64,000 nucleotides of DNA from Vulcanimicrobiota bacterium (GTDB lineage: Bacteria; Vulcanimicrobiota; Vulcanimicrobiia; Vulcanimicrobiales; Vulcanimicrobiaceae): assembly GCA_003151115.1 (NCBI GenBank), contig PLWS01000001.1, forward strand, positions 177,438 through 241,437. The letters are read 5' to 3'. The position numbers were made by a program, and so were the translations under genes. How positions within the stretch are numbered: position 1 is the stretch's first letter; the number at the start of each line of letters is the position of its first letter. The notes under the pieces were generated by a model. It saw nothing but the letters and a program-made list of their open reading frames with translations. It was not told the origin of the DNA and ran no database searches. This document shows positions 1 to 64,000 of this stretch, piece by piece.

Positions 1-664
1 GATAACCGCGCCGCACGCGCCCGTCGCGCATAAGCACTGCCGAAATGAACGTCGCCGTATTCACGGCGATCGCAAAACAAATGCCTTGTCCGGGAAAGAC
101 CGCCGTGTTGACGCCGATCACCGCACCGTCGCTCGTGACGAGCGGTCCGCCGGAATTCCCCGGATTGAGTGCGGCATCGGTTTGGATAACGTTGTCGATC
201 AAACGTCCCGACTGCGCGCGCAGCGATCGGCCTAGCGCGCTGACGACGCCGGCGGTGACCGTATACTGCAAACCGTACGGATTGCCGACGGCGACAACCA
301 GTTGGCCTTGGCGCAGCTGCGATGAATCTCCGAGTTTGACGGCGGTGAGATCGGGCGCCGATATTTGTACGACTGCCAGATCCGTGTGCTCGTCTTCGCC
401 GACCAGCCGGCCGTCGAGCTCGCGGCCGTCGAGAAGCGAGACCTCGATGCGGTCGGATCCGTGCACGACGTGGCTGTTGGTTATAAGAAATCCGTCGGGC
501 GTAAAGATGAAGCCCGAACCGTTTCCGCGCGCCCGCCCCGCGCGCACTTCGATCCCGACGACCGAGGGGCTCACGGTTTGGGCCGCATTGGTGACGGCTT
601 CGGAGTACGCATCGAGCGGCGAAGGTTCGTTCTGCTCGGAGACGGCGTGAAGAGGAACGGCCAT
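1..664 (-). CDS. HtrA/DegP-like S1C serine protease (3' end missing)
   Basis: Trypsin-fold protease of the HtrA group. Reading the minus strand from the ATG at 662-664 gives 221 residues that run off the window edge. The catalytic triad is visible: His65 in NSHVVHG, Asp95 in HTDLAVV and Ser171 in GNSGGPL. The following IGVNTAV strand is also typical. Any PDZ domain would lie beyond the edge. No signal peptide or membrane anchor precedes the protease domain, and the frame upstream of this ATG closes within about 14 codons without another start. The protein therefore looks cytoplasmic, or is exported by a route I cannot see. Most HtrA proteins act in the periplasm on misfolded proteins, so this location is unusual. 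The family call is firm; the substrate is unknown. Confidence 0.9.
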
Positions 665-745
665 GGTGCTTTTAGGAACCTGCGAGCCTTTGGCGCGGTT
701 TCACGAAGGGCCGTGCGGGCGCCCCGCGAAGCGGACGGCCTCTAA

Positions 746-829
746 GCCCAGATGGCGGAATTGGTAGACGCGCTGGTTTCAGGTATCAGTGGCCGCAAGG
801 CCGTGGGGGTTCGAGTCCCTTTCTGGGCA
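746..829 (+). tRNA. tRNA-Leu (CAG anticodon)
   Basis: Class II tRNA. The acceptor stem is GCCCAGA (746-752) with TCTGGGC (822-828) and discriminator A829. The D-arm is GCGGAATTGGTAGACGC. The anticodon stem is CTGGT/ATCAG around loop TTCAGGT, which places anticodon CAG at 780-782. A long variable arm (GGCCGCAAGGCC) and the T-arm GGGTTCGAGTCCC follow. CCA is not encoded. It reads away from the HtrA-like gene, and orphan secreted-protein genes follow it directly. Confidence 0.97.
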
Positions 830-1161
830 GATTTATTATGGTGAACCCCGTTTATTCGGATTTTTTGTGAAATGGGAAAAACAGAATCCGAATTTTCGGG
901 ATGCGGATGCTCGTCGTTGAAGCTGAGCGCAATCGCGCCATCATAATTGGGCTCCAGAACAGTGCGAGATCCAATCTTCGGCGCAACGGTAAAACTCGCT
1001 CCCGGAATCGACTCATCCCACTGTAAGAGCGATCTGTTTTCCCCACATCTATGGTGCAAGCGTTTCTTACTAGCGCTTCGTCCAAGACTTTCTTGCACGC
1101 AATAACTCGCTAACGACTGGCGAAGGTTGACTTCGCGATGGAGTACAATCTTCTATAAATC
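830..1161. other. Gene-free stretch after tRNA-Leu with an inverted repeat
   Basis: No convincing gene lies here. It is more AT-rich than the surroundings. A 9-bp inverted repeat, ATTCGGATT at 854-862 and AATCCGAAT at 885-893, could form a stem with a 22-nt loop and might end tRNA transcription, although the loop is long for a terminator. The small minus-strand open frames here run into the antisense of the tRNA and are not credible genes. Confidence 0.4.
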
Positions 1162-1656
1162 ATGAAAGCTGCGAAATTCCTGGCGGCGGTGCTCTGCGCC
1201 GTATTAACTATGTACCTAGCGCAGGAGGTGGCCGGAGCAACAAATCGATCCCTCTCGCCGCGAGCGGAAGCGGCGCATCAGATACATGAGAAGGCGAAGG
1301 CTGGCTGCCTAAGGACACTTACCGCCGATCACCGAGCGAAAGTGCTAAACATAATCGCAGGTTTCGATAACGGAACGGTCACGTACGAAGCCGCCGCGTC
1401 CGCAATTGGACGACTACTGAATAGCGATGAAGTTTCGGCGATTCAGTCCCAGGAGCTCTCCATGATTGAGAGCGTGCATGCTATGGAGCATCCTGAGCAT
1501 CCCCAACCAAGCGTCAATCCGCCGCCCATTAATCAAGGGCCGCCATTTACCCCAGAACAAGCGGGCGGGTTTCTCGTAAGAATACTTGGCAATCCCGAAG
1601 CGGTCAGTTCAGCAATGAGAACCGTTTTGCCAATGCCTTCCGCCACCCCTCACTAG
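1162..1656 (+). CDS. Small exported protein of unknown function
   Basis: 164 residues. Residues 1-26 form a clear signal peptide (MKAAKFLAAVLCAVLTMYLA, then a small-residue cleavage region near AGA). The mature part is mostly helical. Two similar segments, LTADHRAKV and LNSDEVSAI, loosely recall LTXXQ/Spy-type periplasmic proteins, but the match is too weak to name a family. The C-terminal third is rich in Pro, His and Gln. There is no obvious Shine-Dalgarno before the ATG. The only downstream neighbour is the large outer-membrane protein at 1846, separated by 190 bp that hold short inverted repeats (GTTAGC 1774-1779 with GCTAAC 1788-1793). Codon use is less GC-biased than in the core genes of the window, which is compatible with transfer. 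Confidence 0.6.
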   Translation: MKAAKFLAAVLCAVLTMYLAQEVAGATNRSLSPRAEAAHQIHEKAKAGCLRTLTADHRAKVLNIIAGFDNGTVTYEAAASAIGRLLNSDEVSAIQSQELSMIESVHAMEHPEHPQPSVNPPPINQGPPFTPEQAGGFLVRILGNPEAVSSAMRTVLPMPSATPH

Positions 1657-1845
1657 AAGAACCTGTGCGAACCGGCGGAAACGTGGAAATGCAAATTGAC
1701 CTATTGGTGGACAAAAGTTGGCTCGGGGGAACAGACTGATCGCTAAGCCCGTTTGAGCGCGTAACCCGATCCGGTTAGCGGGGATTAGCTAACGGTTCCC
1801 ACAACCCGGCCTAGAACAGGCTAGGATTCATTCCTTCCCGCTTCC

Positions 1846-4800
1846 ATGAATAACGAGCATCACATTAGAGACAAGTCAGGCTCGCCCAGGCGAGAAGTGG
1901 TGGCTTGGCTGAACAAGAATCGCGCACAAATCATAATGAACGCTGCGCGGCGTCCCAGAAGGAACAAGCCGCGATCATTTTTCGTGCTCTTAACTGCATT
2001 GGTTTTGCTAGTGAGCTTCGGCGTGTCCGTGCCCCGAATCCGCGCCGCAGAAATGATTCACTACGGCGCACTTCGCGTCACAGTCCTTGATGCGATTTCA
2101 CATGCGCCGATTTCGTTCGCTGTAGTGGATATTCACGGAAGTGTGGATCGAAGAGGCGTTACCGATCTCTCGGGAATCGTGCTATTCCGGAGCGTACCCC
2201 CAGGTCCGTATGCGATAACGCTGGAGGCTCGCCAACACCTTCCACTCACGCTTCGCAAGGTCATCATTGTGGCGAACACCGAACGGCGCTTGCGTTTTTC
2301 TTTACGCCCGCTCCCTGCTTCGTTTCAGCAGGGGTTGCAGCCGTCTCGCCCGCCGACGATTGCGAACGTTCGCACCGGCGCCGGCGTACCTCAGGCACAT
2401 ACCGATAAGATTTCGGACTCGGACATTACCACGCGGATATCCGACTCTCTCCGGACGTCACTCGGCATGGTGCCCGGCGTCGCGTTGCAGAGCGTAGGCG
2501 GAGACGCCGCCGCATCGATCGGAGGTCGATCAAGCGCACAGACTCAGACGTCGGTGGACGGCGTACCGCTGCTCGGTCCGGCACAAAGCATCGGCTTGTT
2601 TAGCAGCGGCATCTTTAGCAGCGCAAGCGTCGACGTTGGGACTAGCAGCCTTTCGTTCACGACGCCGGATCCAACGCTGGACTGGCTCGCGCGCCTTGCG
2701 CAAGCGGAGGGTAGTCATTCGTTTTCGCAGACGACGATTAGCGAGAGCGGTACCGCTGCGCGTCTAGGTCTAAGTCTGGTCTTTTCGAAGGTCGCTCAAG
2801 CGTCGGCCCTCGATGGCATGCGCTATCTTGATTCGAGCGGCCTCGACTACGTTCATGACGACACCACTAGCGGAGATGCGTTTGCCGCTAAGCTCCGATA
2901 CCCCACTTCCCGCAGTAACTCACTCTTGTTCTCTTATGACTCGCTGCATCAAGCCGTACCGCTCGTCTGCAACGTGTATACGGCGCAGGTTCCGTGCGGG
3001 TATGGTCCGGTCGATCGGAACTTTTTGGGCTTTAATGCCGCTCAAATCCGTGATTCGTGGAGCGGGTCGGCCGTCGACGGTTCCCTCTCGTTATTTTCGT
3101 CTGACAGTAACACGATTCAGGACGGAAGTGGACTTTTCTACGACGGCGTTAGCGCGCCACTGTCATCCTTCTCACGCTCTCTCTCGAACGGCCTCACGCT
3201 CGATAGCACGATTCATGCTGGGCCGAACTACAGCGTACGAGCCATGTGGCAGACGATCACTACCCACTCCGAATTTTTTTCCTCGCTCGGCTCGGCGAGC
3301 CCAGATACATCGTTTCAGTATCCCTCTGCCCATACGTCATTGTTCTTATTCACAGCTCCATTGATTCAGGCGCGCCGCGTGAGCTCATCATTAAGTGTGA
3401 CGGCGCGTTCCCAGCTCGGTTACCAGGCGAGCGGGTTGACGTTCAGCTTCGCCTACCGACCAACGAATCGCGATGCGATTTCTCTTCAGTATCGTACCGG
3501 GCTTCTGGGCAGACCGACAGCCTATCGGACTACAGTTTCTGACGCAAGATCAATGGCGTTCGATTGTGCGAACCACACTGCGCTTGGCGTTGGACCCTCG
3601 GTAGAGGGCGCGGACACGCAAACGACGCTAGCCGGAATTAGCTGGACGCATTCCGCGGCCAGAGTCACATGGGAGCTTTCTGCCACGCACGCTGTCGATC
3701 GCAACGCGCTCGTGGACGCCGTCGTCGCAGCTCCTGACTTGGACCCGAATCTGTTCGGCCCGTCGTTCGCCACAGAGCTGGCGATGGCGGGCGATCGTGC
3801 GTGCGGCTTTGGATCTAACTACACCCTCGACGATGCCTTGTTCAACATCACTGGGATCGCGCCGTACGCCGTCTACGATAGCGCGCAAGTGGCGGCTCAA
3901 ATCGCAATCGGACCTAACATAGTTACGACCTTGTCGGCCGGCATTTCATCAGCTCGCGCGTACGGTGCGAGCGAGCCAATTTTTTCAACGCGCTCGACTG
4001 TCATCCAGGGACGCCAACTTCCTGGCCGCCCCTATGCCACCGCTACATGGTCTTTCGCCTACGGGACCGGACATGGGCCACTCATCCTGCTTGACGCGCA
4101 CTACGTTTCCAAGAACAATCCGAATGCTCTCCCGGCCTATACTACTTTCGACGCGAGCGTGAGCGTACCGACTGATTACGGTCAGCTCAGCTTGAGCGTG
4201 CGCAATCTCACGAACACTCATCCCGGACCTTTTGCAACCTCAGCGGATGCGGTCCCGCTTTCCATGCTGATGGGTTCCTATCATCCGCCCGCGCAGCCAC
4301 TGGCGCCCCGCACGTTCGCGGTGACGTATCACGTCCAAGTTGGAAGAAATCCAAACTCCTTGGAAGCAACGAGTTTGCCCGGTGGCGGTCGATTTATCTC
4401 ATACGATTCGCTCGACTCGCGCGGTCCACTTGATATCGACCGACAGTCCTACTTGTGCGGACCCGAGCTTGTTCCCGAGACGCGCGCGTTGTTTGCCGCG
4501 GTTGGATCATACGTCCAGAGCATACAGGCGGCGACGGTTTCCAATAACCTTCCCGCTACATTCGCAGACGCAACGTTCCGGGGACTTCGACTGACTTACC
4601 GCCGCAGCGGCCAAGGCTTCGTCGTGCTGATTGCACGAGCACCGACATCTTCTTACGCGTCTATTCGTCCTTTGCAGCAAGACGTACTGAGCTGCGGAAC
4701 ATTTCGTACCGGGACGCTAGCTCAAGCACAGCGCGCAGGGCTCTACATCCCCTCATGGGACGAGCGCACTACGCAAAAGCTCCTGTTCGGCTTCTCTCCG

Positions 4801-5211
4801 CGCCTTGGATTCTACGGACTTCCTCCGCTCATCGAAGAGCCATCGATCCACTATCTGTCGCTGCCGGAGCAGCCCCCGACCGATCCTTTCGGCCTCAACG
4901 AAGATCCTGGTTGCACCGACGAGATCAGACCAGCGGCGGTTGCGTTCCTCGGAGCCCTGGAAAAGTTCGTCACGGCATACTTTAGCAGCGGTGTCGCTGA
5001 GCCTGAGGCTGGACTACAGATTCTGGCGCATAGTGATAGCGCAAAGAAATGGCTCGAGGTGAGGGATGATAATGGGTTCCTTGATCCGATCATGCCGTGC
5101 CTTGTCCTTCACAGCGGAAGCGCAGATGATTTCAGGAGACTCGGTTTCACGGTGCAATCGCTGGGTTCCATTAACTATGCGCCCGAATTGGGACTCTATG
5201 TATTTAAGTAG
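1846..5211 (+). CDS. TonB-receptor-like outer-membrane barrel with C-terminal extension
   Basis: 1121 residues. The signal peptide hydrophobic core lies at about residues 45-62, so the ATG at 1936 (residue 31) may be the true start. A carboxypeptidase-regulatory-like beta-sandwich follows (about 72-155, GALRVTVLDAISHAPI). Next is a plug-like segment (about 195-245) with GGRSSAQTQTSVDGVPLLG, typical of TonB-dependent receptor plugs, and then a barrel rich in Ser, Thr and aromatic residues. The last barrel-like strand, TFAVTYHVQVG, ends near residue 840. About 280 further residues follow with four spaced cysteines, whereas known receptors usually end at that strand. No TonB box is evident to me. 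The role would be uptake or binding of a ligand at the outer membrane; the ligand is unknown. The gene has no operon partner. Confidence 0.75.
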   Translation: MNNEHHIRDKSGSPRREVVAWLNKNRAQIIMNAARRPRRNKPRSFFVLLTALVLLVSFGVSVPRIRAAEMIHYGALRVTVLDAISHAPISFAVVDIHGSVDRRGVTDLSGIVLFRSVPPGPYAITLEARQHLPLTLRKVIIVANTERRLRFSLRPLPASFQQGLQPSRPPTIANVRTGAGVPQAHTDKISDSDITTRISDSLRTSLGMVPGVALQSVGGDAAASIGGRSSAQTQTSVDGVPLLGPAQSIGLFSSGIFSSASVDVGTSSLSFTTPDPTLDWLARLAQAEGSHSFSQTTISESGTAARLGLSLVFSKVAQASALDGMRYLDSSGLDYVHDDTTSGDAFAAKLRYPTSRSNSLLFSYDSLHQAVPLVCNVYTAQVPCGYGPVDRNFLGFNAAQIRDSWSGSAVDGSLSLFSSDSNTIQDGSGLFYDGVSAPLSSFSRSLSNGLTLDSTIHAGPNYSVRAMWQTITTHSEFFSSLGSASPDTSFQYPSAHTSLFLFTAPLIQARRVSSSLSVTARSQLGYQASGLTFSFAYRPTNRDAISLQYRTGLLGRPTAYRTTVSDARSMAFDCANHTALGVGPSVEGADTQTTLAGISWTHSAARVTWELSATHAVDRNALVDAVVAAPDLDPNLFGPSFATELAMAGDRACGFGSNYTLDDALFNITGIAPYAVYDSAQVAAQIAIGPNIVTTLSAGISSARAYGASEPIFSTRSTVIQGRQLPGRPYATATWSFAYGTGHGPLILLDAHYVSKNNPNALPAYTTFDASVSVPTDYGQLSLSVRNLTNTHPGPFATSADAVPLSMLMGSYHPPAQPLAPRTFAVTYHVQVGRNPNSLEATSLPGGGRFISYDSLDSRGPLDIDRQSYLCGPELVPETRALFAAVGSYVQSIQAATVSNNLPATFADATFRGLRLTYRRSGQGFVVLIARAPTSSYASIRPLQQDVLSCGTFRTGTLAQAQRAGLYIPSWDERTTQKLLFGFSPRLGFYGLPPLIEEPSIHYLSLPEQPPTDPFGLNEDPGCTDEIRPAAVAFLGALEKFVTAYFSSGVAEPEAGLQILAHSDSAKKWLEVRDDNGFLDPIMPCLVLHSGSADDFRRLGFTVQSLGSINYAPELGLYVFK

Positions 5212-5447
5212 GACGACGATAACAGGAAGTAGGGACCTCGGTAGTCCCAAAGAGTTAATAACCACACCGCGTCGCGCCTTCGCGTGGAAGCGAATGTTGA
5301 ACCTAAGGGGAAGCCAAGGAACGACCAGAAGCAGTTGGCAATCGATCACGATCCGATTTTTCCTGAAACGAAATAATCTGCAATGGAATTTACGTAAAAC
5401 GGCTGGCTAAAAATAAATAAACTGGGTTCAGCCGATTTATTACCGCC

Positions 5448-5753
5448 ATGATAACGCTCTGCATTCGATATACTCTCGACCATAACAAACTTTCGGATTT
5501 CGAAGCATACGCCAAGGCATGGCCGGAAACGATCGAACGATGCGGCGGCAAGCTGGTCGGATACTATCTGCCGACCAGAATCGCCGGCCCGACAAATTTT
5601 GCGTTGGCGCTGATCGACTTTGAGGACCTCGCGGCATACGAGCAGTACCGGGACAAGTTAAGCCAAGATGCCGACGCCCTCGTAAACGTTGCGCGGATAG
5701 AGCGTTCGGGCTGCATTCTCAGCGAAGACCGTTCGATTTTGCAACGCGCGTAG
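5448..5753 (+). CDS. NIPSNAP family protein
   Basis: 101 residues, the usual size for a single NIPSNAP ferredoxin-like alpha/beta-barrel domain. It begins MITLCIRYTLDHNKLSDFEA and contains the family-like YYLPTRIAGPTNFALALIDFEDL stretch split across a strand and helix, followed by AAYEQYRDKL. The biochemical role of bacterial members is not settled. The stop codon is followed two bases later by the GTG of the acetyltransferase gene, so the two are probably co-transcribed. The 236 bp before it (5212-5447) are AT-rich and show no gene. Confidence 0.82.
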   Translation: MITLCIRYTLDHNKLSDFEAYAKAWPETIERCGGKLVGYYLPTRIAGPTNFALALIDFEDLAAYEQYRDKLSQDADALVNVARIERSGCILSEDRSILQRA

Positions 5754-5755
5754 TC

Positions 5756-6268
5756 GTGACGGTGCGCCAAGCCCTTCCCGAGGATGCGGAGGCTATTGCG
5801 GCCGTGCAAGTGCGCACGTGGCACGCCGCGTACGCGGGACTTCTTCCGCAAGAACACCTCGACCGGCGCACGGTCGCGCTGCGTACCGCGCAGTGGAACG
5901 ATCGGTTGGGAGCCGGCGATGAGGACGTTTTCGTCGCTTGCGATGCGCATGGAAAAGTCTGCGCGTTCGCATCCGGCGGCGCGTCGAGCGAACCGGTCGA
6001 CGGTTTCGACGCCGAAATCGGCACGCTTTATGTGCTGCCGGAAGCGCAAGGCCAGGGAGTTGGGGAACGGCTGCTGCGCGCCGTGGGTGCGGCGCTGCGA
6101 GCCAAAGGTCTTAAGGCTGCGTGGCTGCGAGTTTTGTCGGATAATGCTCCGGCGCGGCGTTTCTATGAAAAGTTAGGCGCGCAAGTCATCTGCGAAACCA
6201 CCGAAGAGATCGACGGTTTTCCCTACCGCGAACACTTCTACGGCTGGCGAGATCTCTCTAAGCTTTAG
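5756..6268 (+). CDS. GNAT family N-acetyltransferase
   Basis: 170 residues starting at GTG (VTVRQALPEDAEAIAAVQ). The GNAT fold is recognisable: N-terminal strand/helix, then the central strand IGTLYVLPEAQGQGVGERLL, where Q-x-x-G-x-G is the acetyl-CoA pyrophosphate loop, then LRVLSDNAPARRFYEKLG as motif B. It transfers an acetyl group from acetyl-CoA to an amine, but the acceptor cannot be read from sequence. It sits 2 bp after the NIPSNAP gene, and the pair forms a small plus-strand unit. Confidence 0.88.
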   Translation: MTVRQALPEDAEAIAAVQVRTWHAAYAGLLPQEHLDRRTVALRTAQWNDRLGAGDEDVFVACDAHGKVCAFASGGASSEPVDGFDAEIGTLYVLPEAQGQGVGERLLRAVGAALRAKGLKAAWLRVLSDNAPARRFYEKLGAQVICETTEEIDGFPYREHFYGWRDLSKL

Positions 6269-6461
6269 GACCCCAGCCCGAGAAAACGCCCGAAGGTGTC
6301 GGAATTGTCGTAACGCGTTCGCTCAAGATCGTCGGGCTCGGAGTGTTATTCTCCGGCAACGCAAGCTGGCTCAGCGGCTCATGCCGCTCATTCACATTAT
6401 TTTTCATCATCAATATCCTACCGCATGTTTATACGGCGCGATATGACATTTGTTTCGGCGC

Positions 6462-8738
6462 TTACGTTCCCGCGTCGCTTCCGAACCGGAATAGGTATTT
6501 GATGATGAACCGGTCGAGCGTGCTGGGCGCCGCCGGCGTGCCGAAGTTTAAGAACAGTTCATCGCCGCTGCGGAAGCGGTGGTGATAGGCGGCCGCCAGA
6601 TTGACACCGGGGGGCGAGAAACCGCCGCGGCCGTTGATCGAGCGCAGCGAAATCGTGAAGTTTTCGTACGGGCCGAGTTGTGCGCCGAGCGAAATACGGC
6701 GCAGCCACTGCGAATCGAATGCTCCCGTCGTCATGGCGCGCTCGAAGCTGCCGTCGTACTCAAATCCGAGTGAAAAAACGCGTCCAAGCGGCCGCGACGT
6801 CGTGAACGAATAGATATGCAGATAGTCCGGTCCGTTGTCGTTGGGGCCCACAAAACCGAACCCGAATTTTCCATAGGCCATCTGGAAGTCGATCGGCGTG
6901 GGGGTTCCGTCGCGATAGCCTACCGACACTGTTGAGAGATTAAATGTGTCGGTTCGCCCGCAGAAATAGCCCGGATATCCCGTAAAGTACGAGCGGGGAA
7001 GATTCGGATCGTTGCAATTTGTTGAAAACGCGGCAGGGTCGACGACCGAATAACTGCGCAACTCGCTCGTCGATGGTCCGACGCCGATTGAGAAGCCGTT
7101 ATTCAGCGTCGCGTTCAAAAAGAGGCCCGCATCGGACTGATGTACCGCGCCCGATCGATCGAAAAAGCGATCGGCGTTCACGAACAGGATAAAGTTCTTG
7201 ACACCTTTGGTCGAACCGCCGGTATCGCCGAAGAAATTAAAGCCGTGGATGTCCGAGTTCGCGGTGATGCCATCAATGGGATTGTAGTTGGGAGTGATGT
7301 CGGTGTAGGTCAGGTTCCACTCGTAGTTGGGCTTGTGTACGTCGATGAAGCCGTTCAGGCTATGCGCAACGCCTTGCGGGACCCACGAACCGTGCTCGCT
7401 CGCGTCGTTAATGCCGTAGACGAAACCGTTCTTGAGGTTGCGGCCTTTGACGCCGGCCTCGATCGCGGTGTCGCTGCCGAAGATGCTGTGGTGCGCCATC
7501 ACCCCGTCGGCCCACCACAAGAACGTGCGATCTTGCAGCGTGTGCGTGTAGCCGAACGCGGTGTCGTCGAACGTGTTGCCCGTGGTTTGGTCGAAGCCGC
7601 GGAAATTCAGTACGCCGAACGCCTGGCGGCCGAACGTTCCTTCCACTTTCTCACCGCGGTCGAACGGGCCGACCGACGGCGAGTAAAACAGTTCATTTCC
7701 TCCGACCGGGGACTGATTGGGATTGAGGAAGGCGGCGCCTTGGGAGAAAAACGGCCGGTACTCTTGCAAAAAGCGGCGGAACTCTTGCGGTGCGATGGTC
7801 TGCTGATCGATCTCGACGTTTGAAAAGTCCGGATTGACCGTGCCGACAAAGTTGATCGTGCTGGTCAGCGGATAGCTCAGATCGAGACCGGCAACGCGCA
7901 CGGTCTCCGGCAAAAACTGCCCGTTGGCTTGCTGGAAGAGTTTGCGGTCGCGGCCGCCGCTCTCGAGCGTGTAGAGTTCGGCGCGGGGCTTCGGCCGCGC
8001 CGCCGCCGTCGCTCCGGTCGTAATCCCCGTCCACGACGGCCAGAAGCGCGCGTCGGTAAAAAGCGGGAACGCGTTGCCGATGGCGCCGTCCTGCATGACT
8101 CCGTCGTAAGCCCAGGTGTAGTGCTCGGCCGGAGCCGCGACGTTGCGAATGAAATTGATGCGCCACGTTTGGTTCGCGCCGCCGTGAATGCGCAGCACGT
8201 CGAGCGGAATGACCATGACGGCGCTCCAGGAGTCGCCGGTTATCGCCGCGGCCGACTGCCACACCGGACGGTAGCGCGCGTTTTCGCTGGCCTGTTCGTA
8301 CCGCACTCCGCGCGGCGTGGTTTCGAAGAAGTAGACGTTGGAGCCCGAGCCGCTCGTGTCGAGCTCGACGCCGACGAAGTCGTCGATGCCGAAGCCGACG
8401 TCGTTGGTCGTCTGCGTCGCCGTGATCGGCGTGCCGCGCTGCTCGGCGCGAAATGCGACGTAGAGGTTGCGCGCGTCGTACATCATCCACACCTGCGTGG
8501 CGTGCGGCGCGATCGTGCGCGTGGTCAAATCCTCGAATCCGCCGGATTCCGGAATGGCGCCGGCCTGCCAAGCAGCGGCCGGAATTGACGGATCGAGCGG
8601 CGGCGGCGCCGGGGCCGCGGCTGCAGGCAGCTGCAAAGTCGCCACGACCGACGCTTGCGCAGGCGAGCCTGAGACGAGAATGGCCGCCAGCATAGCGCAG
8701 GCCGCGAGGCATGATAAAGACTTCAGAGGATACTCCAT
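6462..8738 (-). CDS. DUF5916 protein with N-terminal CBM9-like domain
   Basis: 758 residues. Residues 1-29 are a signal peptide ending in PAQA. Residues of about 45-230 look like the carbohydrate-binding family 9 fold common in DUF5916 proteins (VWMMYDARNLYVAFRAEQ, FGIDDFVGVELDT, WSAVMVIPLDVL). The rest is an outer-membrane beta-barrel of the DUF5916 type, rich in alternating aromatic residues and ending FIIKYLFRFGSDAGT. No enzymatic function is established for the family, and a role in binding or passing glycans at the outer membrane is inference. The gene is alone, transcribed away from the YtrA-type operon across an intergenic region that holds a hairpin repeat. Confidence 0.82.
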   Translation of the reverse strand: MEYPLKSLSCLAACAMLAAILVSGSPAQASVVATLQLPAAAAPAPPPLDPSIPAAAWQAGAIPESGGFEDLTTRTIAPHATQVWMMYDARNLYVAFRAEQRGTPITATQTTNDVGFGIDDFVGVELDTSGSGSNVYFFETTPRGVRYEQASENARYRPVWQSAAAITGDSWSAVMVIPLDVLRIHGGANQTWRINFIRNVAAPAEHYTWAYDGVMQDGAIGNAFPLFTDARFWPSWTGITTGATAAARPKPRAELYTLESGGRDRKLFQQANGQFLPETVRVAGLDLSYPLTSTINFVGTVNPDFSNVEIDQQTIAPQEFRRFLQEYRPFFSQGAAFLNPNQSPVGGNELFYSPSVGPFDRGEKVEGTFGRQAFGVLNFRGFDQTTGNTFDDTAFGYTHTLQDRTFLWWADGVMAHHSIFGSDTAIEAGVKGRNLKNGFVYGINDASEHGSWVPQGVAHSLNGFIDVHKPNYEWNLTYTDITPNYNPIDGITANSDIHGFNFFGDTGGSTKGVKNFILFVNADRFFDRSGAVHQSDAGLFLNATLNNGFSIGVGPSTSELRSYSVVDPAAFSTNCNDPNLPRSYFTGYPGYFCGRTDTFNLSTVSVGYRDGTPTPIDFQMAYGKFGFGFVGPNDNGPDYLHIYSFTTSRPLGRVFSLGFEYDGSFERAMTTGAFDSQWLRRISLGAQLGPYENFTISLRSINGRGGFSPPGVNLAAAYHHRFRSGDELFLNFGTPAAPSTLDRFIIKYLFRFGSDAGT

Positions 8739-8842
8739 ATTTCAACTACTAAATTAATCGTCAAACCGTTTCGGCGCCGCTGCCTCGGCAGACGCCCGGT
8801 TCCGCAAATTCTTCAAGATGCCCGCCTTGACTCCGAGTCTGT

Positions 8843-8939
8843 CCTAGTGCGGATCGGGCGCATTCTCAGGACTCGGCGCTTCGCGCCTCTGCTGATGAGT
8901 CAGACGACCTGCGCCGAAACGCGCCCGCTCCGCACTAGG
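8843..8939. repeat. Hairpin repeat element, copy A
   Basis: A 97-nt imperfect palindrome. The left arm, 8843-8861, begins CCTAGTGCGG; the right arm, 8921-8939, ends CCGCACTAGG. They pair at 18 of 19 positions. Inside are a mini-hairpin GGCGC-TTC-GCGCC and a 22-nt segment at 8898-8919, containing gacgacctgcgccgaaa, that recurs exactly at 61465-61486 in a second palindromic element. It lies between divergent transcription units, so it is not simply a terminator. It could be a REP- or MITE-like element or a structured RNA. Confidence 0.6.
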
Positions 8940-8974
8940 GCAGGCTGCCCATCCGAAAAAATTCTGTTGGGGGG

Positions 8975-9002
8975 TTGACGGGAGCGATTCTTATGCTATT
9001 AT
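8975..9002 (+). promoter_or_regulatory. Sigma70-type promoter of the YtrA-ABC operon
   Basis: TTGACG at 8975-8980 and TATTAT at 8997-9002 are spaced by 16 bp, close to the consensus TTGACA/TATAAT. The -10 box abuts a perfect palindrome, so repressor binding would block polymerase. It reads into the 35-codon frame at 9052. Confidence 0.75.
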
Positions 9003-9020
9003 ACTAGTGTACTAGTATAA
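8999..9020. promoter_or_regulatory. Palindromic operator, probably for the GntR/YtrA repressor
   Basis: The 10-bp arms TTATACTAGT and ACTAGTATAA form a perfect inverted repeat around a 2-bp GT centre. The site overlaps the -10 region and probable transcription start. YtrA-type GntR regulators usually bind such symmetric AT-rich sites at their own promoters. The cognate repressor is encoded about 150 bp downstream, so autoregulation is the simplest reading. Confidence 0.78.
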
Positions 9021-9051
9021 CAGCGTATTGGTACTGCTAGGAGAAAAGACA

Positions 9052-9159
9052 ATGACGTTCCCCCTCAACTTCCAAGAAGCGACCGAGCGTCGCAGCCCCA
9101 GCTTCCCGCTTTCGAACCAAGGCGGCAACCTGTTCCTGGGCTGGGGTCCGAGACTCTAA
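9052..9159 (+). CDS. 35-aa peptide heading the YtrA-ABC operon
   Basis: A short open frame from ATG 9052 to TAA 9157-9159, preceded by a strong AGGAGA at about 8 nt. The peptide begins MTFPLNFQEATERRSP and ends GGNLFLGWGPRL. It is the first frame after the operator-controlled promoter and ends 9 bp before the repressor gene. It has no signal peptide. It could be a leader peptide, an effector sensed by the repressor, or cargo of the ABC exporter. I do not recognise a family. The good ribosome-binding site and promoter position argue that it is translated. Confidence 0.6.
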   Translation: MTFPLNFQEATERRSPSFPLSNQGGNLFLGWGPRL

Positions 9160-9168
9160 GAGGCTAGG

Positions 9169-9564
9169 ATGCCGGCAGTATTCACGGTCGACCCGCGCAG
9201 CGGCGTTCCGATCTACCTGCAACTGATCGAGCAGGTCAAGCGCTCAGTGGCCCTCGGCGTCCTCGCCCCCGGCGAGCAACTGCCGACGGTCAAGCAACTG
9301 GCCGTCGATCTCACGGTTAATCCGAACACCGTAGCGCGGGCATACCGCGACCTCGAACGCGATGCGGTGATCGAGACGGCCCCCGGGCGCGGCTCGTTCG
9401 TCCGCGCCGACGGCGTCGCCAATCAGGCCGGCGCCGCGGCCGACGTTGCAGCCGAAGCCGTCACGCGCGCCGTCCGCGAAGCAAAGTCGCTGGGCCTGAG
9501 TTCTGCAGCCGTGCGAAAACTTTTCGATTCCGCGCTGACGCGCTGGTTTCCGGAGGAAAAATGA
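9169..9564 (+). CDS. GntR-family repressor, YtrA subfamily
   Basis: 131 residues. The winged helix spans about residues 8-75 (GVPIYLQLIEQVKRSVALGVL, then QLPTVKQLAVDLTVNPNTVARAYRDLE, the GntR signature with its recognition helix). A short helical tail of about 50 residues follows rather than a large ligand domain, which defines the YtrA type. Such proteins usually repress an adjacent ABC transporter operon and respond to envelope stress or antimicrobial compounds. The gene ends in an ATGA overlap with the ABC ATPase start. The palindrome at 8999-9020 is its probable operator. Confidence 0.9.
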   Translation: MPAVFTVDPRSGVPIYLQLIEQVKRSVALGVLAPGEQLPTVKQLAVDLTVNPNTVARAYRDLERDAVIETAPGRGSFVRADGVANQAGAAADVAAEAVTRAVREAKSLGLSSAAVRKLFDSALTRWFPEEK

Positions 9565-10466
9565 GTACGATCTCCATTCAACATTTGAGCAAGTCGTACG
9601 GAAAATTTTTAGCCGTAGACGATGTGACCGTAGAGATCCCGAGCGGTTCCGTCTTCGGCTTGCTGGGTCCCAACGGAGCCGGCAAAACGACGACGTTTAA
9701 ATGTCTGCTCGGATTGGCGCGCGCGTCTTCCGGCGAAGTCCGCTTCGACGGCAAGCCGCTGACGCCCGACCTTTTTGAAAGCATCACGTACGTTCCCGAG
9801 CGCAGCGTGCTCTATGAGTGGATGAACGGCGCCGAGCATCTCGAGATGCAGCGCCGCACCTTTAAACGTTACGATACGGCGCGCGCGAAGCAGCTGATGG
9901 ATCGCTTTCAGCTCGATCCGCGCAAGCGCGTCCGCGCGATGTCCAAAGGCATGCGCTCGGCACTTGCGATCGTGATGTCTTTCTCGATTCACCCCGAAAC
10001 GCTCGTGCTGGACGAACCGACCAGCGGTCTCGACCCGGTCAATCAGCGTGCGGTTTTGAATCTCATCATTGAAGCTGCGGCACAAGGTGCCACCGTCGTG
10101 CTTTCGTCCCATCAGATCGGTCAGGTCGAACGCGCGGCCGATCACATTGCCGTGCTAAAGGACGGAAAAGTTATACTCGCCGGCGCCGTCGACGACCTGA
10201 AGTCGGATCGCAAGATCGTCGAAGGCATCTTCCCATCGGAGACGATCGCGGTCGACGGCTTGCGCCGTGACGCGCGCATCGAGCGGCTCGATCAGTCCGG
10301 CCGTATTTTACGGTTGACCGTTACCGCCAACGGCGGCGGATTGGCTGAAACACTTTCGACGATGGGCGCGCAAAGCGTTCGCATCGTCGATCTGAATCTG
10401 GAAGACATCTTTCTCAATGCCGTCGCACCGGGTTCGCAGACGGCTGACGTCGTGGAGGCTCGCTGA
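9561..10466 (+). CDS. ABC exporter ATP-binding protein
   Basis: 301 residues. The Walker A motif is GPNGAGKTT (about 35-43), followed by Walker B ETLVLDEPTSGLDP and the H-loop SSHQ. The signature motif is the non-standard MSKGM in place of LSGG, common in YtrB/BcrA-like ATPases. About 75 C-terminal residues follow the ATPase core. It powers the permease encoded next. It starts in an ATGA overlap with the repressor gene behind GGAGG and ends in a TGATG overlap with the permease gene, so all three are translationally coupled. Confidence 0.93.
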   Translation: MSTISIQHLSKSYGKFLAVDDVTVEIPSGSVFGLLGPNGAGKTTTFKCLLGLARASSGEVRFDGKPLTPDLFESITYVPERSVLYEWMNGAEHLEMQRRTFKRYDTARAKQLMDRFQLDPRKRVRAMSKGMRSALAIVMSFSIHPETLVLDEPTSGLDPVNQRAVLNLIIEAAAQGATVVLSSHQIGQVERAADHIAVLKDGKVILAGAVDDLKSDRKIVEGIFPSETIAVDGLRRDARIERLDQSGRILRLTVTANGGGLAETLSTMGAQSVRIVDLNLEDIFLNAVAPGSQTADVVEAR

Positions 10467-11506
10467 TGTACTACTATGCAGAAGTCCTGCGCGGAACGCG
10501 CGCCTTGCGCGTCATCGCGATCATTTTGGGCGTTTTTCTCGCGTTGGCTCTGATCTTTCGGCTGTGGGCGTTGAGCGAGGAGCACCACCCAGAAGCCATG
10601 TTCTCTGCCCTTCAATCATCGCCGACCGCGCACGTGACCACGAGGACGCTGGCGGACGGGACTATCGAAACAACCGTGAGTGATCCGGTCAAGCACGTTC
10701 GCGCGGTTATGGACCGGCGCGGCCAGGTCTTTCGCGTGGACGTCACCCTGCCGCCGACTAATCCGATGACTCATTATCGTTATTACTCAACCGGCGATCT
10801 TAGTGTGGACAGAAGCAACCGCGGCGGGATGTCGCATGTCGTCGTAACCCGTCAGGGTTCGCAGAACAACATCGGCATCGGCATTCTATTTGCCATCTCG
10901 TGCGTCATCGGCCTGGTTACCGCGACGATGCTCGGCGGTGTGCTTGCCAAAGAAAACGACGGCCATCTCGAGCTCGCTTGGACCAAACCCGTTTCGCGGG
11001 AACGCCTGGCGATCGCCTCAATCACGGTGGACATGGCGACGATCGTGGTCTCTCAACTCGCTATGTTCGCGCTCACACTGATCGTCGTGCTGATGTTCGT
11101 TTGGCCGCACCTGTACGCGAACGCGCTCACGCCTTGGGTCGTTGGCCTGGCAGTGCTAGCACCGCTCGCGTGGTACGCTTGCCTAACGGCCTTCAGCGCA
11201 TCGCTCAAGCGCGGCCTTGGCTTGGTCTGTGGTTTGGGATGGCTGGCGGCGCTTATGGTTCCGAGTATTGCGGGTGCCACGGCAAGAAGCTCGAGCGATA
11301 TCGGCATCACCATTCACACGATTTTCCAATCGATCGCTTACATCGACCCGATCGCGTACGTCTCGTTTCATGGATCGGTCGAAGGCGGCGGCCTGCAGAT
11401 GCGGACCGCTGTCGGCACCATCGAGTTCTCGGTTCTCATGTTGCTCGTCCTAACAATCGTCTACGCAACGCTTGCGGTGCTGCAGTGGCGCCGGGTGGAG
11501 GCTTAA
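10466..11506 (+). CDS. ABC-2-type exporter permease
   Basis: 346 residues. A first membrane helix lies at about residues 11-31 (RVIAIILGVFLALALIFRLW). A roughly 110-residue extracytoplasmic segment follows, then five further hydrophobic segments from about residue 138 to the C-terminus. The region after the second helix contains AKENDGHLELAWTKPVSRERLA, the cytoplasmic coupling pattern of ABC-2 permeases. The substrate is unknown; relatives move peptides, antibiotics or lipids. It starts at the TGATG junction with the ATPase gene and is followed 3 bp later by a 49-codon frame. Confidence 0.88.
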   Translation: MYYYAEVLRGTRALRVIAIILGVFLALALIFRLWALSEEHHPEAMFSALQSSPTAHVTTRTLADGTIETTVSDPVKHVRAVMDRRGQVFRVDVTLPPTNPMTHYRYYSTGDLSVDRSNRGGMSHVVVTRQGSQNNIGIGILFAISCVIGLVTATMLGGVLAKENDGHLELAWTKPVSRERLAIASITVDMATIVVSQLAMFALTLIVVLMFVWPHLYANALTPWVVGLAVLAPLAWYACLTAFSASLKRGLGLVCGLGWLAALMVPSIAGATARSSSDIGITIHTIFQSIAYIDPIAYVSFHGSVEGGGLQMRTAVGTIEFSVLMLLVLTIVYATLAVLQWRRVEA

Positions 11507-11509
11507 ATC

Positions 11510-11659
11510 ATGGACCTCTTCGGAATGAAGTTTTCATTCGCGCTCGGCGCGTGGCGGCTGCGGTTCGTGCTGATGCTCGAGGACGCAGAAGCTGCCGGGA
11601 TGCAGCCGAAACCCGCGCCTGCGCAGCGTTCGGTCACACTGCAGAGCATGCTCAACTAA
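11510..11659 (+). CDS. 49-aa protein ending the YtrA-ABC operon
   Basis: An open frame with GGTGGAGG about 8 nt before its ATG and only 3 bp after the permease stop. The sequence begins MDLFGMKFSFALGAWRLRF and ends SVTLQSMLN. The first half is amphipathic or hydrophobic, with an aromatic/Gly/Arg composition faintly reminiscent of the 35-aa peptide at the head of the operon. No family is recognised. Its end overlaps the convergent LivK-like gene by a few bases. Candidate roles are a transporter subunit, an immunity factor or exported cargo. Confidence 0.6.
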   Translation: MDLFGMKFSFALGAWRLRFVLMLEDAEAAGMQPKPAPAQRSVTLQSMLN

Positions 11660-12801
11660 AGAATGAACGCGCTCGGGTGTGAAGCAGCAGCGTACTTCAG
11701 CGCACCGCCGGTTACCGTGTAAAAATACAGGTTCGGATCGATCGGGTCGCCGTCGAAGCCGAACTGAAACGACCCGACGACGGTGTCGTAAGAAATCGGC
11801 GTTTGCAGCGCCGTAAGCATCGTCAGCTTGTTCGTCGCGCCGCTGCGCTTTGAGGCCGAGATAATGATCTGCGCCGCGGCGTATGCGAAGGCCGAGATCG
11901 CCGTCACCGGTGCGCGGGCGCGGAAATCCGAGAGCAAGTTGGCGACGTCGGGCGCCCGGTCGAGCGGCGGAAACGATGTGGAAATAACCGCGCCGTTCAA
12001 CGCGCTCGCGTACTTGTCGAGCGTTCCTTGATTGAAGAACCCTTCACTGGCTCCGAACCTGCCGCTGTAACCGGCGGTTTTCAGCGCGTCGAGCAGCGGT
12101 CCCATCGCTTTCGTTGTGCCACCCAGAAAGAGGTAGTCCGGTTTTTTCGCAAGGATGGCTTTTGCCGCCGCGCCGTAGGCGGGCGAGTTCCAGGAAAACT
12201 CGTATGTCTCCGCAGCGATTCCTAACGCACCGGCTTGATCGACGAAACCGGCGGCGACGTCCGGCCCATAATCTCCGTCTTGCGTGACGGCGATCGCGTG
12301 TTTGGGTTTTCCGTTTCTGGCGAGATAGCGCGCGAAGAGTTGGCCTTCGGTGCCGTCCTTCGTGGGCAGACGCCACACGGTGCGGTAGCCTTGCGAAGTC
12401 ACCGCGTTGGCGGTGGATGCGGATACGACCAGCGGCAGCTGGGTGTTGGCAAACGTCGGCATGGCCGCGGCGGTAAGCTTGCCGTTCAGGCCCCCGACGA
12501 CGGCGACGATGGAGGGATCGGATGCGGCAAACTGCGCATTTTGGATCATCTGCGCAAGCGCGTCTTGGTCGTCGTAAACGCGATAGGCATACGCGGTTCC
12601 GAAGGAGCCGACGGTGACGTTGGTTTCATCCACCGCCGCGCGAACGCCGTCGAGCATCTGCCGTCCCGCATCGCTGCTCGTTCCCGAGAGCGGCGCCATG
12701 ACGCCGATCGTGACCTGCTGCTGAAACTGCGCGAGCGCGCGCGCCCCCGGCAGCACGCTCGCGCCGCCTGCGGCCAAACTCAAAAAGTGCTTACGCTTCA
12801 T
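11656..12801 (-). CDS. LivK-like branched-chain amino-acid-type binding protein
   Basis: 381 residues of the type 1 periplasmic binding fold used by LivJ/LivK and related proteins. A signal peptide spans residues 1-25 (MKRKHFLSLAAGGASVLPGA). Family-like elements are VTIGVMAPLSGTSSDAGRQM, AVVGGLNGKLTAAAMP and AIAVTQDGDYGPDVAAGF. It should capture an amino acid or similar small ligand for an ABC importer, but no LivHMGF genes lie nearby, so it may feed a transporter elsewhere or act as a sensor. Its start is just upstream of the UbiA stop codon on the same strand, so the two are probably co-transcribed. Confidence 0.88.
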   Translation of the reverse strand: MKRKHFLSLAAGGASVLPGARALAQFQQQVTIGVMAPLSGTSSDAGRQMLDGVRAAVDETNVTVGSFGTAYAYRVYDDQDALAQMIQNAQFAASDPSIVAVVGGLNGKLTAAAMPTFANTQLPLVVSASTANAVTSQGYRTVWRLPTKDGTEGQLFARYLARNGKPKHAIAVTQDGDYGPDVAAGFVDQAGALGIAAETYEFSWNSPAYGAAAKAILAKKPDYLFLGGTTKAMGPLLDALKTAGYSGRFGASEGFFNQGTLDKYASALNGAVISTSFPPLDRAPDVANLLSDFRARAPVTAISAFAYAAAQIIISASKRSGATNKLTMLTALQTPISYDTVVGSFQFGFDGDPIDPNLYFYTVTGGALKYAAASHPSAFIL

Positions 12802-12803
12802 CG

Positions 12804-13736
12804 CTATCCCAACGAAAACGCCACCGCGGTCGTCGCTAAAAACACGACCGAGAACGCCATGTTCGCCTTGAAAACACGATCGTTGAGCGCGAAGACATCG
12901 GGTTCCCGCTCCAGCGCGCGTATTTCAACCACGAGCAGAACGCCGGCTGCCAGAATGCCAAGCGCGTAGAGCTTGCCTGCATGCTCTGCGAGGCCGGCGG
13001 CCGTCAGCAGCACGGCCATCAGCGCGTGCAGTGCGATCGCCAGCGTGCGGGCGGTGCGTTCGCCGAAGCGCGACGGCAGCGAGCGCAGCGCTTGGGCGCG
13101 GTCGATTGCGAAGTCCATCAATGCGTAGATAACGTCGAATCCCGCGACCCATACGGTCACGGCGGCGAACAGTAAAACCGCCGCGAGATCGATCCCGCCG
13201 CGAATCGCGATGAAGGCGCCGAGGGGCGCGCACGAGTCGACGGCGCCGAGAACAAAATGCGTGAGCCACGTGTACCGTTTGCAGAGCGGGTAGAAGAGCG
13301 CGCCGAGCGCGGCGAGCGGCAAGAGTTTGACGCAGAGCGGATTCAGCTGCCATGCGGCGACGGCGAGGAGCGCGAGTCCCGCACCGCATGCCCACAGCAT
13401 GACTGCCGGATCGAGGGTGCCGGCGGCGAGCGCGCGGCGAGCCGTGCGCGGGTTGCGCGCGTCGATCTCGCGATCCAAATAGCGGTTGGCGGCCATCGCG
13501 GCGGTTCGCGCGCCGAGCACCGCGAGCGTGATCCAGATCAACGCGTGGATCGAAGGAATTCCGCCGGCGGCAAAGATCGCGCCGGTGTAAGCGAACGGCA
13601 GCGCAAAAAACGTGTGCTCGACGCGGATTTCCTTGAAGAACGCGGTGACCCGGCTCAGAGCAGGCTCTATCTTTGGCCGGACCAGTCGTCGGGCTCGAGC
13701 GCGCGCTCGATGCGATCCAAGCCGTATTCTTTCCAA
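12804..13736 (-). CDS. ubiA: UbiA-family prenyltransferase
   Basis: Polytopic membrane enzyme that prenylates an aromatic ring, as in quinone synthesis with 4-hydroxybenzoate. The first Asp-rich motif is seen as NRYLDREID, the second as YALMDFAIDRAQ, and many hydrophobic segments flank them. The conserved N-terminus (ALSRVTAFFKEIRVEHTFFA) begins almost exactly at the stop codon of ubiD, where no ATG, GTG or TTG exists. The nearest in-frame standard start upstream is TTG 13736, used here; an ATA at 13668-13670 sits in an ATAG overlap with the ubiD stop. The family call is firm but the start is not. Confidence 0.88.
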   Translation of the reverse strand: MERIRLGSHRARARARRLVRPKIEPALSRVTAFFKEIRVEHTFFALPFAYTGAIFAAGGIPSIHALIWITLAVLGARTAAMAANRYLDREIDARNPRTARRALAAGTLDPAVMLWACGAGLALLAVAAWQLNPLCVKLLPLAALGALFYPLCKRYTWLTHFVLGAVDSCAPLGAFIAIRGGIDLAAVLLFAAVTVWVAGFDVIYALMDFAIDRAQALRSLPSRFGERTARTLAIALHALMAVLLTAAGLAEHAGKLYALGILAAGVLLVVEIRALEREPDVFALNDRVFKANMAFSVVFLATTAVAFSLG

Positions 13737-15148
13737 CGCGCGTCCACGCGAGCACGCGTGGCTTCGTCCATGATCATATCCGGCGGCCACTCACGCGTGT
13801 ATCCTTCGGCCGCGCTCTTACGCGTGGCGTCGACGCCCACTTTCATGCCGAGCGCGGGCGTGTACGATCCGTGGTCCAAGTCGTCGACCGGTCCCGGCAT
13901 CATAACGACGTCGTGCTGCGCGTCGAGGTTGTTGAGCACGAACCACGCGACGGTGCGAGTGTCCTGAACGTCGACGTCCTCGTCAACGATCACAAGCACG
14001 CGTGTCAGCATCATCATGTGTCCCAGTCCCCAAAGGGCATTCATGACTTTCTTGCCTTGTCCCGGATAGGCTTTGCAAATCGAAACGATCGCAAGATTTT
14101 GGAAACCGCCTTCCACGGGCAGATTCATGTCCACGATCTCCGGTACGACCATCTGCAGCAGCGGAAGAAAGATTCGTTCGGTCGCTTTTCCGAGCCACGC
14201 GTCTTCCATCGGCGGTTTGCCGACGACGGTGGCCGGATAGATCGGATCGCGCCGGTGCGTTACGCATTGCACGTGGAAGGTCGGGAAGCGGTCGGCCAAA
14301 CTGTAGACGCCCGTGTGATCGCCGAACGGTCCCTCGACGCGCAGGTCGGTGTTGTCTACGTATCCTTCGAGCACGAATTCGGCATCGGCCGGAACTTTGA
14401 GATCGACCGTCTTGCACGCGACGAGTTTCACGGACTTTCCGCGCAGCAGGCCGGCAAAGAGATATTCGTCGACGACCGGCGGAAGTGGCGCGGTCGCAGC
14501 ATAGGTCAGCACCGGATCGGATCCGATCGCCACCGCGACGGGAATACGATCGCCCCACGCTTTGGCATGCGCTCTGCCTTGTTTGTGGCGCTGCCAGTGC
14601 ATGGCGGTTTCATTGGGACCATAGACTTGCATGCGGTACATGCCGACGTTGAACCGGCCGTTCTGCGGATCTTTCGTGACGACCAGCGGCAACGTGATGA
14701 ACGGGCCGGCATCCATGGGCCAGGTCGTCAGCACCGGAAGTTTCGTGAGGTCCGGTTTATCGATGACGACGTCCTGGCAGCTTCCCGACGAAACCGTTTT
14801 CGGGAGCGCTGCGGCCAGCGGCGCGAGGGAGAGCAACTTCCCGATTTTTTCCATCGCCGATTGCGGCATCGACATATCGAGCAGTTTGCGAATGCGGTCG
14901 CCGGCTTCGTCGAGCGTCTGCGTGCCGAGCGCCATCGCCATGCGGCGGCGCGACCCGAATTGGTTGGTCAGCACCGGAAACTGCGATCCGCGAACGTTGG
15001 TGAAAAGCAGCGCCGGTCCGCCGCGTTTGACCACGCGGTTGGTGATCTCACTGATCTCTAAGTGCGGATCGACTTCGCTTTCGACGCGCTGAAGCTGCCC
15101 GGCTCGGTCGAGCGCCTCCACGAAATCGCGGAGCGAATCGTACGGCAT
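13667..15148 (-). CDS. ubiD: UbiD-family prenylated-FMN decarboxylase
   Basis: 493 residues from ATG 15148 (MPYDSLRDFVEALDRAGQL), the normal UbiD length. A longer frame upstream is rejected because it only reads through the SDR gene. Family hallmarks include EISEITNRVVKRGGPALLF, the FNVGMYRMQVYGPNETAMHW region, and EGPFGDHTGVYS with its conserved acidic residues. It decarboxylates an aromatic acid, in quinone synthesis the prenylated hydroxybenzoate, and needs prenyl-FMN from UbiX, which is not in the window. Pairing with UbiA supports a quinone role. It overlaps the SDR gene by one base (TAATG). Confidence 0.93.
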   Translation of the reverse strand: MPYDSLRDFVEALDRAGQLQRVESEVDPHLEISEITNRVVKRGGPALLFTNVRGSQFPVLTNQFGSRRRMAMALGTQTLDEAGDRIRKLLDMSMPQSAMEKIGKLLSLAPLAAALPKTVSSGSCQDVVIDKPDLTKLPVLTTWPMDAGPFITLPLVVTKDPQNGRFNVGMYRMQVYGPNETAMHWQRHKQGRAHAKAWGDRIPVAVAIGSDPVLTYAATAPLPPVVDEYLFAGLLRGKSVKLVACKTVDLKVPADAEFVLEGYVDNTDLRVEGPFGDHTGVYSLADRFPTFHVQCVTHRRDPIYPATVVGKPPMEDAWLGKATERIFLPLLQMVVPEIVDMNLPVEGGFQNLAIVSICKAYPGQGKKVMNALWGLGHMMMLTRVLVIVDEDVDVQDTRTVAWFVLNNLDAQHDVVMMPGPVDDLDHGSYTPALGMKVGVDATRKSAAEGYTREWPPDMIMDEATRARVDARWKEYGLDRIERALEPDDWSGQR

Positions 15149-15981
15149 TATTCGAAACCCATGCGCCGCATCAGCATACGGTCGCGCACATGCTCGGGAA
15201 GGGCGGTAAAGATCCGGCGCATCCAGCCCGCCGGCGCACCCACGGCATAGCGCGCACGCGGCTTTTTCGCCGTCAGCGCGTGGAGCACGACGCGCGCGAC
15301 GACGGCAGGATCGATTCCGCTGCGCTTCTGGCTTTCGCTCAAGCTCGCGAGCGCGTTGAGATGTTTTTCGTAATACTCGCGGGCTTGCGGAGCTCGCGCG
15401 AGCAGCGAGTCTTTCTGGCCGCGACCCTTTTGCCAAATCGGCGTGTCGACGTTGCCCGGCTGAACCACGGAAATGCCGACGCCCGAGCCGCGAAGTTCCA
15501 TGCGCAGCACGTCGGCGGCGGCTTCCAACGCAAACTTCGACGAGCTGTAGGCGCCGACGAAAGCTGAAGCGATTTGGCCGGAGACCGAACTGATGAAAAC
15601 GATCCGCCCTTTGGATGCGCGCAGCATCGGCAGAAACGCTTGCGTGACGCCGATCGCTCCGAAGAAATTCACTTCGAACTGACGGCGCAGTTCGTCGACC
15701 GGTAAGAACTCCAGCGGACCGGGCACGGCGATTCCGGCATTGTTGACGACGCCGCGCAGTTGCTCGCCGCTTCCGTGCACGGCGTGCGCCGCATCGCGAA
15801 TCTGCTCCGCGTCGGTGACGTCGAGCTGCAGCGGCGCGACGCCCGGAATCGCGCCGAGGCGTTCTGAATCAGCGGTGTTGCGGACACCGGCGAAAACGGT
15901 ATAGCCTTCACTCGCGAGCAAAGCGCTTATGGCATACCCGATTCCGGTCGAGGCGCCGGTGACGAGGATTGCGTCTTTCAA
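15148..15981 (-). CDS. Short-chain dehydrogenase/reductase
   Basis: 277 residues from TTG 15981, which overlaps the previous stop as TTGA. The nearest ATG, at 16041, would add unrelated residues from that gene. The Rossmann cofactor motif is TGASTGIG near the N-terminus. Next come NNAG, the catalytic Ser in FISSVSGQ, and Tyr-x3-Lys as YSSSK. The C-terminal segment (PRARYAVGAPAGWMRRI) resembles retinol/steroid dehydrogenase-like SDRs. The substrate is unknown. It is coupled to ubiD by TAATG. Confidence 0.88.
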   Translation of the reverse strand: MKDAILVTGASTGIGYAISALLASEGYTVFAGVRNTADSERLGAIPGVAPLQLDVTDAEQIRDAAHAVHGSGEQLRGVVNNAGIAVPGPLEFLPVDELRRQFEVNFFGAIGVTQAFLPMLRASKGRIVFISSVSGQIASAFVGAYSSSKFALEAAADVLRMELRGSGVGISVVQPGNVDTPIWQKGRGQKDSLLARAPQAREYYEKHLNALASLSESQKRSGIDPAVVARVVLHALTAKKPRARYAVGAPAGWMRRIFTALPEHVRDRMLMRRMGFE

Positions 15982-16463
15982 GGGGTTGGCGTTGGAGCCG
16001 GAGCCGACCAGATCGTCTTTCCGTTCGCGTCGTACATCCACGCCGAAGGCGCACCGCCTTTGTCGGCGTCGAGCATGAATCCCATGCGGCCCTTCTTATT
16101 GAACCAGAAGAAGACCGACGGACTCTGTTTACCCGAGGAGCCGTACGAGAAGCCGATTCCGAGGTTCTCGTTGCCGTAACCCTTTCCGAAATAGAGGCCG
16201 CCGCCGCCTAGCGATGCCTGGTAATGATCGGGCGAAAAAAAGACGAGTTGCGTCTGCGCGGCCTTAGCCCCGGGATACTTTACGGGCGCGAGTTCCGCGA
16301 GCAGCTTCCCCTGTGCGTCGACCAGACGAAGATCTCGCGTCGTGACGACGCCTGGGCCGGCCGCGGCTTGCACGGGCCGGACCAGTTGCTGCGAAAGAAT
16401 TCCGCCCGCAAATCCGGCGAGCACGGCAAAGACCAATGGGAGCATCTGAGAACGGATTGGCAT
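15978..16463 (-). CDS. Exported protein of unknown function
   Basis: 161 residues. A signal peptide or N-terminal anchor covers about residues 8-33 (PLVFAVLAGFAGGIL). The rest is predicted to be beta-rich, with the repeated pattern LRLVDAQGKLLAEL and PSAWMYDANGKTIWS, as in small beta-propeller or bactofilin-like sheets. The middle is Gly-rich (ASLGGGGLYFGKGYG). I do not recognise a named family. It is the first gene after the pnp terminator and is coupled to the SDR gene. Confidence 0.6.
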   Translation of the reverse strand: MPIRSQMLPLVFAVLAGFAGGILSQQLVRPVQAAAGPGVVTTRDLRLVDAQGKLLAELAPVKYPGAKAAQTQLVFFSPDHYQASLGGGGLYFGKGYGNENLGIGFSYGSSGKQSPSVFFWFNKKGRMGFMLDADKGGAPSAWMYDANGKTIWSAPAPTPTP

Positions 16464-16483
16464 AGTACTTCCTTTATAGAAGA

Positions 16484-16507
16484 AAGAGCCGCATTTCTGC
16501 GGCTCTT
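16484..16507 (-). terminator. Rho-independent terminator after pnp
   Basis: A perfect 10-bp stem, AAGAGCCGCA (16484-16493) with TGCGGCTCTT (16498-16507), around a 4-nt loop. On the minus strand it is followed by TTCTT. It lies 27 bp beyond the pnp stop and separates pnp from the next minus-strand gene. Confidence 0.85.
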
Positions 16508-16533
16508 GTCATTCGACAGTCGTCGTCCGGACG

Positions 16534-18756
16534 CTACTCGCGGCGCCGCGGTCGCCGCGGACGGCGGCTTCCGCCGCTGCCTCCGCCGAAGCCGCCGTCG
16601 CCGCTGCGCGCGGACTCCGGTTCGAACGAACCGTTTCCGGACGCGCCGGCCAGCGTGGCCTTGTGCGAGAGATTGAGACGGCCTTGGCCGTCTACCTCCA
16701 TGACTTTGACCGTGAGCTCGTCGCCAACTTTGACGACGTCTTCGACTCTCTCAACGCGGGTCGGCGCGAGTTGGCTGATGTGGACCAAGCCTTCTTTGCC
16801 GGGCAAGATCTTCACGAACGCACCGATGGCGATGATGCGCGTGACCTCACCCTTATAGGTTTCGCCGACGACGATGTCTTTGGTGATCGCCTCGACCTGC
16901 GCGCGGGCTTTTTCAGCCGACTCGCCGTCGAGCGCGGTGATGTACACCTTGCCGTCGTCCTCGATGTCCATCTTCTCGATGCCGGTTTCCTCGATGATCT
17001 TGTTGATGATCTTTCCGCCGGGACCGATGACGTCTTTGATCTTCGCCGGATTGATCTGCACGACGATCATGCGCGGCGCATACTTCGAAAGCTCCGCACG
17101 CGGTTCGGCGATCGTTTCGGCGAGTTTATCGATGATGAACAGGCGCGATTTCTTGGCTTCGGCCATCGCTTCGCGCATGATCTGCACCGTGACGCCTTGG
17201 ACCTTGATGTCCATCTGGATTGCGGTGATGCCTTTTTTGGTGCCCGCAACCTTGAAGTCCATCTCTCCGAGCGAGTCTTCCATCCCCTGGATGTCGGTGA
17301 GAATCGTGTACTTGTCGCCTTTGAGGATCAGGCCCATCGCAACGCCTGCGACGTGCTCGCGAATCGGGACGCCTGCGTCCATCAGCGCGAGCGAGCTTCC
17401 GCAAACCGACGCCATCGACGACGATCCGTTGGATTCGAGCACTTCGCTGATCAGGCGCAGCGTGTAAGGAAAGTCTTCTTTCAAAGGAAGCACCGGAACG
17501 AGCGCGCGTTCCGCCAGATGGCCGTGGCCGATCTCGCGGCGGCCCGGTCCGCGCATCGGACGCGTCTCGCCGACCGAGAATGGCGGGAAGTTGTAGAAGT
17601 GCATGTAGCGCTTCTGCGTTCCGAGATCGAGAATGCCGTCCAAACGCTGCGCGTCGCCGATCGATCCGAGCGTCGCCGCGGTGAAAACTTGCGTCTGACC
17701 GCGCGTGAAAACGCCCGAGCCGTGCACGCGCGGCACGTAATGAACTTTGCTCCAAATGGCCCGGATTTCGTCGGGTTTGCGCCCGTCGGGCCGCAGTTTT
17801 TCTTCCACGACCATGACCCGCAGCTCGTCCTCTTCCATGGCTTTGAGGATCTTTTTGAAGTCTTTGGCGAGAACCGGGTCTTCCAGCAGCGCTTTTATCT
17901 GCGGCTCTTTGCAGCGCGCGATGGCTTCGTCGACGGTGATCTTGCCCAGCGTTTCTTCGCGCTCCAACTTCTCGATGACGCGCATGCCCTTGGCAACGTC
18001 GTCTTTGAACGCCGTACGCATCCACTTTTCGAGATCGCTGTTGGGGCGCAGAAGCGGGAACTCGCGTTTTTTCTTGCCGTTTTTCTTGGCGAGTTTGTCG
18101 ATCGCAGCGACGATCTGTTTGATTTGTTCTTGAGCGAACTCGATCGCGCCCAGGAAATCGTCCTCGCTGATTTCGTTGCCGCCGCCTTCGACCATCATGA
18201 CGGCGTCGGCGGTGCCGGCGATCACGATGTCCATGCCGCCGGTGACGTACTGCGGCAGCGTGGGATTGCAAATGTAGTTGCCGCTTTCGTCGCGCCCGAC
18301 GCGCACGGCGGCTACCGTCTTGTCGAACGGAATATCCGAAAGTGCGAGCGCGGCTCCGGCTGCGCAAACGCCCAGCACGTCGGCATCGAGCTCGCGATCG
18401 ATCGAGAGCACGGTGGCGACGATCTGAATGTCGTTGCGGAAGCCGTCGGGGAAGAGCGGGCGGATCGGGCGATCGATCTGCCGCGAGCTCAGCACGCCGT
18501 GTTCGGGCGGCCGGCCCTCGCGTTTGATGTAACCACCGGGAATTTTGCCGGCGGCATACATTTTTTCTTCGAAGTCGCAGGTTAAAGGGAAGAAGTCGAT
18601 GCCTTCACGAGGCTTCTCGGAGGCAGTGACGGCGCAGAGCACGACATTTTGGTCGCCATACCGGACCAGGGCGGAGCCGTTCGCTTGCTTCGCGAGCTCG
18701 CCGGTCTCGATGGTCATCGTGCGCCCGCCGATCTCTAATGAGACGGATTCAGGCAC
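16534..18756 (-). CDS. pnp: Polyribonucleotide nucleotidyltransferase (PNPase)
   Basis: 740 residues from a GTG with AGGAGT about 6 nt upstream. The order is first RNase PH domain (about 5-215, GGYIKREGRPPEHGVLSSRQ split by the FRN core), a helical linker, second RNase PH domain (about 320-550, with GPGRREIGHGHLAERAL), KH domain (VIGPGGKIINKI, GxxG present), and S1 domain (YKGEVTRIIAIGAFVKI). A short Gly/Arg-rich tail follows (GGFGGGSGGSRRPRRPRRRE). It degrades RNA 3'-to-5' using phosphate and acts as a trimer. A DEAD-box helicase gene lies directly upstream on the same strand, a typical degradosome pairing. rpsO is elsewhere, at 29282, instead of next to pnp. Confidence 0.98.
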   Translation of the reverse strand: MPESVSLEIGGRTMTIETGELAKQANGSALVRYGDQNVVLCAVTASEKPREGIDFFPLTCDFEEKMYAAGKIPGGYIKREGRPPEHGVLSSRQIDRPIRPLFPDGFRNDIQIVATVLSIDRELDADVLGVCAAGAALALSDIPFDKTVAAVRVGRDESGNYICNPTLPQYVTGGMDIVIAGTADAVMMVEGGGNEISEDDFLGAIEFAQEQIKQIVAAIDKLAKKNGKKKREFPLLRPNSDLEKWMRTAFKDDVAKGMRVIEKLEREETLGKITVDEAIARCKEPQIKALLEDPVLAKDFKKILKAMEEDELRVMVVEEKLRPDGRKPDEIRAIWSKVHYVPRVHGSGVFTRGQTQVFTAATLGSIGDAQRLDGILDLGTQKRYMHFYNFPPFSVGETRPMRGPGRREIGHGHLAERALVPVLPLKEDFPYTLRLISEVLESNGSSSMASVCGSSLALMDAGVPIREHVAGVAMGLILKGDKYTILTDIQGMEDSLGEMDFKVAGTKKGITAIQMDIKVQGVTVQIMREAMAEAKKSRLFIIDKLAETIAEPRAELSKYAPRMIVVQINPAKIKDVIGPGGKIINKIIEETGIEKMDIEDDGKVYITALDGESAEKARAQVEAITKDIVVGETYKGEVTRIIAIGAFVKILPGKEGLVHISQLAPTRVERVEDVVKVGDELTVKVMEVDGQGRLNLSHKATLAGASGNGSFEPESARSGDGGFGGGSGGSRRPRRPRRRE

Positions 18757-18799
18757 AAATTACTCCTATTTCGTTATGTTTATCGTTTTATTATGAGCC

Positions 18800-18815
18800 C
18801 GTCCCGTTCGGGACG
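18800..18815. other. Short hairpin between the helicase and pnp genes
   Basis: CGTCCCG (18800-18806) and CGGGACG (18809-18815) pair perfectly around TT in the 79-bp spacer. On the minus strand it is not followed by a T-run, so it is unlikely to be a strong terminator. In other bacteria a structured pnp leader is a processing and autoregulation site, and a similar role here is only inference. Confidence 0.35.
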
Positions 18816-18835
18816 CCGCCCAAATCGCCCTGGCG

Positions 18836-20053
<1,218 letters not shown>

Positions 20054-20124
20054 ATTCGAAAGATCGCGCAGGAGTGGCCGTCAGTATGGCACACAATCGC
20101 CGTGCGCGTCAAACGCAAAGGTCG

Positions 20125-21591
20125 TTATGGCACCGGAATCGCGAAAATCGTGCCGTTCCCGCCGCCTTTGGTGCCATCCAGCGAGTCGTCCGTCGTTCCG
20201 CCGTAAACGGTCATTCCGTAGATCAATCCACCCGAAATGATGACGTTGTCGATCGGTTTGGCGCCGTCGCCGTTTTTTCCGGTGAAATGATAGAGCACTT
20301 GATACATCGAGAGCGATCCCGGAATGAAACGAAAGACGGTTCCGTCGTCGTCGCTCGAGCCGCCGTAAGCGGTCATTCCGTAAAGATATCCCGACGTCGA
20401 ATCGTAATAGAGCGATCCGTAGGGGTCGGCGCCGTCGTGCTCGCCGTTAGGCAGTATAGTGTCTTGTCCTTGGAAGGCATAGTAGACGCTGTACGTTCCG
20501 GTACCGTCGTATTGGCCGTTGGTCATGTTCGGAACGATGCGGATGATCGCACCGTCGCCCATCCCGCTTCCGCAGTGATGGCTGTCGCCGCCGGTTCCGC
20601 CGCCGCCGCACTGCGTCAGGCCGTACAGCATCGTTTGACCGGCTTCCGTCACGGGCGTCAAATAGCCGTGGTCGGAAAAGTACGCATCGGATCCGCCGCT
20701 GACGAACGCATGGATAATATTTATCGTAGGCTGCGGCTGCGGAATGCCGTTGGAGTAGGTCAGCACCAACGAAAAAACGGTTCCGCCGCCGCCGGCTCCG
20801 TTGCTGCGCGTGATTCCCCACAGCGTCGGTCCGAGCTGAATGATGCGTCCGTGAGGCTCGGTGCCTTCGCTCTTGCTGAAGTCATGAATCGGATAATACG
20901 CCGAGCCGCTCGGCGTGATCGCATAAACCTGGCCTTCGTCTTTGGGTCCCCCTTTGGCGGTTTGACCGAACATGACGTTGCCGAAGGTTTGATCCAGCGT
21001 GAACGAGCTGTGCTGCTGCGCGCCTTGATTGGGCGCACCGCCGTACGCGAATACGATCGACGGCGTGCTGCCCGGCACGAGTGCGTATGCGTCGCCGTTG
21101 TTGTAGGTGTCTGTCGACGTATCGTTGACGCCCTGCGTCGTGAAGTACAGTGAGCCGTTAATCGGAACCATGGCGTCGTGCCGCGGATCGCAGCCATCGC
21201 TTCCGCTGAATGAGTACACCATAGTGTAGCTGGTGAAAGACGTGTTCGTACTGAAGACCGTCCCACAGCCGATGCCGTCGTGCCCGATGTTGCTTCCGCC
21301 CGCTGCCGTGCGTCCGTAAAGCATCGGGATCGTTCCCTGCACCAGTGTAAGCGAACCTTTGGGCAGGGCGCCGTCGTTAGGCGGCGACGTCGGCAGACCG
21401 TTGGCGGCCGAATAGTTGTGAAACATATAGACGGTGTAATTGGCGTGGCTCGTTCCGATTGCGCCTAACCGCGGCGGTGTTGCGCGGGATCCGGGCGTCG
21501 CGTTGGACTGGGGCAGCCCGCCGATTGCACCGCGGCACGCCGTCAGCGCGCAGACAAGCAGAAGAAGCGCGAAAGCGCCGCGCAGTTTCAC
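20125..21591 (-). CDS. Lipoprotein with GloVer-type tandem repeats
   Basis: 488 residues from GTG 21591, which overlaps the upstream stop as GTGA. This start gives a clean lipoprotein signal (VKLRGAFALLLLVCALTAC, Cys about residue 19). The body holds several repeats of the TIGR03803/GloVer type, such as GYLYGMTAYGGSSDDDGTVF, LYGLTQCGGGGTGG and LIYGMTVYGGTTDDS. These are expected to form a propeller-like or repeated beta structure at the cell surface. No activity is known for the repeat. The gene is coupled to the TonB-receptor-like barrel upstream, so it may be its surface partner, as SusD-type lipoproteins are for SusC. Confidence 0.8.
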   Translation of the reverse strand: MKLRGAFALLLLVCALTACRGAIGGLPQSNATPGSRATPPRLGAIGTSHANYTVYMFHNYSAANGLPTSPPNDGALPKGSLTLVQGTIPMLYGRTAAGGSNIGHDGIGCGTVFSTNTSFTSYTMVYSFSGSDGCDPRHDAMVPINGSLYFTTQGVNDTSTDTYNNGDAYALVPGSTPSIVFAYGGAPNQGAQQHSSFTLDQTFGNVMFGQTAKGGPKDEGQVYAITPSGSAYYPIHDFSKSEGTEPHGRIIQLGPTLWGITRSNGAGGGGTVFSLVLTYSNGIPQPQPTINIIHAFVSGGSDAYFSDHGYLTPVTEAGQTMLYGLTQCGGGGTGGDSHHCGSGMGDGAIIRIVPNMTNGQYDGTGTYSVYYAFQGQDTILPNGEHDGADPYGSLYYDSTSGYLYGMTAYGGSSDDDGTVFRFIPGSLSMYQVLYHFTGKNGDGAKPIDNVIISGGLIYGMTVYGGTTDDSLDGTKGGGNGTIFAIPVP

Positions 21592-23345
21592 GGCCGTTCG
21601 TCGAAGCTCAGGCTCAGCCCATAGGACGACGTGACGCTGTGGTGCTCCATCGTGCCGATCAGCGAAAGGTGCGGCGCAATCGAAATCGCGGCATCCGCGT
21701 CGATGTAGCGCCCCGCTTCGACCGGATCGGTTTCGCGGCGATAGATCACGTCGAACCGCGTGCGGCGTCCGCCGTAATAGGTCAGCCACGCGACGTCACG
21801 GCCGAGCGACGGACCGAGATCTGCTTGACTGACGCCTGCGGCGGTATTGTGCAGCGAAAGCGTCCAGGCGCGCAGACGAAAATCGCGCGCGAGCGGCCAG
21901 TCGACCGCGACGCCGAAGCCGCTGAGCTGAGTCGTCGGCAGCGCCGTCGTGTAACGCTCGGAATAACCGGTTACCTCCGCTTCAAATCCACCCGGAGATC
22001 CGTAAACGATCGATCCTTCGGTACGGTTGCTGCGGTTGAGCACCAGCCCGGGAACGGGATCGGCGAAAAACTGGTCGCTCACCGACGGCGTGTCTTCGAC
22101 GTTTCCGCGCGACGCTTCGAGCGCAAAGTGATTGGCAAACTGCCAGCTCGCGCGCATCGAAGCGGCCAGCCCGCCGGCGGATTGCGCGACGCCGCCGGGA
22201 ACCTTGTGCGTGACGCCCGCGTCGTGTAATCCATACCATGCCAGCGTGGCGTGCGCGGCCAGGTGCGTACCCTGGTAGGTTTCGCTCGCAAAGACCTCAT
22301 TGGTCAACGCCGTTCCGCTGTAGAGCTTGGTCGTATAGTCACGCACGCCCGTGTCGCGCGTGAACTTTACGCCGTACTCGTTGCCGAACAGCGCGCCGTC
22401 GTTGCGCATCCGGAACTCGCCCTCGACCTCGCTGTCGGACTCCATATAGTCGGCGACTTTATTTTTCGTTTTTTGTTTGGCTTTCAGCTCGATCGTGGCA
22501 GTCGACCCGAGCCACGGCTCGTCGAGCCTTAACTCCGAAGCGGTCGCGGTTCCGAGTTCTTCCTCGCTGCCGCTGTTATCGACCAGGAAACTGCGTCCGG
22601 CAGAGAAGAGCAATTTGCCCGCGCCGACTGGAGTGCGCGAAATGAGATCGACGCGCGAATGCTGCGTGAGATCGCCCGCGCTGTAGCCGTAGCCGAAAGC
22701 CACGTCGTCCGCACGGCCTTGCAGCGCGTCGATTTGCAGCGACCCGCCTCCCGCCTGCAGCGAGCTTCCCGCGGCTTTATCGAAACCGAGCGTATAGTGT
22801 CCCGTGGCGCCGTCGGAATACTTGTAAGAATGGAATGCGTCCGCGATTCCGGCAAACGAAAGATAGTGTGCGGGCACGGTTTCGAACGTCGTGCCGTTGC
22901 CTTCGAGGGCGTTTGCGCTGCCGCTCAGGCCGCGGTCGCCGATGCCGATGGCGCCGCCGCCTTGGATCACGGTGAAAGGCGCGAGCGCGAAGATGTACCC
23001 CACGTCCTGATAGGGCAGTACGGCAAAATCCGCGCCGTCGATTTTCGCGGGCGATTTCGCTTCACGCGGATAGAGCACGACCGCGTTCGAGTCGAGCTCG
23101 GAAAAACGCAGCGTGCGGCCTTCAAAACCTTTGGCTGCGACGCTCCACGTTTCGGGCGGATCGCTGACGGCGATCGAAAAGCGGCCTCTCTTATCGGATC
23201 GGCCGTGTCCAACTTCTCGCGAGCCGTCGGCGTAAAAATGGATGTCGGCTTTATCGACCGCCTGACCGTCGCGGTCGACGACCACACCCGCAACCGGCGC
23301 GGGTGCGGAAAAAGCCGCGACCGGCAGAAAGCTGATAAACAGCAA
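21588..23345 (-). CDS. TonB-receptor-like outer-membrane protein
   Basis: 585 residues from TTG 23345, the first start in a signal peptide (LLFISFLPVAAFSAPAPV). Extra in-frame upstream hydrophobic residues exist, so the start may be further up. A carboxypeptidase-regulatory-like domain (about 18-85, VAGVVVDRDGQAVDKADIHF) is followed by a short plug-like region with GGGAIGIGDRGLSG, then a barrel ending in YGLSLSFDERP. It is shorter than usual TonB-dependent receptors. The neighbours are an 85-aa membrane protein before it and a GloVer lipoprotein after it, all on one transcript. The ligand is unknown. Confidence 0.7.
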   Translation of the reverse strand: MLFISFLPVAAFSAPAPVAGVVVDRDGQAVDKADIHFYADGSREVGHGRSDKRGRFSIAVSDPPETWSVAAKGFEGRTLRFSELDSNAVVLYPREAKSPAKIDGADFAVLPYQDVGYIFALAPFTVIQGGGAIGIGDRGLSGSANALEGNGTTFETVPAHYLSFAGIADAFHSYKYSDGATGHYTLGFDKAAGSSLQAGGGSLQIDALQGRADDVAFGYGYSAGDLTQHSRVDLISRTPVGAGKLLFSAGRSFLVDNSGSEEELGTATASELRLDEPWLGSTATIELKAKQKTKNKVADYMESDSEVEGEFRMRNDGALFGNEYGVKFTRDTGVRDYTTKLYSGTALTNEVFASETYQGTHLAAHATLAWYGLHDAGVTHKVPGGVAQSAGGLAASMRASWQFANHFALEASRGNVEDTPSVSDQFFADPVPGLVLNRSNRTEGSIVYGSPGGFEAEVTGYSERYTTALPTTQLSGFGVAVDWPLARDFRLRAWTLSLHNTAAGVSQADLGPSLGRDVAWLTYYGGRRTRFDVIYRRETDPVEAGRYIDADAAISIAPHLSLIGTMEHHSVTSSYGLSLSFDERP

Positions 23346-23377
23346 TCCGCCAATCGCAGCGAAGCGTGTCGCGAAGC

Positions 23378-23635
23378 TTACTTCGCGCCCGCCTGAATGC
23401 CGAGTTGCACTTGGGTGCGTGCTTGTTTGACGAGCACGATGGCTTGTGCGCGGTGGCCGGCTTTATCCGCCAGCGCCAAGTTCAGCTGATTGAGCGCGAA
23501 TCCGAGCTGATTTTGGGCTGCAAGCATGTGCGATTGGTACGCGGCGGCAACCGTGGTGCCGGTGACGATCGAGCCAAGGAGCATCGCCCCCAGGACCAGC
23601 GCGATGATGTTGAACCGTTTTAGGAAGTCTGTCAT
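23378..23635 (-). CDS. Small membrane or exported protein
   Basis: 85 residues. The hydrophobic segment at residues 10-32 (IIALVLGAMLLGSIVTGTTV) serves as signal anchor or signal peptide. A helix with regular Leu/Ala/Gln spacing follows (QNQLGFALNQLNLALADKAG), probably a coiled coil. No family is recognised. It heads the three-gene outer-membrane cluster (23635 to 20125), and a membrane-anchored coiled coil next to a barrel gene suggests an assembly or energising partner, which is inference. Confidence 0.6.
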   Translation of the reverse strand: MTDFLKRFNIIALVLGAMLLGSIVTGTTVAAAYQSHMLAAQNQLGFALNQLNLALADKAGHRAQAIVLVKQARTQVQLGIQAGAK

Positions 23636-23860
23636 AGGATAACTACCCTCTTTCTTAAGTGGTATGAGCGAGTATTAGGGCTGATCGAATTTTATCCCCG
23701 CATCGTAGGCCGCGCCTCCTGGAGACGTTCGGTCCCCCCAGGAACCTTGCCGACAAATTTTCGATCGCGCGACGGCAAAGCCGACGGCGGCGAATGCCCG
23801 CCGCGTTTCGCGGAGTAAGGACGAGGATACTCCGGCAAAGGCGGGTATTTAGGGCCTGGC

Positions 23861-24718
23861 ATGTCCACGCTGACGCCGCAACGTCTCACGGAATTGAAGC
23901 TCCACGCGAACAACGTGCGCGTGGGAATCATTCGCTCGCTCTTGGCCGCCGGTTCCGGACACTCGGCTGGTCCGTTGGATATGGCCGACGTCTTTACCGT
24001 GCTCTACGAACACGTGCTTAATCACCGTCCCAAAGAGCCGTTGTGGGACGACCGCGACCGGCTGCTGCTTTCGTGCGGGCATATCGCACCCGTGCGGTAC
24101 AGCGCGATGGCCTACGGCGGCTACTTTCCGATCGAAGAATTGCTGACGCTGCGCAAGTTCGGAACGCGCCTGCAAGGGCACCCCGAACGCGTGCGGCTGC
24201 CGGCGGTGGAGACGACCTCGGGCCCGCTCGGTGAAGGCTTGGCACAAGGCACCGGCATGGCGCTTGCAGCGAAGATGGATGGCAAGAGTTGGCGCGTGTA
24301 CGTTGTGACGTCGGATGCCGAGCATCAGTGCGGACTGCATTGGGAAGCGACCATGACCGCCGCTAAATTCAAACTCGACAACCTGATCGCGATCGTCGAC
24401 CGCAACTTCATCCAGATCGATGGAAGCACCGAAGACGTGATGCCGCTCGAACCGTTCGCCGACAAGTACCGCGCCTTCAATTGGGAGGTCTTCGAGTGCG
24501 ACGGCAACGACATCGCGCAATTTACGGAGACGATCGAAAAAGCCAAGACGGTTAAAGGCAAACCGAGCGTGATCATCGCCAACACGGTGCCCGGCAAAGG
24601 CGTCAGCTATATGGAAGGCGATTACACGTGGCACGGCAAGCCCCCCAATAAAGAACAGGCTGACGTCGCGCTGCGCGAGCTGCAAGCCGAGCGCGAACGG
24701 TTGACGGCCAATGGCTAA
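23861..24718 (+). CDS. Transketolase, N-terminal subunit
   Basis: 285 residues, the thiamine-diphosphate-binding half of a split transketolase. Visible are GSGHSAGPLDMADVFTVLY (His for substrate and ThDP phosphate), TTSGPLGEGLAQGTGMALAAK, and the GDAEHQCG-like ThDP/Mg motif (SDAEHQCGLHWEA with DNLIAIVDRNFIQIDG). It transfers two-carbon ketol units between sugar phosphates with the next gene product. The 225 bp upstream (23636-23860) are GC-rich with short stems but no gene. It overlaps the C-terminal subunit gene by 8 bp. Confidence 0.95.
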   Translation: MSTLTPQRLTELKLHANNVRVGIIRSLLAAGSGHSAGPLDMADVFTVLYEHVLNHRPKEPLWDDRDRLLLSCGHIAPVRYSAMAYGGYFPIEELLTLRKFGTRLQGHPERVRLPAVETTSGPLGEGLAQGTGMALAAKMDGKSWRVYVVTSDAEHQCGLHWEATMTAAKFKLDNLIAIVDRNFIQIDGSTEDVMPLEPFADKYRAFNWEVFECDGNDIAQFTETIEKAKTVKGKPSVIIANTVPGKGVSYMEGDYTWHGKPPNKEQADVALRELQAERERLTANG

Positions 24719-25709
24719 CGCGCTCGACAGCGTCGCCGCGATGCGGTTGGCCGAATTACAAGATCCCGCCGGCGTCAAGCAGGTGCCGACGCGCAACGGA
24801 TTCGGCGAAGGCGTGATCGAGGCGGGCAAAAAAAATCGCAACGTCATCGCGATCTGCGCGGACCTTTCCGAGTCCACGCGCATGCTCGGTTTCAAGGAAG
24901 CGCTGCCCGATCAGTACATCGAGATCGGCGTCTCGGAGCAGATGCTCGTCGCGATGGCGGCGGGCATGGCCAGCGCCGGAAAAGTTCCGTTCATCGCCAG
25001 CTACGCGATGTTCAATCCGGGGCGCTCGTGGGAGCAAGTCCGCACGACGATGGCGCTCAACGAAACCAACGTGAAGATCGCCGGCGCGCACGCGGGCGTT
25101 TCGGTCGGCCCGGACGGTGCGACGCACCAGGCCATCGAGGACATCGCGATCATGCGCTGCATTCCGCACATGACCGTGGTCGTTCCGTGCGATTCGATTC
25201 AAACGAAGCGCGCGACCTTGGCGGTCGCAGCCATGAACGGACCGGTGTACTTACGCTTCGGCCGCGAGAAAACGCCCGTCGTCACGACTGAAGAGACGCC
25301 GTTCGAACTCGGAAAGGCGCAGATCTTCCGGGAAGGCCGCGATGTTGCGGTCGTGGTCTGCGGCATCTTGATCTACAACGCACTGATCGCAGCAGAGAAG
25401 CTCGCCCGCGACGGCATCGAGTGCATGGTCGTCAACAACCACACCGTCAAACCGATGGACGAAAAAGCGATCGTCGAAGCCGCCGAAGCCTGCGGCGCAG
25501 TCGTCACGGTTGAAGAACATCAGATTTTTGGCGGCATGGGCTCGCGCGTCGCTGAGATTCTGGCGCAGCGCAGGCCGACGCCGATTGAATTCGTCGGCGT
25601 GGCCGATCAGTTCGGTCAATCCGGCGATCCCGCTGAACTGATCGAGCACTACGGCATGGGATCGAGCGCGATCGAAGCGGCGGTGCGCCGCGCCGTCGCG
25701 CGCAAATAG
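24711..25709 (+). CDS. Transketolase, C-terminal subunit
   Basis: 332 residues containing the pyrimidine-binding and C-terminal domains. ICADLSESTRM, the catalytic-Glu region YIEIGVSEQMLVAMAAGMA, and HAGVSVGPDGATHQAIEDIA are visible. The C-terminal part reads EEHQIFGGMGSRVAE. It pairs with the N-terminal subunit to form the active enzyme of the non-oxidative pentose phosphate pathway. Split transketolases are common in archaea and several deep bacterial lineages. The stop is immediately followed by the convergent end of the gene at 25710. Confidence 0.95.
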   Translation: MANALDSVAAMRLAELQDPAGVKQVPTRNGFGEGVIEAGKKNRNVIAICADLSESTRMLGFKEALPDQYIEIGVSEQMLVAMAAGMASAGKVPFIASYAMFNPGRSWEQVRTTMALNETNVKIAGAHAGVSVGPDGATHQAIEDIAIMRCIPHMTVVVPCDSIQTKRATLAVAAMNGPVYLRFGREKTPVVTTEETPFELGKAQIFREGRDVAVVVCGILIYNALIAAEKLARDGIECMVVNNHTVKPMDEKAIVEAAEACGAVVTVEEHQIFGGMGSRVAEILAQRRPTPIEFVGVADQFGQSGDPAELIEHYGMGSSAIEAAVRRAVARK

Positions 25710-26054
25710 CTAGACTGTTCTGACGGGAAGCGCGGCGCTCGGAACCTGATCGAGCGTCAACTCAAATCCGCCGGTCCAGCGGGCGGCTAGATTGTAGAGC
25801 GCCGCGTAGAGCAGCCCGGCAATGAAACCGATGATCCCGTACATGATCGGAAAAAGCAGGATCGCGAAGAAGCCGATGCCGGTCAGCGCAGCAGCGCCCG
25901 GGGCCGATACGCCGCTGCCTTTCATGCCGGCTATCATAATGGGGCTCAGGATCAGCCACCACACCAATCCAATCAACACGCCGATCAAGGCGTAAAGCAC
26001 CGCGGCGACCAGCGCGAATTGCACGACGGCGATGTGACGTAAACGTGTAATCAT
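25710..26054 (-). CDS. Small membrane protein, DUF3566-like
   Basis: 114 residues. A hydrophobic segment at about 10-40 (VVQFALVAAVLYALIGVLIG) and two at about 52-90 precede ALYNLAARWTGGFELTL, a C-terminal pattern like DUF3566 membrane proteins, in which a helix leads to a conserved Asn/Ala/Arg/Gly motif. Function is unknown. The protein sits alone between the transketolase and a lipoprotein gene read in the opposite direction. Confidence 0.65.
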   Translation of the reverse strand: MITRLRHIAVVQFALVAAVLYALIGVLIGLVWWLILSPIMIAGMKGSGVSAPGAAALTGIGFFAILLFPIMYGIIGFIAGLLYAALYNLAARWTGGFELTLDQVPSAALPVRTV

Positions 26055-26092
26055 GAGAGGGCTTTATACGCCGGCCGCAAGAAGACCGCCTG

Positions 26093-27166
26093 ATGCTTAA
26101 AAAGAGCCAATTTTCGGCGTTAGCGTGCATAGCGGCGCTCGCTCTTTCCGCGTGTTCGGGAACGACGGCGACGCCGCCCGGTCCACCGGTGACCACGCTC
26201 TCGATCGCGACGCAGCGCAACGCCGCGCAGGCGGCACTGGCGGCCGAGTTCGGTGTTGGGATCCTCACGCTGATCTTCGGCCAGGGCACGAGTCAAGCGT
26301 TTGGTGGAAGTAACACGCTGCCGGTCTGCAATAACGGCGTGAAGGTTTCGATCGTTTCGGGTCCGACGACCATTACGACGACGATCGACGTATTTTACGA
26401 TCCGGTATGCACCACGATTTTGGCGCACGTCGTTCTGACTCAGGCGCAAACGTCTTCGACGACATCAACGCTTACGGGAACGGCCACGTTCACGTCGCAA
26501 ACCGGCGCGATCATCGCCTATAATTCGCTGAGCGGCACCGTTACCAAGAGCGCCGGCACGACGTCCTTCAGCGTTACCGGCACCGCGGCGCCGGGTCCGT
26601 CGGCGCCGGCGGTTGCATCGTTCGGACTGAGCTGCAGCGCGACCGGCAGCTCCAATACGTGCGGCTTCGGCGGGATTCAGAACGCTGGTATACCCGTGTG
26701 CACGCAACCCGGCGCCGTCAACTGCACGGCGATACAGGCGGTCGAGCTCGGCAACACGTTCACTTTCAACGGGACGCAAAACGGCAACGTGAATACCGGC
26801 GGCGCCGCGCTCAAAGCCTATGTGTCGGCGCCCAATGCGATGACGCTCTCGCCGGGTCCGGGTTCGACGGCGTGGACGATTACCGGCGGTGGAAACCCCG
26901 TGATCAACGATGCCGGAAACTTTTCGGTGACGACCGGCCAGTTCAATCTTGCAACGGCGATTAGCATATCGCTCAGTGACGCGACTGCCGATGCGAGCGC
27001 GACTGCAAACATGATCGGCGGCCCGTTCGGCAATACTTCAGGAGGCGTTACACAGATCAGTAATAGCGCTGCGGCGAGTTTCTTAGGTGTGGACGGCCTC
27101 GGAACCGGAACGGTCCTGTTTTCTGACGGTCACACCGAACCCGTCTCCGGCTTTATCGTTTTCTAA
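26093..27166 (+). CDS. Predicted lipoprotein of unknown function
   Basis: 357 residues. Residues 1-21 form a lipoprotein signal (MLKKSQFSALACIAALALSAC) with Cys21. The mature chain is very rich in Thr, Ser, Gly and Asn (TITTTIDVFYDP, TSSTTSTLTGTATFTSQTGA) and is probably all beta. Four Cys in the middle (CSATGSSNTCGF, VCTQPGAVNCTA) could form disulfides. No family is recognised. It is divergent from the small membrane protein gene and overlaps the carotenoid oxygenase gene end by 4 bp. Confidence 0.7.
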   Translation: MLKKSQFSALACIAALALSACSGTTATPPGPPVTTLSIATQRNAAQAALAAEFGVGILTLIFGQGTSQAFGGSNTLPVCNNGVKVSIVSGPTTITTTIDVFYDPVCTTILAHVVLTQAQTSSTTSTLTGTATFTSQTGAIIAYNSLSGTVTKSAGTTSFSVTGTAAPGPSAPAVASFGLSCSATGSSNTCGFGGIQNAGIPVCTQPGAVNCTAIQAVELGNTFTFNGTQNGNVNTGGAALKAYVSAPNAMTLSPGPGSTAWTITGGGNPVINDAGNFSVTTGQFNLATAISISLSDATADASATANMIGGPFGNTSGGVTQISNSAAASFLGVDGLGTGTVLFSDGHTEPVSGFIVF

Positions 27167-28554
27167 GCGCGCCAAAACTGGCCGTGAAAACCGAGCGGAA
27201 GCATCGCAGGGGCCCACGCGCGCGCGCGTTCTTCGAACGTGTCTGCGTCTAGGACAACGAGTGCCGATCGCTTGTGTTTCGCGTTGAGCGCGACGAAAAG
27301 TACGACGCCGTCCGTTTCGCCGTTTCCGCCGGGGTTCGGAACGAAGACCGCTTCGCCCGGAGATTCATCCTGTCGTTCCCAAACGCGCTGTGATGCGGAC
27401 GCGGTATCGATCTGCAGGACGCCGTCGGTGAATGCATCGACCTCGCCGATGCGCGGAGCATAGACGTAGCGCGGACGTTCGGAGCGAACGTCGACGCGCG
27501 GCAGTTCCATGCGGGTGTCCGAAAGCGTTTCGCGCGTCGCATCCTGTCCGTTGCAGGGAACGCGATACCGCCGAAGTGAGAGGCCCGCGGCTACGGGCGC
27601 GCGTTCGCGCACGCGATCCAGGTAAAGGTCGGAGACGATCGAGGCGTCGTCGTAGCCGACAAGATCGACCACGACACAGTCACCGTCGTCAAACGCATTG
27701 ACGTGGTGAAAGCAGAAGAATGGTTCGGCGGCACACGTGACGGGCGCATCGGATCCGGTCAAGTCGATGAGATGGATCAGCGTCTCGCCGCCGCTCCAAT
27801 GAAAGTTCTCGATGTACGGCTTTCCGCCGAGGATCATCGCGAGGGGATCGAAGCGGTACGGATATTCGATGAGGATCGCGTACCGGCGGCTCGCGCCCAT
27901 GCTGTGGATGTAGGCCGGTCGTTTGCTGGGAATGCGCGCGATGACGTTACGCGGTCCGCTACCGGAGAGACTCCACACGAAGTATTTGCTGCGCAGGCCC
28001 GGCTTGAGGCTGAAGTTCACCCAACGCTCGCCCGTGCGAACGGGGTGCGCGGTCGTCGGACCTGTTCCCAGATCGTCGTTGAACTTTAGCAGGTCGCCTG
28101 TCTCAAGCGTTTGCGGATCGAAGCAGCGCGGCGCGCCGATTTCCGTTAGCGCAACGCTCGCGTCGCCGTAGCGAACGACGTTGACGTTAGTATTGTCGGT
28201 AATGTTGCTCGAGGTCACACCCGCTATCCACGATCCGAACGAGCGCGCGGCCGGCGTCGCAAAACTTTGGTATTCCGCACGCCCGTCGACCGCGGCTTCG
28301 TAACTTTTGCTGCGAATGAAGCGGCCCGTATATTCTAGGCGGCCTTCGCCGAACTCGAACCGCTGCAGAAATGCCATGCCGTCGAACCAGTGGCAGAACT
28401 GGATCGGACCGAAGCCGTAGCGCGCCGAACCGTTGCGGACGAACGCACCGCGCAGCCAGCCGGGAAGGCTGCCTTCGACCGCAAGCGCCGCGGGGCCGAT
28501 ATCGCTCAGGACGTCGGAAAAGATCAATTCGCGTGGCGTTTGAGCCGCGATCAT
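27163..28554 (-). CDS. Carotenoid oxygenase (RPE65/CCD family)
   Basis: 463 residues from ATG 28554 (MIAAQTPRELIFSDVL); longer readings run into the divergent gene at 28637. It is an Fe(II) enzyme that cleaves carotenoid or related polyene double bonds with oxygen. The four iron-ligand His positions are probably in AHPVRTGE, YIHSMGAS, CFHHVNAF and the C-terminal LGFHGQFW. The N-terminal region LPGWLRGAFVRNGSARYGFG and FHWFDGM-like CHWFDGMAFL are diagnostic. It shares an 82-bp divergent promoter region with the LolA-like gene. No carotenoid synthesis genes are nearby. Confidence 0.93.
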   Translation of the reverse strand: MIAAQTPRELIFSDVLSDIGPAALAVEGSLPGWLRGAFVRNGSARYGFGPIQFCHWFDGMAFLQRFEFGEGRLEYTGRFIRSKSYEAAVDGRAEYQSFATPAARSFGSWIAGVTSSNITDNTNVNVVRYGDASVALTEIGAPRCFDPQTLETGDLLKFNDDLGTGPTTAHPVRTGERWVNFSLKPGLRSKYFVWSLSGSGPRNVIARIPSKRPAYIHSMGASRRYAILIEYPYRFDPLAMILGGKPYIENFHWSGGETLIHLIDLTGSDAPVTCAAEPFFCFHHVNAFDDGDCVVVDLVGYDDASIVSDLYLDRVRERAPVAAGLSLRRYRVPCNGQDATRETLSDTRMELPRVDVRSERPRYVYAPRIGEVDAFTDGVLQIDTASASQRVWERQDESPGEAVFVPNPGGNGETDGVVLFVALNAKHKRSALVVLDADTFEERARAWAPAMLPLGFHGQFWRA

Positions 28555-28636
28555 CACGCTCGCTTCGGCGTGCGGCCGAAGGCTCCGCCAGGCTGTCCCA
28601 GAACGGGAGAGACCTCTGGTCTGTAAGGAGCTTGTT

Positions 28637-29278
28637 ATGCAAGGTTCGGTTAGCCGCATCGGAGCGGCCGTAATTTCAACGCTCGCGCTTTTCGCGCTGA
28701 GCTTCGCAAGCGCGCCGGCCGCGTCGGGCGAGGCGCTCGACTCATTTGCAAAAGCCTGGTCGGCACTGCACGGATACAACGCGACGATTCAACTCTACGA
28801 GCTTAAAGGCGGCAACTCCGAACACGCCGTTTTCGCATACAGTTTCGCGAAGCCCACGACCGTGACGATGCACGTCAATCAAGGACCGAATTCGGGAGCA
28901 ACGGTCAAGTGGACCGGCGGCTCGTCCGTCAATGCATCAAAGAGCGGCGCGTTCGGGATCACGATGGGGAAGAACGTCAGCCTAAACGATCCGCTCGTCA
29001 CCTCGCTGCGCGGTTACTCGGTTTCCGATCTGAGTTTCGCCGGAATTCTTTCGCATGCGCAGCAAACGGCCGGCTCGCTCTCCAGCGGCTCGACGAAGCT
29101 GGATGGCGCCATGGTCACGGCAGTTACGCTCAACGTCGCCAATCCGGCACAAGACAACGGCATGACGCGCGAGGTGCTCTACCTCTCGCAGAACACGCAG
29201 TTGCCCGTGCGCATCGACGGCTTTACGGGAAATCAGGTCGTGCGGATGTACAGGTTCACGATTACCAAGAGCTGGTAG
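28637..29278 (+). CDS. Exported LolA/DUF1571-like protein
   Basis: 213 residues with a signal peptide to about residue 30 (LALFALSFASAPAASG). The mature part opens with LDSFAKAWSALHGYNATIQLYE and ends LYLSQNTQLPVRIDGFTGNQVVRMYRF, the pattern of LolA-fold lipid-carrier-like proteins such as DUF1571, with a curved beta sheet closing on a helix. TAAGGAG lies 9 nt upstream of the ATG. A role in carrying a hydrophobic molecule across the periplasm is inference. It is divergent from the carotenoid oxygenase gene, and a link to carotenoid products is possible but unproven. Confidence 0.65.
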   Translation: MQGSVSRIGAAVISTLALFALSFASAPAASGEALDSFAKAWSALHGYNATIQLYELKGGNSEHAVFAYSFAKPTTVTMHVNQGPNSGATVKWTGGSSVNASKSGAFGITMGKNVSLNDPLVTSLRGYSVSDLSFAGILSHAQQTAGSLSSGSTKLDGAMVTAVTLNVANPAQDNGMTREVLYLSQNTQLPVRIDGFTGNQVVRMYRFTITKSW

Positions 29279-29281
29279 TCG

Positions 29282-29551
29282 TTAGCGGCGCAGGCCGAGC
29301 TCGCTGATCAGTTTGCGGTAGCGGTCCAGATCTTTGTGCTGTAAGTAATTGAGCAGACGGCGCCGCTGCCCGATCTGGAGATAGAGTCCGCGGCGGCTGT
29401 GGTGGTCTTTCTTGTGATCCTTCAAATGCTCGTTCAGTTTGTTGATCGACGCGGTGAGGATCGCGATTTGGACGTCGGCTGAACCGGTGTCGCCCGCCGA
29501 ACGGCCGTACTTGGCCGCCAGCTCGGATTTCTGATCTTTGGTAATTGGCAC
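29282..29551 (-). CDS. rpsO: 30S ribosomal protein S15
   Basis: 89 residues, the normal S15 length, from GTG 29551 preceded by AGGAG. The frame upstream of this GTG would add unrelated residues. Hallmarks are [47 protein letters not shown] and the C-terminal [12 protein letters not shown]. It binds 16S rRNA early in 30S assembly. In many bacteria rpsO sits beside pnp; here they are about 10 kb apart. Confidence 0.98.
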
Positions 29552-29690
29552 GAATAGAACTCCTCGTTCAAGGATAGGCTCGCTTCGGTACAGGCCGTAG
29601 ACCCGTCCGGGCGACCGGGGGATCATACCACCGCTGCGGCCGGGGGCGCAACCTGGGTTTGGGCGGGGCGGCGTCTAAAGCGCCGCTCCT

Positions 29691-30455
29691 ATGGAACTTG
29701 CAAAGAAGACCTTCCTTATAACTGGCGGAGCATCCGGGCTGGGCGCGGCCTGCGTGCGCGAATTCACGCAAGCCGGCGCAAGCGTCGTGATCTGCGACGT
29801 CAACGAGCACGGCGCCGAGGTCGCCAAGGAAGCAGGCGCTAACGCGCGCTTCAACCGCACCGACGTAACAACGGAAAAAGACGTGCGCGGCGCGGTCGAG
29901 CTCGCGCTCAAAGAGTTCGGTGCGCTCCACGGCGCGATCAACTGCGCGGGCATAGCGACGGCCGAACGCGTCGTGGGTCGTGAAGGGCCGCAGCCGCTTG
30001 ATCACTTCACGAAGGTCGTGACGATCAATCTCATCGGCACGTTCAACGTGATTCGCATCGCGGCGTCGGAGATGATCAAACGTACGGTCGAGCCGGGCGA
30101 AGATCGCGGCGTCTTCATTTGCACCGCGTCGGTGGCGGCATTCGACGGTCAGATCGGGCAAGCGGCGTATTCGGCTTCCAAAGGCGGAGTCGCCGGCATG
30201 ACGCTGCCGATCGCGCGGGAGTTCGCGCAACACCAAATTCGCGTGATGAGCATCGCGCCCGGCATTTTCGATACGCCGATGCTGGCGGGGCTGCCGGAAG
30301 CTGCGCGCGAGTCGCTAGGAAAGCAGACGCCGTTCCCGCCGCGGTTAGGAAGCCCGACCGAATACGCGCGGCTGGCGCATCACATCGTGGAGAACCAGTA
30401 TCTCAATGGCGAAGTGATCCGCCTCGACGGCGCGATTCGGTTAGCGCCTAAGTAG
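29691..30455 (+). CDS. SDR, 3-hydroxyacyl-CoA dehydrogenase type II-like
   Basis: 254 residues. The cofactor motif is TGGASGLG (about 11-18), followed by [10 protein letters not shown] for NAD selection, NCAG, Ser in [11 protein letters not shown], and Tyr-x3-Lys as YSASK. The segment ISAPGIF-like [17 protein letters not shown] and [12 protein letters not shown] matches HSD17B10/type II 3-hydroxyacyl-CoA dehydrogenases. It would oxidise 3-hydroxyacyl-CoA in beta-oxidation or related pathways. A GCGGCG/CGCCGC stem (29668-29686) lies just before the ATG. Its end overlaps a thioesterase gene by 8 bp in convergent orientation. Confidence 0.9.
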
Positions 30456-30828
30456 GATTGACCGGCGTTGGTTTGCCGTCGCGGTCGACGGCGACCATCA
30501 CGAATTTTCCGACCGTCGAAAGAACGCGTTCGCCGCTTTCCGCGAGCACGCGCCATAGTTCGACTTCAACCGTTATCGACGTGCGCCCGATCGCGACGAC
30601 GCGCGCGATGGTTTCGACGAGATTGCCTTGGCGGATCGGCTCTTTGAAATCGATCCGGTCGATCGATGCAGTGACGACCGGCTTGTGCGCTGCGCGCATT
30701 GCGGCGATGGACGCGACGACGTCCATCATTGCGACGGCTTTTCCGCCGAAGAGCGTGCCGTAATGGTTGACGTCGGTGGGAAATACGATTTCGGTGCGTT
30801 TTTCAACGATCGCTTCGGACTCTGCCAT
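30448..30828 (-). CDS. Acyl-CoA thioesterase, hotdog fold
   Basis: 126 residues. The hotdog signature [20 protein letters not shown] contains the Asn, Gly-Gly and catalytic Asp positions of YciA-like thioesterases, followed by [19 protein letters not shown]. It hydrolyses acyl-CoA to free acid and CoA. It lies between two SDR genes, one convergent and one divergent, which fits an acyl-CoA metabolism cluster. The divergent spacer to the gene at 30886 holds CCAGCTGA/TCAGCTGG arms. Confidence 0.9.
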
Positions 30829-30885
30829 CGTGCATGAGGTTCCAGCTGAAAGCGCCGGAGCCTCGCGGGGCGAACTCAGCTGGAG

Positions 30886-31653
30886 ATGGATTTAGGATTG
30901 CGCGGACGTGCCGCGCTGGTGACCGGCGCCAGTTCGGGGCTCGGCCGCGCCTGCGCGATAGCCCTGGCCCGCGAGGGAGCGCGCGTCGCGTTGGCCGCCC
31001 GTCGCGAAGGCGAGCTCGAAGCTGCCGCTGCGGAAGCGCGCGAACAAGGGTCGCCCGATGCGCGGCCGTACCGCGTCGATCTGAGTGAAGAAACATCGGT
31101 TGCAAATCTGCTCGAGCGCGTGCGCGCGGATTTCGGAGCGATCGACGTGCTGATCGCAAACGGCGGCGGACCCAAGGCCGGCACATTTACGCAATTGAAC
31201 GCGGCCGACTGGGATACGGCATACAAAAACACGCTGCGCTGCATGCTCCAACTCGTGAACGGCGTGCTGCCCGGGATGCGCGAACGGCGCTGGGGTCGAA
31301 TCGTTGCGCTGACGTCGACGTCGGTGAAACAACCGATTCCATCGCTGGCGCTTTCAAATATTTTTCGCACAGCATTGGTTGCGGCGCTAAAAACGGCATC
31401 GACCGAAGTTGCACGTGACGGTGTGACCATCAACGCGATCGCGACCGGACGCATCCGCACGGCACGTTTGCGTGAAATTTATGGAAGCGACGAGGCGATG
31501 GAGCGCGCGGGTAACGACGTCCCGGCCGGACGGATCTCGACGCCCGAAGAATTCGCGCCGCTGGTCGCATTCTTGTGCGGCGAACCCGCGAGCTACATTA
31601 CCGGCCAGACGATCGCGATCGACGGCGGGCTGATCGGCGGGCTGTTCGGATGA
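30886..31653 (+). CDS. SDR family oxidoreductase with atypical active site
   Basis: 255 residues. The N-terminal TGASSGLG and ANGGGP (replacing NNAG) are visible. In the usual Ser...Tyr-x3-Lys region the sequence is LTSTSVKQPIPSLALSNIFRT, which keeps the Ser but has Leu/Asn where Tyr and Lys are expected. This VKQPIP..L.LSN..R pattern occurs in a known subgroup annotated as 3-oxoacyl-ACP reductase-like, and its chemistry is uncertain. The C-terminus shows the usual ITGQTIAIDGGLIGGLFG. It overlaps the next gene through ATGA. Confidence 0.87.
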   Translation: MDLGLRGRAALVTGASSGLGRACAIALAREGARVALAARREGELEAAAAEAREQGSPDARPYRVDLSEETSVANLLERVRADFGAIDVLIANGGGPKAGTFTQLNAADWDTAYKNTLRCMLQLVNGVLPGMRERRWGRIVALTSTSVKQPIPSLALSNIFRTALVAALKTASTEVARDGVTINAIATGRIRTARLREIYGSDEAMERAGNDVPAGRISTPEEFAPLVAFLCGEPASYITGQTIAIDGGLIGGLFG

Positions 31654-32141
31654 ATTGGGATCCGGTCACCGGCACCGCGGGCGGTTCCGAATTCGGAGCC
31701 GGCCTTAAAGCATACGCGGCGGAACGCGAAGTTTCTGACGAGCGGCTCGCCGAAGTGTGCGGTCTTACGGTGCCGGAGTTGCAAGAAGTCTATGCGGGAA
31801 CGCGCCGGCTGGCGCCTTCGGCAATGGCGCGCGCGGTACTCGCGCTGCGAACCAAACCGATCGAATTCATGCAGCATACGCAGCTGCTCTCGCTCGAGCT
31901 CTACGCGTTCGGATTGGATCCGCTCTATTTTCTTCCCGAAGGTCAGGTGCGTTACGACGCGCGCATTTACATGCGCGAGATCAATCCGCGCCACCGCGTT
32001 CCCGAAGGCGACATGACAAAGCGCAATCCGACGCTCAAAGCGCTCGGTGACGACCCCATCCTCGACGCACAGGGCAAAGTCGAGCTGGAGCTGGCCTACT
32101 TGCTTCGCGCTGCGGCGCAGCAGGTCGAACCTGCTTCGTAG
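31650..32141 (+). CDS. Helix-turn-helix-like protein of unknown function
   Basis: 163 residues from ATG 31650 in an ATGA overlap with the SDR gene. The longer upstream frame lies inside the SDR gene and is rejected. Residues of about 22-70 (VSDERLAEVCGLTVPELQEVYAGTRRLAPSAMARAV) have the rhythm of an XRE-like helix-turn-helix. The rest is charged, with conserved-looking YFLPEGQVRYDARIYMREINPRH. No family is recognised. Translational coupling to the SDR suggests a partner or regulator. Confidence 0.6.
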   Translation: MNWDPVTGTAGGSEFGAGLKAYAAEREVSDERLAEVCGLTVPELQEVYAGTRRLAPSAMARAVLALRTKPIEFMQHTQLLSLELYAFGLDPLYFLPEGQVRYDARIYMREINPRHRVPEGDMTKRNPTLKALGDDPILDAQGKVELELAYLLRAAAQQVEPAS

Positions 32142-32174
32142 GCGCGAGTCGCCCCGCCAGAGAATCGAACGCGG

Positions 32175-32738
32175 ATGCAATCAGTAGAGGGAAAACGTAT
32201 CGCCGCGCTCGTGGGCGACGGCTTCGAGGAATCTGAACTTACCGAACCCCGCCGCGCTCTGGAAGAGGCCGGCGCAATCGTGACGATCGTCGGCATCGAC
32301 GAGAAGTCGCGCCAGAAGATCCGCGGCAAGCGCGGACTGGACGAGGGTCAAACCGCCAAGGCCGAAGAGCTCGTGGCCGATGTCACGGCCGAAGACTTTG
32401 ATGCCCTGCTCATTCCGGGCGGCACTTCGCCGGATCACATCCGGACGAACAAAGACGTGCAGCGCCTGGTGCGCGAGTTCGACGCGGTCAAGAAACCGAT
32501 GTTCGTGATCTGCCATGGGCCGCAGGTGCTGATCTCCGCGCAAATCGTGCGCGGCCGTCAGCTGACCGGCGTGCCCGCAATCGCCGACGACATTCGCAAC
32601 GCGGGCGGGTTATATCGCGATCAGCCGGTTGTGCAAGATGGCAACTGGGTCACGTCGCGCACTCCCGACGATCTGCCGCAATTTAATCGCGCGATCGTCG
32701 AGAAGCTCGCGATGGCGATTCCGACGCCGGTTGTGTAG
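32175..32738 (+). CDS. DJ-1/PfpI family protein
   Basis: 187 residues. The family core is present: ALVGDGFEESELTEPRRALEEAGA, then LLIPGGTSPDHIR, and the nucleophile elbow in VICHGPQVL, whose Cys is the conserved reactive residue. PfpI-like members are described as proteases, glyoxalases or deglycases, and the activity here cannot be assigned. It lies 33 bp after the preceding gene on the same strand. Confidence 0.92.
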   Translation: MQSVEGKRIAALVGDGFEESELTEPRRALEEAGAIVTIVGIDEKSRQKIRGKRGLDEGQTAKAEELVADVTAEDFDALLIPGGTSPDHIRTNKDVQRLVREFDAVKKPMFVICHGPQVLISAQIVRGRQLTGVPAIADDIRNAGGLYRDQPVVQDGNWVTSRTPDDLPQFNRAIVEKLAMAIPTPVV

Positions 32739-32804
32739 TTTTTGGGGCGGCGCCTACGAGCGCTAACTTTCCTGTTACGGCTGACTAGTACCAAGAACGG
32801 CGGC

Positions 32805-33284
32805 TCATGGTCTCTTATCGATCATTTGCCATTGATCGATTGCCAGCTGCTCACATTGCGCAAAGCCTATAGCGTCTTGTAAATCGATTAGATCTAGACA
32901 GGGGAGTAAATTCGCAATCGGGACGTCCTGCTGCGACTTATGAGATTTGTAATAGCTAGTGATCTCGGCTGCATAATGAGCGGCTGGTTTCGATAAAAGA
33001 AATGCCTTGGGCGGTGAACTGCTCCTAAGCTTGCGAAGAATTGCATCACGGCTCCGGGAATCAATCTCGGGCGATGCCAGTAACGCGTAAAAATAGCTCC
33101 CCATAACACCGCCGCCCAGGGAGTAGCCGGTTCTCAATGCATCAATAGCGCCCTGAACGGCAGCAACCTGGTCAACGGGGCGCGCGGCCAACCACCAGTA
33201 ACCATCTGTGGTCGCAAACGTCCTGCTGGAGGCGGAGTTAACTAACAACACGATCAGAGTCAATCCCAAGCTAATTGTTCGCAC
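32805..33284 (-). CDS. Orphan exported protein
   Basis: 159 residues from GTG 33284, with AAAGG about 8 nt before it. A signal peptide occupies residues 1-24 (SLGLTLIVLLVNSASSRTFA). The mature part contains YYKSHKSQQDVPIANLLPCLDLIDL and no motif I recognise. Base composition and codon use are noticeably more AT-rich than in its neighbours, which suggests recent acquisition or relaxed constraint. It is probably real because of the signal peptide and length, but it stands alone. Confidence 0.5.
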   Translation of the reverse strand: MRTISLGLTLIVLLVNSASSRTFATTDGYWWLAARPVDQVAAVQGAIDALRTGYSLGGGVMGSYFYALLASPEIDSRSRDAILRKLRSSSPPKAFLLSKPAAHYAAEITSYYKSHKSQQDVPIANLLPCLDLIDLQDAIGFAQCEQLAIDQWQMIDKRP

Positions 33285-33353
33285 CGCATGCCTTTCCGAT
33301 TTACTTAAGGTGGCGCGCCGTAATAGAACAGCATCTACTCGTCAGTGGCGTCG

Positions 33354-33953
33354 TCAAGACGCCGCGGGGTCCCAGCGTGCGAGTGCTTCGCCGTATTGAC
33401 GTAATCCAATAAAGCCAGCGATCCCGCAGAAGAGAAATGCGGCGGGCAACTGCGGATACTCCAGCAGCACGATCGTCGCCGCGACAACGCCCGCTAGCAG
33501 AATGTAAACCGCCTGCCAGACGCCGGTGCGGACGGTCGCGCCGAGCGCGACAACGGACACCGCACATGCACAGGTCATAGATAGGATGACCGGGGCGGCA
33601 GCCAGGTCGCGTGATCCGGACGATATTCCGGTGACGATCCAGTACCCGGCCAGCGCGATCACAACGCCCAGGCTGGGAACCAACGCGATGGCGCGTGCAA
33701 CTTCGCGCGCATACAGCGGGGCGGATTGTTCGCAAAGCTCGAGCTCGCGCATGCGGCCGCCGCGTTGCGCGACCGCCAGATATATTCCGGCGAGCGAGCC
33801 GAAGAGCGCCGCGCCGAGCGCGTGCGCGCCGAGGTCCGAGTGCATTTGCAACGCTGCAAACAAGGCCGCCGCGGCCGTTACGTATAGCACTTGCGCGCCG
33901 AGCCGCCGCAGGCGCGTGAGCGCTATTTCAGAGGTTACGGATCGAAAGTTCAT
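33354..33953 (-). CDS. Membrane protein partnered with a degenerate ABC ATPase
   Basis: 199 residues from ATG 33953 in an ATGA overlap with the upstream ATPase-like gene; a longer upstream reading is rejected. Six hydrophobic segments are visible (for example AQVLYVTAAAALFAALQM, VILSMTCACAVSVVALGATV, GVVAATIVLLEYPQLPAAFLFCGIAGFIG). It looks like the membrane half of a small ABC-type or CcmB-like system. No family is recognised with confidence. Coupling to the ATPase-like protein implies a complex. Confidence 0.65.
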   Translation of the reverse strand: MNFRSVTSEIALTRLRRLGAQVLYVTAAAALFAALQMHSDLGAHALGAALFGSLAGIYLAVAQRGGRMRELELCEQSAPLYAREVARAIALVPSLGVVIALAGYWIVTGISSGSRDLAAAPVILSMTCACAVSVVALGATVRTGVWQAVYILLAGVVAATIVLLEYPQLPAAFLFCGIAGFIGLRQYGEALARWDPAAS

Positions 33954-34510
33954 ACGCGTACGGCGCACGCGTCCGAAAAACGGGCGGCGTCGTTTTCCGA
34001 ACCATGCGTTGAAAAGATCGCGCAAGTCTTGGCAACATCAACGATCTGCGGACCGTAGACGGCTTGCGGGCGATCCAGGACGAGCAAACGCGGCTGTGCG
34101 ATGAGCGCGCCTGCCAGCGGGTACGCGAACGATTCGTGGATGCCGTCGAGTCCGGAAAGGATGTAGCGCGCACGTACGACGCTTTCGGCCTGCGGCAGCT
34201 GCCAGAGCGCCGCGCGGTATTCGATGTACTGCTCGAAGGTCGGGAATTCGTACGGCAGTGCGTCGTGCGGAACGTAGCCGGCCAGCCGTTTCACATGGAC
34301 CGGCTGAATGCGCGGATCGAATGCGCCGACGTAAACGGCGCCGTCGGAGGCGCGAACCAAGCCCGCCGCCATCATCGCGACGATTGCCGCCGCGCGGTTT
34401 CCGGCGCACGGATGCGCAAGACGACCGCCGTCATCGAGTTCGACGTTTTGCGGGGCTACGAGTTCCTCGCCACGGCGATGGAAACTCGCGCCGCGCATTT
34501 CGAGCAGCAT
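33950..34510 (-). CDS. Degenerate ABC ATPase-like protein
   Basis: 186 residues from ATG 34510, two bases after the phosphoribosyltransferase stop. The ABC fold can be followed: N-terminal sheet, then a P-loop position reading PCAGNRAAAIVAMMAAGLV instead of GxxGxGKS/T, so the Lys and Ser/Thr are gone. A Q-loop-like GYVPHDALPYEFP, signature position YPLAGALIAQP, Walker B LLVLDRP with Arg in place of the catalytic Glu, and the H-switch STHG follow. It probably cannot hydrolyse ATP. The downstream gene encodes a membrane protein coupled by ATGA. Role unknown; it may be a structural or regulatory subunit. Confidence 0.7.
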   Translation of the reverse strand: MLLEMRGASFHRRGEELVAPQNVELDDGGRLAHPCAGNRAAAIVAMMAAGLVRASDGAVYVGAFDPRIQPVHVKRLAGYVPHDALPYEFPTFEQYIEYRAALWQLPQAESVVRARYILSGLDGIHESFAYPLAGALIAQPRLLVLDRPQAVYGPQIVDVAKTCAIFSTHGSENDAARFSDACAVRV

Positions 34511-34511
34511 G

Positions 34512-35618
34512 TTACTCGACGAGTTGCAGGCGCGGGTTCGGTCGTTCGGGGCGGCCAACTTTATGGCACTCGCGCCACTCGCTGCCGTTTTCGAGCGCGA
34601 CGACGTCGGCGGTGTATTCGGTTCGTCCGCTGCCCGCGCCCAAGAAGAATGCGCCTCCGACCGCGTACGCATCTACCGGAACCTTATCGTGTTCGAATTC
34701 GCGAATGCGCTGCGCGGTGAAACCGCCGCTGACGACGATGCGCACGTGTTTAAAACCTTCGGCGTCGAGCGCGCGGCGCACGTTGAAAACAAGTTGCGGT
34801 ATCACGCCGGTCGGCTTGAACGTGCCCATCATATTCCAGATCGATTTATCGACCAGCGTTTGCGACGTATCCAATCGCACGCCCCACAACCGATCGCCGA
34901 GCGCGCGCGCAACGGCAAGACTCGTTCCGACGCAATCGTTGTCAAAGTCTACCAGCGAGATCAGGTTGACTTTGCGATCGATGTACTCGGCAAATTTTTG
35001 CGTCGCGAGCACGGTGTTGCCGCCGTATGCGGCAATAAGCGCATGCGGTACGGTTCCCATTCCGCCGGCGCCCCACCACTCCGCATTGGCGTCGGTGGAA
35101 ACGCCGAGCGCCCCGGAGATATACGCCGCATAACCATCGCCCGTTTGCACCAAATGGTGATCGAATCGCGCCGGGAAAAACAAGACTTGCTTGCCGTTGG
35201 CGGCGGTCACGATTTCGCGCGCATTGGTCGCAATACGTGTTCGACGCGAGAGCACGCCGAGATAGCACGTTTCCAGGTGAGCGAAGAGTTCGTAGTCACC
35301 CTCGATCATGAGCGCGGTTTCGTATGGTGCGATACGGTCGCCGTCATAGAGCGCGTGGACGCGCAGCTTTTTCCATCCGTCTTCCCACTCACCCGAGGGA
35401 AGACGACGCCCCGAGCACAGCCGCAGAATCGCTATGGCCTCGTCGATGCCGCACAAGACCGCATCGCTGCGCTGAAAAACCTGCATGCGGACCGTCGGAT
35501 GGTAGTTGTCGCGCTCGAGAATCTGCCGGGCGCGGTTGAAGTACGTGTCGGAATAATAGCCGTCGCGCATCTTCTCGACGGGCAAATTAAAGATTTCCGG
35601 CGGCAGCCTGGTAGGCAC
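34512..35618 (-). CDS. Nicotinate phosphoribosyltransferase
   Basis: 368 residues from GTG 35618. Features of the nicotinate phosphoribosyltransferase family are KMRDGYYSDTYFNRAR near the N-terminus, FFPARFDHHLVQTGDGYAAY, GTVPHALIAAYGG with the conserved His, and the phosphate-binding loop region VSGGFTAQRIREFE plus YAVGGAFF. It joins nicotinate to PRPP in NAD salvage. It shares a 29-bp divergent gap with polX that contains a perfect inverted repeat (35612-35629). Two coupled genes for a membrane system follow it. Confidence 0.88.
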   Translation of the reverse strand: MPTRLPPEIFNLPVEKMRDGYYSDTYFNRARQILERDNYHPTVRMQVFQRSDAVLCGIDEAIAILRLCSGRRLPSGEWEDGWKKLRVHALYDGDRIAPYETALMIEGDYELFAHLETCYLGVLSRRTRIATNAREIVTAANGKQVLFFPARFDHHLVQTGDGYAAYISGALGVSTDANAEWWGAGGMGTVPHALIAAYGGNTVLATQKFAEYIDRKVNLISLVDFDNDCVGTSLAVARALGDRLWGVRLDTSQTLVDKSIWNMMGTFKPTGVIPQLVFNVRRALDAEGFKHVRIVVSGGFTAQRIREFEHDKVPVDAYAVGGAFFLGAGSGRTEYTADVVALENGSEWRECHKVGRPERPNPRLQLVE

Positions 35619-35629
35619 GTTAGTGCCTA
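35612..35629. promoter_or_regulatory. Inverted repeat between the NAD-salvage gene and polX
   Basis: TAGGCAC (35612-35618) and GTGCCTA (35623-35629) form a perfect 7-bp inverted repeat with a GTTA spacer. The GTG start of the phosphoribosyltransferase gene (35616-35618) lies in the left arm, and polX starts 18 bp beyond. A dimeric regulator bound here could act on both genes, or the arms could form a short RNA hairpin over the start. No known consensus is recognised. Confidence 0.4.
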
Positions 35630-35647
35630 TACGTTGAAAATCGCGAA

Positions 35648-37378
35648 GTGCCCTCGAATACAGAGATCGCCGAGACCCTGCTGCGCATCCGGAAGCTCAT
35701 GGAGCTGGCCGGCGAGACTTTTTACAAGTTCACCGCCTACGAGCGGGCCGCGGCGACCCTCGAAAACGCACCGCCCGTTACCGACCTGCTGGCCGCGGGT
35801 GAACTCACTACGCTGCCGGGCATCGGCAAGTCGCTGGCCGCGACGATCGAAGAGATCGTGCGCACGGGCACCTGCGCCCAACTCGAAGTGCTTCAGCAGC
35901 GCTATCCGCCGACGATCTTCGAAGTGCTTGGGGTCTCCGGCATCGGCATCAAAACCGCCGCGATGCTTTTTGAACAGTACGGCATCGGTTCGCTTGCAGA
36001 CTTGGAGCGCGCGATCGATTCGGGAGTGCTGGCCGAAGCGCCCCGCATGGGTCCCAAGACGATCGAAAACATCCGGCGCGGAATTCTCGCGTATCGCGGA
36101 CGGCTGCGGCGCACGCCGCTCCCGCGCGCGCTCGCTATCGCCCATGAAGCCGTGACATATCTCGAATCGGGTCCGCCGGTTCACCGGATCGGATTTGCGG
36201 GCAGTTTGCGCCGCGCGGAAGTGACGGTCGGCGACATCGACATCGTCTGCACGTCGGATACCGCGGCGGCGGTAATCGATCATTTCGTTCGCTGGAACCG
36301 CGCGCGCGCCGTTCTTTCCGAAGGGCCGACCAAAGGCAGCATTTGGCTCGAAGACGGTTTGCAGATCGATCTGCGCGTCTTGCCCGATAATCTTTACGGC
36401 AATCTGCTGCAGCACTTCACCGGTAGCCGGGAGCACAACATCCAAGTGCGCGAGCACGCCGTGCGCAAGAATCTGCGCGTCAGCGAAAACGGCATTTTGA
36501 ATCTCGAGAATGGCGAGGTCTTTACGAGCCGCGACGAGCAAGGCGTCTACACGGCGCTCGGCATGCAATACATTCCGCCCGAATTACGCAGCGGCATCGG
36601 CGAAGTCGACCTCGCGCTGCGCAACGAACTTCCGGAACTGCTCGAAGCCTCGGACGTTCGCGGAGACTTCCACATGCACACCACATGGAGCGATGGGCGG
36701 CAGACGCTCGAAGAGATGATCGCCGCCGTGGCCGCCCGTGGATACGAGTATCACGCGATCACCGATCACTCGCCCGCGCGCGGTGTGATCGGGTGCAGCG
36801 CGGACGAGCTGCGCACGCAGCGCGAAGCGATTCGCGAACTCGGCGACAAGTACGGTGTGCGGACCCTGTGGGGAAGCGAGGTTGACATTCTCCCCGACGG
36901 CTCGATGGATTTCCCGGACGACGTGCTGCAGAGCATGGACGTTGTGATCGCGAGCGTGCACTCGTCATTCCGGCAAACGCGCGAGGAGATGACGCAGCGC
37001 CTGATTCGCGTCTGTGAAAATCCCTACGTCACCATCATCGGCCACCCGACCGGGCGAAAGGTCGATGGGTTCGAGGGTTACGAGTACGATTACGATGCGG
37101 TCTTCGCGGCCGCTGCACGTACAGGTACCGCGCTCGAAATAGACGGCCAACCCAAGCGCTTCGACCTGCCGGCGAATCTCGCGCGCCGCGCAAAGAGTCT
37201 GGGTGTAACGCTGACCGTCGACAGCGACGCGCATGACGCGGGACAACTCGGTAATATCGACTTAGCTATCGTTCAGGCCAGAAGGGCGGGGCTAACGCGC
37301 GATGACGTCCTAAACGCGCGGCCGCTCGAAGGCGTACTCGAGTTTGTACGCTCGAAACGCGAACGCCTTAAGCGATAA
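35648..37378 (+). CDS. polX: DNA polymerase/3'-5' exonuclease PolX
   Basis: 576 residues from GTG 35648. The N-terminal helix-hairpin-helix repeats (LTTLPGIGKSLAATIEE, VLGVSGIGIKTAAMLF) are followed by the family X palm (GFAGSLRRAEVTVGDIDIV, with the metal-binding Asp pair in DID) and a third Asp region near LQIDLRVL. The C-terminal PHP domain begins DFHMHTTWSDG, with further ligands in ITDHSPA, WGSEVDIL, GHPTG and DSDAHD. It fills short gaps in base-excision-type repair and removes 3' nucleotides. Length and order are standard. It overlaps fdhD convergently by 11 bp. Confidence 0.96.
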   Translation: MPSNTEIAETLLRIRKLMELAGETFYKFTAYERAAATLENAPPVTDLLAAGELTTLPGIGKSLAATIEEIVRTGTCAQLEVLQQRYPPTIFEVLGVSGIGIKTAAMLFEQYGIGSLADLERAIDSGVLAEAPRMGPKTIENIRRGILAYRGRLRRTPLPRALAIAHEAVTYLESGPPVHRIGFAGSLRRAEVTVGDIDIVCTSDTAAAVIDHFVRWNRARAVLSEGPTKGSIWLEDGLQIDLRVLPDNLYGNLLQHFTGSREHNIQVREHAVRKNLRVSENGILNLENGEVFTSRDEQGVYTALGMQYIPPELRSGIGEVDLALRNELPELLEASDVRGDFHMHTTWSDGRQTLEEMIAAVAARGYEYHAITDHSPARGVIGCSADELRTQREAIRELGDKYGVRTLWGSEVDILPDGSMDFPDDVLQSMDVVIASVHSSFRQTREEMTQRLIRVCENPYVTIIGHPTGRKVDGFEGYEYDYDAVFAAAARTGTALEIDGQPKRFDLPANLARRAKSLGVTLTVDSDAHDAGQLGNIDLAIVQARRAGLTRDDVLNARPLEGVLEFVRSKRERLKR

Positions 37379-38219
37379 TCCGGTCGGGAACGGTATAGAC
37401 GTTGCAGCGCGTGCCGCGGACGAATCCGCAGAGCGTCACGTTGAACGCGCGTGCGGTTTCAACCGCGAGACTGCTGGGTGCGGAAACGGCGCACACTATG
37501 GGAATGCCAGCAGTTATGCTTTTTTGCACCAGTTCGTAGCTCGCGCGCCCGCTGACCAGCAGCACCGATTCGCGTAACGGCAGACGATCGTTCAAGAGCG
37601 CCCATCCGATAATTTTGTCCAGCGCGTTGTGGCGGCCGACGTCCTCTCGCAGCGCGATCAGGTTGCCGGCTTTGTCGAAGAGCGCGCTTGCATGCAGAGC
37701 GCCGGTGGAAGCGAAGATGTATTGCGCGCTGCGCATCTTGTCGGGAAGTTTCGTGACGAAATCTGAGGAAATTTGGAATTGGTCCGCGATCGGCCGCGCG
37801 CGAACTTGCAGCGCTTCGATACTGGATTTGCCGCAGACGCCGCACGAACTGTTGACGGTGAAGTGCCGTTCGAGCCGTTCGAGCGCCGGCATCGTGCCGG
37901 CGAGCTCTACCGTGACGATGTTGTACCGCTGCTCTTCGCCGACCGCCGGGTCGACGCAATACGAAATGCCGATAATATCGTCGCGCTTCGGAGCGACGCC
38001 TTCGGAAAATAAGAAACCCGCGGCAAGTTCAAAGTCATTTCCAGGAGTGCGCATCGTCACCGCAAGGCTTTGGGTCGCGCCTTGCGCCGCGAGCCGGATC
38101 TCGAGCGGCTCTTCGGTTGCCAGGTCGTCGACGAGTTCGCGGCGGCGTTGTGCCTCAAGCGCAATCATCGCGGCCGGTGTCGTGAGTCCGGGGCGCTCCG
38201 CGGGGCGCAGGTCGTTCAC
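37368..38219 (-). CDS. fdhD: Formate dehydrogenase accessory sulfurtransferase FdhD
   Basis: 283 residues from GTG 38219, overlapping the upstream stop as GTGA. The active-site CGVCG motif lies in FTVNSSCGVCGKSSIEAL, and LREDVGRHNALDKIIGWAL and GRASYELVQKSITAGIPIV are conserved FdhD blocks. It transfers sulfur from IscS to the Mo-bisPGD cofactor so that formate dehydrogenase becomes active. No formate dehydrogenase gene is in the window. MobA, also needed for the cofactor, is encoded at 56213. Here fdhD is coupled to a secreted phosphoesterase gene. Confidence 0.95.
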   Translation of the reverse strand: MNDLRPAERPGLTTPAAMIALEAQRRRELVDDLATEEPLEIRLAAQGATQSLAVTMRTPGNDFELAAGFLFSEGVAPKRDDIIGISYCVDPAVGEEQRYNIVTVELAGTMPALERLERHFTVNSSCGVCGKSSIEALQVRARPIADQFQISSDFVTKLPDKMRSAQYIFASTGALHASALFDKAGNLIALREDVGRHNALDKIIGWALLNDRLPLRESVLLVSGRASYELVQKSITAGIPIVCAVSAPSSLAVETARAFNVTLCGFVRGTRCNVYTVPDRIIA

Positions 38220-40534
38220 CGCCGGCGGACCGCGTGTTTCAGAATGTCGTTGAGCACGCGCGGATCGACCGCATCTGGTTTGCTGAAATCCAGGTGCGCA
38301 CTGATGGCGGAGCCGTATGCCGCTCGATTATTGACTGCGTTCATATCGATGCCGGGTTTTATGGCGTTATACGGCGCCGCGTTGACCGGATTGAGCGCAA
38401 AGAGATTGTAGAGCGGCTGCGTCGTCGTGTCCGCAACCGAAAGAGGTGCGAGTCCCAGTAGCAGCTCTATCGTGCGCATGAAACTGACGGTCGAGTAATG
38501 CGTGTGGTCGACGCCACCACGCCCGTACGGACTGGCGATATAAAACGTCGAGCGCTGGTCGCTCACATGGTCGGGTCCGTTTTGCGCGTCGTCTTCCAGA
38601 ATGAAGATCGCCGTGGACTTCCAGTAGGGAGAATGTGAAACGGCATCCACCAATTGCCCGACGACCCAGTCGTTCGTTGCGACGTAGGCCTCCGGCGTCG
38701 GCATGTTTGCCTGCGTGCCGGAGGTGTGATCGTTTGGAAAGTAGACAATCTCGAGCTGCGGCAGGTTGCGGTTTGCGACGAACTTGTCGAATTCGCGCTT
38801 CCATTCGTTGAAGCGATCCTGATCGCTGTATTTCAGATTCCAGCCGACAAACGCCGGATCGTAATGCCCCTGCAGCGCCGGATGATCGGTCGCAGCAATC
38901 GGCGGCCCGGCGCTGAGCATCATGTCCTCGCCGTAATCGCGGTACGTAATGCCGGCGCGTTTGGCGTCATCCCATAAATATCCCGAGTGCGGGACGGGCG
39001 CGCCGACGCCGTTTTGCGAGTCAAACCCGGCGCGGCGGTTTCCGTAGTTGACGGGCCAGGTTCGCTCGACATAATCGCTTGCGGTCGCTGCGTCGGTCCA
39101 GTTGTGCCCGTCTGCGCTCACCTGCGCGTCGGCATACGCATTGTCCATAACACCGAAGCGCAGAGCAAGGGCGTGCTGGTTGGGGGTGACGACTTGGCCG
39201 AAGTTTACGAGCGAAGGATCGCCGTTGGCGCTCTTGATATCGCCCAGGACCTGATCGTACGATCGATTTTCTTTGATAATGTAGATCACGTGTGAGATCG
39301 GCCCGTGTGCCCTGAGTACGGTTTGTACCGGGGCGCGTGGCGCCCACAACGGCATCAGGTCGCTTACAGCCTGCGCGGTCATTGTGGGAATCTGATCGTA
39401 AGCGCTGCGCGGGATGGCGCGCACGGACCCGACCGTAATCGCCCCGACGTATCCGCCGGTGCTGCGTTTGCGAATGTTGAACTGCGTGTTCGCCGGCGCA
39501 CTTTCGCCCTTGCCGTTGCTGACGTAAAGCGTGCCGTCGCTGCCCATCGCAAGGCCGGTTGGGTACCAACCGGCGGGAATGTAGCCGATCACCTTCCCGT
39601 TTTGAATGTGCGCAATCGCATTCTCTCCGCCTAGACTCACGAAGAGATCGTTTCCGTGAAGGAGCAGCGCATTAGGATTTGCGCCGAAGCCGTGTACGCG
39701 CCCGGCCTTCATACCGACGGGAATGCTTGCAATCCGCGTATTCGTCTTGGTATCGATTACGGCGACCGCATCATCGTCGCAGACGGCGACGTATAGTTTA
39801 CGGCCATCGGAAGAAAGTGCGAGATCGCACGGATGTTTTCCGACCGTGATATTCCTCACGACGCGGCCGGCGGCCGCATCGACGACAGCAACCGAGCTCT
39901 GTCCGCGCAGCGCAACGTAGATGAGTTTGCCGTCTATTGCTCCCTGCGCCGCGGCCGGGTGCGACCCGACAACGACGACTAGTCCCACGCTTGTACCGAA
40001 CGTTCCATCGGACGTCGATTGCACTATATCGATCGTTCCGCCCGTCGCTGTGTTGCGATCGTCGGTTATGACGTCGGTCGGCACGATTGCTCCGCCTGGG
40101 TGCGAAAAGAGACGCGTGATAGCCACCGGCCATGAGCCCTTATCCGAAGGATAAAGCGGTTGGATCTCGCCGGTGCCGGTATCGACCACTTGAATCGCGT
40201 CGGTAGCCGCGCCCGGAACGCAAACCGTCGTGCCGCTGCACCACAACGGTTTACCGAAGGCGCCGTTCAGCGTCACGACTTTGATCGTCGCCAGTGTTTT
40301 TGCATCGAGCAGGCGCAGAGCCGCGGGATTGACCCCGGACTCGACAACCGCGAGCGTCTTGCCGTCCGGTGAAAGCGCGATGCCCTGCGGCATGTCACCG
40401 ACGGTTGCGAGCGGGCCTGCCGGGGCCGTCAGGCGCCACCCACTGGGCAGAACGGATTGCAAATGCTGGGCGGCTATGGCGAGAGTGAAAGCGCCGGCAG
40501 CCGCGGCCGCAGCAAGAAGAATGGCTCGAAGCAT
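38216..40534 (-). CDS. YVTN beta-propeller fused to a phosphoesterase
   Basis: 772 residues. A signal peptide covers residues 1-26 (LLAAAAAAGAFTLAIAA). A seven-bladed YVTN-type propeller (about 40-390) shows repeats such as GIALSPDGKTLAVVESG, DLALSSDGRKLYVAVCDDD and GLAMGSDGTLYVSNGKG. Then comes a phosphoesterase/acid phosphatase-type domain of the PF04185 kind (about 415-740), with ISHVIYIIKENRSYDQVLGD, FPNDHTSGTQ and FILEDDAQNGPDHVSDQRS. It is expected to act outside the cytoplasm on phosphate esters, with the propeller perhaps binding substrate or surface. The SD AAGGAG lies in the arm of an inverted repeat shared with ilvE. Confidence 0.9.
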   Translation of the reverse strand: MLRAILLAAAAAAGAFTLAIAAQHLQSVLPSGWRLTAPAGPLATVGDMPQGIALSPDGKTLAVVESGVNPAALRLLDAKTLATIKVVTLNGAFGKPLWCSGTTVCVPGAATDAIQVVDTGTGEIQPLYPSDKGSWPVAITRLFSHPGGAIVPTDVITDDRNTATGGTIDIVQSTSDGTFGTSVGLVVVVGSHPAAAQGAIDGKLIYVALRGQSSVAVVDAAAGRVVRNITVGKHPCDLALSSDGRKLYVAVCDDDAVAVIDTKTNTRIASIPVGMKAGRVHGFGANPNALLLHGNDLFVSLGGENAIAHIQNGKVIGYIPAGWYPTGLAMGSDGTLYVSNGKGESAPANTQFNIRKRSTGGYVGAITVGSVRAIPRSAYDQIPTMTAQAVSDLMPLWAPRAPVQTVLRAHGPISHVIYIIKENRSYDQVLGDIKSANGDPSLVNFGQVVTPNQHALALRFGVMDNAYADAQVSADGHNWTDAATASDYVERTWPVNYGNRRAGFDSQNGVGAPVPHSGYLWDDAKRAGITYRDYGEDMMLSAGPPIAATDHPALQGHYDPAFVGWNLKYSDQDRFNEWKREFDKFVANRNLPQLEIVYFPNDHTSGTQANMPTPEAYVATNDWVVGQLVDAVSHSPYWKSTAIFILEDDAQNGPDHVSDQRSTFYIASPYGRGGVDHTHYSTVSFMRTIELLLGLAPLSVADTTTQPLYNLFALNPVNAAPYNAIKPGIDMNAVNNRAAYGSAISAHLDFSKPDAVDPRVLNDILKHAVRRR

Positions 40535-40546
40535 GCGGCTCGGTTT

Positions 40547-40646
40547 CTCCTTATGGAGGATGCCCGCCCCTCTGGGGCAAGGCGGGGTTGGCCGGGTGGC
40601 CGGAGGACGCGGCGGGGCTCGGCGGAACCCGCCCAGCCATAAGGAG
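40547..40646. promoter_or_regulatory. Mirror-image Shine-Dalgarno inverted repeat between divergent genes
   Basis: CTCCTTATGG (40547-40556) and CCATAAGGAG (40637-40646) are exact reverse complements, and each supplies the AAGGAG ribosome-binding site of one divergent gene. The 80 bp between are very GC-rich and also foldable (GGCGGG near 40581 with CCCGCC near 40628; GGCC-GGGT-GGCC). An RNA that covers both arms would hide the Shine-Dalgarno in a stem, so antisense-type regulation is possible. Similar leader sequence by chance is the alternative. Confidence 0.45.
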
Positions 40647-40654
40647 TCGCTATT

Positions 40655-41602
40655 GTGAAACTAGGCGAGCTCACGGTCTACGCCGGCGGCGAATTTCAGA
40701 GGTACGAAGACGCCAAAGTCGGCCTTCTCACCCACGGTCTGCAGTACGGAACCGGATGCTTCGAAGGCATTCGCGGGTACTGGGTGCCCGAAGACAGCGA
40801 ACTCTATCTGGTTCAGCTGCGCGAGCATTTCGAACGGCTGGCGATCAGCGCGAAGATCCTATTGATGCGGCCTCCGCACTCGGTGGACGAGATGATCGAG
40901 ATCACGTCCGAGCTCTGCGCGCGCAACCGTTTCGAGAGCGCGACCTACGTACGGCCCTTCATGTATAAGTGCGCCGAAGACGTGGGCGTGCGTTTACACA
41001 ACGTTCCGGACGCGTTCGCCATCGCGGCCATTCCGTTCACACACTATCTCGACATTTCCGGCGGAGTCGCCGCGGGAACGAGCTCGTGGCGCCGCGCCGA
41101 CGACTCGGCCGCGCCGCCGCGCGCCAAGATTACCGGCCTTTACGTGAACAGCGCGCTCGCCAAGAGCGAAGCGATCTCCAACGGTTACGATGAAGCCATC
41201 ATGCTCTCGCACGACGGTCACGTCGCCGAAGGCTCGGCCGAAAATATTTTCATGGTGAAGAACGGCGCGATCCTCACGCCCGACCCTTCGCAAAACGTGC
41301 TCGAAGGCTGCACGCGGCGCGCGGTCATCGAAATTGCGCGCAAGGAATTCGGGTTAGAAGTCGTCGAGCGCGCGATCGATCGCAGCGAACTCTACGGCGC
41401 CGAGGAGATCTTTTTCAGCGGCACTGCGGTCGGTGTGGTCTATGTGCGTTCGGTTGACCGCCGCGACGTTGCCGACGGAAAGATCGGACCGGTCACGCAA
41501 AAGCTCGCGAGCTTCTACGAGCGCTTGGTCAACGGCCGCGAGCCGAAATACCGGAAGTGGCTGACGCCGGTGTACGCCGGGCGAGCAGTCGCTACGGCGT
41601 AG
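40655..41602 (+). CDS. ilvE: Branched-chain amino acid aminotransferase
   Basis: 315 residues from GTG 40655, 8 nt after AAGGAG. Fold type IV PLP enzyme. Visible are HGLQYGTGCFEGIRGYW, the catalytic Lys in AKITGLYVNSALAKSEA, and EGSAENIFMVKNGAILTP, followed by GCTRRAVIEIA and EEIFFSGTAVGVVYVRSVD. It reversibly aminates 2-oxoacids to Val, Ile and Leu using glutamate. Length and motifs are normal. Its end overlaps the beta-lactamase-like gene by 11 bp in convergent orientation. Confidence 0.95.
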   Translation: MKLGELTVYAGGEFQRYEDAKVGLLTHGLQYGTGCFEGIRGYWVPEDSELYLVQLREHFERLAISAKILLMRPPHSVDEMIEITSELCARNRFESATYVRPFMYKCAEDVGVRLHNVPDAFAIAAIPFTHYLDISGGVAAGTSSWRRADDSAAPPRAKITGLYVNSALAKSEAISNGYDEAIMLSHDGHVAEGSAENIFMVKNGAILTPDPSQNVLEGCTRRAVIEIARKEFGLEVVERAIDRSELYGAEEIFFSGTAVGVVYVRSVDRRDVADGKIGPVTQKLASFYERLVNGREPKYRKWLTPVYAGRAVATA

Positions 41603-42581
41603 CTTCGGGGTTTGGCGTAGCCGGGACGGGCGTCTGGGGCGCCCACACGGGCGTGTCCTGATCGGGGTCCGGTACCGGCGCGGCAGACGCTCCGAATGTA
41701 TCGAGCGCGCGCATGTGGCCCAGCTGTTGCAAATCTTTATACGCCATGCTCGAAACGCGACGGATGAACCGCCGGCCCGCCGAGAGTGTCGGCAATTGCG
41801 TCGTCATCACCGCGATGATGTAGGTTCCGTTTGATGCGTAGACGATTCCGACGTCGTTGAGCGTGTCCGCGAGCGATCCGGTTTTGTGTGCGATCGGAAT
41901 CTGCGGAAGCGGTTCGGGAATCAGCGTATTGATTTCTTGCCGTTCCAAGATAGCGATCATGGCTTGTGACGACCACTCGTCGACCAATCGCTTTTGCGCC
42001 ATGTCGCTGAGCAGGCGGACCATATCGGCCGGGCTCGTGCGCAGCGTGTTGCGGATGCTCCAGCCTGCGGTATGAATGTAGTCGGACAAGCGCGTGTGAC
42101 GCAAGCCGAGATCGCGCATCTCCGCGTTGATGTTCGATCTGCCGACCAAGCGGATGAGCATGTTCGCGGCGGTGTTATCGCTTACGGCGATCATTTGCGT
42201 CAGCAACTGAGAGACGGGGAACGTCGATCCGACCGGCGCGTCGGCGATGTCGCCGGAGCCCCAGTCGCGATCGTGCGGCATGAGCGTAACACGATGGTTC
42301 AAATCGAATTTACCGGCTTGCAACTGCTGGAAGACCTCGACCATGACCGGAATTTTTATCGTCGACGCGGCGGGCATCACCGCATTGGCATTGATCGAGG
42401 AGCTGAAGCCCGATCCCAAGTCCTTGACTTCCATGGCAACGCGGCCGGGAGCCCGCTGCGCAGCTTGCGTCAGCGTGGCCTGCAATTCCGCCAGCGGCCC
42501 GGGCAATGAAAGCGCGTTCGCAGGTGCGATCGACGAGCCGGTAATCGCAGCTGCGGTAAGGAGAGCTAAGAAATACCGCAT
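41592..42581 (-). CDS. Class A beta-lactamase-like exported protein lacking Glu166
   Basis: 329 residues from ATG 42581 with AGGAG 7 nt upstream; a longer frame runs into the permease gene and is rejected. A signal peptide spans 1-23. Active-site elements are Ser73-x-x-Lys76 (STIK), SDN at 134-136 and KTG at 233-235. The omega-loop region after DLGLRHTRL (about 161-183) contains no Glu, so the deacylating Glu166 of class A enzymes appears to be missing. That would leave a penicillin-binding or peptidase-like protein, or a slow lactamase. The C-terminal 40 residues are Pro/Thr-rich. It is the last gene on the minus strand after a nucleoside-type ABC operon, with a 62-bp gap. Confidence 0.83.
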   Translation of the reverse strand: MRYFLALLTAAAITGSSIAPANALSLPGPLAELQATLTQAAQRAPGRVAMEVKDLGSGFSSSINANAVMPAASTIKIPVMVEVFQQLQAGKFDLNHRVTLMPHDRDWGSGDIADAPVGSTFPVSQLLTQMIAVSDNTAANMLIRLVGRSNINAEMRDLGLRHTRLSDYIHTAGWSIRNTLRTSPADMVRLLSDMAQKRLVDEWSSQAMIAILERQEINTLIPEPLPQIPIAHKTGSLADTLNDVGIVYASNGTYIIAVMTTQLPTLSAGRRFIRRVSSMAYKDLQQLGHMRALDTFGASAAPVPDPDQDTPVWAPQTPVPATPNPEATP

Positions 42582-42643
42582 ACAGCTCCTAGGCTTGTTG
42601 TCGGCTAACTTCGAGCTAGGCCTTAATGTGTCCTCATGCGGGC

Positions 42644-43540
42644 CTAATAAGGCACTCCATCTGCCGCAGGTGCCCGCACGCGGCCCACGAGGCCCGCGAT
42701 TGCAAAGAGCGCAGCGAGGTACGGAAGCGCTTGCATCGCATCGCTCGGCAGCCAAGAGATGCGGCCTTGCAGTACGTATTGCAGCGCTTCGAAGAAACCG
42801 AAGAAAACCGCGGCGCCGGTCGCGCCCCACGGAGTCCAGCGCCCGAAGATGACGGCGGCTAGCGCGATGAATCCGCGTCCGGCTGTCATGCCGTCGGAAT
42901 ACAGATTGACTTCGCAGATCGAAAGAAAGGCGCCGCCCAAGCCGGCGAGCGCGCCGCTTGCGATAACGCTATACAAACGCAAACGTAAAGGGTTGAGTCC
43001 GGCGTCGGTGACCGCGCGCGGATTTTCACCGCAAGCTTGTATGCGCAACCCCCACGGTGTGCGATAGATGAACCAGTTCAGTCCGAACGCGCAGAGCAAA
43101 CCGAGGACGATCATCGCGGTTTCGCCGGTCGTGATCTGCGGCAGCAACTGTCCGGGAGCGAGCTGCGTGACTTGCGGGCTCGCGCCGGGCTGATTGAAGA
43201 TCAACACCAAGCCGTACGCGGCGCCGCCGAGCGCGACCAAGTTGATGCCGACGCCGGCGACGATCTGATCGACTTTGAAGAACGTCGCGGCGAAGCCAAG
43301 CACGAATCCGAGTACCGCGCCGAAAAAGACGCCGGCGATCAAGCCGACAATCGGACTCCCGGTCAAATTCGTAAAGACGACTGCGCTGAACGCGCCCGCG
43401 GTCATCATGCCTTCGAGACCGATGTTCACCACGCCGGCGCGCTCGGAGATCACGCCGCCGAGCGCGGCATAGACGATCGGCACCGATTTGATCAGCGTCA
43501 AGAACAGCAGCGTCAGCATCAGCGATACGCCCGTACTCAT
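42644..43540 (-). CDS. BMP-type ABC importer, second permease
   Basis: 298 residues, about eight hydrophobic segments, family of PnrA/BmpA-linked nucleoside permeases and ribose-type LivHM-like permeases (ISERAGVVNIGLEGMMTAGAF, VGINLVALGGAAYG, ACGENPRAVTDAGLNPLRLR). The EGMM and GENPRA patterns are typical of this permease type. The ATG at 43540 lies in an ATGA overlap with the first permease gene, and the two subunits should form a heterodimer. The pathway is probably import of purine nucleosides. Confidence 0.92.
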   Translation of the reverse strand: MSTGVSLMLTLLFLTLIKSVPIVYAALGGVISERAGVVNIGLEGMMTAGAFSAVVFTNLTGSPIVGLIAGVFFGAVLGFVLGFAATFFKVDQIVAGVGINLVALGGAAYGLVLIFNQPGASPQVTQLAPGQLLPQITTGETAMIVLGLLCAFGLNWFIYRTPWGLRIQACGENPRAVTDAGLNPLRLRLYSVIASGALAGLGGAFLSICEVNLYSDGMTAGRGFIALAAVIFGRWTPWGATGAAVFFGFFEALQYVLQGRISWLPSDAMQALPYLAALFAIAGLVGRVRAPAADGVPY

Positions 43541-44583
43541 ACCGGCGCTCCAGTCGCGCGCGTCGCGAAATAGCGGCGCGCGGCCAGCACGAGCACGATC
43601 AAGCCTTCGATAACGTGAATGGCGTCTTTAGGCACGCCGGCATTGGCTTGCATCGCCAGGCCGCCAGCTTCCAAAATACCGAAACCGAACGCGGCGACGC
43701 AGACCCATAGCGGATTGAGATCGCCGACGAGCGCGACGGCGATGGCGGTATATCCATAACCCGGCGAAAGCGCGGTGTTGAATCGATGCAGCACGCCGGT
43801 AACGATCGCCGCTCCGCCCAGCCCCGCGACCGCGCCCGAGAGCGCAAGCGCGATCAGCGTCATGCGCGGCATGTTGATGCCGCTGCGGCGCGCCGCTTCG
43901 GGCGCTTCGCCGGCCGCACGAAGTTCGTAACCGAAAACGGTGCGCGTGAAGACGAAGCTCAAGACGACCGCGGTCGCGATCGCGATCAAGATCGAAATGG
44001 TCAGCCGCGTGTCGCCGAAGCTGATGCTGCCGAGCGTCGGGAATGCCGGAAGGTATCCGTTGGGTAGCAGCGGCGCCGTTTCCGCGCCGGATGCGAGCGG
44101 ACTCTTGAGCGGACCCGCGACTAAATAACCCGCGAGCGAAAGGGCGATGAAGTTCAGCATCAGCGTCGAGATAATTTCACTTGCGTTGAAACGCGCGCGC
44201 AGCCATCCGGCGATGCCGCCCCAAATGCCGCCGCCGACCATGCCGAGCAGCAAGAGCACCGGGATGACGAGCCAGCCCGGCCCGGCAAAATGCGCACCCA
44301 CGGCGCCTGCAAAGAGGCCGCCGATGAGTAACTGTCCCTCGGCGCCGATGTTGAAGAGCCCGGCGCGAAATGCGAGCGAGACGCCGAGCGCGGGGAAAAG
44401 CAGCGCGGTCGTTTGCACGAGCGTTTCGGCGATCGGACGCCGGCCGCCGAGCGATCCGGCAAAGAGCGCGCCGAATCCGTCGAGGGGGCTGACGCCCGCG
44501 ATCAACATTGCGACTGCCGCAAGCACGAACGCGAGAACGAGCGCACCCGCCGGACCGGCAAGCACGCGCAGGACGACCCTCAC
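43537..44583 (-). CDS. BMP-type ABC importer, first permease
   Basis: 348 residues, polytopic. Conserved segments are FRAGLFNIGAEGQLLIGGLFAG, FNASEIISTLMLNFIALSLAGYL and RAAGEAPEAARRSGINMPRM, all typical of the partner of the nucleoside ABC importers. The start is GTG in a GTGA overlap with the ATPase gene, and the end is in an ATGA overlap with the second permease gene, which indicates tight coupling and stoichiometric production. Confidence 0.92.
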   Translation of the reverse strand: MRVVLRVLAGPAGALVLAFVLAAVAMLIAGVSPLDGFGALFAGSLGGRRPIAETLVQTTALLFPALGVSLAFRAGLFNIGAEGQLLIGGLFAGAVGAHFAGPGWLVIPVLLLLGMVGGGIWGGIAGWLRARFNASEIISTLMLNFIALSLAGYLVAGPLKSPLASGAETAPLLPNGYLPAFPTLGSISFGDTRLTISILIAIATAVVLSFVFTRTVFGYELRAAGEAPEAARRSGINMPRMTLIALALSGAVAGLGGAAIVTGVLHRFNTALSPGYGYTAIAVALVGDLNPLWVCVAAFGFGILEAGGLAMQANAGVPKDAIHVIEGLIVLVLAARRYFATRATGAPV

Positions 44584-45968
44584 GTCAAACCCGCCATCAA
44601 GCGGCCGATCTTCCCGCGATCGATTTCCGCTCCGCTAAACGAACCCGTAACTTTTCCGCGGAACATCACGAGTATGCGATCCGCGAGCGCCAATATTTCG
44701 TCGAGCTCGAACGAGATCAAGAGAATCGCGCAGCCGCGGTTGCGCGATTCGATCAAGCGCGACTGTACGAGCGCGGCGGCGCCGACGTCGATGCCGCGCG
44801 TCGGCTGATAGGCCAGCACAAAACGCGGATCGCCGAGCAGCGCGCGTCCCACAAGCAACTTCTGCTGGTTTCCGCCGGAAAGCGTTCGCACCGCGACGTC
44901 CGGTGAAGCCGCGCGCACGTCGAAGCGTTCGATGATCGCTTCGGCGTCGGCTCGAGCCGCATTCCAGTCCGTCAGCATGCCCTTGCGAATTCCCGGCAGA
45001 TTCTGCCGCCCAAGGATCGCGTTCTCGACGATCGACCAGTTGAGCACGAGCCCTTCGTGATGGCGGTCCTGGGGAACGATTCCGATGTTTTCGCGGTGCC
45101 GCAAAGCATCGGTGCTGCCGTCGAGTTCGATTGTCCCCGTGTACGGGATCATTCCGGCGATCGCGTCGGCGAGCGCAGTCTGGCCGTTGCCTTCGACGCC
45201 GGCGATGCCGACGATCTCGCCCGCGCTTACTTCAAAAGAAAGGTCGGATACCGTCGTCGTGTCTACACCCGCGGTCAAGTCGCGCACGCTCAGGCACGGC
45301 TGCGTGCCGGTAGTTTCGCGTTCCGCGACCACAGGTAATTCGCCGCCCACCATCGCGCGCGCGATCTCGTCGGTGCTGGTTTGCGTGGTGAGGTAGCGCG
45401 CGACGATCTTGCCGTGGCGCATGACGCTCACCCGCGTCGTATAGTCGATGACCTCTTGCAGTTTGTGCGTGACGACCAAGATCGCGGTGCCGCGTTTGGC
45501 GAGTTGTACCACCGTGGCGAAGAGCGTGGCGATCTCCGCCGGTGCGAGCGCCGCAGTGGGCTCGTCGAGCAGCAGCACCGACGGTTCGCGTTCGAGTTCG
45601 CGCATGAGCTCGACGCGCTGCTGAACGCCGATCGGAAGCTCTTCGACGAGCGCGTCCGGATCGATCGCCAGCCCGTTGCGTTCGGCAAGCTCGGCCACGC
45701 GCGAACGCGCGCCGTCGACGTCGACCAGCATGCCCTTGCGCGGCTCGCGCCCGAGCATGATGTTCTGCCAGACGCGCAGGCGGCCGACCAATTCGAAGTG
45801 TTGGTGCACCAAGCCGACGGTGCCGTTGGTTTCGATGGTGCCGTCGTCAGGTTTGACCGCGCCGAAGGCGATATTCGCGAGCGTTGATTTGCCGGCGCCG
45901 TTTTCACCGACGAGCGCGTGAATTTCACCGGGCAGCAGATCGAGATCAACGCCGTCGACCGCGATCAC
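44580..45968 (-). CDS. BMP-type ABC importer, duplicated ATPase subunit
   Basis: 462 residues with two ATPase halves. The first has a full Walker A (GENGAGKSTL), the Q-loop GLVHQHFELV and Walker B LLLDEPTAAL. The second has the degenerate P-loop GVEGNGQTAL and the signature LSGGNQQKLLVGRAL. It energises uptake with the two permeases and the BMP binding protein. Similarity to the family (ALRLRGIRKVYPGVIAVDGV) continues about 12 residues upstream of the first standard start, GTG 45968. No ATG, GTG or TTG exists there; CTG codons at 46004 and 45998 are possible starts. Confidence 0.92.
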   Translation of the reverse strand: MIAVDGVDLDLLPGEIHALVGENGAGKSTLANIAFGAVKPDDGTIETNGTVGLVHQHFELVGRLRVWQNIMLGREPRKGMLVDVDGARSRVAELAERNGLAIDPDALVEELPIGVQQRVELMRELEREPSVLLLDEPTAALAPAEIATLFATVVQLAKRGTAILVVTHKLQEVIDYTTRVSVMRHGKIVARYLTTQTSTDEIARAMVGGELPVVAERETTGTQPCLSVRDLTAGVDTTTVSDLSFEVSAGEIVGIAGVEGNGQTALADAIAGMIPYTGTIELDGSTDALRHRENIGIVPQDRHHEGLVLNWSIVENAILGRQNLPGIRKGMLTDWNAARADAEAIIERFDVRAASPDVAVRTLSGGNQQKLLVGRALLGDPRFVLAYQPTRGIDVGAAALVQSRLIESRNRGCAILLISFELDEILALADRILVMFRGKVTGSFSGAEIDRGKIGRLMAGLT

Positions 45969-46021
45969 GCCGGGATAGACTTTGCGAATGCCGCGCAGTC
46001 TCAGCGCGGCATTGGCAAGAT

Positions 46022-47050
46022 CTAGAGCTTGACCGGTTTCCAGGTCGCCAGGTCCTGCGGAGTCGCGGGAGGCGAAATTTTGCCGCTTACGATATCTTGC
46101 CGGATTGCGTCGACCCGCTCGATGTTGGCTCTGCCGATGATCGCGCGCGTGTATTTAAAGTCGGTCAGACCGACGCCGTCGTCTTTCAAACCGAAGATCA
46201 GATGGCCTTTGAGCCCCTTTTTCTGTTGGATGGCTTGCGCGATGTCGAAAACCGCGACGTCGACGTGTTTGACCATCGAGGTGAGAACTTTACCGGGCGC
46301 GAGGCTATCCTGATCCGAGTCAACGCCGATCACGAACGCGTTCGCACGCGTTTTCACCGCGTCGATCGCGCCAATGCCGGCTTTGCCCGCGGCTGCGTAA
46401 ACGATATCCGCGCCGCCGTTAAAAAGCACGTCGGCCAACTCTTGTCCGCCCGCGACGTCTTCGAACGATCCGACCCACTTCACGTCAACTTTCACCGAGG
46501 GATCGATCTGGTGCGCGCCCGCAATGTAGCCGACTTCGAACTTGCGCAGCAGTGGGATATCTTGGCCGCCCAGGAACGCGATGTGATGCGTCTTGCTCAC
46601 CAGGGCGGCGAGCGCGCCGGCCAAGAACGATCCGTCTTCCTCTTTAAAAGTTGCCGAAACGACGTTTGGATCGTCCACGACTGCGTCGATAATGGCATAA
46701 TGCTGCTTCGGATACTGCTTCGAAATCTGATCGAGGTCTTTGTTCATCAAGAACCCGATCGCGTAGATCATGTCCAGATGTTTTTCGGAGAGCGCCGTCA
46801 GGTTGGGCTGATAGTCAGACGCCGATCGCGACTGCAGCACTTGGATATTCGCGCCGAGCGATTTCTGCGCGTTCAGCAATCCGCGATACGCCGAATCGTT
46901 GAACGATTTGTCTCCCAAACCGCCCACGTCGGTAACCATGCCGAGCGCCAATTGTCCGGGGCGGGCCGCACCCGCCATGTGTTTGCCGCATCCGGCCAGC
47001 GTCAGGAACGCGGCAGCCGCGGCGCAGATAACGATCGCCTTGTGCTTCAT
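46022..47050 (-). CDS. BMP family ABC substrate-binding lipoprotein
   Basis: 342 residues with a lipoprotein signal (AAAAFLTLAGCGKH, lipobox Leu-Ala-Gly-Cys). The fold is PnrA/BmpA-like: LGMVTDVGGLGDKSFNDSAYRGL is the family signature, followed by HLDMIYAIGFLMNKDL and IVYAAAGKAGIGAIDA. It should deliver purine nucleosides or a similar ligand to the permeases encoded downstream. It is the first gene of the 47050-to-42644 operon. A 23-nt stem (GCCTCC 47082-47087 with GGAGGC 47099-47104) lies in the divergent spacer. Confidence 0.93.
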   Translation of the reverse strand: MKHKAIVICAAAAAFLTLAGCGKHMAGAARPGQLALGMVTDVGGLGDKSFNDSAYRGLLNAQKSLGANIQVLQSRSASDYQPNLTALSEKHLDMIYAIGFLMNKDLDQISKQYPKQHYAIIDAVVDDPNVVSATFKEEDGSFLAGALAALVSKTHHIAFLGGQDIPLLRKFEVGYIAGAHQIDPSVKVDVKWVGSFEDVAGGQELADVLFNGGADIVYAAAGKAGIGAIDAVKTRANAFVIGVDSDQDSLAPGKVLTSMVKHVDVAVFDIAQAIQQKKGLKGHLIFGLKDDGVGLTDFKYTRAIIGRANIERVDAIRQDIVSGKISPPATPQDLATWKPVKL

Positions 47051-47130
47051 CGCGGTATCGTTAGCACAGCCGCGTCACGAAGCCTCCGGGCAGAGCCGGG
47101 AGGCGCCGGAACCTTCCCGAACGTGAGGCG

Positions 47131-48789
47131 GTGATGCAGGCGAAAGACCTGTCCCAAGCGCCTCCGCGGCGCTGGTCGGAGGAATTGGGCGGCATCCGCT
47201 GGTTGCCGCGTCTGATCGACAAATCCCGCGCCGCAATCGCCGGCACCCTGAGCGATTATTGGTACGGCCAGAGTCCGATCGATCGGGGGCTGCTGCACGC
47301 GCTCGGATTGACCTACCGCGACTTTACCGGAATCGTGCGCGCGGCCGGCGACGACGACGAAGCGGTGCTCGCCGCTTTGCAAAAAAAAGTTCCCGAGGGC
47401 ATTGCGCGCGCGCGTGTGTGGAGCGAGCGCCTTTCACGACGCCAGCGATGGGTGCTTTTCCTCATCGATCTCGACGACGGATATAATCCCGCATTACGTC
47501 CCGTGCGCGGAATCGTGCGCGCGGTCAGTTCGCTGGCGACGCGGTACATTCGTTACCGCTGGCCCGCGAAAGCATCGGCGATCGGTCTAGAGATCGAAGT
47601 GCAGAAAGCCGGGGAACGCGCCGCTGCCGCGAGCGGCACAAACGAAGAGCCATACCGCTGGCTGACGCCCGGCAACGTCGACATGGCGTGGAAGATTTTG
47701 CTCTCCGTCGTGCTGATCGGCGTGATGCTGTACTACGCGGTGCATTTCGTCGAGCGGATCGGGCCGGTTGCGATCGTCATCGTCGGCGCTATTTTCTTTG
47801 CCTACTTGGTCTATCCGATCGTGCGATGGCTCAATCGAAAACTGCATCTCATCCTTGCCATTCTCGTCGTCTATGCGGTTCTGGCAGCACTTGTCGCCAT
47901 CGGGCTCTCCTATCTGATCCCGTCGATCTCCAATGAAGTCGGCACGCTCTCGCACCAAGGCCCGTCGATTATTGCGAAAATCCAAGATTTTTTCACTAGT
48001 CCGAATACGCCCGTTTTAGGAAGCGCACCCGAGGCGGTGCGCAAAGAACTGGCGCAGTTGCCCGCGCAAACGGTCGTGTGGTTTCAAACGCACGGCGGCG
48101 GGGCTGCGACGAGCGCGATCACGGTGCTGGTCGGCACCGCCGCGTTCGTGGGCGCCCTGATCGTTATCCCGGTTCTGGGCGCCTATTTGCTCTACGACTC
48201 CGAAGCCATCAAACGGTTTTTCATGGGATTCATTCCCGAGAAACGGCGCGATGCGACGCTTGGATTGCTCGCAGAGCTCGAAGAAGTGCTCGGTGGGTTC
48301 ATTCGCGGACAATTGCTGGTGGGAGTGACGGTCGGCCTCATCATATCCGTCGGGTTGATGCTGGCTCAAGTGCCGTACGCGATTCTGATCGGTGCGGTTG
48401 CGGGTGCCCTGGACCTGATACCGTACATCGGTCCCGTCATCGCGTTCGTACCGGCGTTCGCGATTGGATATTCCAGCGGCGGAATCCATGAGGCAATCTT
48501 GGTAACCGTTGTCTTCGTCGTCGCGAACCAGCTCGAGGGACACGTCATCGCCCCCAACATCGTGAGCCGCACGATCAAACTCTCTCCCAGTGCGATCGTG
48601 CTCGCAGTGCTGATCGGTGGCGAACTCTATGGGGTTCCGGGAATGTTCATCGCCGTGCCGATTGCCGGTATCATTCGCGTGCTTTTGTTGCACGTTATTC
48701 CGGGCTCGGTCAGCCGTGAGGAAGCCAAGCCCGTGCTCACCAAAGACCCCCAGGAAGTCGTCGAAGCCGACGAGCAGGCGCAAGCGTGA
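47131..48789 (+). CDS. AI-2E/PerM family membrane transporter
   Basis: 552 residues from GTG 47131 (ATG 47134 is equally possible). The first 165 residues are soluble and not part of the usual family. The rest is a classic AI-2E family protein: pairs of membrane segments (KILLSVVLIGVMLYYAVHF, PVAIVIVGAIFFAYLVYPIVRWL, AALVAIGLSYLIP), a central soluble helical region, and SVGLMLAQVPYAILIGAVAG plus DLIPYIGPVIAFVPAFAIG near the C-terminus. Members export AI-2 or act as ion antiporters, and the substrate here is unknown. The stop overlaps the arginase start as GTGA. Confidence 0.88.
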   Translation: MMQAKDLSQAPPRRWSEELGGIRWLPRLIDKSRAAIAGTLSDYWYGQSPIDRGLLHALGLTYRDFTGIVRAAGDDDEAVLAALQKKVPEGIARARVWSERLSRRQRWVLFLIDLDDGYNPALRPVRGIVRAVSSLATRYIRYRWPAKASAIGLEIEVQKAGERAAAASGTNEEPYRWLTPGNVDMAWKILLSVVLIGVMLYYAVHFVERIGPVAIVIVGAIFFAYLVYPIVRWLNRKLHLILAILVVYAVLAALVAIGLSYLIPSISNEVGTLSHQGPSIIAKIQDFFTSPNTPVLGSAPEAVRKELAQLPAQTVVWFQTHGGGAATSAITVLVGTAAFVGALIVIPVLGAYLLYDSEAIKRFFMGFIPEKRRDATLGLLAELEEVLGGFIRGQLLVGVTVGLIISVGLMLAQVPYAILIGAVAGALDLIPYIGPVIAFVPAFAIGYSSGGIHEAILVTVVFVVANQLEGHVIAPNIVSRTIKLSPSAIVLAVLIGGELYGVPGMFIAVPIAGIIRVLLLHVIPGSVSREEAKPVLTKDPQEVVEADEQAQA

Positions 48790-49658
48790 GCAATCCGCGC
48801 GTGGACATCATCGGCGTTCCGATGGATTTGGGTGCCAGCCGGCGCGGCGTCGATATGGGTCCGTCGGCGGTTCGCTATGCGCAGTTGCACGAGCAGTTGC
48901 GCGCGCTCGGTATCGCGCGCGTCGACGACCACGGCAACCTGCACGTGCCGATCCGCGAAGCGGCCGACGAGCACGACAAGCACGCGAAATATCTCGACGT
49001 CATCGATCGCGTCTGCGCCGAACTGGCAACCGTCGTCGAAGAGGCGGTGCGCGCCGGCGGATTTCCAATCGTCTTGGGCGGCGATCATTCGATTGCGGTG
49101 GGAACGCTCGATGGCCTCAAACGCGCGCGCGGACAGGCGGCGGGCCTAGTCTGGGTCGACGCGCACGGCGACATCAACAGCCCCAAGAGCTCGCCGTCGG
49201 GCAACGTGCACGGCATGCCGCTCTGGTTTGCGCTCGAACGCGGATACGCCGACCCGAAGCGCACGGTGCAGATCGGTTTGCGCGACGTAGAGCCTGAAGA
49301 AAAGGAAAACCTGCGCAACTCCGGCGTCAAAGCGTTCACCATGAGCGACGTCGACCGGCTCACGATGACGCGCGTCATGGAAGAAGCGATCGCGATCGCA
49401 GGTGCCGGTGAGACGCCGATCCACGTTTCGTTCGATCTCGACGCGATCGACCCGCGCGAAGCACCGGGAACCGGCACGCCGGTGAAGGGCGGCTTGAGTT
49501 TTCGCGAAGCGCACCTCGCGATGGAGATGCTGGCGGAATCGCGCAAGCTCGGTTCGATCGAGATGGTCGAGATCAACCCGATTCTCGACACGCGCAATCA
49601 AACGGCAACCCTGGCCGTCGGCTTGATCTGCTCGGCTTTGGGAAAAGCTATCCTATAG
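48786..49658 (+). CDS. rocF: Arginase
   Basis: 290 residues from GTG 48786. Metal-ligand motifs are visible: GGDHSIAVG (His), VDAHGDIN (Asp, His, Asp), GNVHGMPL (substrate loop) and SFDLDAIDP (Asp, Asp). The N-terminus [25 protein letters not shown] is typical of bacterial arginases, not agmatinases. It hydrolyses arginine to ornithine and urea using two Mn ions. It is coupled to the AI-2E-type gene, an unusual pairing. Its end overlaps the tonB-like gene by 6 bp in convergent orientation. Confidence 0.94.
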
Positions 49659-50381
49659 TTTTATGGTGGCGACGCCTTCGCAGCTGACGCCGCCGCCGCA
49701 TACCGCCGCATCCCAGTTCGCATTTGCAAGCAGCGTTTGAATTTGGCGCTGCGTCGCGTCGTCGAGCGGCGGACGGAATTCGATCTTCTTGGTTTTGCCG
49801 TCTTCCCCGACCGTGACCAATAGCACCACGTGAACATTGAAGCGCTGCAGCAGCGCGGTTCTGACGCGCGGATCCAAAATGGGCGGCTGCTCGGCGCCGA
49901 AGGGCGAAACGCCACCGCGGTTATTCGTGCCGAAGCCGGACATCGCGACGTCCGACGTACCCTGCGGATTAGGTGACGGCCCTGGAGCGCGCTGGAGCGT
50001 CTGATCCTTCGGCGGCTGGAGTCCGGGCGCGCGCGCGACCAGCGGCACCGGGCGGTTTTGCGGGATGTCCCGCGGGGCTGCCGCCACGTGTCCCTGTGGA
50101 CCGTTTACCGGCGTCGGACGCGAACGCGGATTGCGATTCTTTGCGGAGAGCTCGCTATGTTTGCGTTCGAACGAGACGACCGGCGAGCGCCGTTTCGTCT
50201 TGGGCATCGCGACTGGAAGCGGTCGCGCATCGGCGTGCTTCACGATCTGGATGTGGGCGACGCGCGCAAACGAGAGTGTTTCGACCGCCTCGGGTCCGGG
50301 TGATAGCTGCGCGGGCCAGAGGGGAATGATGAAGGCCACGGCCAGATGGATGCCGAGCGAAACGGCAAAAGCGCGTCGCAT
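49653..50381 (-). CDS. TonB-like energy transducer
   Basis: 242 residues. One N-terminal membrane helix (FAVSLGIHLAVAFIIPLW, about 4-24) keeps the Ser and His commonly seen in TonB anchors. The middle is Pro/Arg/Lys-rich and should span the periplasm. The C-terminal domain (about 175-242) has the VLLVTVGEDGKTKKIEF strand pattern of TonB_C and a possible disulfide pair (VCGGGVSCEG). It would couple the proton motive force to outer-membrane receptors such as those at 1846 and 21588, but no ExbB or ExbD lies in the window. Confidence 0.8.
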   Translation of the reverse strand: MRRAFAVSLGIHLAVAFIIPLWPAQLSPGPEAVETLSFARVAHIQIVKHADARPLPVAMPKTKRRSPVVSFERKHSELSAKNRNPRSRPTPVNGPQGHVAAAPRDIPQNRPVPLVARAPGLQPPKDQTLQRAPGPSPNPQGTSDVAMSGFGTNNRGGVSPFGAEQPPILDPRVRTALLQRFNVHVVLLVTVGEDGKTKKIEFRPPLDDATQRQIQTLLANANWDAAVCGGGVSCEGVATIKL

Positions 50382-50431
50382 GTGGGATAGTACTACGACC
50401 CCCCTTGTGAGGGGCCCCTTTTAGGAGAAAA

Positions 50432-50689
50432 GTGCGGCCGACAAACATTGTTCTTTACCAAGCCGAGTGGTGCGGCTACTGCGCGCGGGTCCGCGCCAAG
50501 CTCACCGAACTCTTACTGGACTACAAGGTCGTGAACGTTCCACCGAGCCATGCGCTGCGCACGGTCGTGCGCGAAGTTTCAGGCCAGACGAGTATTCCGG
50601 TCATGGTGGACGGCGACGTCGTGCTCGACGACGACGACGACATCATTCCGTACCTCGAAAAGACCTACGGTCAAAAAGCTGCGGTATAA
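50432..50689 (+). CDS. Glutaredoxin-like protein
   Basis: 85 residues from GTG 50432, about 7 nt after TAGGAGA. The redox motif is CGYC in YQAEWCGYCARVRAKL. The cis-Pro strand TSIPVMVDGDVVLDDDDDI follows. Size and order match monomeric glutaredoxins of the NrdH/GrxC kind. It reduces disulfides or mixed disulfides. Its end overlaps the convergent DUF92 gene by 19 bp. A CCCC-TTGTGA-GGGG stem (50401-50414) lies in the divergent leader. Confidence 0.88.
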   Translation: MRPTNIVLYQAEWCGYCARVRAKLTELLLDYKVVNVPPSHALRTVVREVSGQTSIPVMVDGDVVLDDDDDIIPYLEKTYGQKAAV

Positions 50690-51462
50690 AGCGCGGCGAT
50701 GCCGCCGGCCGCTAAGGCTCCGGTGAGCGTCGCAATGGCATTGACCGTGTCGTTGTCGATCGCGCTCCATCCCCGCACGAGCGACGTCGCGCTGCCGCAG
50801 AGATGCGGATCGGTTTCGCAGAGACGCCGGCAGCGGCTGCAGTAACGCAACGCCTGTAACGTCGCGCCGAAAATCGAATCGGCCAACGCACCGGCAAATC
50901 CCGCCACGCCTACGATCCACCACGGCGCGATTCCGGCCGCCCACGCAACTGCGCCGACGGTAAGCGCTCCGCCGGCTTCGGCGAGCGTTCCCCATGCGGT
51001 CACGCCGCCGGAGAGTCCGCGTGCGACCGCGCGAAAGTTTACGATCGATCGCGGTGCGCTGCGCGCCAGGGTTCCAAGTTCGGTGCCCCACGTATCTGCC
51101 GCGGCCGCCGCAAACGCGCCGGCGAAAGCGGCGGCGAGCACCGGCGATCGCGTGAAGGCGTAAGCGATCGCGCACGCCGCCGCTATGCCGCCATTTGCAA
51201 TGACTTGCCGCGCATCGCGCGCTTTACGTTTATCGGTGTCGGCGATGGCCGCTTTTCGTCGCGATCCCAAACGTGAGAGTGCGACGGCGGGCAGAAAAAA
51301 CGCGAAGAGCACGGCCGCGAAACCCCATCCGCCGGCCGCGAAGATCGCCGTGCCGAGGATCGCGGCGGCCACCGCTCCGCTGGACGTCAGCGAGCGTGCG
51401 CGCCACGCGGCGAAAGCAACGATCGCCGCGAGCGCCGCGGCTGCGGCGATGCGGACTAAGAT
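50671..51462 (-). CDS. DUF92 family membrane protein
   Basis: About 260 residues with six or more membrane helices. The family pattern is clear: SLTSSGAVAAAILGTAIFAAGGWGF, then AGAFAAAAADTWGTELG, GGVTAWGTLAEAGGAL and ADSIFGATLQ. DUF92 includes eukaryotic TMEM19 and bacterial proteins linked to polyprenol or phytol phosphate metabolism. The natural N-terminus (ILVRIAAAAALAAIV) begins at the stop codon of the preceding hemD-containing gene, where no ATG, GTG or TTG occurs. The first standard start downstream, GTG 51372, would remove conserved residues, so an ATC at 51462 or the TTA overlapping the stop may be used. The start is unresolved. Confidence 0.8.
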   Translation of the reverse strand: MLVRIAAAAALAAIVAFAAWRARSLTSSGAVAAAILGTAIFAAGGWGFAAVLFAFFLPAVALSRLGSRRKAAIADTDKRKARDARQVIANGGIAAACAIAYAFTRSPVLAAAFAGAFAAAAADTWGTELGTLARSAPRSIVNFRAVARGLSGGVTAWGTLAEAGGALTVGAVAWAAGIAPWWIVGVAGFAGALADSIFGATLQALRYCSRCRRLCETDPHLCGSATSLVRGWSAIDNDTVNAIATLTGALAAGGIAALYTAAF

Positions 51463-52952
51463 AGCGCTTCTACCAGGCCTTCCACGGTATGTTCGGGAGC
51501 GATAACATTTACCGGAAGTCCCGCGTCCTTCGCGGCCTGCGCGGTGATCGGACCGATGCACGCGACGACTTTACCGGCGCACGCTTCGCGCGCCGCTTCC
51601 GCCGATCCGAGATTGTGGACGAAACCGTTAACCGTGCTCGCGCTCGTAAACGTCACTGCATCGCAGGCCGCTACGCGTTCCGCGAAGTGCGGATCGTTTG
51701 TCACGACGGTTTTGTAAGCGGCCACCACCGTCACTGCACGTCCCGCGGCCTTGAGCCGCTGAGGCAATACGTCGCGCGCTTCCTGAGCGCGGTACAGCAA
51801 GATGCGGTCGCCTTCACGCGACGACGCGACCAGCAGATCGGCAAGGTCCTCGGCGACGTATCGCTGCGGAACAGCGTCCGCGCGCACGCTGCGCTGCAGC
51901 AGCGCTTGCGACGTTTTCAAACCGATGGCGGCAATCTTCGCAGTACCGAAGATGCGCGCGTCATCGCGGCGCGCTTCCAGGTAATCGAAAAAGACGCGTA
52001 CGCCATTGGCGCTGGTAAAGACCACCCAACTGTATTGCGCCGGATCGTGCGTCGCGCGCTCGGCGGCTGCGGGATCGTCCGGCGGCACGATTGCAATGAC
52101 CGGCGCTGCGATCGGTTCGGCGCCGGCGCGCAGCAGCGCGCGGGCCAGATCGTCGTGCGGGTCGGCCGGACGCGTCATCAGCACGCGTTTGCCGAACAGT
52201 GGTAATTTTTCGAACCACGCGAGCCCCGAACGCAAAGCGACGACCGTACCGATGACGACGATCGCGGGCGCGCTCAACCCCGCGCGTTCCACATCGCCGG
52301 CGATTGTTGCGAGCGTGCCCGTCACCGTTTTCTGCGTAGGCCGCGTTCCGTTTGCGATGACCGCCGCGGGATGATCCGCCGGCAAACCGTTTTGCACCAG
52401 GTTGGCGGCGATGTCGCGCAGGTTGCGCATCGCCATCAGAAAGATCAGCGTCTGCTTCGGGTCGCTCAGGCGCTGCCAGTCGATCGCCGAGCGATCCTTG
52501 GTGGGATCTTCGTGCCCCGACACGATCGTGAGCATGGTGTTGTGATCGCGATGCGTGACGGGAATGCCGGCGTAAGCCGGAGCGGCCAGCGCGGAACTTA
52601 CGCCGGGAATGATTTCGAAGTCGATGCCGGCGGCATGCAGCGCTTGCGCTTCTTCGCCGCCCCGGCCGAAGAGAAACGGGTCGCCGCCTTTCAAACGCAC
52701 GACCGTTTTGCCGGCACGCGCCTTTTCGATCATGAGCTTCTCGATCTCGTCCTGCGCGACGCTCTCCGCGCCGCCGCGCTTGCCCACATACATGCGCTCG
52801 CATGCCGGCGAAACCAGATCGACGATGGCGTCTGACGCAAGTGCGTCGTAGAGCAGCACGTCGGCATGCCGCAGCGCTTCGCGCGCGCGAAGCGTCAGAA
52901 GCCCGGGATCTCCTGGCCCCGCTCCGGTGAGGAAGACCTTACCGGTCGGCAA
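51456..52952 (-). CDS. CobA-HemD fusion (uroporphyrinogen III methyltransferase/synthase)
   Basis: 498 residues from TTG 52952, overlapping hemA by 14 bp. Residues 1-245 are SUMT: LTGAGPGDPGLLTLRA, RLKGGDPFLFGRGGEE and IIPGVSSALAAPAYAGIPVTHR. Residues of about 250-498 are a complete uroporphyrinogen III synthase with both lobes (VLMTRPADPHDDLARALLRAGAEP, WVVFTSANGVRVFFDYLE, FTSASTVNGFVHNLG, CIGPITAQAAKDAGLPV). It closes the ring to uroporphyrinogen III and methylates it towards precorrin-2 and siroheme. Such fusions are known in several phyla. DUF92 follows it directly. Confidence 0.93.
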   Translation of the reverse strand: MPTGKVFLTGAGPGDPGLLTLRAREALRHADVLLYDALASDAIVDLVSPACERMYVGKRGGAESVAQDEIEKLMIEKARAGKTVVRLKGGDPFLFGRGGEEAQALHAAGIDFEIIPGVSSALAAPAYAGIPVTHRDHNTMLTIVSGHEDPTKDRSAIDWQRLSDPKQTLIFLMAMRNLRDIAANLVQNGLPADHPAAVIANGTRPTQKTVTGTLATIAGDVERAGLSAPAIVVIGTVVALRSGLAWFEKLPLFGKRVLMTRPADPHDDLARALLRAGAEPIAAPVIAIVPPDDPAAAERATHDPAQYSWVVFTSANGVRVFFDYLEARRDDARIFGTAKIAAIGLKTSQALLQRSVRADAVPQRYVAEDLADLLVASSREGDRILLYRAQEARDVLPQRLKAAGRAVTVVAAYKTVVTNDPHFAERVAACDAVTFTSASTVNGFVHNLGSAEAAREACAGKVVACIGPITAQAAKDAGLPVNVIAPEHTVEGLVEALS

Positions 52953-54225
52953 CGTCGAGGTCGAAAAGCTCCTGAAGCAGTTTGGCGTGCGTGATCGCCT
53001 CCGAGCTTTCTTCCGCAGCTTTTTCACGCAGTTTCGTTATGACCGTGTGCAAGAGTTTCGAAATGATCGTCAGCGACGCGCCGGTCATCAGCATTTTCTC
53101 GCGCTCGCCCAGTTCGGGAAGACGCGCGAAGAGGCGTTCCAACTCGGCGGCCCGGATGGTTTCGGCTTTTTGCGTGAGCGACGCGATCACCGGAACGGTC
53201 GCGCGCGACTTATACCATCGCCGGAAGCGATCGACGTACTCGCCGATGATCTCTTCCACGTGCGGAACCGCTTCGCGGCGCACCTCGAGTTTTTCGTCGA
53301 CGTGCGATTTCAAGCCGTCGATGTCTACCAGCATTACGCCCGGTAACTCGCCGACCGCGGGATGCGCGTCGCGCGGCACCGCGATGTCGATGATGAAGAG
53401 CGGCCGGCCGCTGCGCGCCTGCAGCGCTTCTGCGACGATCTCCGGCGTCAGCACGAAATGGGTCGCGCCGGTCGAGGTGATGACGATGTCGGCCGCCGTC
53501 AGCGCGTTTACCAGCTCGCCCGGCTCGAGGGCTTCGCCCGCGCCGATCTGCGCGATCACTTCGCGCGTCCGTTCCAGCGTGCGGCTCAGAACGGCGACGT
53601 TGCTGGCGCCTTCGCGGCGGAAACGTTTCGCGGCGGCTCCGCCCATCTTGCCGGCGCCGATTACCAAGACGCCACGGCCTTCGAGCGATCCGAAACGCCG
53701 CTTTGCCAGCTCGATCGCGGCGGTTGCGACCGACGGCGACTCTTCGCCGATGCGCGTCTGCGTGCGCGCGGCTTTACCCGCGCTCATCGCCTCGCGCAGC
53801 AGTTTGTGCAAGACCTCGCCTGCCGAATTCGCTTCGCGTGCGGCCGCGTACGCTTCTTTGACTTGCCCCAATATTTCGGCTTCGCCGATCAGCATCGAGT
53901 CGAGCCCGGTGCTGACGCGGAAAAGATGCTCGACGGCTTCGCGTCCGAGCAGCGTGTACAAATACGACTCGAGATCGTAGGCGACCGATCCGTGCCGGAA
54001 ATGCTGGAGGAACGATTTGAGCTGCTCCACGCCGGTTTCGTAATCGTCGAGCTCGGCGTAGATCTCGAGGCGTCCGCATGTCTGCAGCATCAGCGCTTCG
54101 CGCACCGCCCCGTAATCGTGCAGCGCGATGAGCGCCTCGCTCATGCGCTCGGCCGGGAAAACGTGGCGTTCGCGCACTTCGATGGGCGCGGTGTTGTGGG
54201 AGAGGCCGAGACAAACCAGCGGCAT
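52939..54225 (-). CDS. hemA: Glutamyl-tRNA reductase
   Basis: 428 residues, normal length. The N-terminal catalytic domain starts MPLVCLGLSHNTAPIEVRER, and the active Cys lies in MLQTCGRLEIYA. Then GLDSMLIGEAEILGQVKEAY, and the NADPH domain with VLVIGAGKMGGAAAKRF. The C-terminal helical dimerisation domain is present. It reduces glutamyl-tRNA to glutamate-1-semialdehyde, the first committed step of tetrapyrrole synthesis by the C5 pathway. The gene follows rex by 3 bp. Confidence 0.97.
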   Translation of the reverse strand: MPLVCLGLSHNTAPIEVRERHVFPAERMSEALIALHDYGAVREALMLQTCGRLEIYAELDDYETGVEQLKSFLQHFRHGSVAYDLESYLYTLLGREAVEHLFRVSTGLDSMLIGEAEILGQVKEAYAAAREANSAGEVLHKLLREAMSAGKAARTQTRIGEESPSVATAAIELAKRRFGSLEGRGVLVIGAGKMGGAAAKRFRREGASNVAVLSRTLERTREVIAQIGAGEALEPGELVNALTAADIVITSTGATHFVLTPEIVAEALQARSGRPLFIIDIAVPRDAHPAVGELPGVMLVDIDGLKSHVDEKLEVRREAVPHVEEIIGEYVDRFRRWYKSRATVPVIASLTQKAETIRAAELERLFARLPELGEREKMLMTGASLTIISKLLHTVITKLREKAAEESSEAITHAKLLQELFDLDVADR

Positions 54226-54228
54226 GGC

Positions 54229-54915
54229 TTAAGGAGTATACCCTTGCGCGAAACTCAAGCGGTGCGTGAGAATCGAAAGCTCGCCCGCGAGATCGATATT
54301 GCGGACGATAACGGGCTGCCGCACCTGCAGCGAAACCGGCGCGAAGTTCAGCAACGCGCGAACTCCGCTTTGCGCGAGACGGGCAGCAATCGCTTGGGCC
54401 GCTCCGGCCGGCACGGCGATGACTCCGATCTGCGCGTCGACCCGGGCCAGCGAGGTTTCGAGCGCGGCTGCGTCCTCGACGCGGACGTCCTGCCATTCTT
54501 GTCCGATGACCGATGGGGAGACATCGAAAATCGCCGCGACTTTAAAACGCTCCTCGCGCGCCGCCAAAAACGTCGCAAACGCGTGTCCCAGAAAACCGAA
54601 GCCGGCAATCGCGATGCGCCAGTCACGTTCTAATCCTAAGACCAGCGCGAGCTGATCGATCAACGGTTTTATCGCATAGCCCTGGCCGCGCCGTCCGAGC
54701 GGGCCCAGCGCCGAGAGATCTTTGCGGATCTGGGTCGAGGAGATCGTGTGGCCGAGCAGGTCGGCCAGGCCGATAGAGGTGACGACCGTCTTTCCCGCCG
54801 CTTGCGCCTGCGCGAGTGCACGGTGGTAAGCGAAGAGCCGCGGTATCGCAACCTCGCTCTGCGCGATGCGCAGCGCGCCGGGTTTGAGAAGTGCCGCCGC
54901 GATCGGTTCGATCAT
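54229..54915 (-). CDS. rex: Redox-sensing repressor Rex
   Basis: 228 residues from ATG 54915 in an ATGA overlap with hemL; a longer upstream frame is rejected. The N-terminal winged helix (about 20-75) includes VVTSIGLADLLGHTISSTQIRKDLSALG. The Rossmann domain has IAIAGFGFLGHAFATFL, FDVSPSVIG and VIAVPAGAAQAIA. The C-terminal swapped helix reads LSILTHRLSFAQ. Rex binds NADH and releases operators when the NADH/NAD ratio rises. Its place inside the heme operon, with hemA next, suggests redox control of tetrapyrrole supply. Confidence 0.95.
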   Translation of the reverse strand: MIEPIAAALLKPGALRIAQSEVAIPRLFAYHRALAQAQAAGKTVVTSIGLADLLGHTISSTQIRKDLSALGPLGRRGQGYAIKPLIDQLALVLGLERDWRIAIAGFGFLGHAFATFLAAREERFKVAAIFDVSPSVIGQEWQDVRVEDAAALETSLARVDAQIGVIAVPAGAAQAIAARLAQSGVRALLNFAPVSLQVRQPVIVRNIDLAGELSILTHRLSFAQGYTP

Positions 54916-56216
54916 CGCGCCGCGACCGCTTCGAGTTGCGCGAGCGAATCTTCCGCCGCGGAGATCGTGCGTTCGATTTCGCGTGTCGTATGCGCCGTCG
55001 AGACGAACAGCGATTCGAATTGAGAGGGCGGAAGATAGACGCCGCGGTCCAGCATCGCATGAAAGTAGCGTGCGTAGGCCGCCGTGTCGGAGCGAAGCGC
55101 ACCGTCGAGATCGCGCACCGGCTCGCCCGTGAAAAAGACGCACAGCATCGAGCCTGCGTGCACGGTCGAGAGCGGAACCTCGTGCTTGGCAAAAACTTCG
55201 GAGAGACCGTCGCACAGCAGTTTCGAAAGCACTTCGAGGCGTTCATAGAGCGTCGGATCGTTTGCGATCGCGCGCAGCGCCGCAATGCCGGCCGCCATCG
55301 CGAGCGGATTACCGGAAAGTGTCCCCGCCTGATAGATCGCCCCGTCGGGCGCGAGTTCGGCCATGATCTGCGCGCGTCCGCCGAAAGCGCCGACCGGAAG
55401 TCCTCCGCCGATCACTTTGCCCAGCGTCGTCAGATCGGGCGTCACGCCTTCACGCTGCTGTGCGCCGCCGCGCGCGACGCGAAAACCCGTCATCACTTCG
55501 TCGAAGATCAGCAGCGCGCCGTGCCGGTCGCAGAGCGCCCGCAACGTTTGCAAAAACCCCGGCGCGGGCGGAATCAATCCCATGTTGCCGGCGTACGGCT
55601 CGACGACGATCGCCGCGATTCTACCGGCGTTCTGTTCGAAAGCCGCGGCGGCTGCAGCTGCGTTATTAAACGGAAGAACGATCGTGTCGCCGGCAACGCC
55701 CGCCGTCACGCCCGGTGAGTTCGGAATACCGTTGGTGATCGCGCCGCTCCCCGCGGCGATGAGGAACGAGTCGCCGTGCCCGTGATAGCAGCCGGCAAAT
55801 TTGACGATCGCGTCACGCCCGGTAAATCCGCGCGCGAGTCGGACGGCGCTCATCGCGGCTTCGGTTCCGCTCGAAGTGAAACGAATACGTTCGATCGACG
55901 GCATCATCGAGGCGATGAGTTCGCCGAGTTCCGACTCGGCTTCGGTCGGCGTGCCGAACGAGGTTCCGCGTCCCGCGGCTTGCACGATGGCTTTCACGAT
56001 CGTGGAGTTGGCGTGGCCCAAGAGCGCCGCGCCCCACGACAGCACGTAGTCCACGTATTCGTGTCCGTCGAGATCGTAAAGAAACGGGCCGGATCCGCGC
56101 TGCATGAAGACGGGCGATCCGCCGACGGCGCGAAACGCGCGCACCGGTGAGTTGACGCCACCCGCAATGATTCCTCGCGCGCGCGCAAACGCGGAAATCG
56201 AGCGCTCTAATCTCAA
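54912..56216 (-). CDS. hemL: Glutamate-1-semialdehyde 2,1-aminomutase
   Basis: 434 residues from TTG 56216 in a TTGA overlap with mobA, with AGGAA about 7 nt before. It begins LRLERSISAFARARGIIAGGVNSPVRAF, the normal N-terminus. PLP motifs are FTSSGTEAAMSAVRLARG, YHGHGDSFLIAAGSGA, IFDEVMTGFRVARGGAQ, and the catalytic Lys in LTTLGKVIGGGLPVGAFGG. It converts glutamate-1-semialdehyde from HemA into 5-aminolevulinate. The 54912 end overlaps rex. Confidence 0.97.
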   Translation of the reverse strand: MRLERSISAFARARGIIAGGVNSPVRAFRAVGGSPVFMQRGSGPFLYDLDGHEYVDYVLSWGAALLGHANSTIVKAIVQAAGRGTSFGTPTEAESELGELIASMMPSIERIRFTSSGTEAAMSAVRLARGFTGRDAIVKFAGCYHGHGDSFLIAAGSGAITNGIPNSPGVTAGVAGDTIVLPFNNAAAAAAAFEQNAGRIAAIVVEPYAGNMGLIPPAPGFLQTLRALCDRHGALLIFDEVMTGFRVARGGAQQREGVTPDLTTLGKVIGGGLPVGAFGGRAQIMAELAPDGAIYQAGTLSGNPLAMAAGIAALRAIANDPTLYERLEVLSKLLCDGLSEVFAKHEVPLSTVHAGSMLCVFFTGEPVRDLDGALRSDTAAYARYFHAMLDRGVYLPPSQFESLFVSTAHTTREIERTISAAEDSLAQLEAVAAR

Positions 56217-56800
56217 AGAGACATTCCTAACAGTGCATCGCGATCCGCGATCGTGTTGATACCGGCCAGCGCGCGTTCGTCGGGAAAGCTGACCCGCCGG
56301 TGACGGAGCCTTTCGACGACTGTACGGACGGCTCCCGACCCCGTTGCCAGCTCTTCGCGGCCTTCCCGCAGGAACGTCTCGCGCGCGTAAATGGCGCAGA
56401 GCGGCTCGAGCAGGCCGCCGCGCTCGGCGGCGACGGCCTCGAGATCCGGTTCCCAAGCCGCCAGCAGGCGCTCGAAAACGGTCCGGTCGACGAACGGCGC
56501 GTCGCCTGCCAGCGTGAAGCAGAGCGGCTGGTGGATGCTTTCAAAGGTAGAGACGATGCCGCCCAGCGGTCCGCGCCCGGGCTCGCGGTCCGCAACGAAT
56601 GTGCAGTCGAGTTCGCGGGCCATCTTTTCGCCGAAGGGCGCGTTGGCCGAAACGTAGACCGGCCCGATCGATCGCACGTTGCGGTAAACGCGCAGCAGCA
56701 ACGGCATTCCGCCGGCGTCGCTCTCGAGCTTGCCCGGAAACCGCGTCGCCTCTCCGCCGGCCAAAATGACGACGGCAATATCAGCGGCTGCGGGCGGCAT
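56213..56800 (-). CDS. mobA: Molybdenum cofactor guanylyltransferase MobA
   Basis: 195 residues from ATG 56800; the longer upstream frame lies inside hemB. The N-terminal nucleotide-binding loop is VVILAGGEATRFPGKL, followed by VYVSANAPFG, VADREPGRGPLGGI and TLAGDAPFVDRTVFERLL, with the metal-binding Asp. It adds GMP to molybdopterin to make the guanine dinucleotide cofactor. It overlaps hemB by 20 bp and hemL by a TTGA junction, so it is embedded in the tetrapyrrole operon. FdhD (37368) needs the same cofactor. Confidence 0.88.
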   Translation of the reverse strand: MPPAAADIAVVILAGGEATRFPGKLESDAGGMPLLLRVYRNVRSIGPVYVSANAPFGEKMARELDCTFVADREPGRGPLGGIVSTFESIHQPLCFTLAGDAPFVDRTVFERLLAAWEPDLEAVAAERGGLLEPLCAIYARETFLREGREELATGSGAVRTVVERLRHRRVSFPDERALAGINTIADRDALLGMSL

Positions 56801-57770
56801 ACTCTTTTGCAAAATAGGTGATGACGACGTTCGCGCCGGCCCGCGCGAAGCTGACGAGCATTTCGTGAACGGCGCGCTCTTCATCGATCCAGCCGTTGAG
56901 CGCTGCGGCTTTGAGCATCGAGTACTCGCCGCTGACGTTGTAGACCGCAATCGGCAAGTCGAAGCGATCGCGCGCGGCGCGCACGACGTCGAGATAGGCG
57001 AGGGCGGGCTTGATCATGAGGATGTCGGCGCCTTCTTGCGCGTCGAGTGCCATTTCGCGCAGCGCCTCGCGCACGTTCGACGGATCCATTTGGTAGGTGC
57101 GCCGGTCGCCGAACTGCGGCGTCGATCCGGCGGCTTCGCGGAACGGTCCGTAAAATGCCGACGCATACTTGGCGCTGTATGCCATGATCGCGGTCTCTTC
57201 GAAATCTTCGGCGTCGAGCGCGGTGCGAATGGCGCCGACGCGGCCATCCATCATGTCGGACGGCGCGACGACGTCGACGCCCGCTCGCGCATACGTCAGC
57301 GCCGTGCGCGTCAAAATCTCGACCGTGGCATCGTTGTCCACGTCGCCGCGCTCGTTGAGAATGCCGCAGTGTCCGTGATCGGTATACTCGCAATTGCAGA
57401 GATCCGCGATGACGATCATGTGCGGCAACGCACTCTTTATTCCGCGCGCCGTCTGTTGCACGACGCCCTCGGGATCGTAATTTTTGCTGCCGCGCGCGTC
57501 TTTGGTTTTTGGAATGCCGAAGAGCAGAACCGAACCGAGTCCGAGCGCGTCGAGCGTGCGCGCTTCGTGCACGGCGCTCTCGACCGTGTACCGTTCGATG
57601 CCGGGCATCGAAGCGATCGGTCCGGCCTCGTCGGGATCTTCGACGACGAAGAGCGGTTGCACGAGCTGCGCGGGATCGATCCGGTACTCGCGCACGAGTT
57701 CGCGCATGGCGCTGTTGCGGCGCAGCCGCCGCGGGCGGATCGCTTGCCGGAGTTTGGTGATTGCGTTCAG
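56781..57770 (-). CDS. hemB: Delta-aminolevulinic acid dehydratase with a probable CTG start
   Basis: 329 residues if translated from CTG 57770; the first ATG (57707) would give 308. The conserved N-terminal RPRRLRRNSAMRELVRE lies upstream of that ATG. AAGGAG (57779-57784) stands 8 nt before the CTG, and CTG overlaps the previous stop as CTGA. Core motifs are DLCNCEYTDHGHCG (zinc ligands), the Schiff-base lysines in AYSAKYASAFYGPF and MIKPALAYLD, and YNVSGEYSMLKAAA. It condenses two 5-aminolevulinate molecules to porphobilinogen. The enzyme call is certain and the start is well supported. Confidence 0.96.
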   Translation of the reverse strand: MNAITKLRQAIRPRRLRRNSAMRELVREYRIDPAQLVQPLFVVEDPDEAGPIASMPGIERYTVESAVHEARTLDALGLGSVLLFGIPKTKDARGSKNYDPEGVVQQTARGIKSALPHMIVIADLCNCEYTDHGHCGILNERGDVDNDATVEILTRTALTYARAGVDVVAPSDMMDGRVGAIRTALDAEDFEETAIMAYSAKYASAFYGPFREAAGSTPQFGDRRTYQMDPSNVREALREMALDAQEGADILMIKPALAYLDVVRAARDRFDLPIAVYNVSGEYSMLKAAALNGWIDEERAVHEMLVSFARAGANVVITYFAKEYAARSR

Positions 57771-59611
57771 CTGGAGTGCTCCTTGGAAGAAAGATGCGCG
57801 CGGATCGCGCCGACCAGCGCGTCGATGTGTGCCTCCGGCGCTACCAGATCCGGCGTAAAGCCGGCTGCGTGTGCCGCCGCCGAGCTGGCCGGGCCCATTG
57901 CGGCGATGGCCGGACGCCGCTCGAACCGGTGCAGGCGCGCCAAGTAGTCTGCGGCCGCGCCGACCGATCCGCTGGACGGGAAGACGATGAGGTCCGGGAC
58001 CCGCTGGCCCAGGCCTGGCGGTTCGGCTTCACCGGAGCGCATCTCAAGCACCTCCGCCCCGTCCGCGCGCAGCGCCGAAGCGATGCGGCTGGTGCGCTCT
58101 TGCGTGCGCGGGAGGACCACGAGCCTGCCGTCGAGCGGCCGCCCTTTCTGCGCGCTCAAGGCGGCCGCCAGCTCAATGCCGAGAGCCTCGGCTTGGGCCG
58201 GCGTTTCCACCGGTTTGCGCAGAACGACGCGCACGATCTCCGAGCCGTCGGGTTCGGAGAGGACGCCGAACGCCTCGAGCTCGCCTCCGGAAAAGCGAGC
58301 GTGCAGGCCGATCGGCGCCTGACATCCGCCGCGCAGCGCCCGCAGCGCCGCGCGTTCGCACAGCACCGCGAGCTCCGCGGCGCGATCGTTGACGGCTTGG
58401 AGTATGTCGTTCTCGAGATCGTCGCCGGCGCAGATCTCGACGGCGAGCGCGCCTTGCCCGGCGGCCGGCACCATCTCGGTGAGCTCGAAGGGACGCATGT
58501 GCGTCGCGCGCGCGTGCAAGCGTTCCAAACCGGCCGCCGCCAATACGATCGCGTCGTATTCCCCGTCGCGAAGTTTTCTTAAGCGCGTGTCGACGTTGCC
58601 GCGCACGTCGGCGTACTCCAGGTCTTTGCGAAGCGCGAGCAATTGTGCGCGCCGACGCACGCTCGATGTGCCGACGCGCGCGCCCGGCGGAAGCGCGGCC
58701 AGATTTTCGAACCGTTCGCTGCAGAAGACGTCGCGTGGATCTTCGCGGGCGGAGATCGCGGCGATGCGCATGTCCGCGGGTAATTCGCTTGGAAGATCTT
58801 TGCACGAGTGCACCGCGTATTGCGCGCGGCCTTCACGGAGTGCGACCTCGAGCTCTTTGACAAATAAACTTTCCGACCCGATCGCGGCGATGGATCGATC
58901 GCGGATGCGGTCGCCCGTCGTCGTCACGTTCAAGAACGTCGTCGCGATTCCGCGCCGCGCCAGTTGGGCTGCGACCGTGCGCGCCTGGATCATCGCCAGC
59001 GCGCTCGCGCGCGTCGCGCAAACGGCGGACCGTACGTTCATCGTTGCGAGCCGCTCGATGGGAAGCTCCGCCAACTCGCGGAGCGCGCCTGCTCGTTCGT
59101 GTTCTGAAAGCTCGCTCTTGGCGTAGTCGCGCATTTGCTCGAGCGTTTTTAGGGCGGCCGCATAAGAGTCGTCGAAATGGGATCGCAGCTCGCCGGCAAG
59201 CCGTTTTGCAAAAGCTGGTGCGGCACCGCCGGTGTCGACGGCGAATGTTAAGTCGCCGATTTGCACGGTCGCCGACATGGCGAAATCTCCGCGTTCGGAC
59301 TTCGATGCGTCGCAGACCAGAATGCGCGCGGCGCGCGCGTCGGCACAGACCGCTGCATTCACGGCATCGTCGGACGTGGCGGCAATTGCCAGAAACGCTC
59401 CGTCGAGATCGCCCGATTCGTAGCCGCGCTCGCGCAGCTCGAAATCGTGCCGGCCGGCGGCTTCGCGCAGAGCCGGGTCGATCGCGGGTGCGACGACGAG
59501 CACGCGCGCTCCGGCAACCTGGAGGGCCGCGGCCTTCTTGCGCGCGACTTCGCCGCCGCCGGCCACCACCGCCAGGCGGCCGCGAACGTAGAGCGTCACG
59601 GGAAACGACAT
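57767..59611 (-). CDS. SirC-HemC-partial HemD fusion
   Basis: 614 residues from ATG 59611. Residues 1-185 are precorrin-2 dehydrogenase/ferrochelatase-like (LAVVAGGGEVARKKAAALQ and DLTFAVDTGGAAPAFAKRL). Residues 191-470 are porphobilinogen deaminase: ATRASALAMIQ, HSCKDLPSELP with Asp272, ARVGTSSVRRRAQL, and Cys430 in LRGGCQAPIG for the dipyrromethane cofactor. Residues 490-614 resemble one lobe of HemD (GRLVVLPRTQ, DLIVFPSSGSVGAAADYL, AMGPASSAAAHAAGF); the other lobe, about 130 residues, is absent. Thus siroheme and heme steps share one chain. A complete HemD occurs in the CobA fusion at 51456. Confidence 0.93.
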   Translation of the reverse strand: MSFPVTLYVRGRLAVVAGGGEVARKKAAALQVAGARVLVVAPAIDPALREAAGRHDFELRERGYESGDLDGAFLAIAATSDDAVNAAVCADARAARILVCDASKSERGDFAMSATVQIGDLTFAVDTGGAAPAFAKRLAGELRSHFDDSYAAALKTLEQMRDYAKSELSEHERAGALRELAELPIERLATMNVRSAVCATRASALAMIQARTVAAQLARRGIATTFLNVTTTGDRIRDRSIAAIGSESLFVKELEVALREGRAQYAVHSCKDLPSELPADMRIAAISAREDPRDVFCSERFENLAALPPGARVGTSSVRRRAQLLALRKDLEYADVRGNVDTRLRKLRDGEYDAIVLAAAGLERLHARATHMRPFELTEMVPAAGQGALAVEICAGDDLENDILQAVNDRAAELAVLCERAALRALRGGCQAPIGLHARFSGGELEAFGVLSEPDGSEIVRVVLRKPVETPAQAEALGIELAAALSAQKGRPLDGRLVVLPRTQERTSRIASALRADGAEVLEMRSGEAEPPGLGQRVPDLIVFPSSGSVGAAADYLARLHRFERRPAIAAMGPASSAAAHAAGFTPDLVAPEAHIDALVGAIRAHLSSKEHSS

Positions 59612-59655
59612 CGGTGCGCATGACTTCGCTGCACGACTGCCCAAAACTGCACGCA

Positions 59656-61311
59656 ATGCGTATTCCTTGGCGCGCCGCACTGATCGGAGCGGCTGTTGCC
59701 GCGTTGGTCACGTTCCCCGGCCTGGGCAGCGGCACGCTTTGGGATAACAGCGAGACCGCTTACGGAGAAGTGGCTCGCGAGATTTTGCTGGCTCGCGACT
59801 GGGTCGTCTTGCACTTCAACGGCGATCCGTGGTTCGTACAGCCGCCGCTCTATTTTTGGATCGCGGCGATCTGCGCGAAAATCTTCGGCGTCACGTCCCT
59901 CGCGATGCGGCTGCCGGCCGCGCTCGCAACGATCGCGATGGGAGCCTTGACGGCATACGCCGTCGCGCGGCAGGCTGGATCGCGCGCCGGCATTTATGCC
60001 GGCGTCATTCTTTCGACGTCGCTCATGCAGGCGATCGTCGGACGGCTTGCCATCATGGACGCGCTGCTCGATCTTTCCGTTGCGGCGACGATCCTGTGGT
60101 GGTTTCGCGCGGTGCAAACGGGCGAGGATTCCTATTTCATCTACGGTTGGCTAGCCGCCGGGCTCGGATTCTTGGCCAAGGGCCCGGTCGCGCCGGTCGT
60201 CGCGCTGCTGGTGATGATTCCGTATTACTTGTGGGAGAGGCGCGCGACGCATGCGCGGCCGCCCAGTTGGCGCGCGTGGGCGGGCGGCATCGCGCTATTT
60301 CTGATCGTCGTGCTTCCGTGGCTGGGGGCGCTTTGGCAGCGGGCGGGCGTCACGTCGATCGCCGAGTTGCTCGGGCACTACACGTTCGGACGCTACACCG
60401 GGACGATCGAAAGTCAAAGCGGTCCGGTTTGGTACTATCTGCCGGTCATCATCTTGGGATTCTTTCCGTGGATCGCGTTCTTGCCGTCTGCAATCGCGGC
60501 GGCAGTTCGCCGGCTTCGCGAACCGGCTGCCACGACCGAAGAGCGGCGCTTGCATCAGCTCGTGCGGCTGGCGATCGTATGGATCGTTTTGCCGCTGCTC
60601 TTCTTTAGTTTTGCGCGCACGAAGCTGCCGAACTACATCGCGCTCGAATTGCCGGCGCCGGCGCTACTGGTCGCGCTGTATTTCGAAACGGCGCTCGAGC
60701 GGGCGCGCAGCCGTTCGGCGCTCATCTCGACCGCCGCGGTGCCCCTGACGATCCTGCTCGTTGCGATCGCGATCGTCATGTTTTCGCGGGACAACCGCCT
60801 GAATACAGAACTCACCGTCGCGGCGCGGAGCCTGATTTGGGTCGGCGCAGCGATCTTTGCCGGCTCGATCGCCAGCTTCGTTTTGCTCTTCAGTCGCGCG
60901 CGGGCGTTCGTCGCGCCTTACGTGCTCGCATTTTCGATGGCGGCGGCCCTCGGTTTGCTGGCGCTGCTGGTGCTGCCGCAGGCCGAGCGCTTCAAACCCG
61001 TTCCGCATTTAGCGAGCTTGATCGACAGCAGGCGGCTTCCGGGCGATGCCGTCGCGATCCAAAACTTCGCCGGCGGCAACGCGCTCATCTTTTATACGCG
61101 CCCGGTGGTCTACGTTTTTGCGCGCCCGGGCGAGCCGATCGCCAACGGCACGGCCAACCCGCGTAATATCATTTGCAGCGCGCAAAGGCTCTGGCTGATC
61201 GTTCCGCGCCATAAGCCGTCCACGCAAGAGTCGTTCGGCCGTAAACGCTCGCTCGTGACGGCGTGGGGAGAAGCGAATCTCTACCTGTACACCGGCCCGA
61301 CTTGTTCGTAA
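59656..61311 (+). CDS. GT39-type membrane glycosyltransferase (ArnT-like)
   Basis: 551 residues from ATG 59656; ATG 59620, 9 bp from the divergent start of the SirC fusion gene, would add 12 residues. Longer frames are shadows. It begins with a membrane helix, then a first loop with LWDNSETAYGEVAREILLARDWVVLHFNG containing the acidic Asp/Glu pair of GT39 enzymes and PPLYFWIAAICAKIFG. About eleven further helices follow, with YTGTIESQSGPVWYYLPVIILGFFPW. It transfers a sugar from a polyprenyl phosphate donor at the outer face of the inner membrane. The acceptor is unknown; lipid A-like or protein targets are possible. Confidence 0.9.
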   Translation: MRIPWRAALIGAAVAALVTFPGLGSGTLWDNSETAYGEVAREILLARDWVVLHFNGDPWFVQPPLYFWIAAICAKIFGVTSLAMRLPAALATIAMGALTAYAVARQAGSRAGIYAGVILSTSLMQAIVGRLAIMDALLDLSVAATILWWFRAVQTGEDSYFIYGWLAAGLGFLAKGPVAPVVALLVMIPYYLWERRATHARPPSWRAWAGGIALFLIVVLPWLGALWQRAGVTSIAELLGHYTFGRYTGTIESQSGPVWYYLPVIILGFFPWIAFLPSAIAAAVRRLREPAATTEERRLHQLVRLAIVWIVLPLLFFSFARTKLPNYIALELPAPALLVALYFETALERARSRSALISTAAVPLTILLVAIAIVMFSRDNRLNTELTVAARSLIWVGAAIFAGSIASFVLLFSRARAFVAPYVLAFSMAAALGLLALLVLPQAERFKPVPHLASLIDSRRLPGDAVAIQNFAGGNALIFYTRPVVYVFARPGEPIANGTANPRNIICSAQRLWLIVPRHKPSTQESFGRKRSLVTAWGEANLYLYTGPTCS

Positions 61312-61319
61312 TGTCCCAA

Positions 61320-61511
61320 TTGTGTCATGGGCTACCGGGTCCCATTTCGCTTGGCCACGCGCTCGCTGCGGCATCCCGCCTCCGCTTGCCCTGCTGACTG
61401 CATACCGCCTCCGCTTGCCCTGCTGACTGCATACCGCTCCCGCCATCCATGGCTCCGCGGTTGCAGTCAGACGACCTGCGCCGAAATGAGACCCAGCAGC
61501 CCATGACACAA
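61320..61511. repeat. Hairpin repeat element, copy B
   Basis: A 192-nt palindromic element. The left arm, 61320-61349, begins TTGTGTCATGGGCT; the right arm, 61482-61511, ends AGCCCATGACACAA. They pair at 27 of 30 positions. The segment 61465-61486, containing gacgacctgcgccgaaa, is identical over 22 nt to copy A at 8898-8919. It also holds a tandem repeat (61376-61433) and TGACTGCA/TGCAGTCA inner arms. It lies between convergent genes, 9 bp from the GT39 stop, so it may end transcription for both. Confidence 0.62.
61376..61433. repeat. Two adjacent copies of a 29-nt direct repeat
   Basis: The 29-nt unit beginning ccgcctccgcttgccctg occupies 61376-61404 and 61405-61433, followed by the partial start of a third copy (ccgctcccgcc). 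There is no spacer, so it is not a CRISPR array. It lies inside the palindrome of element B and may reflect slippage within it. Confidence 0.85.
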
Positions 61512-61531
61512 CGTGAGAGTGTTACGAAAGT

Positions 61532-62269
61532 TTAAAGAAAGAGAAACGCGGCGTTGCCGATGCGCTCGAGCGTCGCATTCTCGATGCGCGCCGTTCCCGA
61601 GATCGGCGCCGTGGGCCGCGCGAACGTGATTTGCAGCGCGTGGCGCGTTTCTTGCGATGCGTTGCGCGTACCTGAGTGCAGCAAATGCCCGTTGAATACG
61701 ATCGCCGATCCCGCCTCGCACGTAATGGATCGCTGTGCAGGGTGCGCGGTGTCCGCATCGGATGGGACGGGAATCTCAGCACCGGGCAAGTGTGATCCTG
61801 GAACGACGCGCGTCGCGCCGTTGTTTGCTGTGAAGTCCACGAGCGCGACGATCGCGGTCGCGACTTGGTACTCGCCGCGATAGCCTTGCCTAAAGTCGGC
61901 GTGCAGCGCTTGCGCGCCGTAGCCTGGCTGTGGAGCGCGGTAAGCCACCGAGCCGATGCGCAGATCGAAACCGATGATGTGTACGATGCCGGCGAGCAGC
62001 CTGTCCGACTTCCACACCGCATCGAAAGCCGGTTCGTTGATGAGATCGTTCAAGTGCAGCGTGCCGCCGGCGTGCCACGTCGGATCGAGCCGAGCTTGCG
62101 CGATCAATGTGTCGATCGCTTCTCGCGCATCTGCGATTTGTCCGGCGTTCAAGATTCCAGGCATGACGACGTATCCGTCGCGGTCCAGAGCCGCCGTTTC
62201 GGTTTGGGTTAGCCGGCTTTCGCTCGCGCCCAGCGCGCGAAGAAGCTCCTCACGCTCGCCGTTTTCCAC
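61532..62269 (-). CDS. Phytanoyl-CoA dioxygenase-like Fe(II)/2-oxoglutarate oxygenase
   Basis: 245 residues from GTG 62269. The double-stranded beta-helix iron triad is visible: His-x-Asp in LHADFRQGYRGEYQ and the distal His in GHLLHSGTRNASQETRHALQI, followed by an Arg for 2-oxoglutarate. GATRVVPGSHLPGAEI is diagnostic for the family. It hydroxylates an unknown substrate, using oxygen and 2-oxoglutarate. The gene begins 6 bp after the cytochrome b fusion gene ends, on the same strand, so it may be transcribed with the bc complex genes. Confidence 0.9.
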   Translation of the reverse strand: MENGEREELLRALGASESRLTQTETAALDRDGYVVMPGILNAGQIADAREAIDTLIAQARLDPTWHAGGTLHLNDLINEPAFDAVWKSDRLLAGIVHIIGFDLRIGSVAYRAPQPGYGAQALHADFRQGYRGEYQVATAIVALVDFTANNGATRVVPGSHLPGAEIPVPSDADTAHPAQRSITCEAGSAIVFNGHLLHSGTRNASQETRHALQITFARPTAPISGTARIENATLERIGNAAFLFL

Positions 62270-62275
62270 CGCACG

Positions 62276-63757
62276 TTATTTTTTGGCTTTTGCAACGTCG
62301 GCCGGCGTAACCGCGCCCGCATGATTGGTGCCGAGCGCCGAACGAATGTAGGTCACGACGTTGGCGATGTCTTTGTTCGAGAGCATCGATTTGAACGCAG
62401 GCATCTGTCCGTTGTAATTCGTGCCGTTCACTTGGATCGCGCCCGTCTTTCCGTTGAGCACGGTGAGAATCACTTGATTCGGATCGCCGGTGACGAACGC
62501 GTTGCCGTCCAGCGGGGGGAAGTTCGGCGGCATGCCCGCGCCGGCCGCGCCGTGGCACGACGAGCAATTCTGCGAATAGACCGCTTGGCCGGCCTTCGCG
62601 GCGGGACTTACGGCCGCGGTCGTGCTGGGCGGTGATATATTGCTGCCGCCGCTCCTGGTCATGTTCGCCTGTTCTTTGGCCGCGACGGCGGGCGGCCCAC
62701 CCGCGGGCGTCGCCGCTTGTTTCCCCATGATCGAGAGCTGGCTCCAAACCGTCAACCACCAGATGATCGCGAGCGAAATGCCCAAGAGCCACAAAATGAA
62801 CTTGCGCGATCCTAAGACGCGCGTGGTGCTGCGATCGATCCACGGCAGCAAAAGCAAAAGCGCCGTCGCTATTCCGGGAACGATGATTGCGCCGAAGATC
62901 TCCAAATTGCCGGGCACGAGATTCAGCAAACCGAAAAGATCGAGGAAATACCACGCCGGATAGGGCGTGAACTGAACCGTCGGATCGGCCTTCGCGTCGA
63001 GGAACGGCGGCCAGAACGCAGAGAGCGCGACGATGCCGATCAACACCAGAAACGAAGCGGCAGTGTCCATGAACAACTGATCGGGCCAGAAGCGGCCTTT
63101 GCGCAGCGGGCGCGGATCCTCGACGGGCGGCCCGGCAGCTCCGTTCCAGCGGAAGATCGCAAGATGTGCGGCGACCAGTGCGACGAGCGCCGCCGGCATA
63201 AGCCAAACGTGCAGCCCGAAGAACCGGTTGATCGTCAGCGTGCCCATCGTCGTGCCGTCCTGCACGAACTGCTGGATCCAACCGCCGATGAACGGCACGT
63301 TGAGCGTGAGATTGATGGCGACTTGAGACGCAAAATACGCGTCCATGTCCCACGGCAGCAGATAACCGGTGAGGCCGAGCACCATGGTGACGAGCAGCAA
63401 CAGCACGCCGACGATCCACTGGATCTCGCGCGGCGATTTGTAAGCGCCCCAGATCACGACTTGCAGCAAGTGGAGAAACACCAGCGCGATCATCGCCGAG
63501 GAGCCCCAATAGTGAATGCTCAACACGGCGTGCTGGAAGGGATGATCGTAAATGTACTTGGTGGATTCCCATGCCGTCATCGCCGACGGCGCGTAGAAGA
63601 ACGTCAAGAAGATGCCGGTGACGATCTGCACGATCATCGCGAAGAGCGTCGCGCTGCCGAAAACATACCAATAGCTGGCGCCGCCGGGCACGTCCTCGGT
63701 CAGGAAATTCTTCGTCATGCTGACGAAGCCGGTGCGCCGCTCGATCCAGTTAAGCAT
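62276..63757 (-). CDS. Cytochrome b fused to a C-terminal cytochrome c domain
   Basis: 493 residues from ATG 63757, overlapping the Rieske stop by one base (TAATG). The N-terminal part is cytochrome b with the typical heme-His helices (HAVLSIHYWGSSAMIALVFLHLLQ and INRFFGLHVWLMPAALVALVAAHL) and GYLLPWDMDAYFASQ. A second half with PAWYFLDLFGLLN is retained, so it is a full-length b subunit. A linker rich in Ser/Gly/Pro leads to a class I cytochrome c domain (about 400-480) with CSSCH and MPAFKSM as the axial Met region. It oxidises quinol and passes electrons to the fused heme c. Confidence 0.95.
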   Translation of the reverse strand: MLNWIERRTGFVSMTKNFLTEDVPGGASYWYVFGSATLFAMIVQIVTGIFLTFFYAPSAMTAWESTKYIYDHPFQHAVLSIHYWGSSAMIALVFLHLLQVVIWGAYKSPREIQWIVGVLLLLVTMVLGLTGYLLPWDMDAYFASQVAINLTLNVPFIGGWIQQFVQDGTTMGTLTINRFFGLHVWLMPAALVALVAAHLAIFRWNGAAGPPVEDPRPLRKGRFWPDQLFMDTAASFLVLIGIVALSAFWPPFLDAKADPTVQFTPYPAWYFLDLFGLLNLVPGNLEIFGAIIVPGIATALLLLLPWIDRSTTRVLGSRKFILWLLGISLAIIWWLTVWSQLSIMGKQAATPAGGPPAVAAKEQANMTRSGGSNISPPSTTAAVSPAAKAGQAVYSQNCSSCHGAAGAGMPPNFPPLDGNAFVTGDPNQVILTVLNGKTGAIQVNGTNYNGQMPAFKSMLSNKDIANVVTYIRSALGTNHAGAVTPADVAKAKK

Positions 63758-64000
63758 TACGCGGTGTACGACACGACGATGCGGTCCGCGACCGTAGGTG
63801 CATAGCGGATCCATTCACACTGCGCGACCCCACTTTGCTCGCGCAGCGGCAGCGGATCGAGACCGCGCGCCGTCGGTCCTGCAAGACGCGCTCCATATTG
63901 GTCGAATTGAGAACCGTGACACGGGCAGACGAATTTGTTTGCCGAGGCGTCGTAATTATAGTAGCAGCCTAAATGCGGACAGATCGGGCTAAAGAGCACG
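63757..64000 (-). CDS. Rieske iron-sulfur protein (N-terminus outside window)
   Basis: The visible 80 or so C-terminal residues hold both cluster motifs, CPHLGC and CPCHGSQFDQYG, then LPLREQSGVAQCEWI. It is the Rieske subunit of the quinol-cytochrome c reductase whose cytochrome b gene follows through a TAATG overlap. The membrane anchor and start lie beyond the window edge. A 2Fe-2S cluster with two Cys and two His is expected. Confidence 0.95.
   Translation of the reverse strand, partial: VLFSPICPHLGCYYNYDASANKFVCPCHGSQFDQYGARLAGPTARGLDPLPLREQSGVAQCEWIRYAPTVADRIVVSYTA

Follow-up and report, generated by a model that had tools for sequence, protein, structure and literature searches.

A conserved gene pair coding for a pseudo-ABC ATPase and a predicted type V membrane protein in a family of Vulcanimicrobiota: a candidate ATP-independent membrane complex

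What can an ABC protein do for its membrane partner when its ATP site has been lost? ABC transporters are defined by ATP, and in the ABC dimer each ATP site combines Walker A and B motifs from one half with a signature from the partner half. Examples of a single dead site are known. The window analysed here, a stretch of 64,000 nucleotides from the genome of a Vulcanimicrobiota bacterium, raises this question through two open frames of its minus strand, one coding for an ABC-like protein of 186 aa (33950–34510 including the stop; coding part 33953–34510, stop codon 33950–33952) and the other for a membrane protein of 199 aa (33354–33953, stop included). As the original prediction stated, both genes are joined by an ATGA, in which the start of the membrane gene lies on the stop of the ABC-like gene (33950–33953, minus strand), and this 4-base overlap is found in 49 of the 57 loci carrying both genes. 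The same prediction saw in the pair a degenerate ABC ATPase joined to a membrane protein and proposed for it a role as an ATP-independent gate or scaffold, and both ideas agree with our results on motif loss, on the co-occurrence of the genes (55/55) and on their conserved predicted docking faces. Taken as a whole, that interpretation is partly supported. We propose that the two proteins probably form an obligate membrane complex whose ancestor was a type V (ABC-2) exporter and which has ceased to use ATP.

The former Walker A of the ABC-like protein reads PCAGNRAAA (34385–34411, minus strand) and, as predicted, has lost its Gly-Lys-Ser/Thr; the position of the missing lysine, set by ungapped alignment to the protein of a sister family and to ABC ATPases of the PDB, is occupied by Ala41. 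GK[ST] is present in none of the 53 readable copies from the window's family (hereafter f1), whereas G-x4-GK[ST] is found in all 40 of the ordinary ABC ATPases from the same genomes that served as controls. At the lysine position there is Ala in 52 copies and Gly in one, and Lys-to-Ala in Walker A is the very substitution by which biochemists inactivate ABC pumps. The former Walker B, LLVLDRP (34067–34087, minus strand), had also been read correctly, with Asp146 kept and Arg147 in the place of the catalytic Glu. Its acid is conserved in all 53 copies (Asp in 45, Glu in 8), while the next position holds Arg (43), Gln (4), Leu (2), Cys (2) or other residues (2) and never the Glu that follows in the Walker B of every control (40/40). 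For the signature the prediction was right about the change from LSGGQ, but 'altered' understates the case, as the motif is missing altogether and its region is shorter. One of the 53 copies contains an LSGG-like string, whereas the controls show a strict LSGGQ-type pattern in 28 of 40 and variants close to it, for instance YSGGM or LPGGY, in the other 12. The H-switch STHG (34001–34012, minus strand), correctly quoted in the prediction, has its His in 38 of the 53 copies. These counts omit a copy cut by a contig end (L101, genome G079), one with an ambiguous base and a broken frame (L032, G009) and the second copy of genome G005 (L021). With profiles, the window's protein had no Pfam match up to an E value of 1, and NCBIfam gave a faint ABC similarity (GldA 2.7e-5, DrrA 4.1e-5); among the 15 members of set A1, three are matched by ABC_tran of Pfam up to an E value of 0.1.

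A protein that has neither Walker A and B nor signature cannot form a canonical ATP site, whether by itself or beside an intact partner, and it is on this ground that we read the complex as ATP-independent. A different view would be that a functional pump is made of the pair, as its degenerate half, and of an intact ABC-2 half-transporter encoded elsewhere. In the parts of the earlier literature available to us, there are descriptions of ABC transporters in which one of the two sites is dead, and heterodimeric exporters with one degenerate site appear as well known, and the window's own genome does contain intact ABC ATPases. Nevertheless, since Walker A and B and the signature are all missing (GK[ST] in 0/53, LSGG-like strings in 1/53), neither site of such a heterodimer would be complete, and no intact nucleotide-binding domain (NBD) gene was recognised beside the pair in f1; we judge this arrangement distinctly unlikely. 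The heterodimeric exporters TM287/288, BmrCD and MsRv1273c/72c resemble the pair in the natural loss of catalytic residues from an ABC domain. In them one of the two composite sites still works, and Walker A is as a rule present. In the pair described here, unlike in those exporters, it is the only ABC domain that is without Walker A, catalytic Glu and signature. The proposal that the ABC-like protein is a regulatory subunit for another ATPase also becomes less likely, since a protein devoid of these three elements has nothing to contribute to either side of a composite ATP site.

Has the protein kept its fold in spite of these changes? As the original prediction anticipated, the AlphaFold2 model of the single chain is an ABC ATPase fold (pLDDT 93.2, pTM 0.90); it aligns with ABC ATPases along its entire length, all 998 aligned PDB chains reaching Z >= 8, the best being 4yer (Z 18.9, 2.7 A, 180 residues). 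The membrane protein, also modelled as a single chain, is predicted to have six helices (pLDDT 86.8, pTM 0.83) in a type V arrangement. Among the matches listed, its closest relative in fold is NosY (7o0y, Z 16.5, 2.9 A over 187 residues), with CcmB (8ce1) at Z 14.7 and ABCG proteins at Z 12–14.5, and all 50 of the listed VIA matches are ABC transporter chains (NosY, CcmB, ABCG and related proteins, Z 12.4–16.5). The best Foldseek match had an E value of 0.063, with none below 0.001, and no relevant match to the membrane protein was obtained from a profile search of the PDB, from Pfam and NCBIfam with 27 members, or from these two collections with the membrane partners of the sister family. 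The weak Pfam and NCBIfam matches of the membrane proteins (E values of 0.005–1; SecDF at 2e-4 for the sister-family locus L027) were rejected as an effect of hydrophobic-helix composition. It is thus the comparison of structures that points to a type V (ABC-2) membrane domain in the predicted model.

Known type V systems offer the nearest parallels. NosDFY is a type V ABC complex that serves the maturation of nitrous oxide reductase, CcmABCD acts in heme and cytochrome c maturation, and in both NosFY and CcmAB the NBD and the membrane domain are separate genes. NosY resembles our membrane protein in fold and CcmB is close to it in both size and fold. NosF, in contrast, is a working ATPase, with entries in the AMPPNP- and ATP-bound states, and relative to either system the pair differs in having lost the ATP-site motifs. 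No gene for NosD, NosZ or NosL was recognised at the pair locus. An origin from CcmAB was considered and rejected: PF03379 matches neither the membrane protein nor anything in the window's genome, and in 6 of the 99 family genomes it gives a weak match elsewhere. PF12679 also had no match in the window's own genome.

How widespread is the pair? A scan of 84,980 species, with one genome per species, yielded 30 loci, of which 27 are strong (L041–L067) and three weak ones were taken for ordinary ABC ATPases. All strong loci come from metagenome-assembled genomes, mostly of Candidatus Eremiobacterota (the NCBI phylum Vulcanimicrobiota), with a few labelled 'bacterium' or Eremiobacteria. Within f1, the profile of the ABC-like protein has a strong match in 55 of the 99 genomes, distributed over 27 genera, where strong matches are separated from ordinary ABC ATPases by a gap between 2.9e-27 (1.8e-17 for the contig-end fragment of G079) and 1.4e-12. 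The profile of the membrane protein, searched in 149 genomes of the phylum, matches 56, namely the same 55 f1 genomes and one of f2, another family of the order. No genome among the 99 carries one gene of the pair alone, and no f1-type degenerate pair was found in the other families. The pair is missing from 44 of the 99, some of which are incomplete. Genome G005 has two copies of the whole locus (L021 and L022, in contigs of 212,117 and 210,757 bases) with ABC proteins 87–89% like that of the window, which may mean that two strains share one bin or that the locus is truly duplicated.

Both genes are under purifying selection. Median dN/dS values (NG86) in the window's genus are 0.112 for the ABC-like gene (15 pairs) and 0.086 for the membrane gene (12 pairs), compared with 0.047 for the neighbouring nicotinate phosphoribosyltransferase gene (15 pairs); in genus g47 they are 0.262 and 0.290, and in f2 0.156 and 0.167. 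Only pairs with dS > 0.02 and < 1.8 were used, and the values are rough, because dS is often near 1 and the pairs share ancestry. The frames of the ABC-like gene are open in all loci except the two that are cut or gapped by the assembly (L032 and L101). These data bear on the idea that the pair is a decaying remnant of a once active transporter. According to the original prediction, a relative with intact Walker motifs at the same locus would mark this copy as a decaying pseudogene; such a relative, with Walker A and B intact, does exist in the sister family, and several losses of the pair have occurred, as the idea would have it, but the consequence does not follow. The degenerate form, for which the prediction had proposed a search in intact and conserved pairs, is conserved over 27 genera, which means that the ABC-like protein is no decaying pseudogene; open frames throughout these genera, dN/dS medians of 0.09–0.29 and invariant residues in both proteins argue in the same sense, and the losses resemble clean deletions that leave no remnants. 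Decay is scarcely credible for the pair, and for the family as a whole it is refuted.

The place of the pair in the chromosome is also conserved. The gene order across genera is a PolX-type DNA polymerase/PHP gene (35648–37378 in the window, plus strand; present at 50 of 54 pair loci), the nicotinate phosphoribosyltransferase gene where there is one, the ABC-like gene, the membrane gene and, tail to tail with it, a DJ-1/PfpI-like gene (32175–32738, plus strand; 51 of 54); the names of the two flanking genes are those that we presume from their sequences. For this comparison of synteny, loci L001, L003 and L004 were swapped for longer stretches. In the window a further frame of 159 residues with a signal-peptide-like start (32805–33284, minus strand) lies just downstream of the membrane gene in the same orientation. 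Its G+C content is 51%, against 62% for the window, it has no clear relative among the fetched loci, and it is perhaps a recent insertion.

The original prediction also implied a link with the nicotinate phosphoribosyltransferase (34512–35618, minus strand), which does precede the pair directly, at a distance of one base (34511) after its stop codon (34512–34514) and not of two as had been said. A conserved link was rejected, as the gene was found in the fetched stretch at 23 of the 54 pair loci, some stretches ending at contig ends, and is retained beside DJ-1 where the pair is absent; we therefore consider it a neighbour and not a partner. It was not found at the other 31 loci (L074, L076 and L083 among them, some cut by contig ends), which include all 16 loci of genus g47. 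In seven f1 genomes without the pair (L122–L126, L128, L130), PolX, nicotinate phosphoribosyltransferase and DJ-1 are consecutive and leave no room for it, two other such loci have an extra spacer (L127, L129), and L121 has neither the pair nor the phosphoribosyltransferase. The spacer of L127 (G120) consists of about 5.7 kb of extra DNA between the phosphoribosyltransferase and DJ-1 (approximately 3712–9387), in what is otherwise an empty site. At three more pair-less loci (L131, L132, L139) the arrangement of PolX, phosphoribosyltransferase and DJ-1 does not exist, and in f3, another family of the class, 3 of the 5 loci have PolX directly beside the phosphoribosyltransferase and no pair. Since several lineages do without the pair and have a clean empty site, it is dispensable.

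When, then, was the ATP site lost? Three genomes of f2, the sister family, carry a related pair (L026, L027, L028), and a fourth, G040, has an f2-type membrane gene by DJ-1 near a contig end (L138). The f2 pair is a positional orthologue of that of f1, with equal gene order and overlap, a related membrane partner and an ABC protein that also has no signature. In contrast to f1, this protein keeps GSGKS and DEP and has Arg instead of the H-switch His, and the pair, although in the same interval, lies behind an inserted amino-acid-type ABC operon. This operon of binding protein, permease and ATPase occupies 2083–4889 of L026, between the nicotinate phosphoribosyltransferase and the pair, and is also present in L027 and L028; in all three loci a large regulator-like gene comes after the pair. 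In a tree of 53 f1, 3 f2 and 40 ordinary ABC proteins, f1 is a single clade (100/100) and a branch with 98/94 support sets the 40 ordinary proteins apart from f1 and f2. As the ordinary proteins are all on one side of this branch, f1 and f2 belong together if the root is among the ordinary ABCs. The PolX tree is less tidy, placing two f2 rows beside one f1 genus with modest support, so that f2 is not cleanly sister there; the presence of the pair on it (68 rows, including 10 of the 44 pair-less f1 genomes) involves 5 changes, in line with, for example, one gain and four losses. From these sequences, the simplest order of events would be that the signature was lost before f1 and f2 split and that Walker A and the catalytic Glu were lost in f1. 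In a broader account, for which we see the balance as even, a bacterial order disarmed a whole type V ABC transporter stepwise, first in its signature and then, in the ancestor of the family, through Lys-to-Ala and Glu-to-Arg changes, with its docking faces preserved, and so arrived at an ATP-free membrane machine.

If the two proteins work together, where would they meet? In the ABC-like protein, whose mean entropy is 1.82 bits, the best-conserved stretch comprises residues 57–82 (GAVYVGAFDPRIQPVHVKRLAGYVPH; 34265–34342, minus strand), before and into the Q-loop. Entropy is low in the pre-Q-loop segment (57–80, 1.09 bits), in the next helix (92–104, 1.36) and in Walker B (0.95), and high in the former P-loop (2.38), the Q-loop tip (2.34), the D-loop (2.20) and the C-terminus (2.71); Gly57, Gln69 and Lys74 are invariant in 53/53 copies. 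In the membrane protein the cytosolic coupling segment (residues 61–92, including APLYAREVARA; 33678–33773, minus strand) has 1.44 bits, and the C-terminal cytosolic tail (residues 182–196, the IGLRQYGEALARWDP region; 33366–33410, minus strand) is the lowest segment with 0.64 bits, against 2.5–2.9 bits for the periplasmic loops. Pro79, Arg83, Ala86 and Arg87 are invariant in the 51 rows of this table, which omits L021, L079, L082 and the f2 rows. The limits and sidedness of all these segments follow our reading of the predicted models. Because the coupling helix of the membrane domain fits into a groove around the Q-loop in the ABC transporters that are known, we regard the conserved segments as two predicted docking faces, residues 57–82 being the presumed face for the membrane domain, and a contact between the conserved faces of the two proteins is plausible. 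Co-evolution measured by tree distances in 46 loci adds no support to it, since the correlation of the pair after removing two neighbours (0.455) is equalled by that between those neighbours (0.461), which have no expected contact.

The almost unchanged coupling segment would also suit a scheme in which an intact NBD encoded elsewhere powers the membrane protein while the pseudo-ATPase competes for the docking site as a regulator or antagonist. We consider this scheme rather improbable, as the two genes are never apart (55/55) and mostly overlap by 4 bases, and no candidate NBD was recognised beside the pair in f1.

Within the ATP-independent reading, the chief rival gives the conserved Asp, Arg and His a part in binding a ligand. 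The old site may still take one, because the H-switch His and the Walker B Asp/Glu are often kept, and the former ATP site could bind a metabolite, a metal, or a nucleotide held without the P-loop Lys, the pair being then a ligand-gated channel or a sensor. This acidic-basic-His set (Asp/Glu in 53/53, Arg147 in 43/53, His in 38/53), together with the 0.95 bits of Walker B, speaks for such a role, but the loop that should wrap the ligand is among the most variable parts of the protein (2.38 bits) and the conservation of Walker B may be due only to core packing. We hold this possibility to be unlikely, if less so than the schemes that call on a second ABC protein.

Our preferred reading is still that of an obligate complex working without ATP, and we propose for it the following model. 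The loss of the ATP site is a fixed state of the family, while its two genes remain whole, always together and subject to purifying selection; according to the predicted models, neither the ABC fold nor the type V fold of six helices has been given up. Two copies of each protein may assemble as occurs in NosFY or CcmAB. The pseudo-ATPase would then lie on the cytosolic face, with its conserved pre-Q-loop groove against the coupling segment and the C-terminal tail of the membrane protein, and could act there as a lid or platform, either fixed or operated by a partner. If no ATP is used, there can be no uphill pumping, and hence the complex may be a passive gate (or a facilitator for lipids or solutes) or a scaffold for another membrane machine. 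The loss of ATP-binding and ATP-splitting residues from the motor part of a pair that has been kept suggests a machine turned to ATP-free working.

A limited check of the literature, in the parts of it that we could consult, gave no report of this pair, nor of an ABC-2 pair whose sole ABC domain is fully degenerate. Since the sister family has a half-disarmed version at this locus, the sequence in which the motifs went can be put to the test. The lineage of the pair is one of soil bacteria, in which it is kept over many genera. If our proposal is true, tens of genera would conserve an ABC-type complex whose only ABC domain is a pseudo-ATPase, and a type V membrane fold with an ABC cap would be useful without ATP, and kept as such at the depth of a bacterial family.
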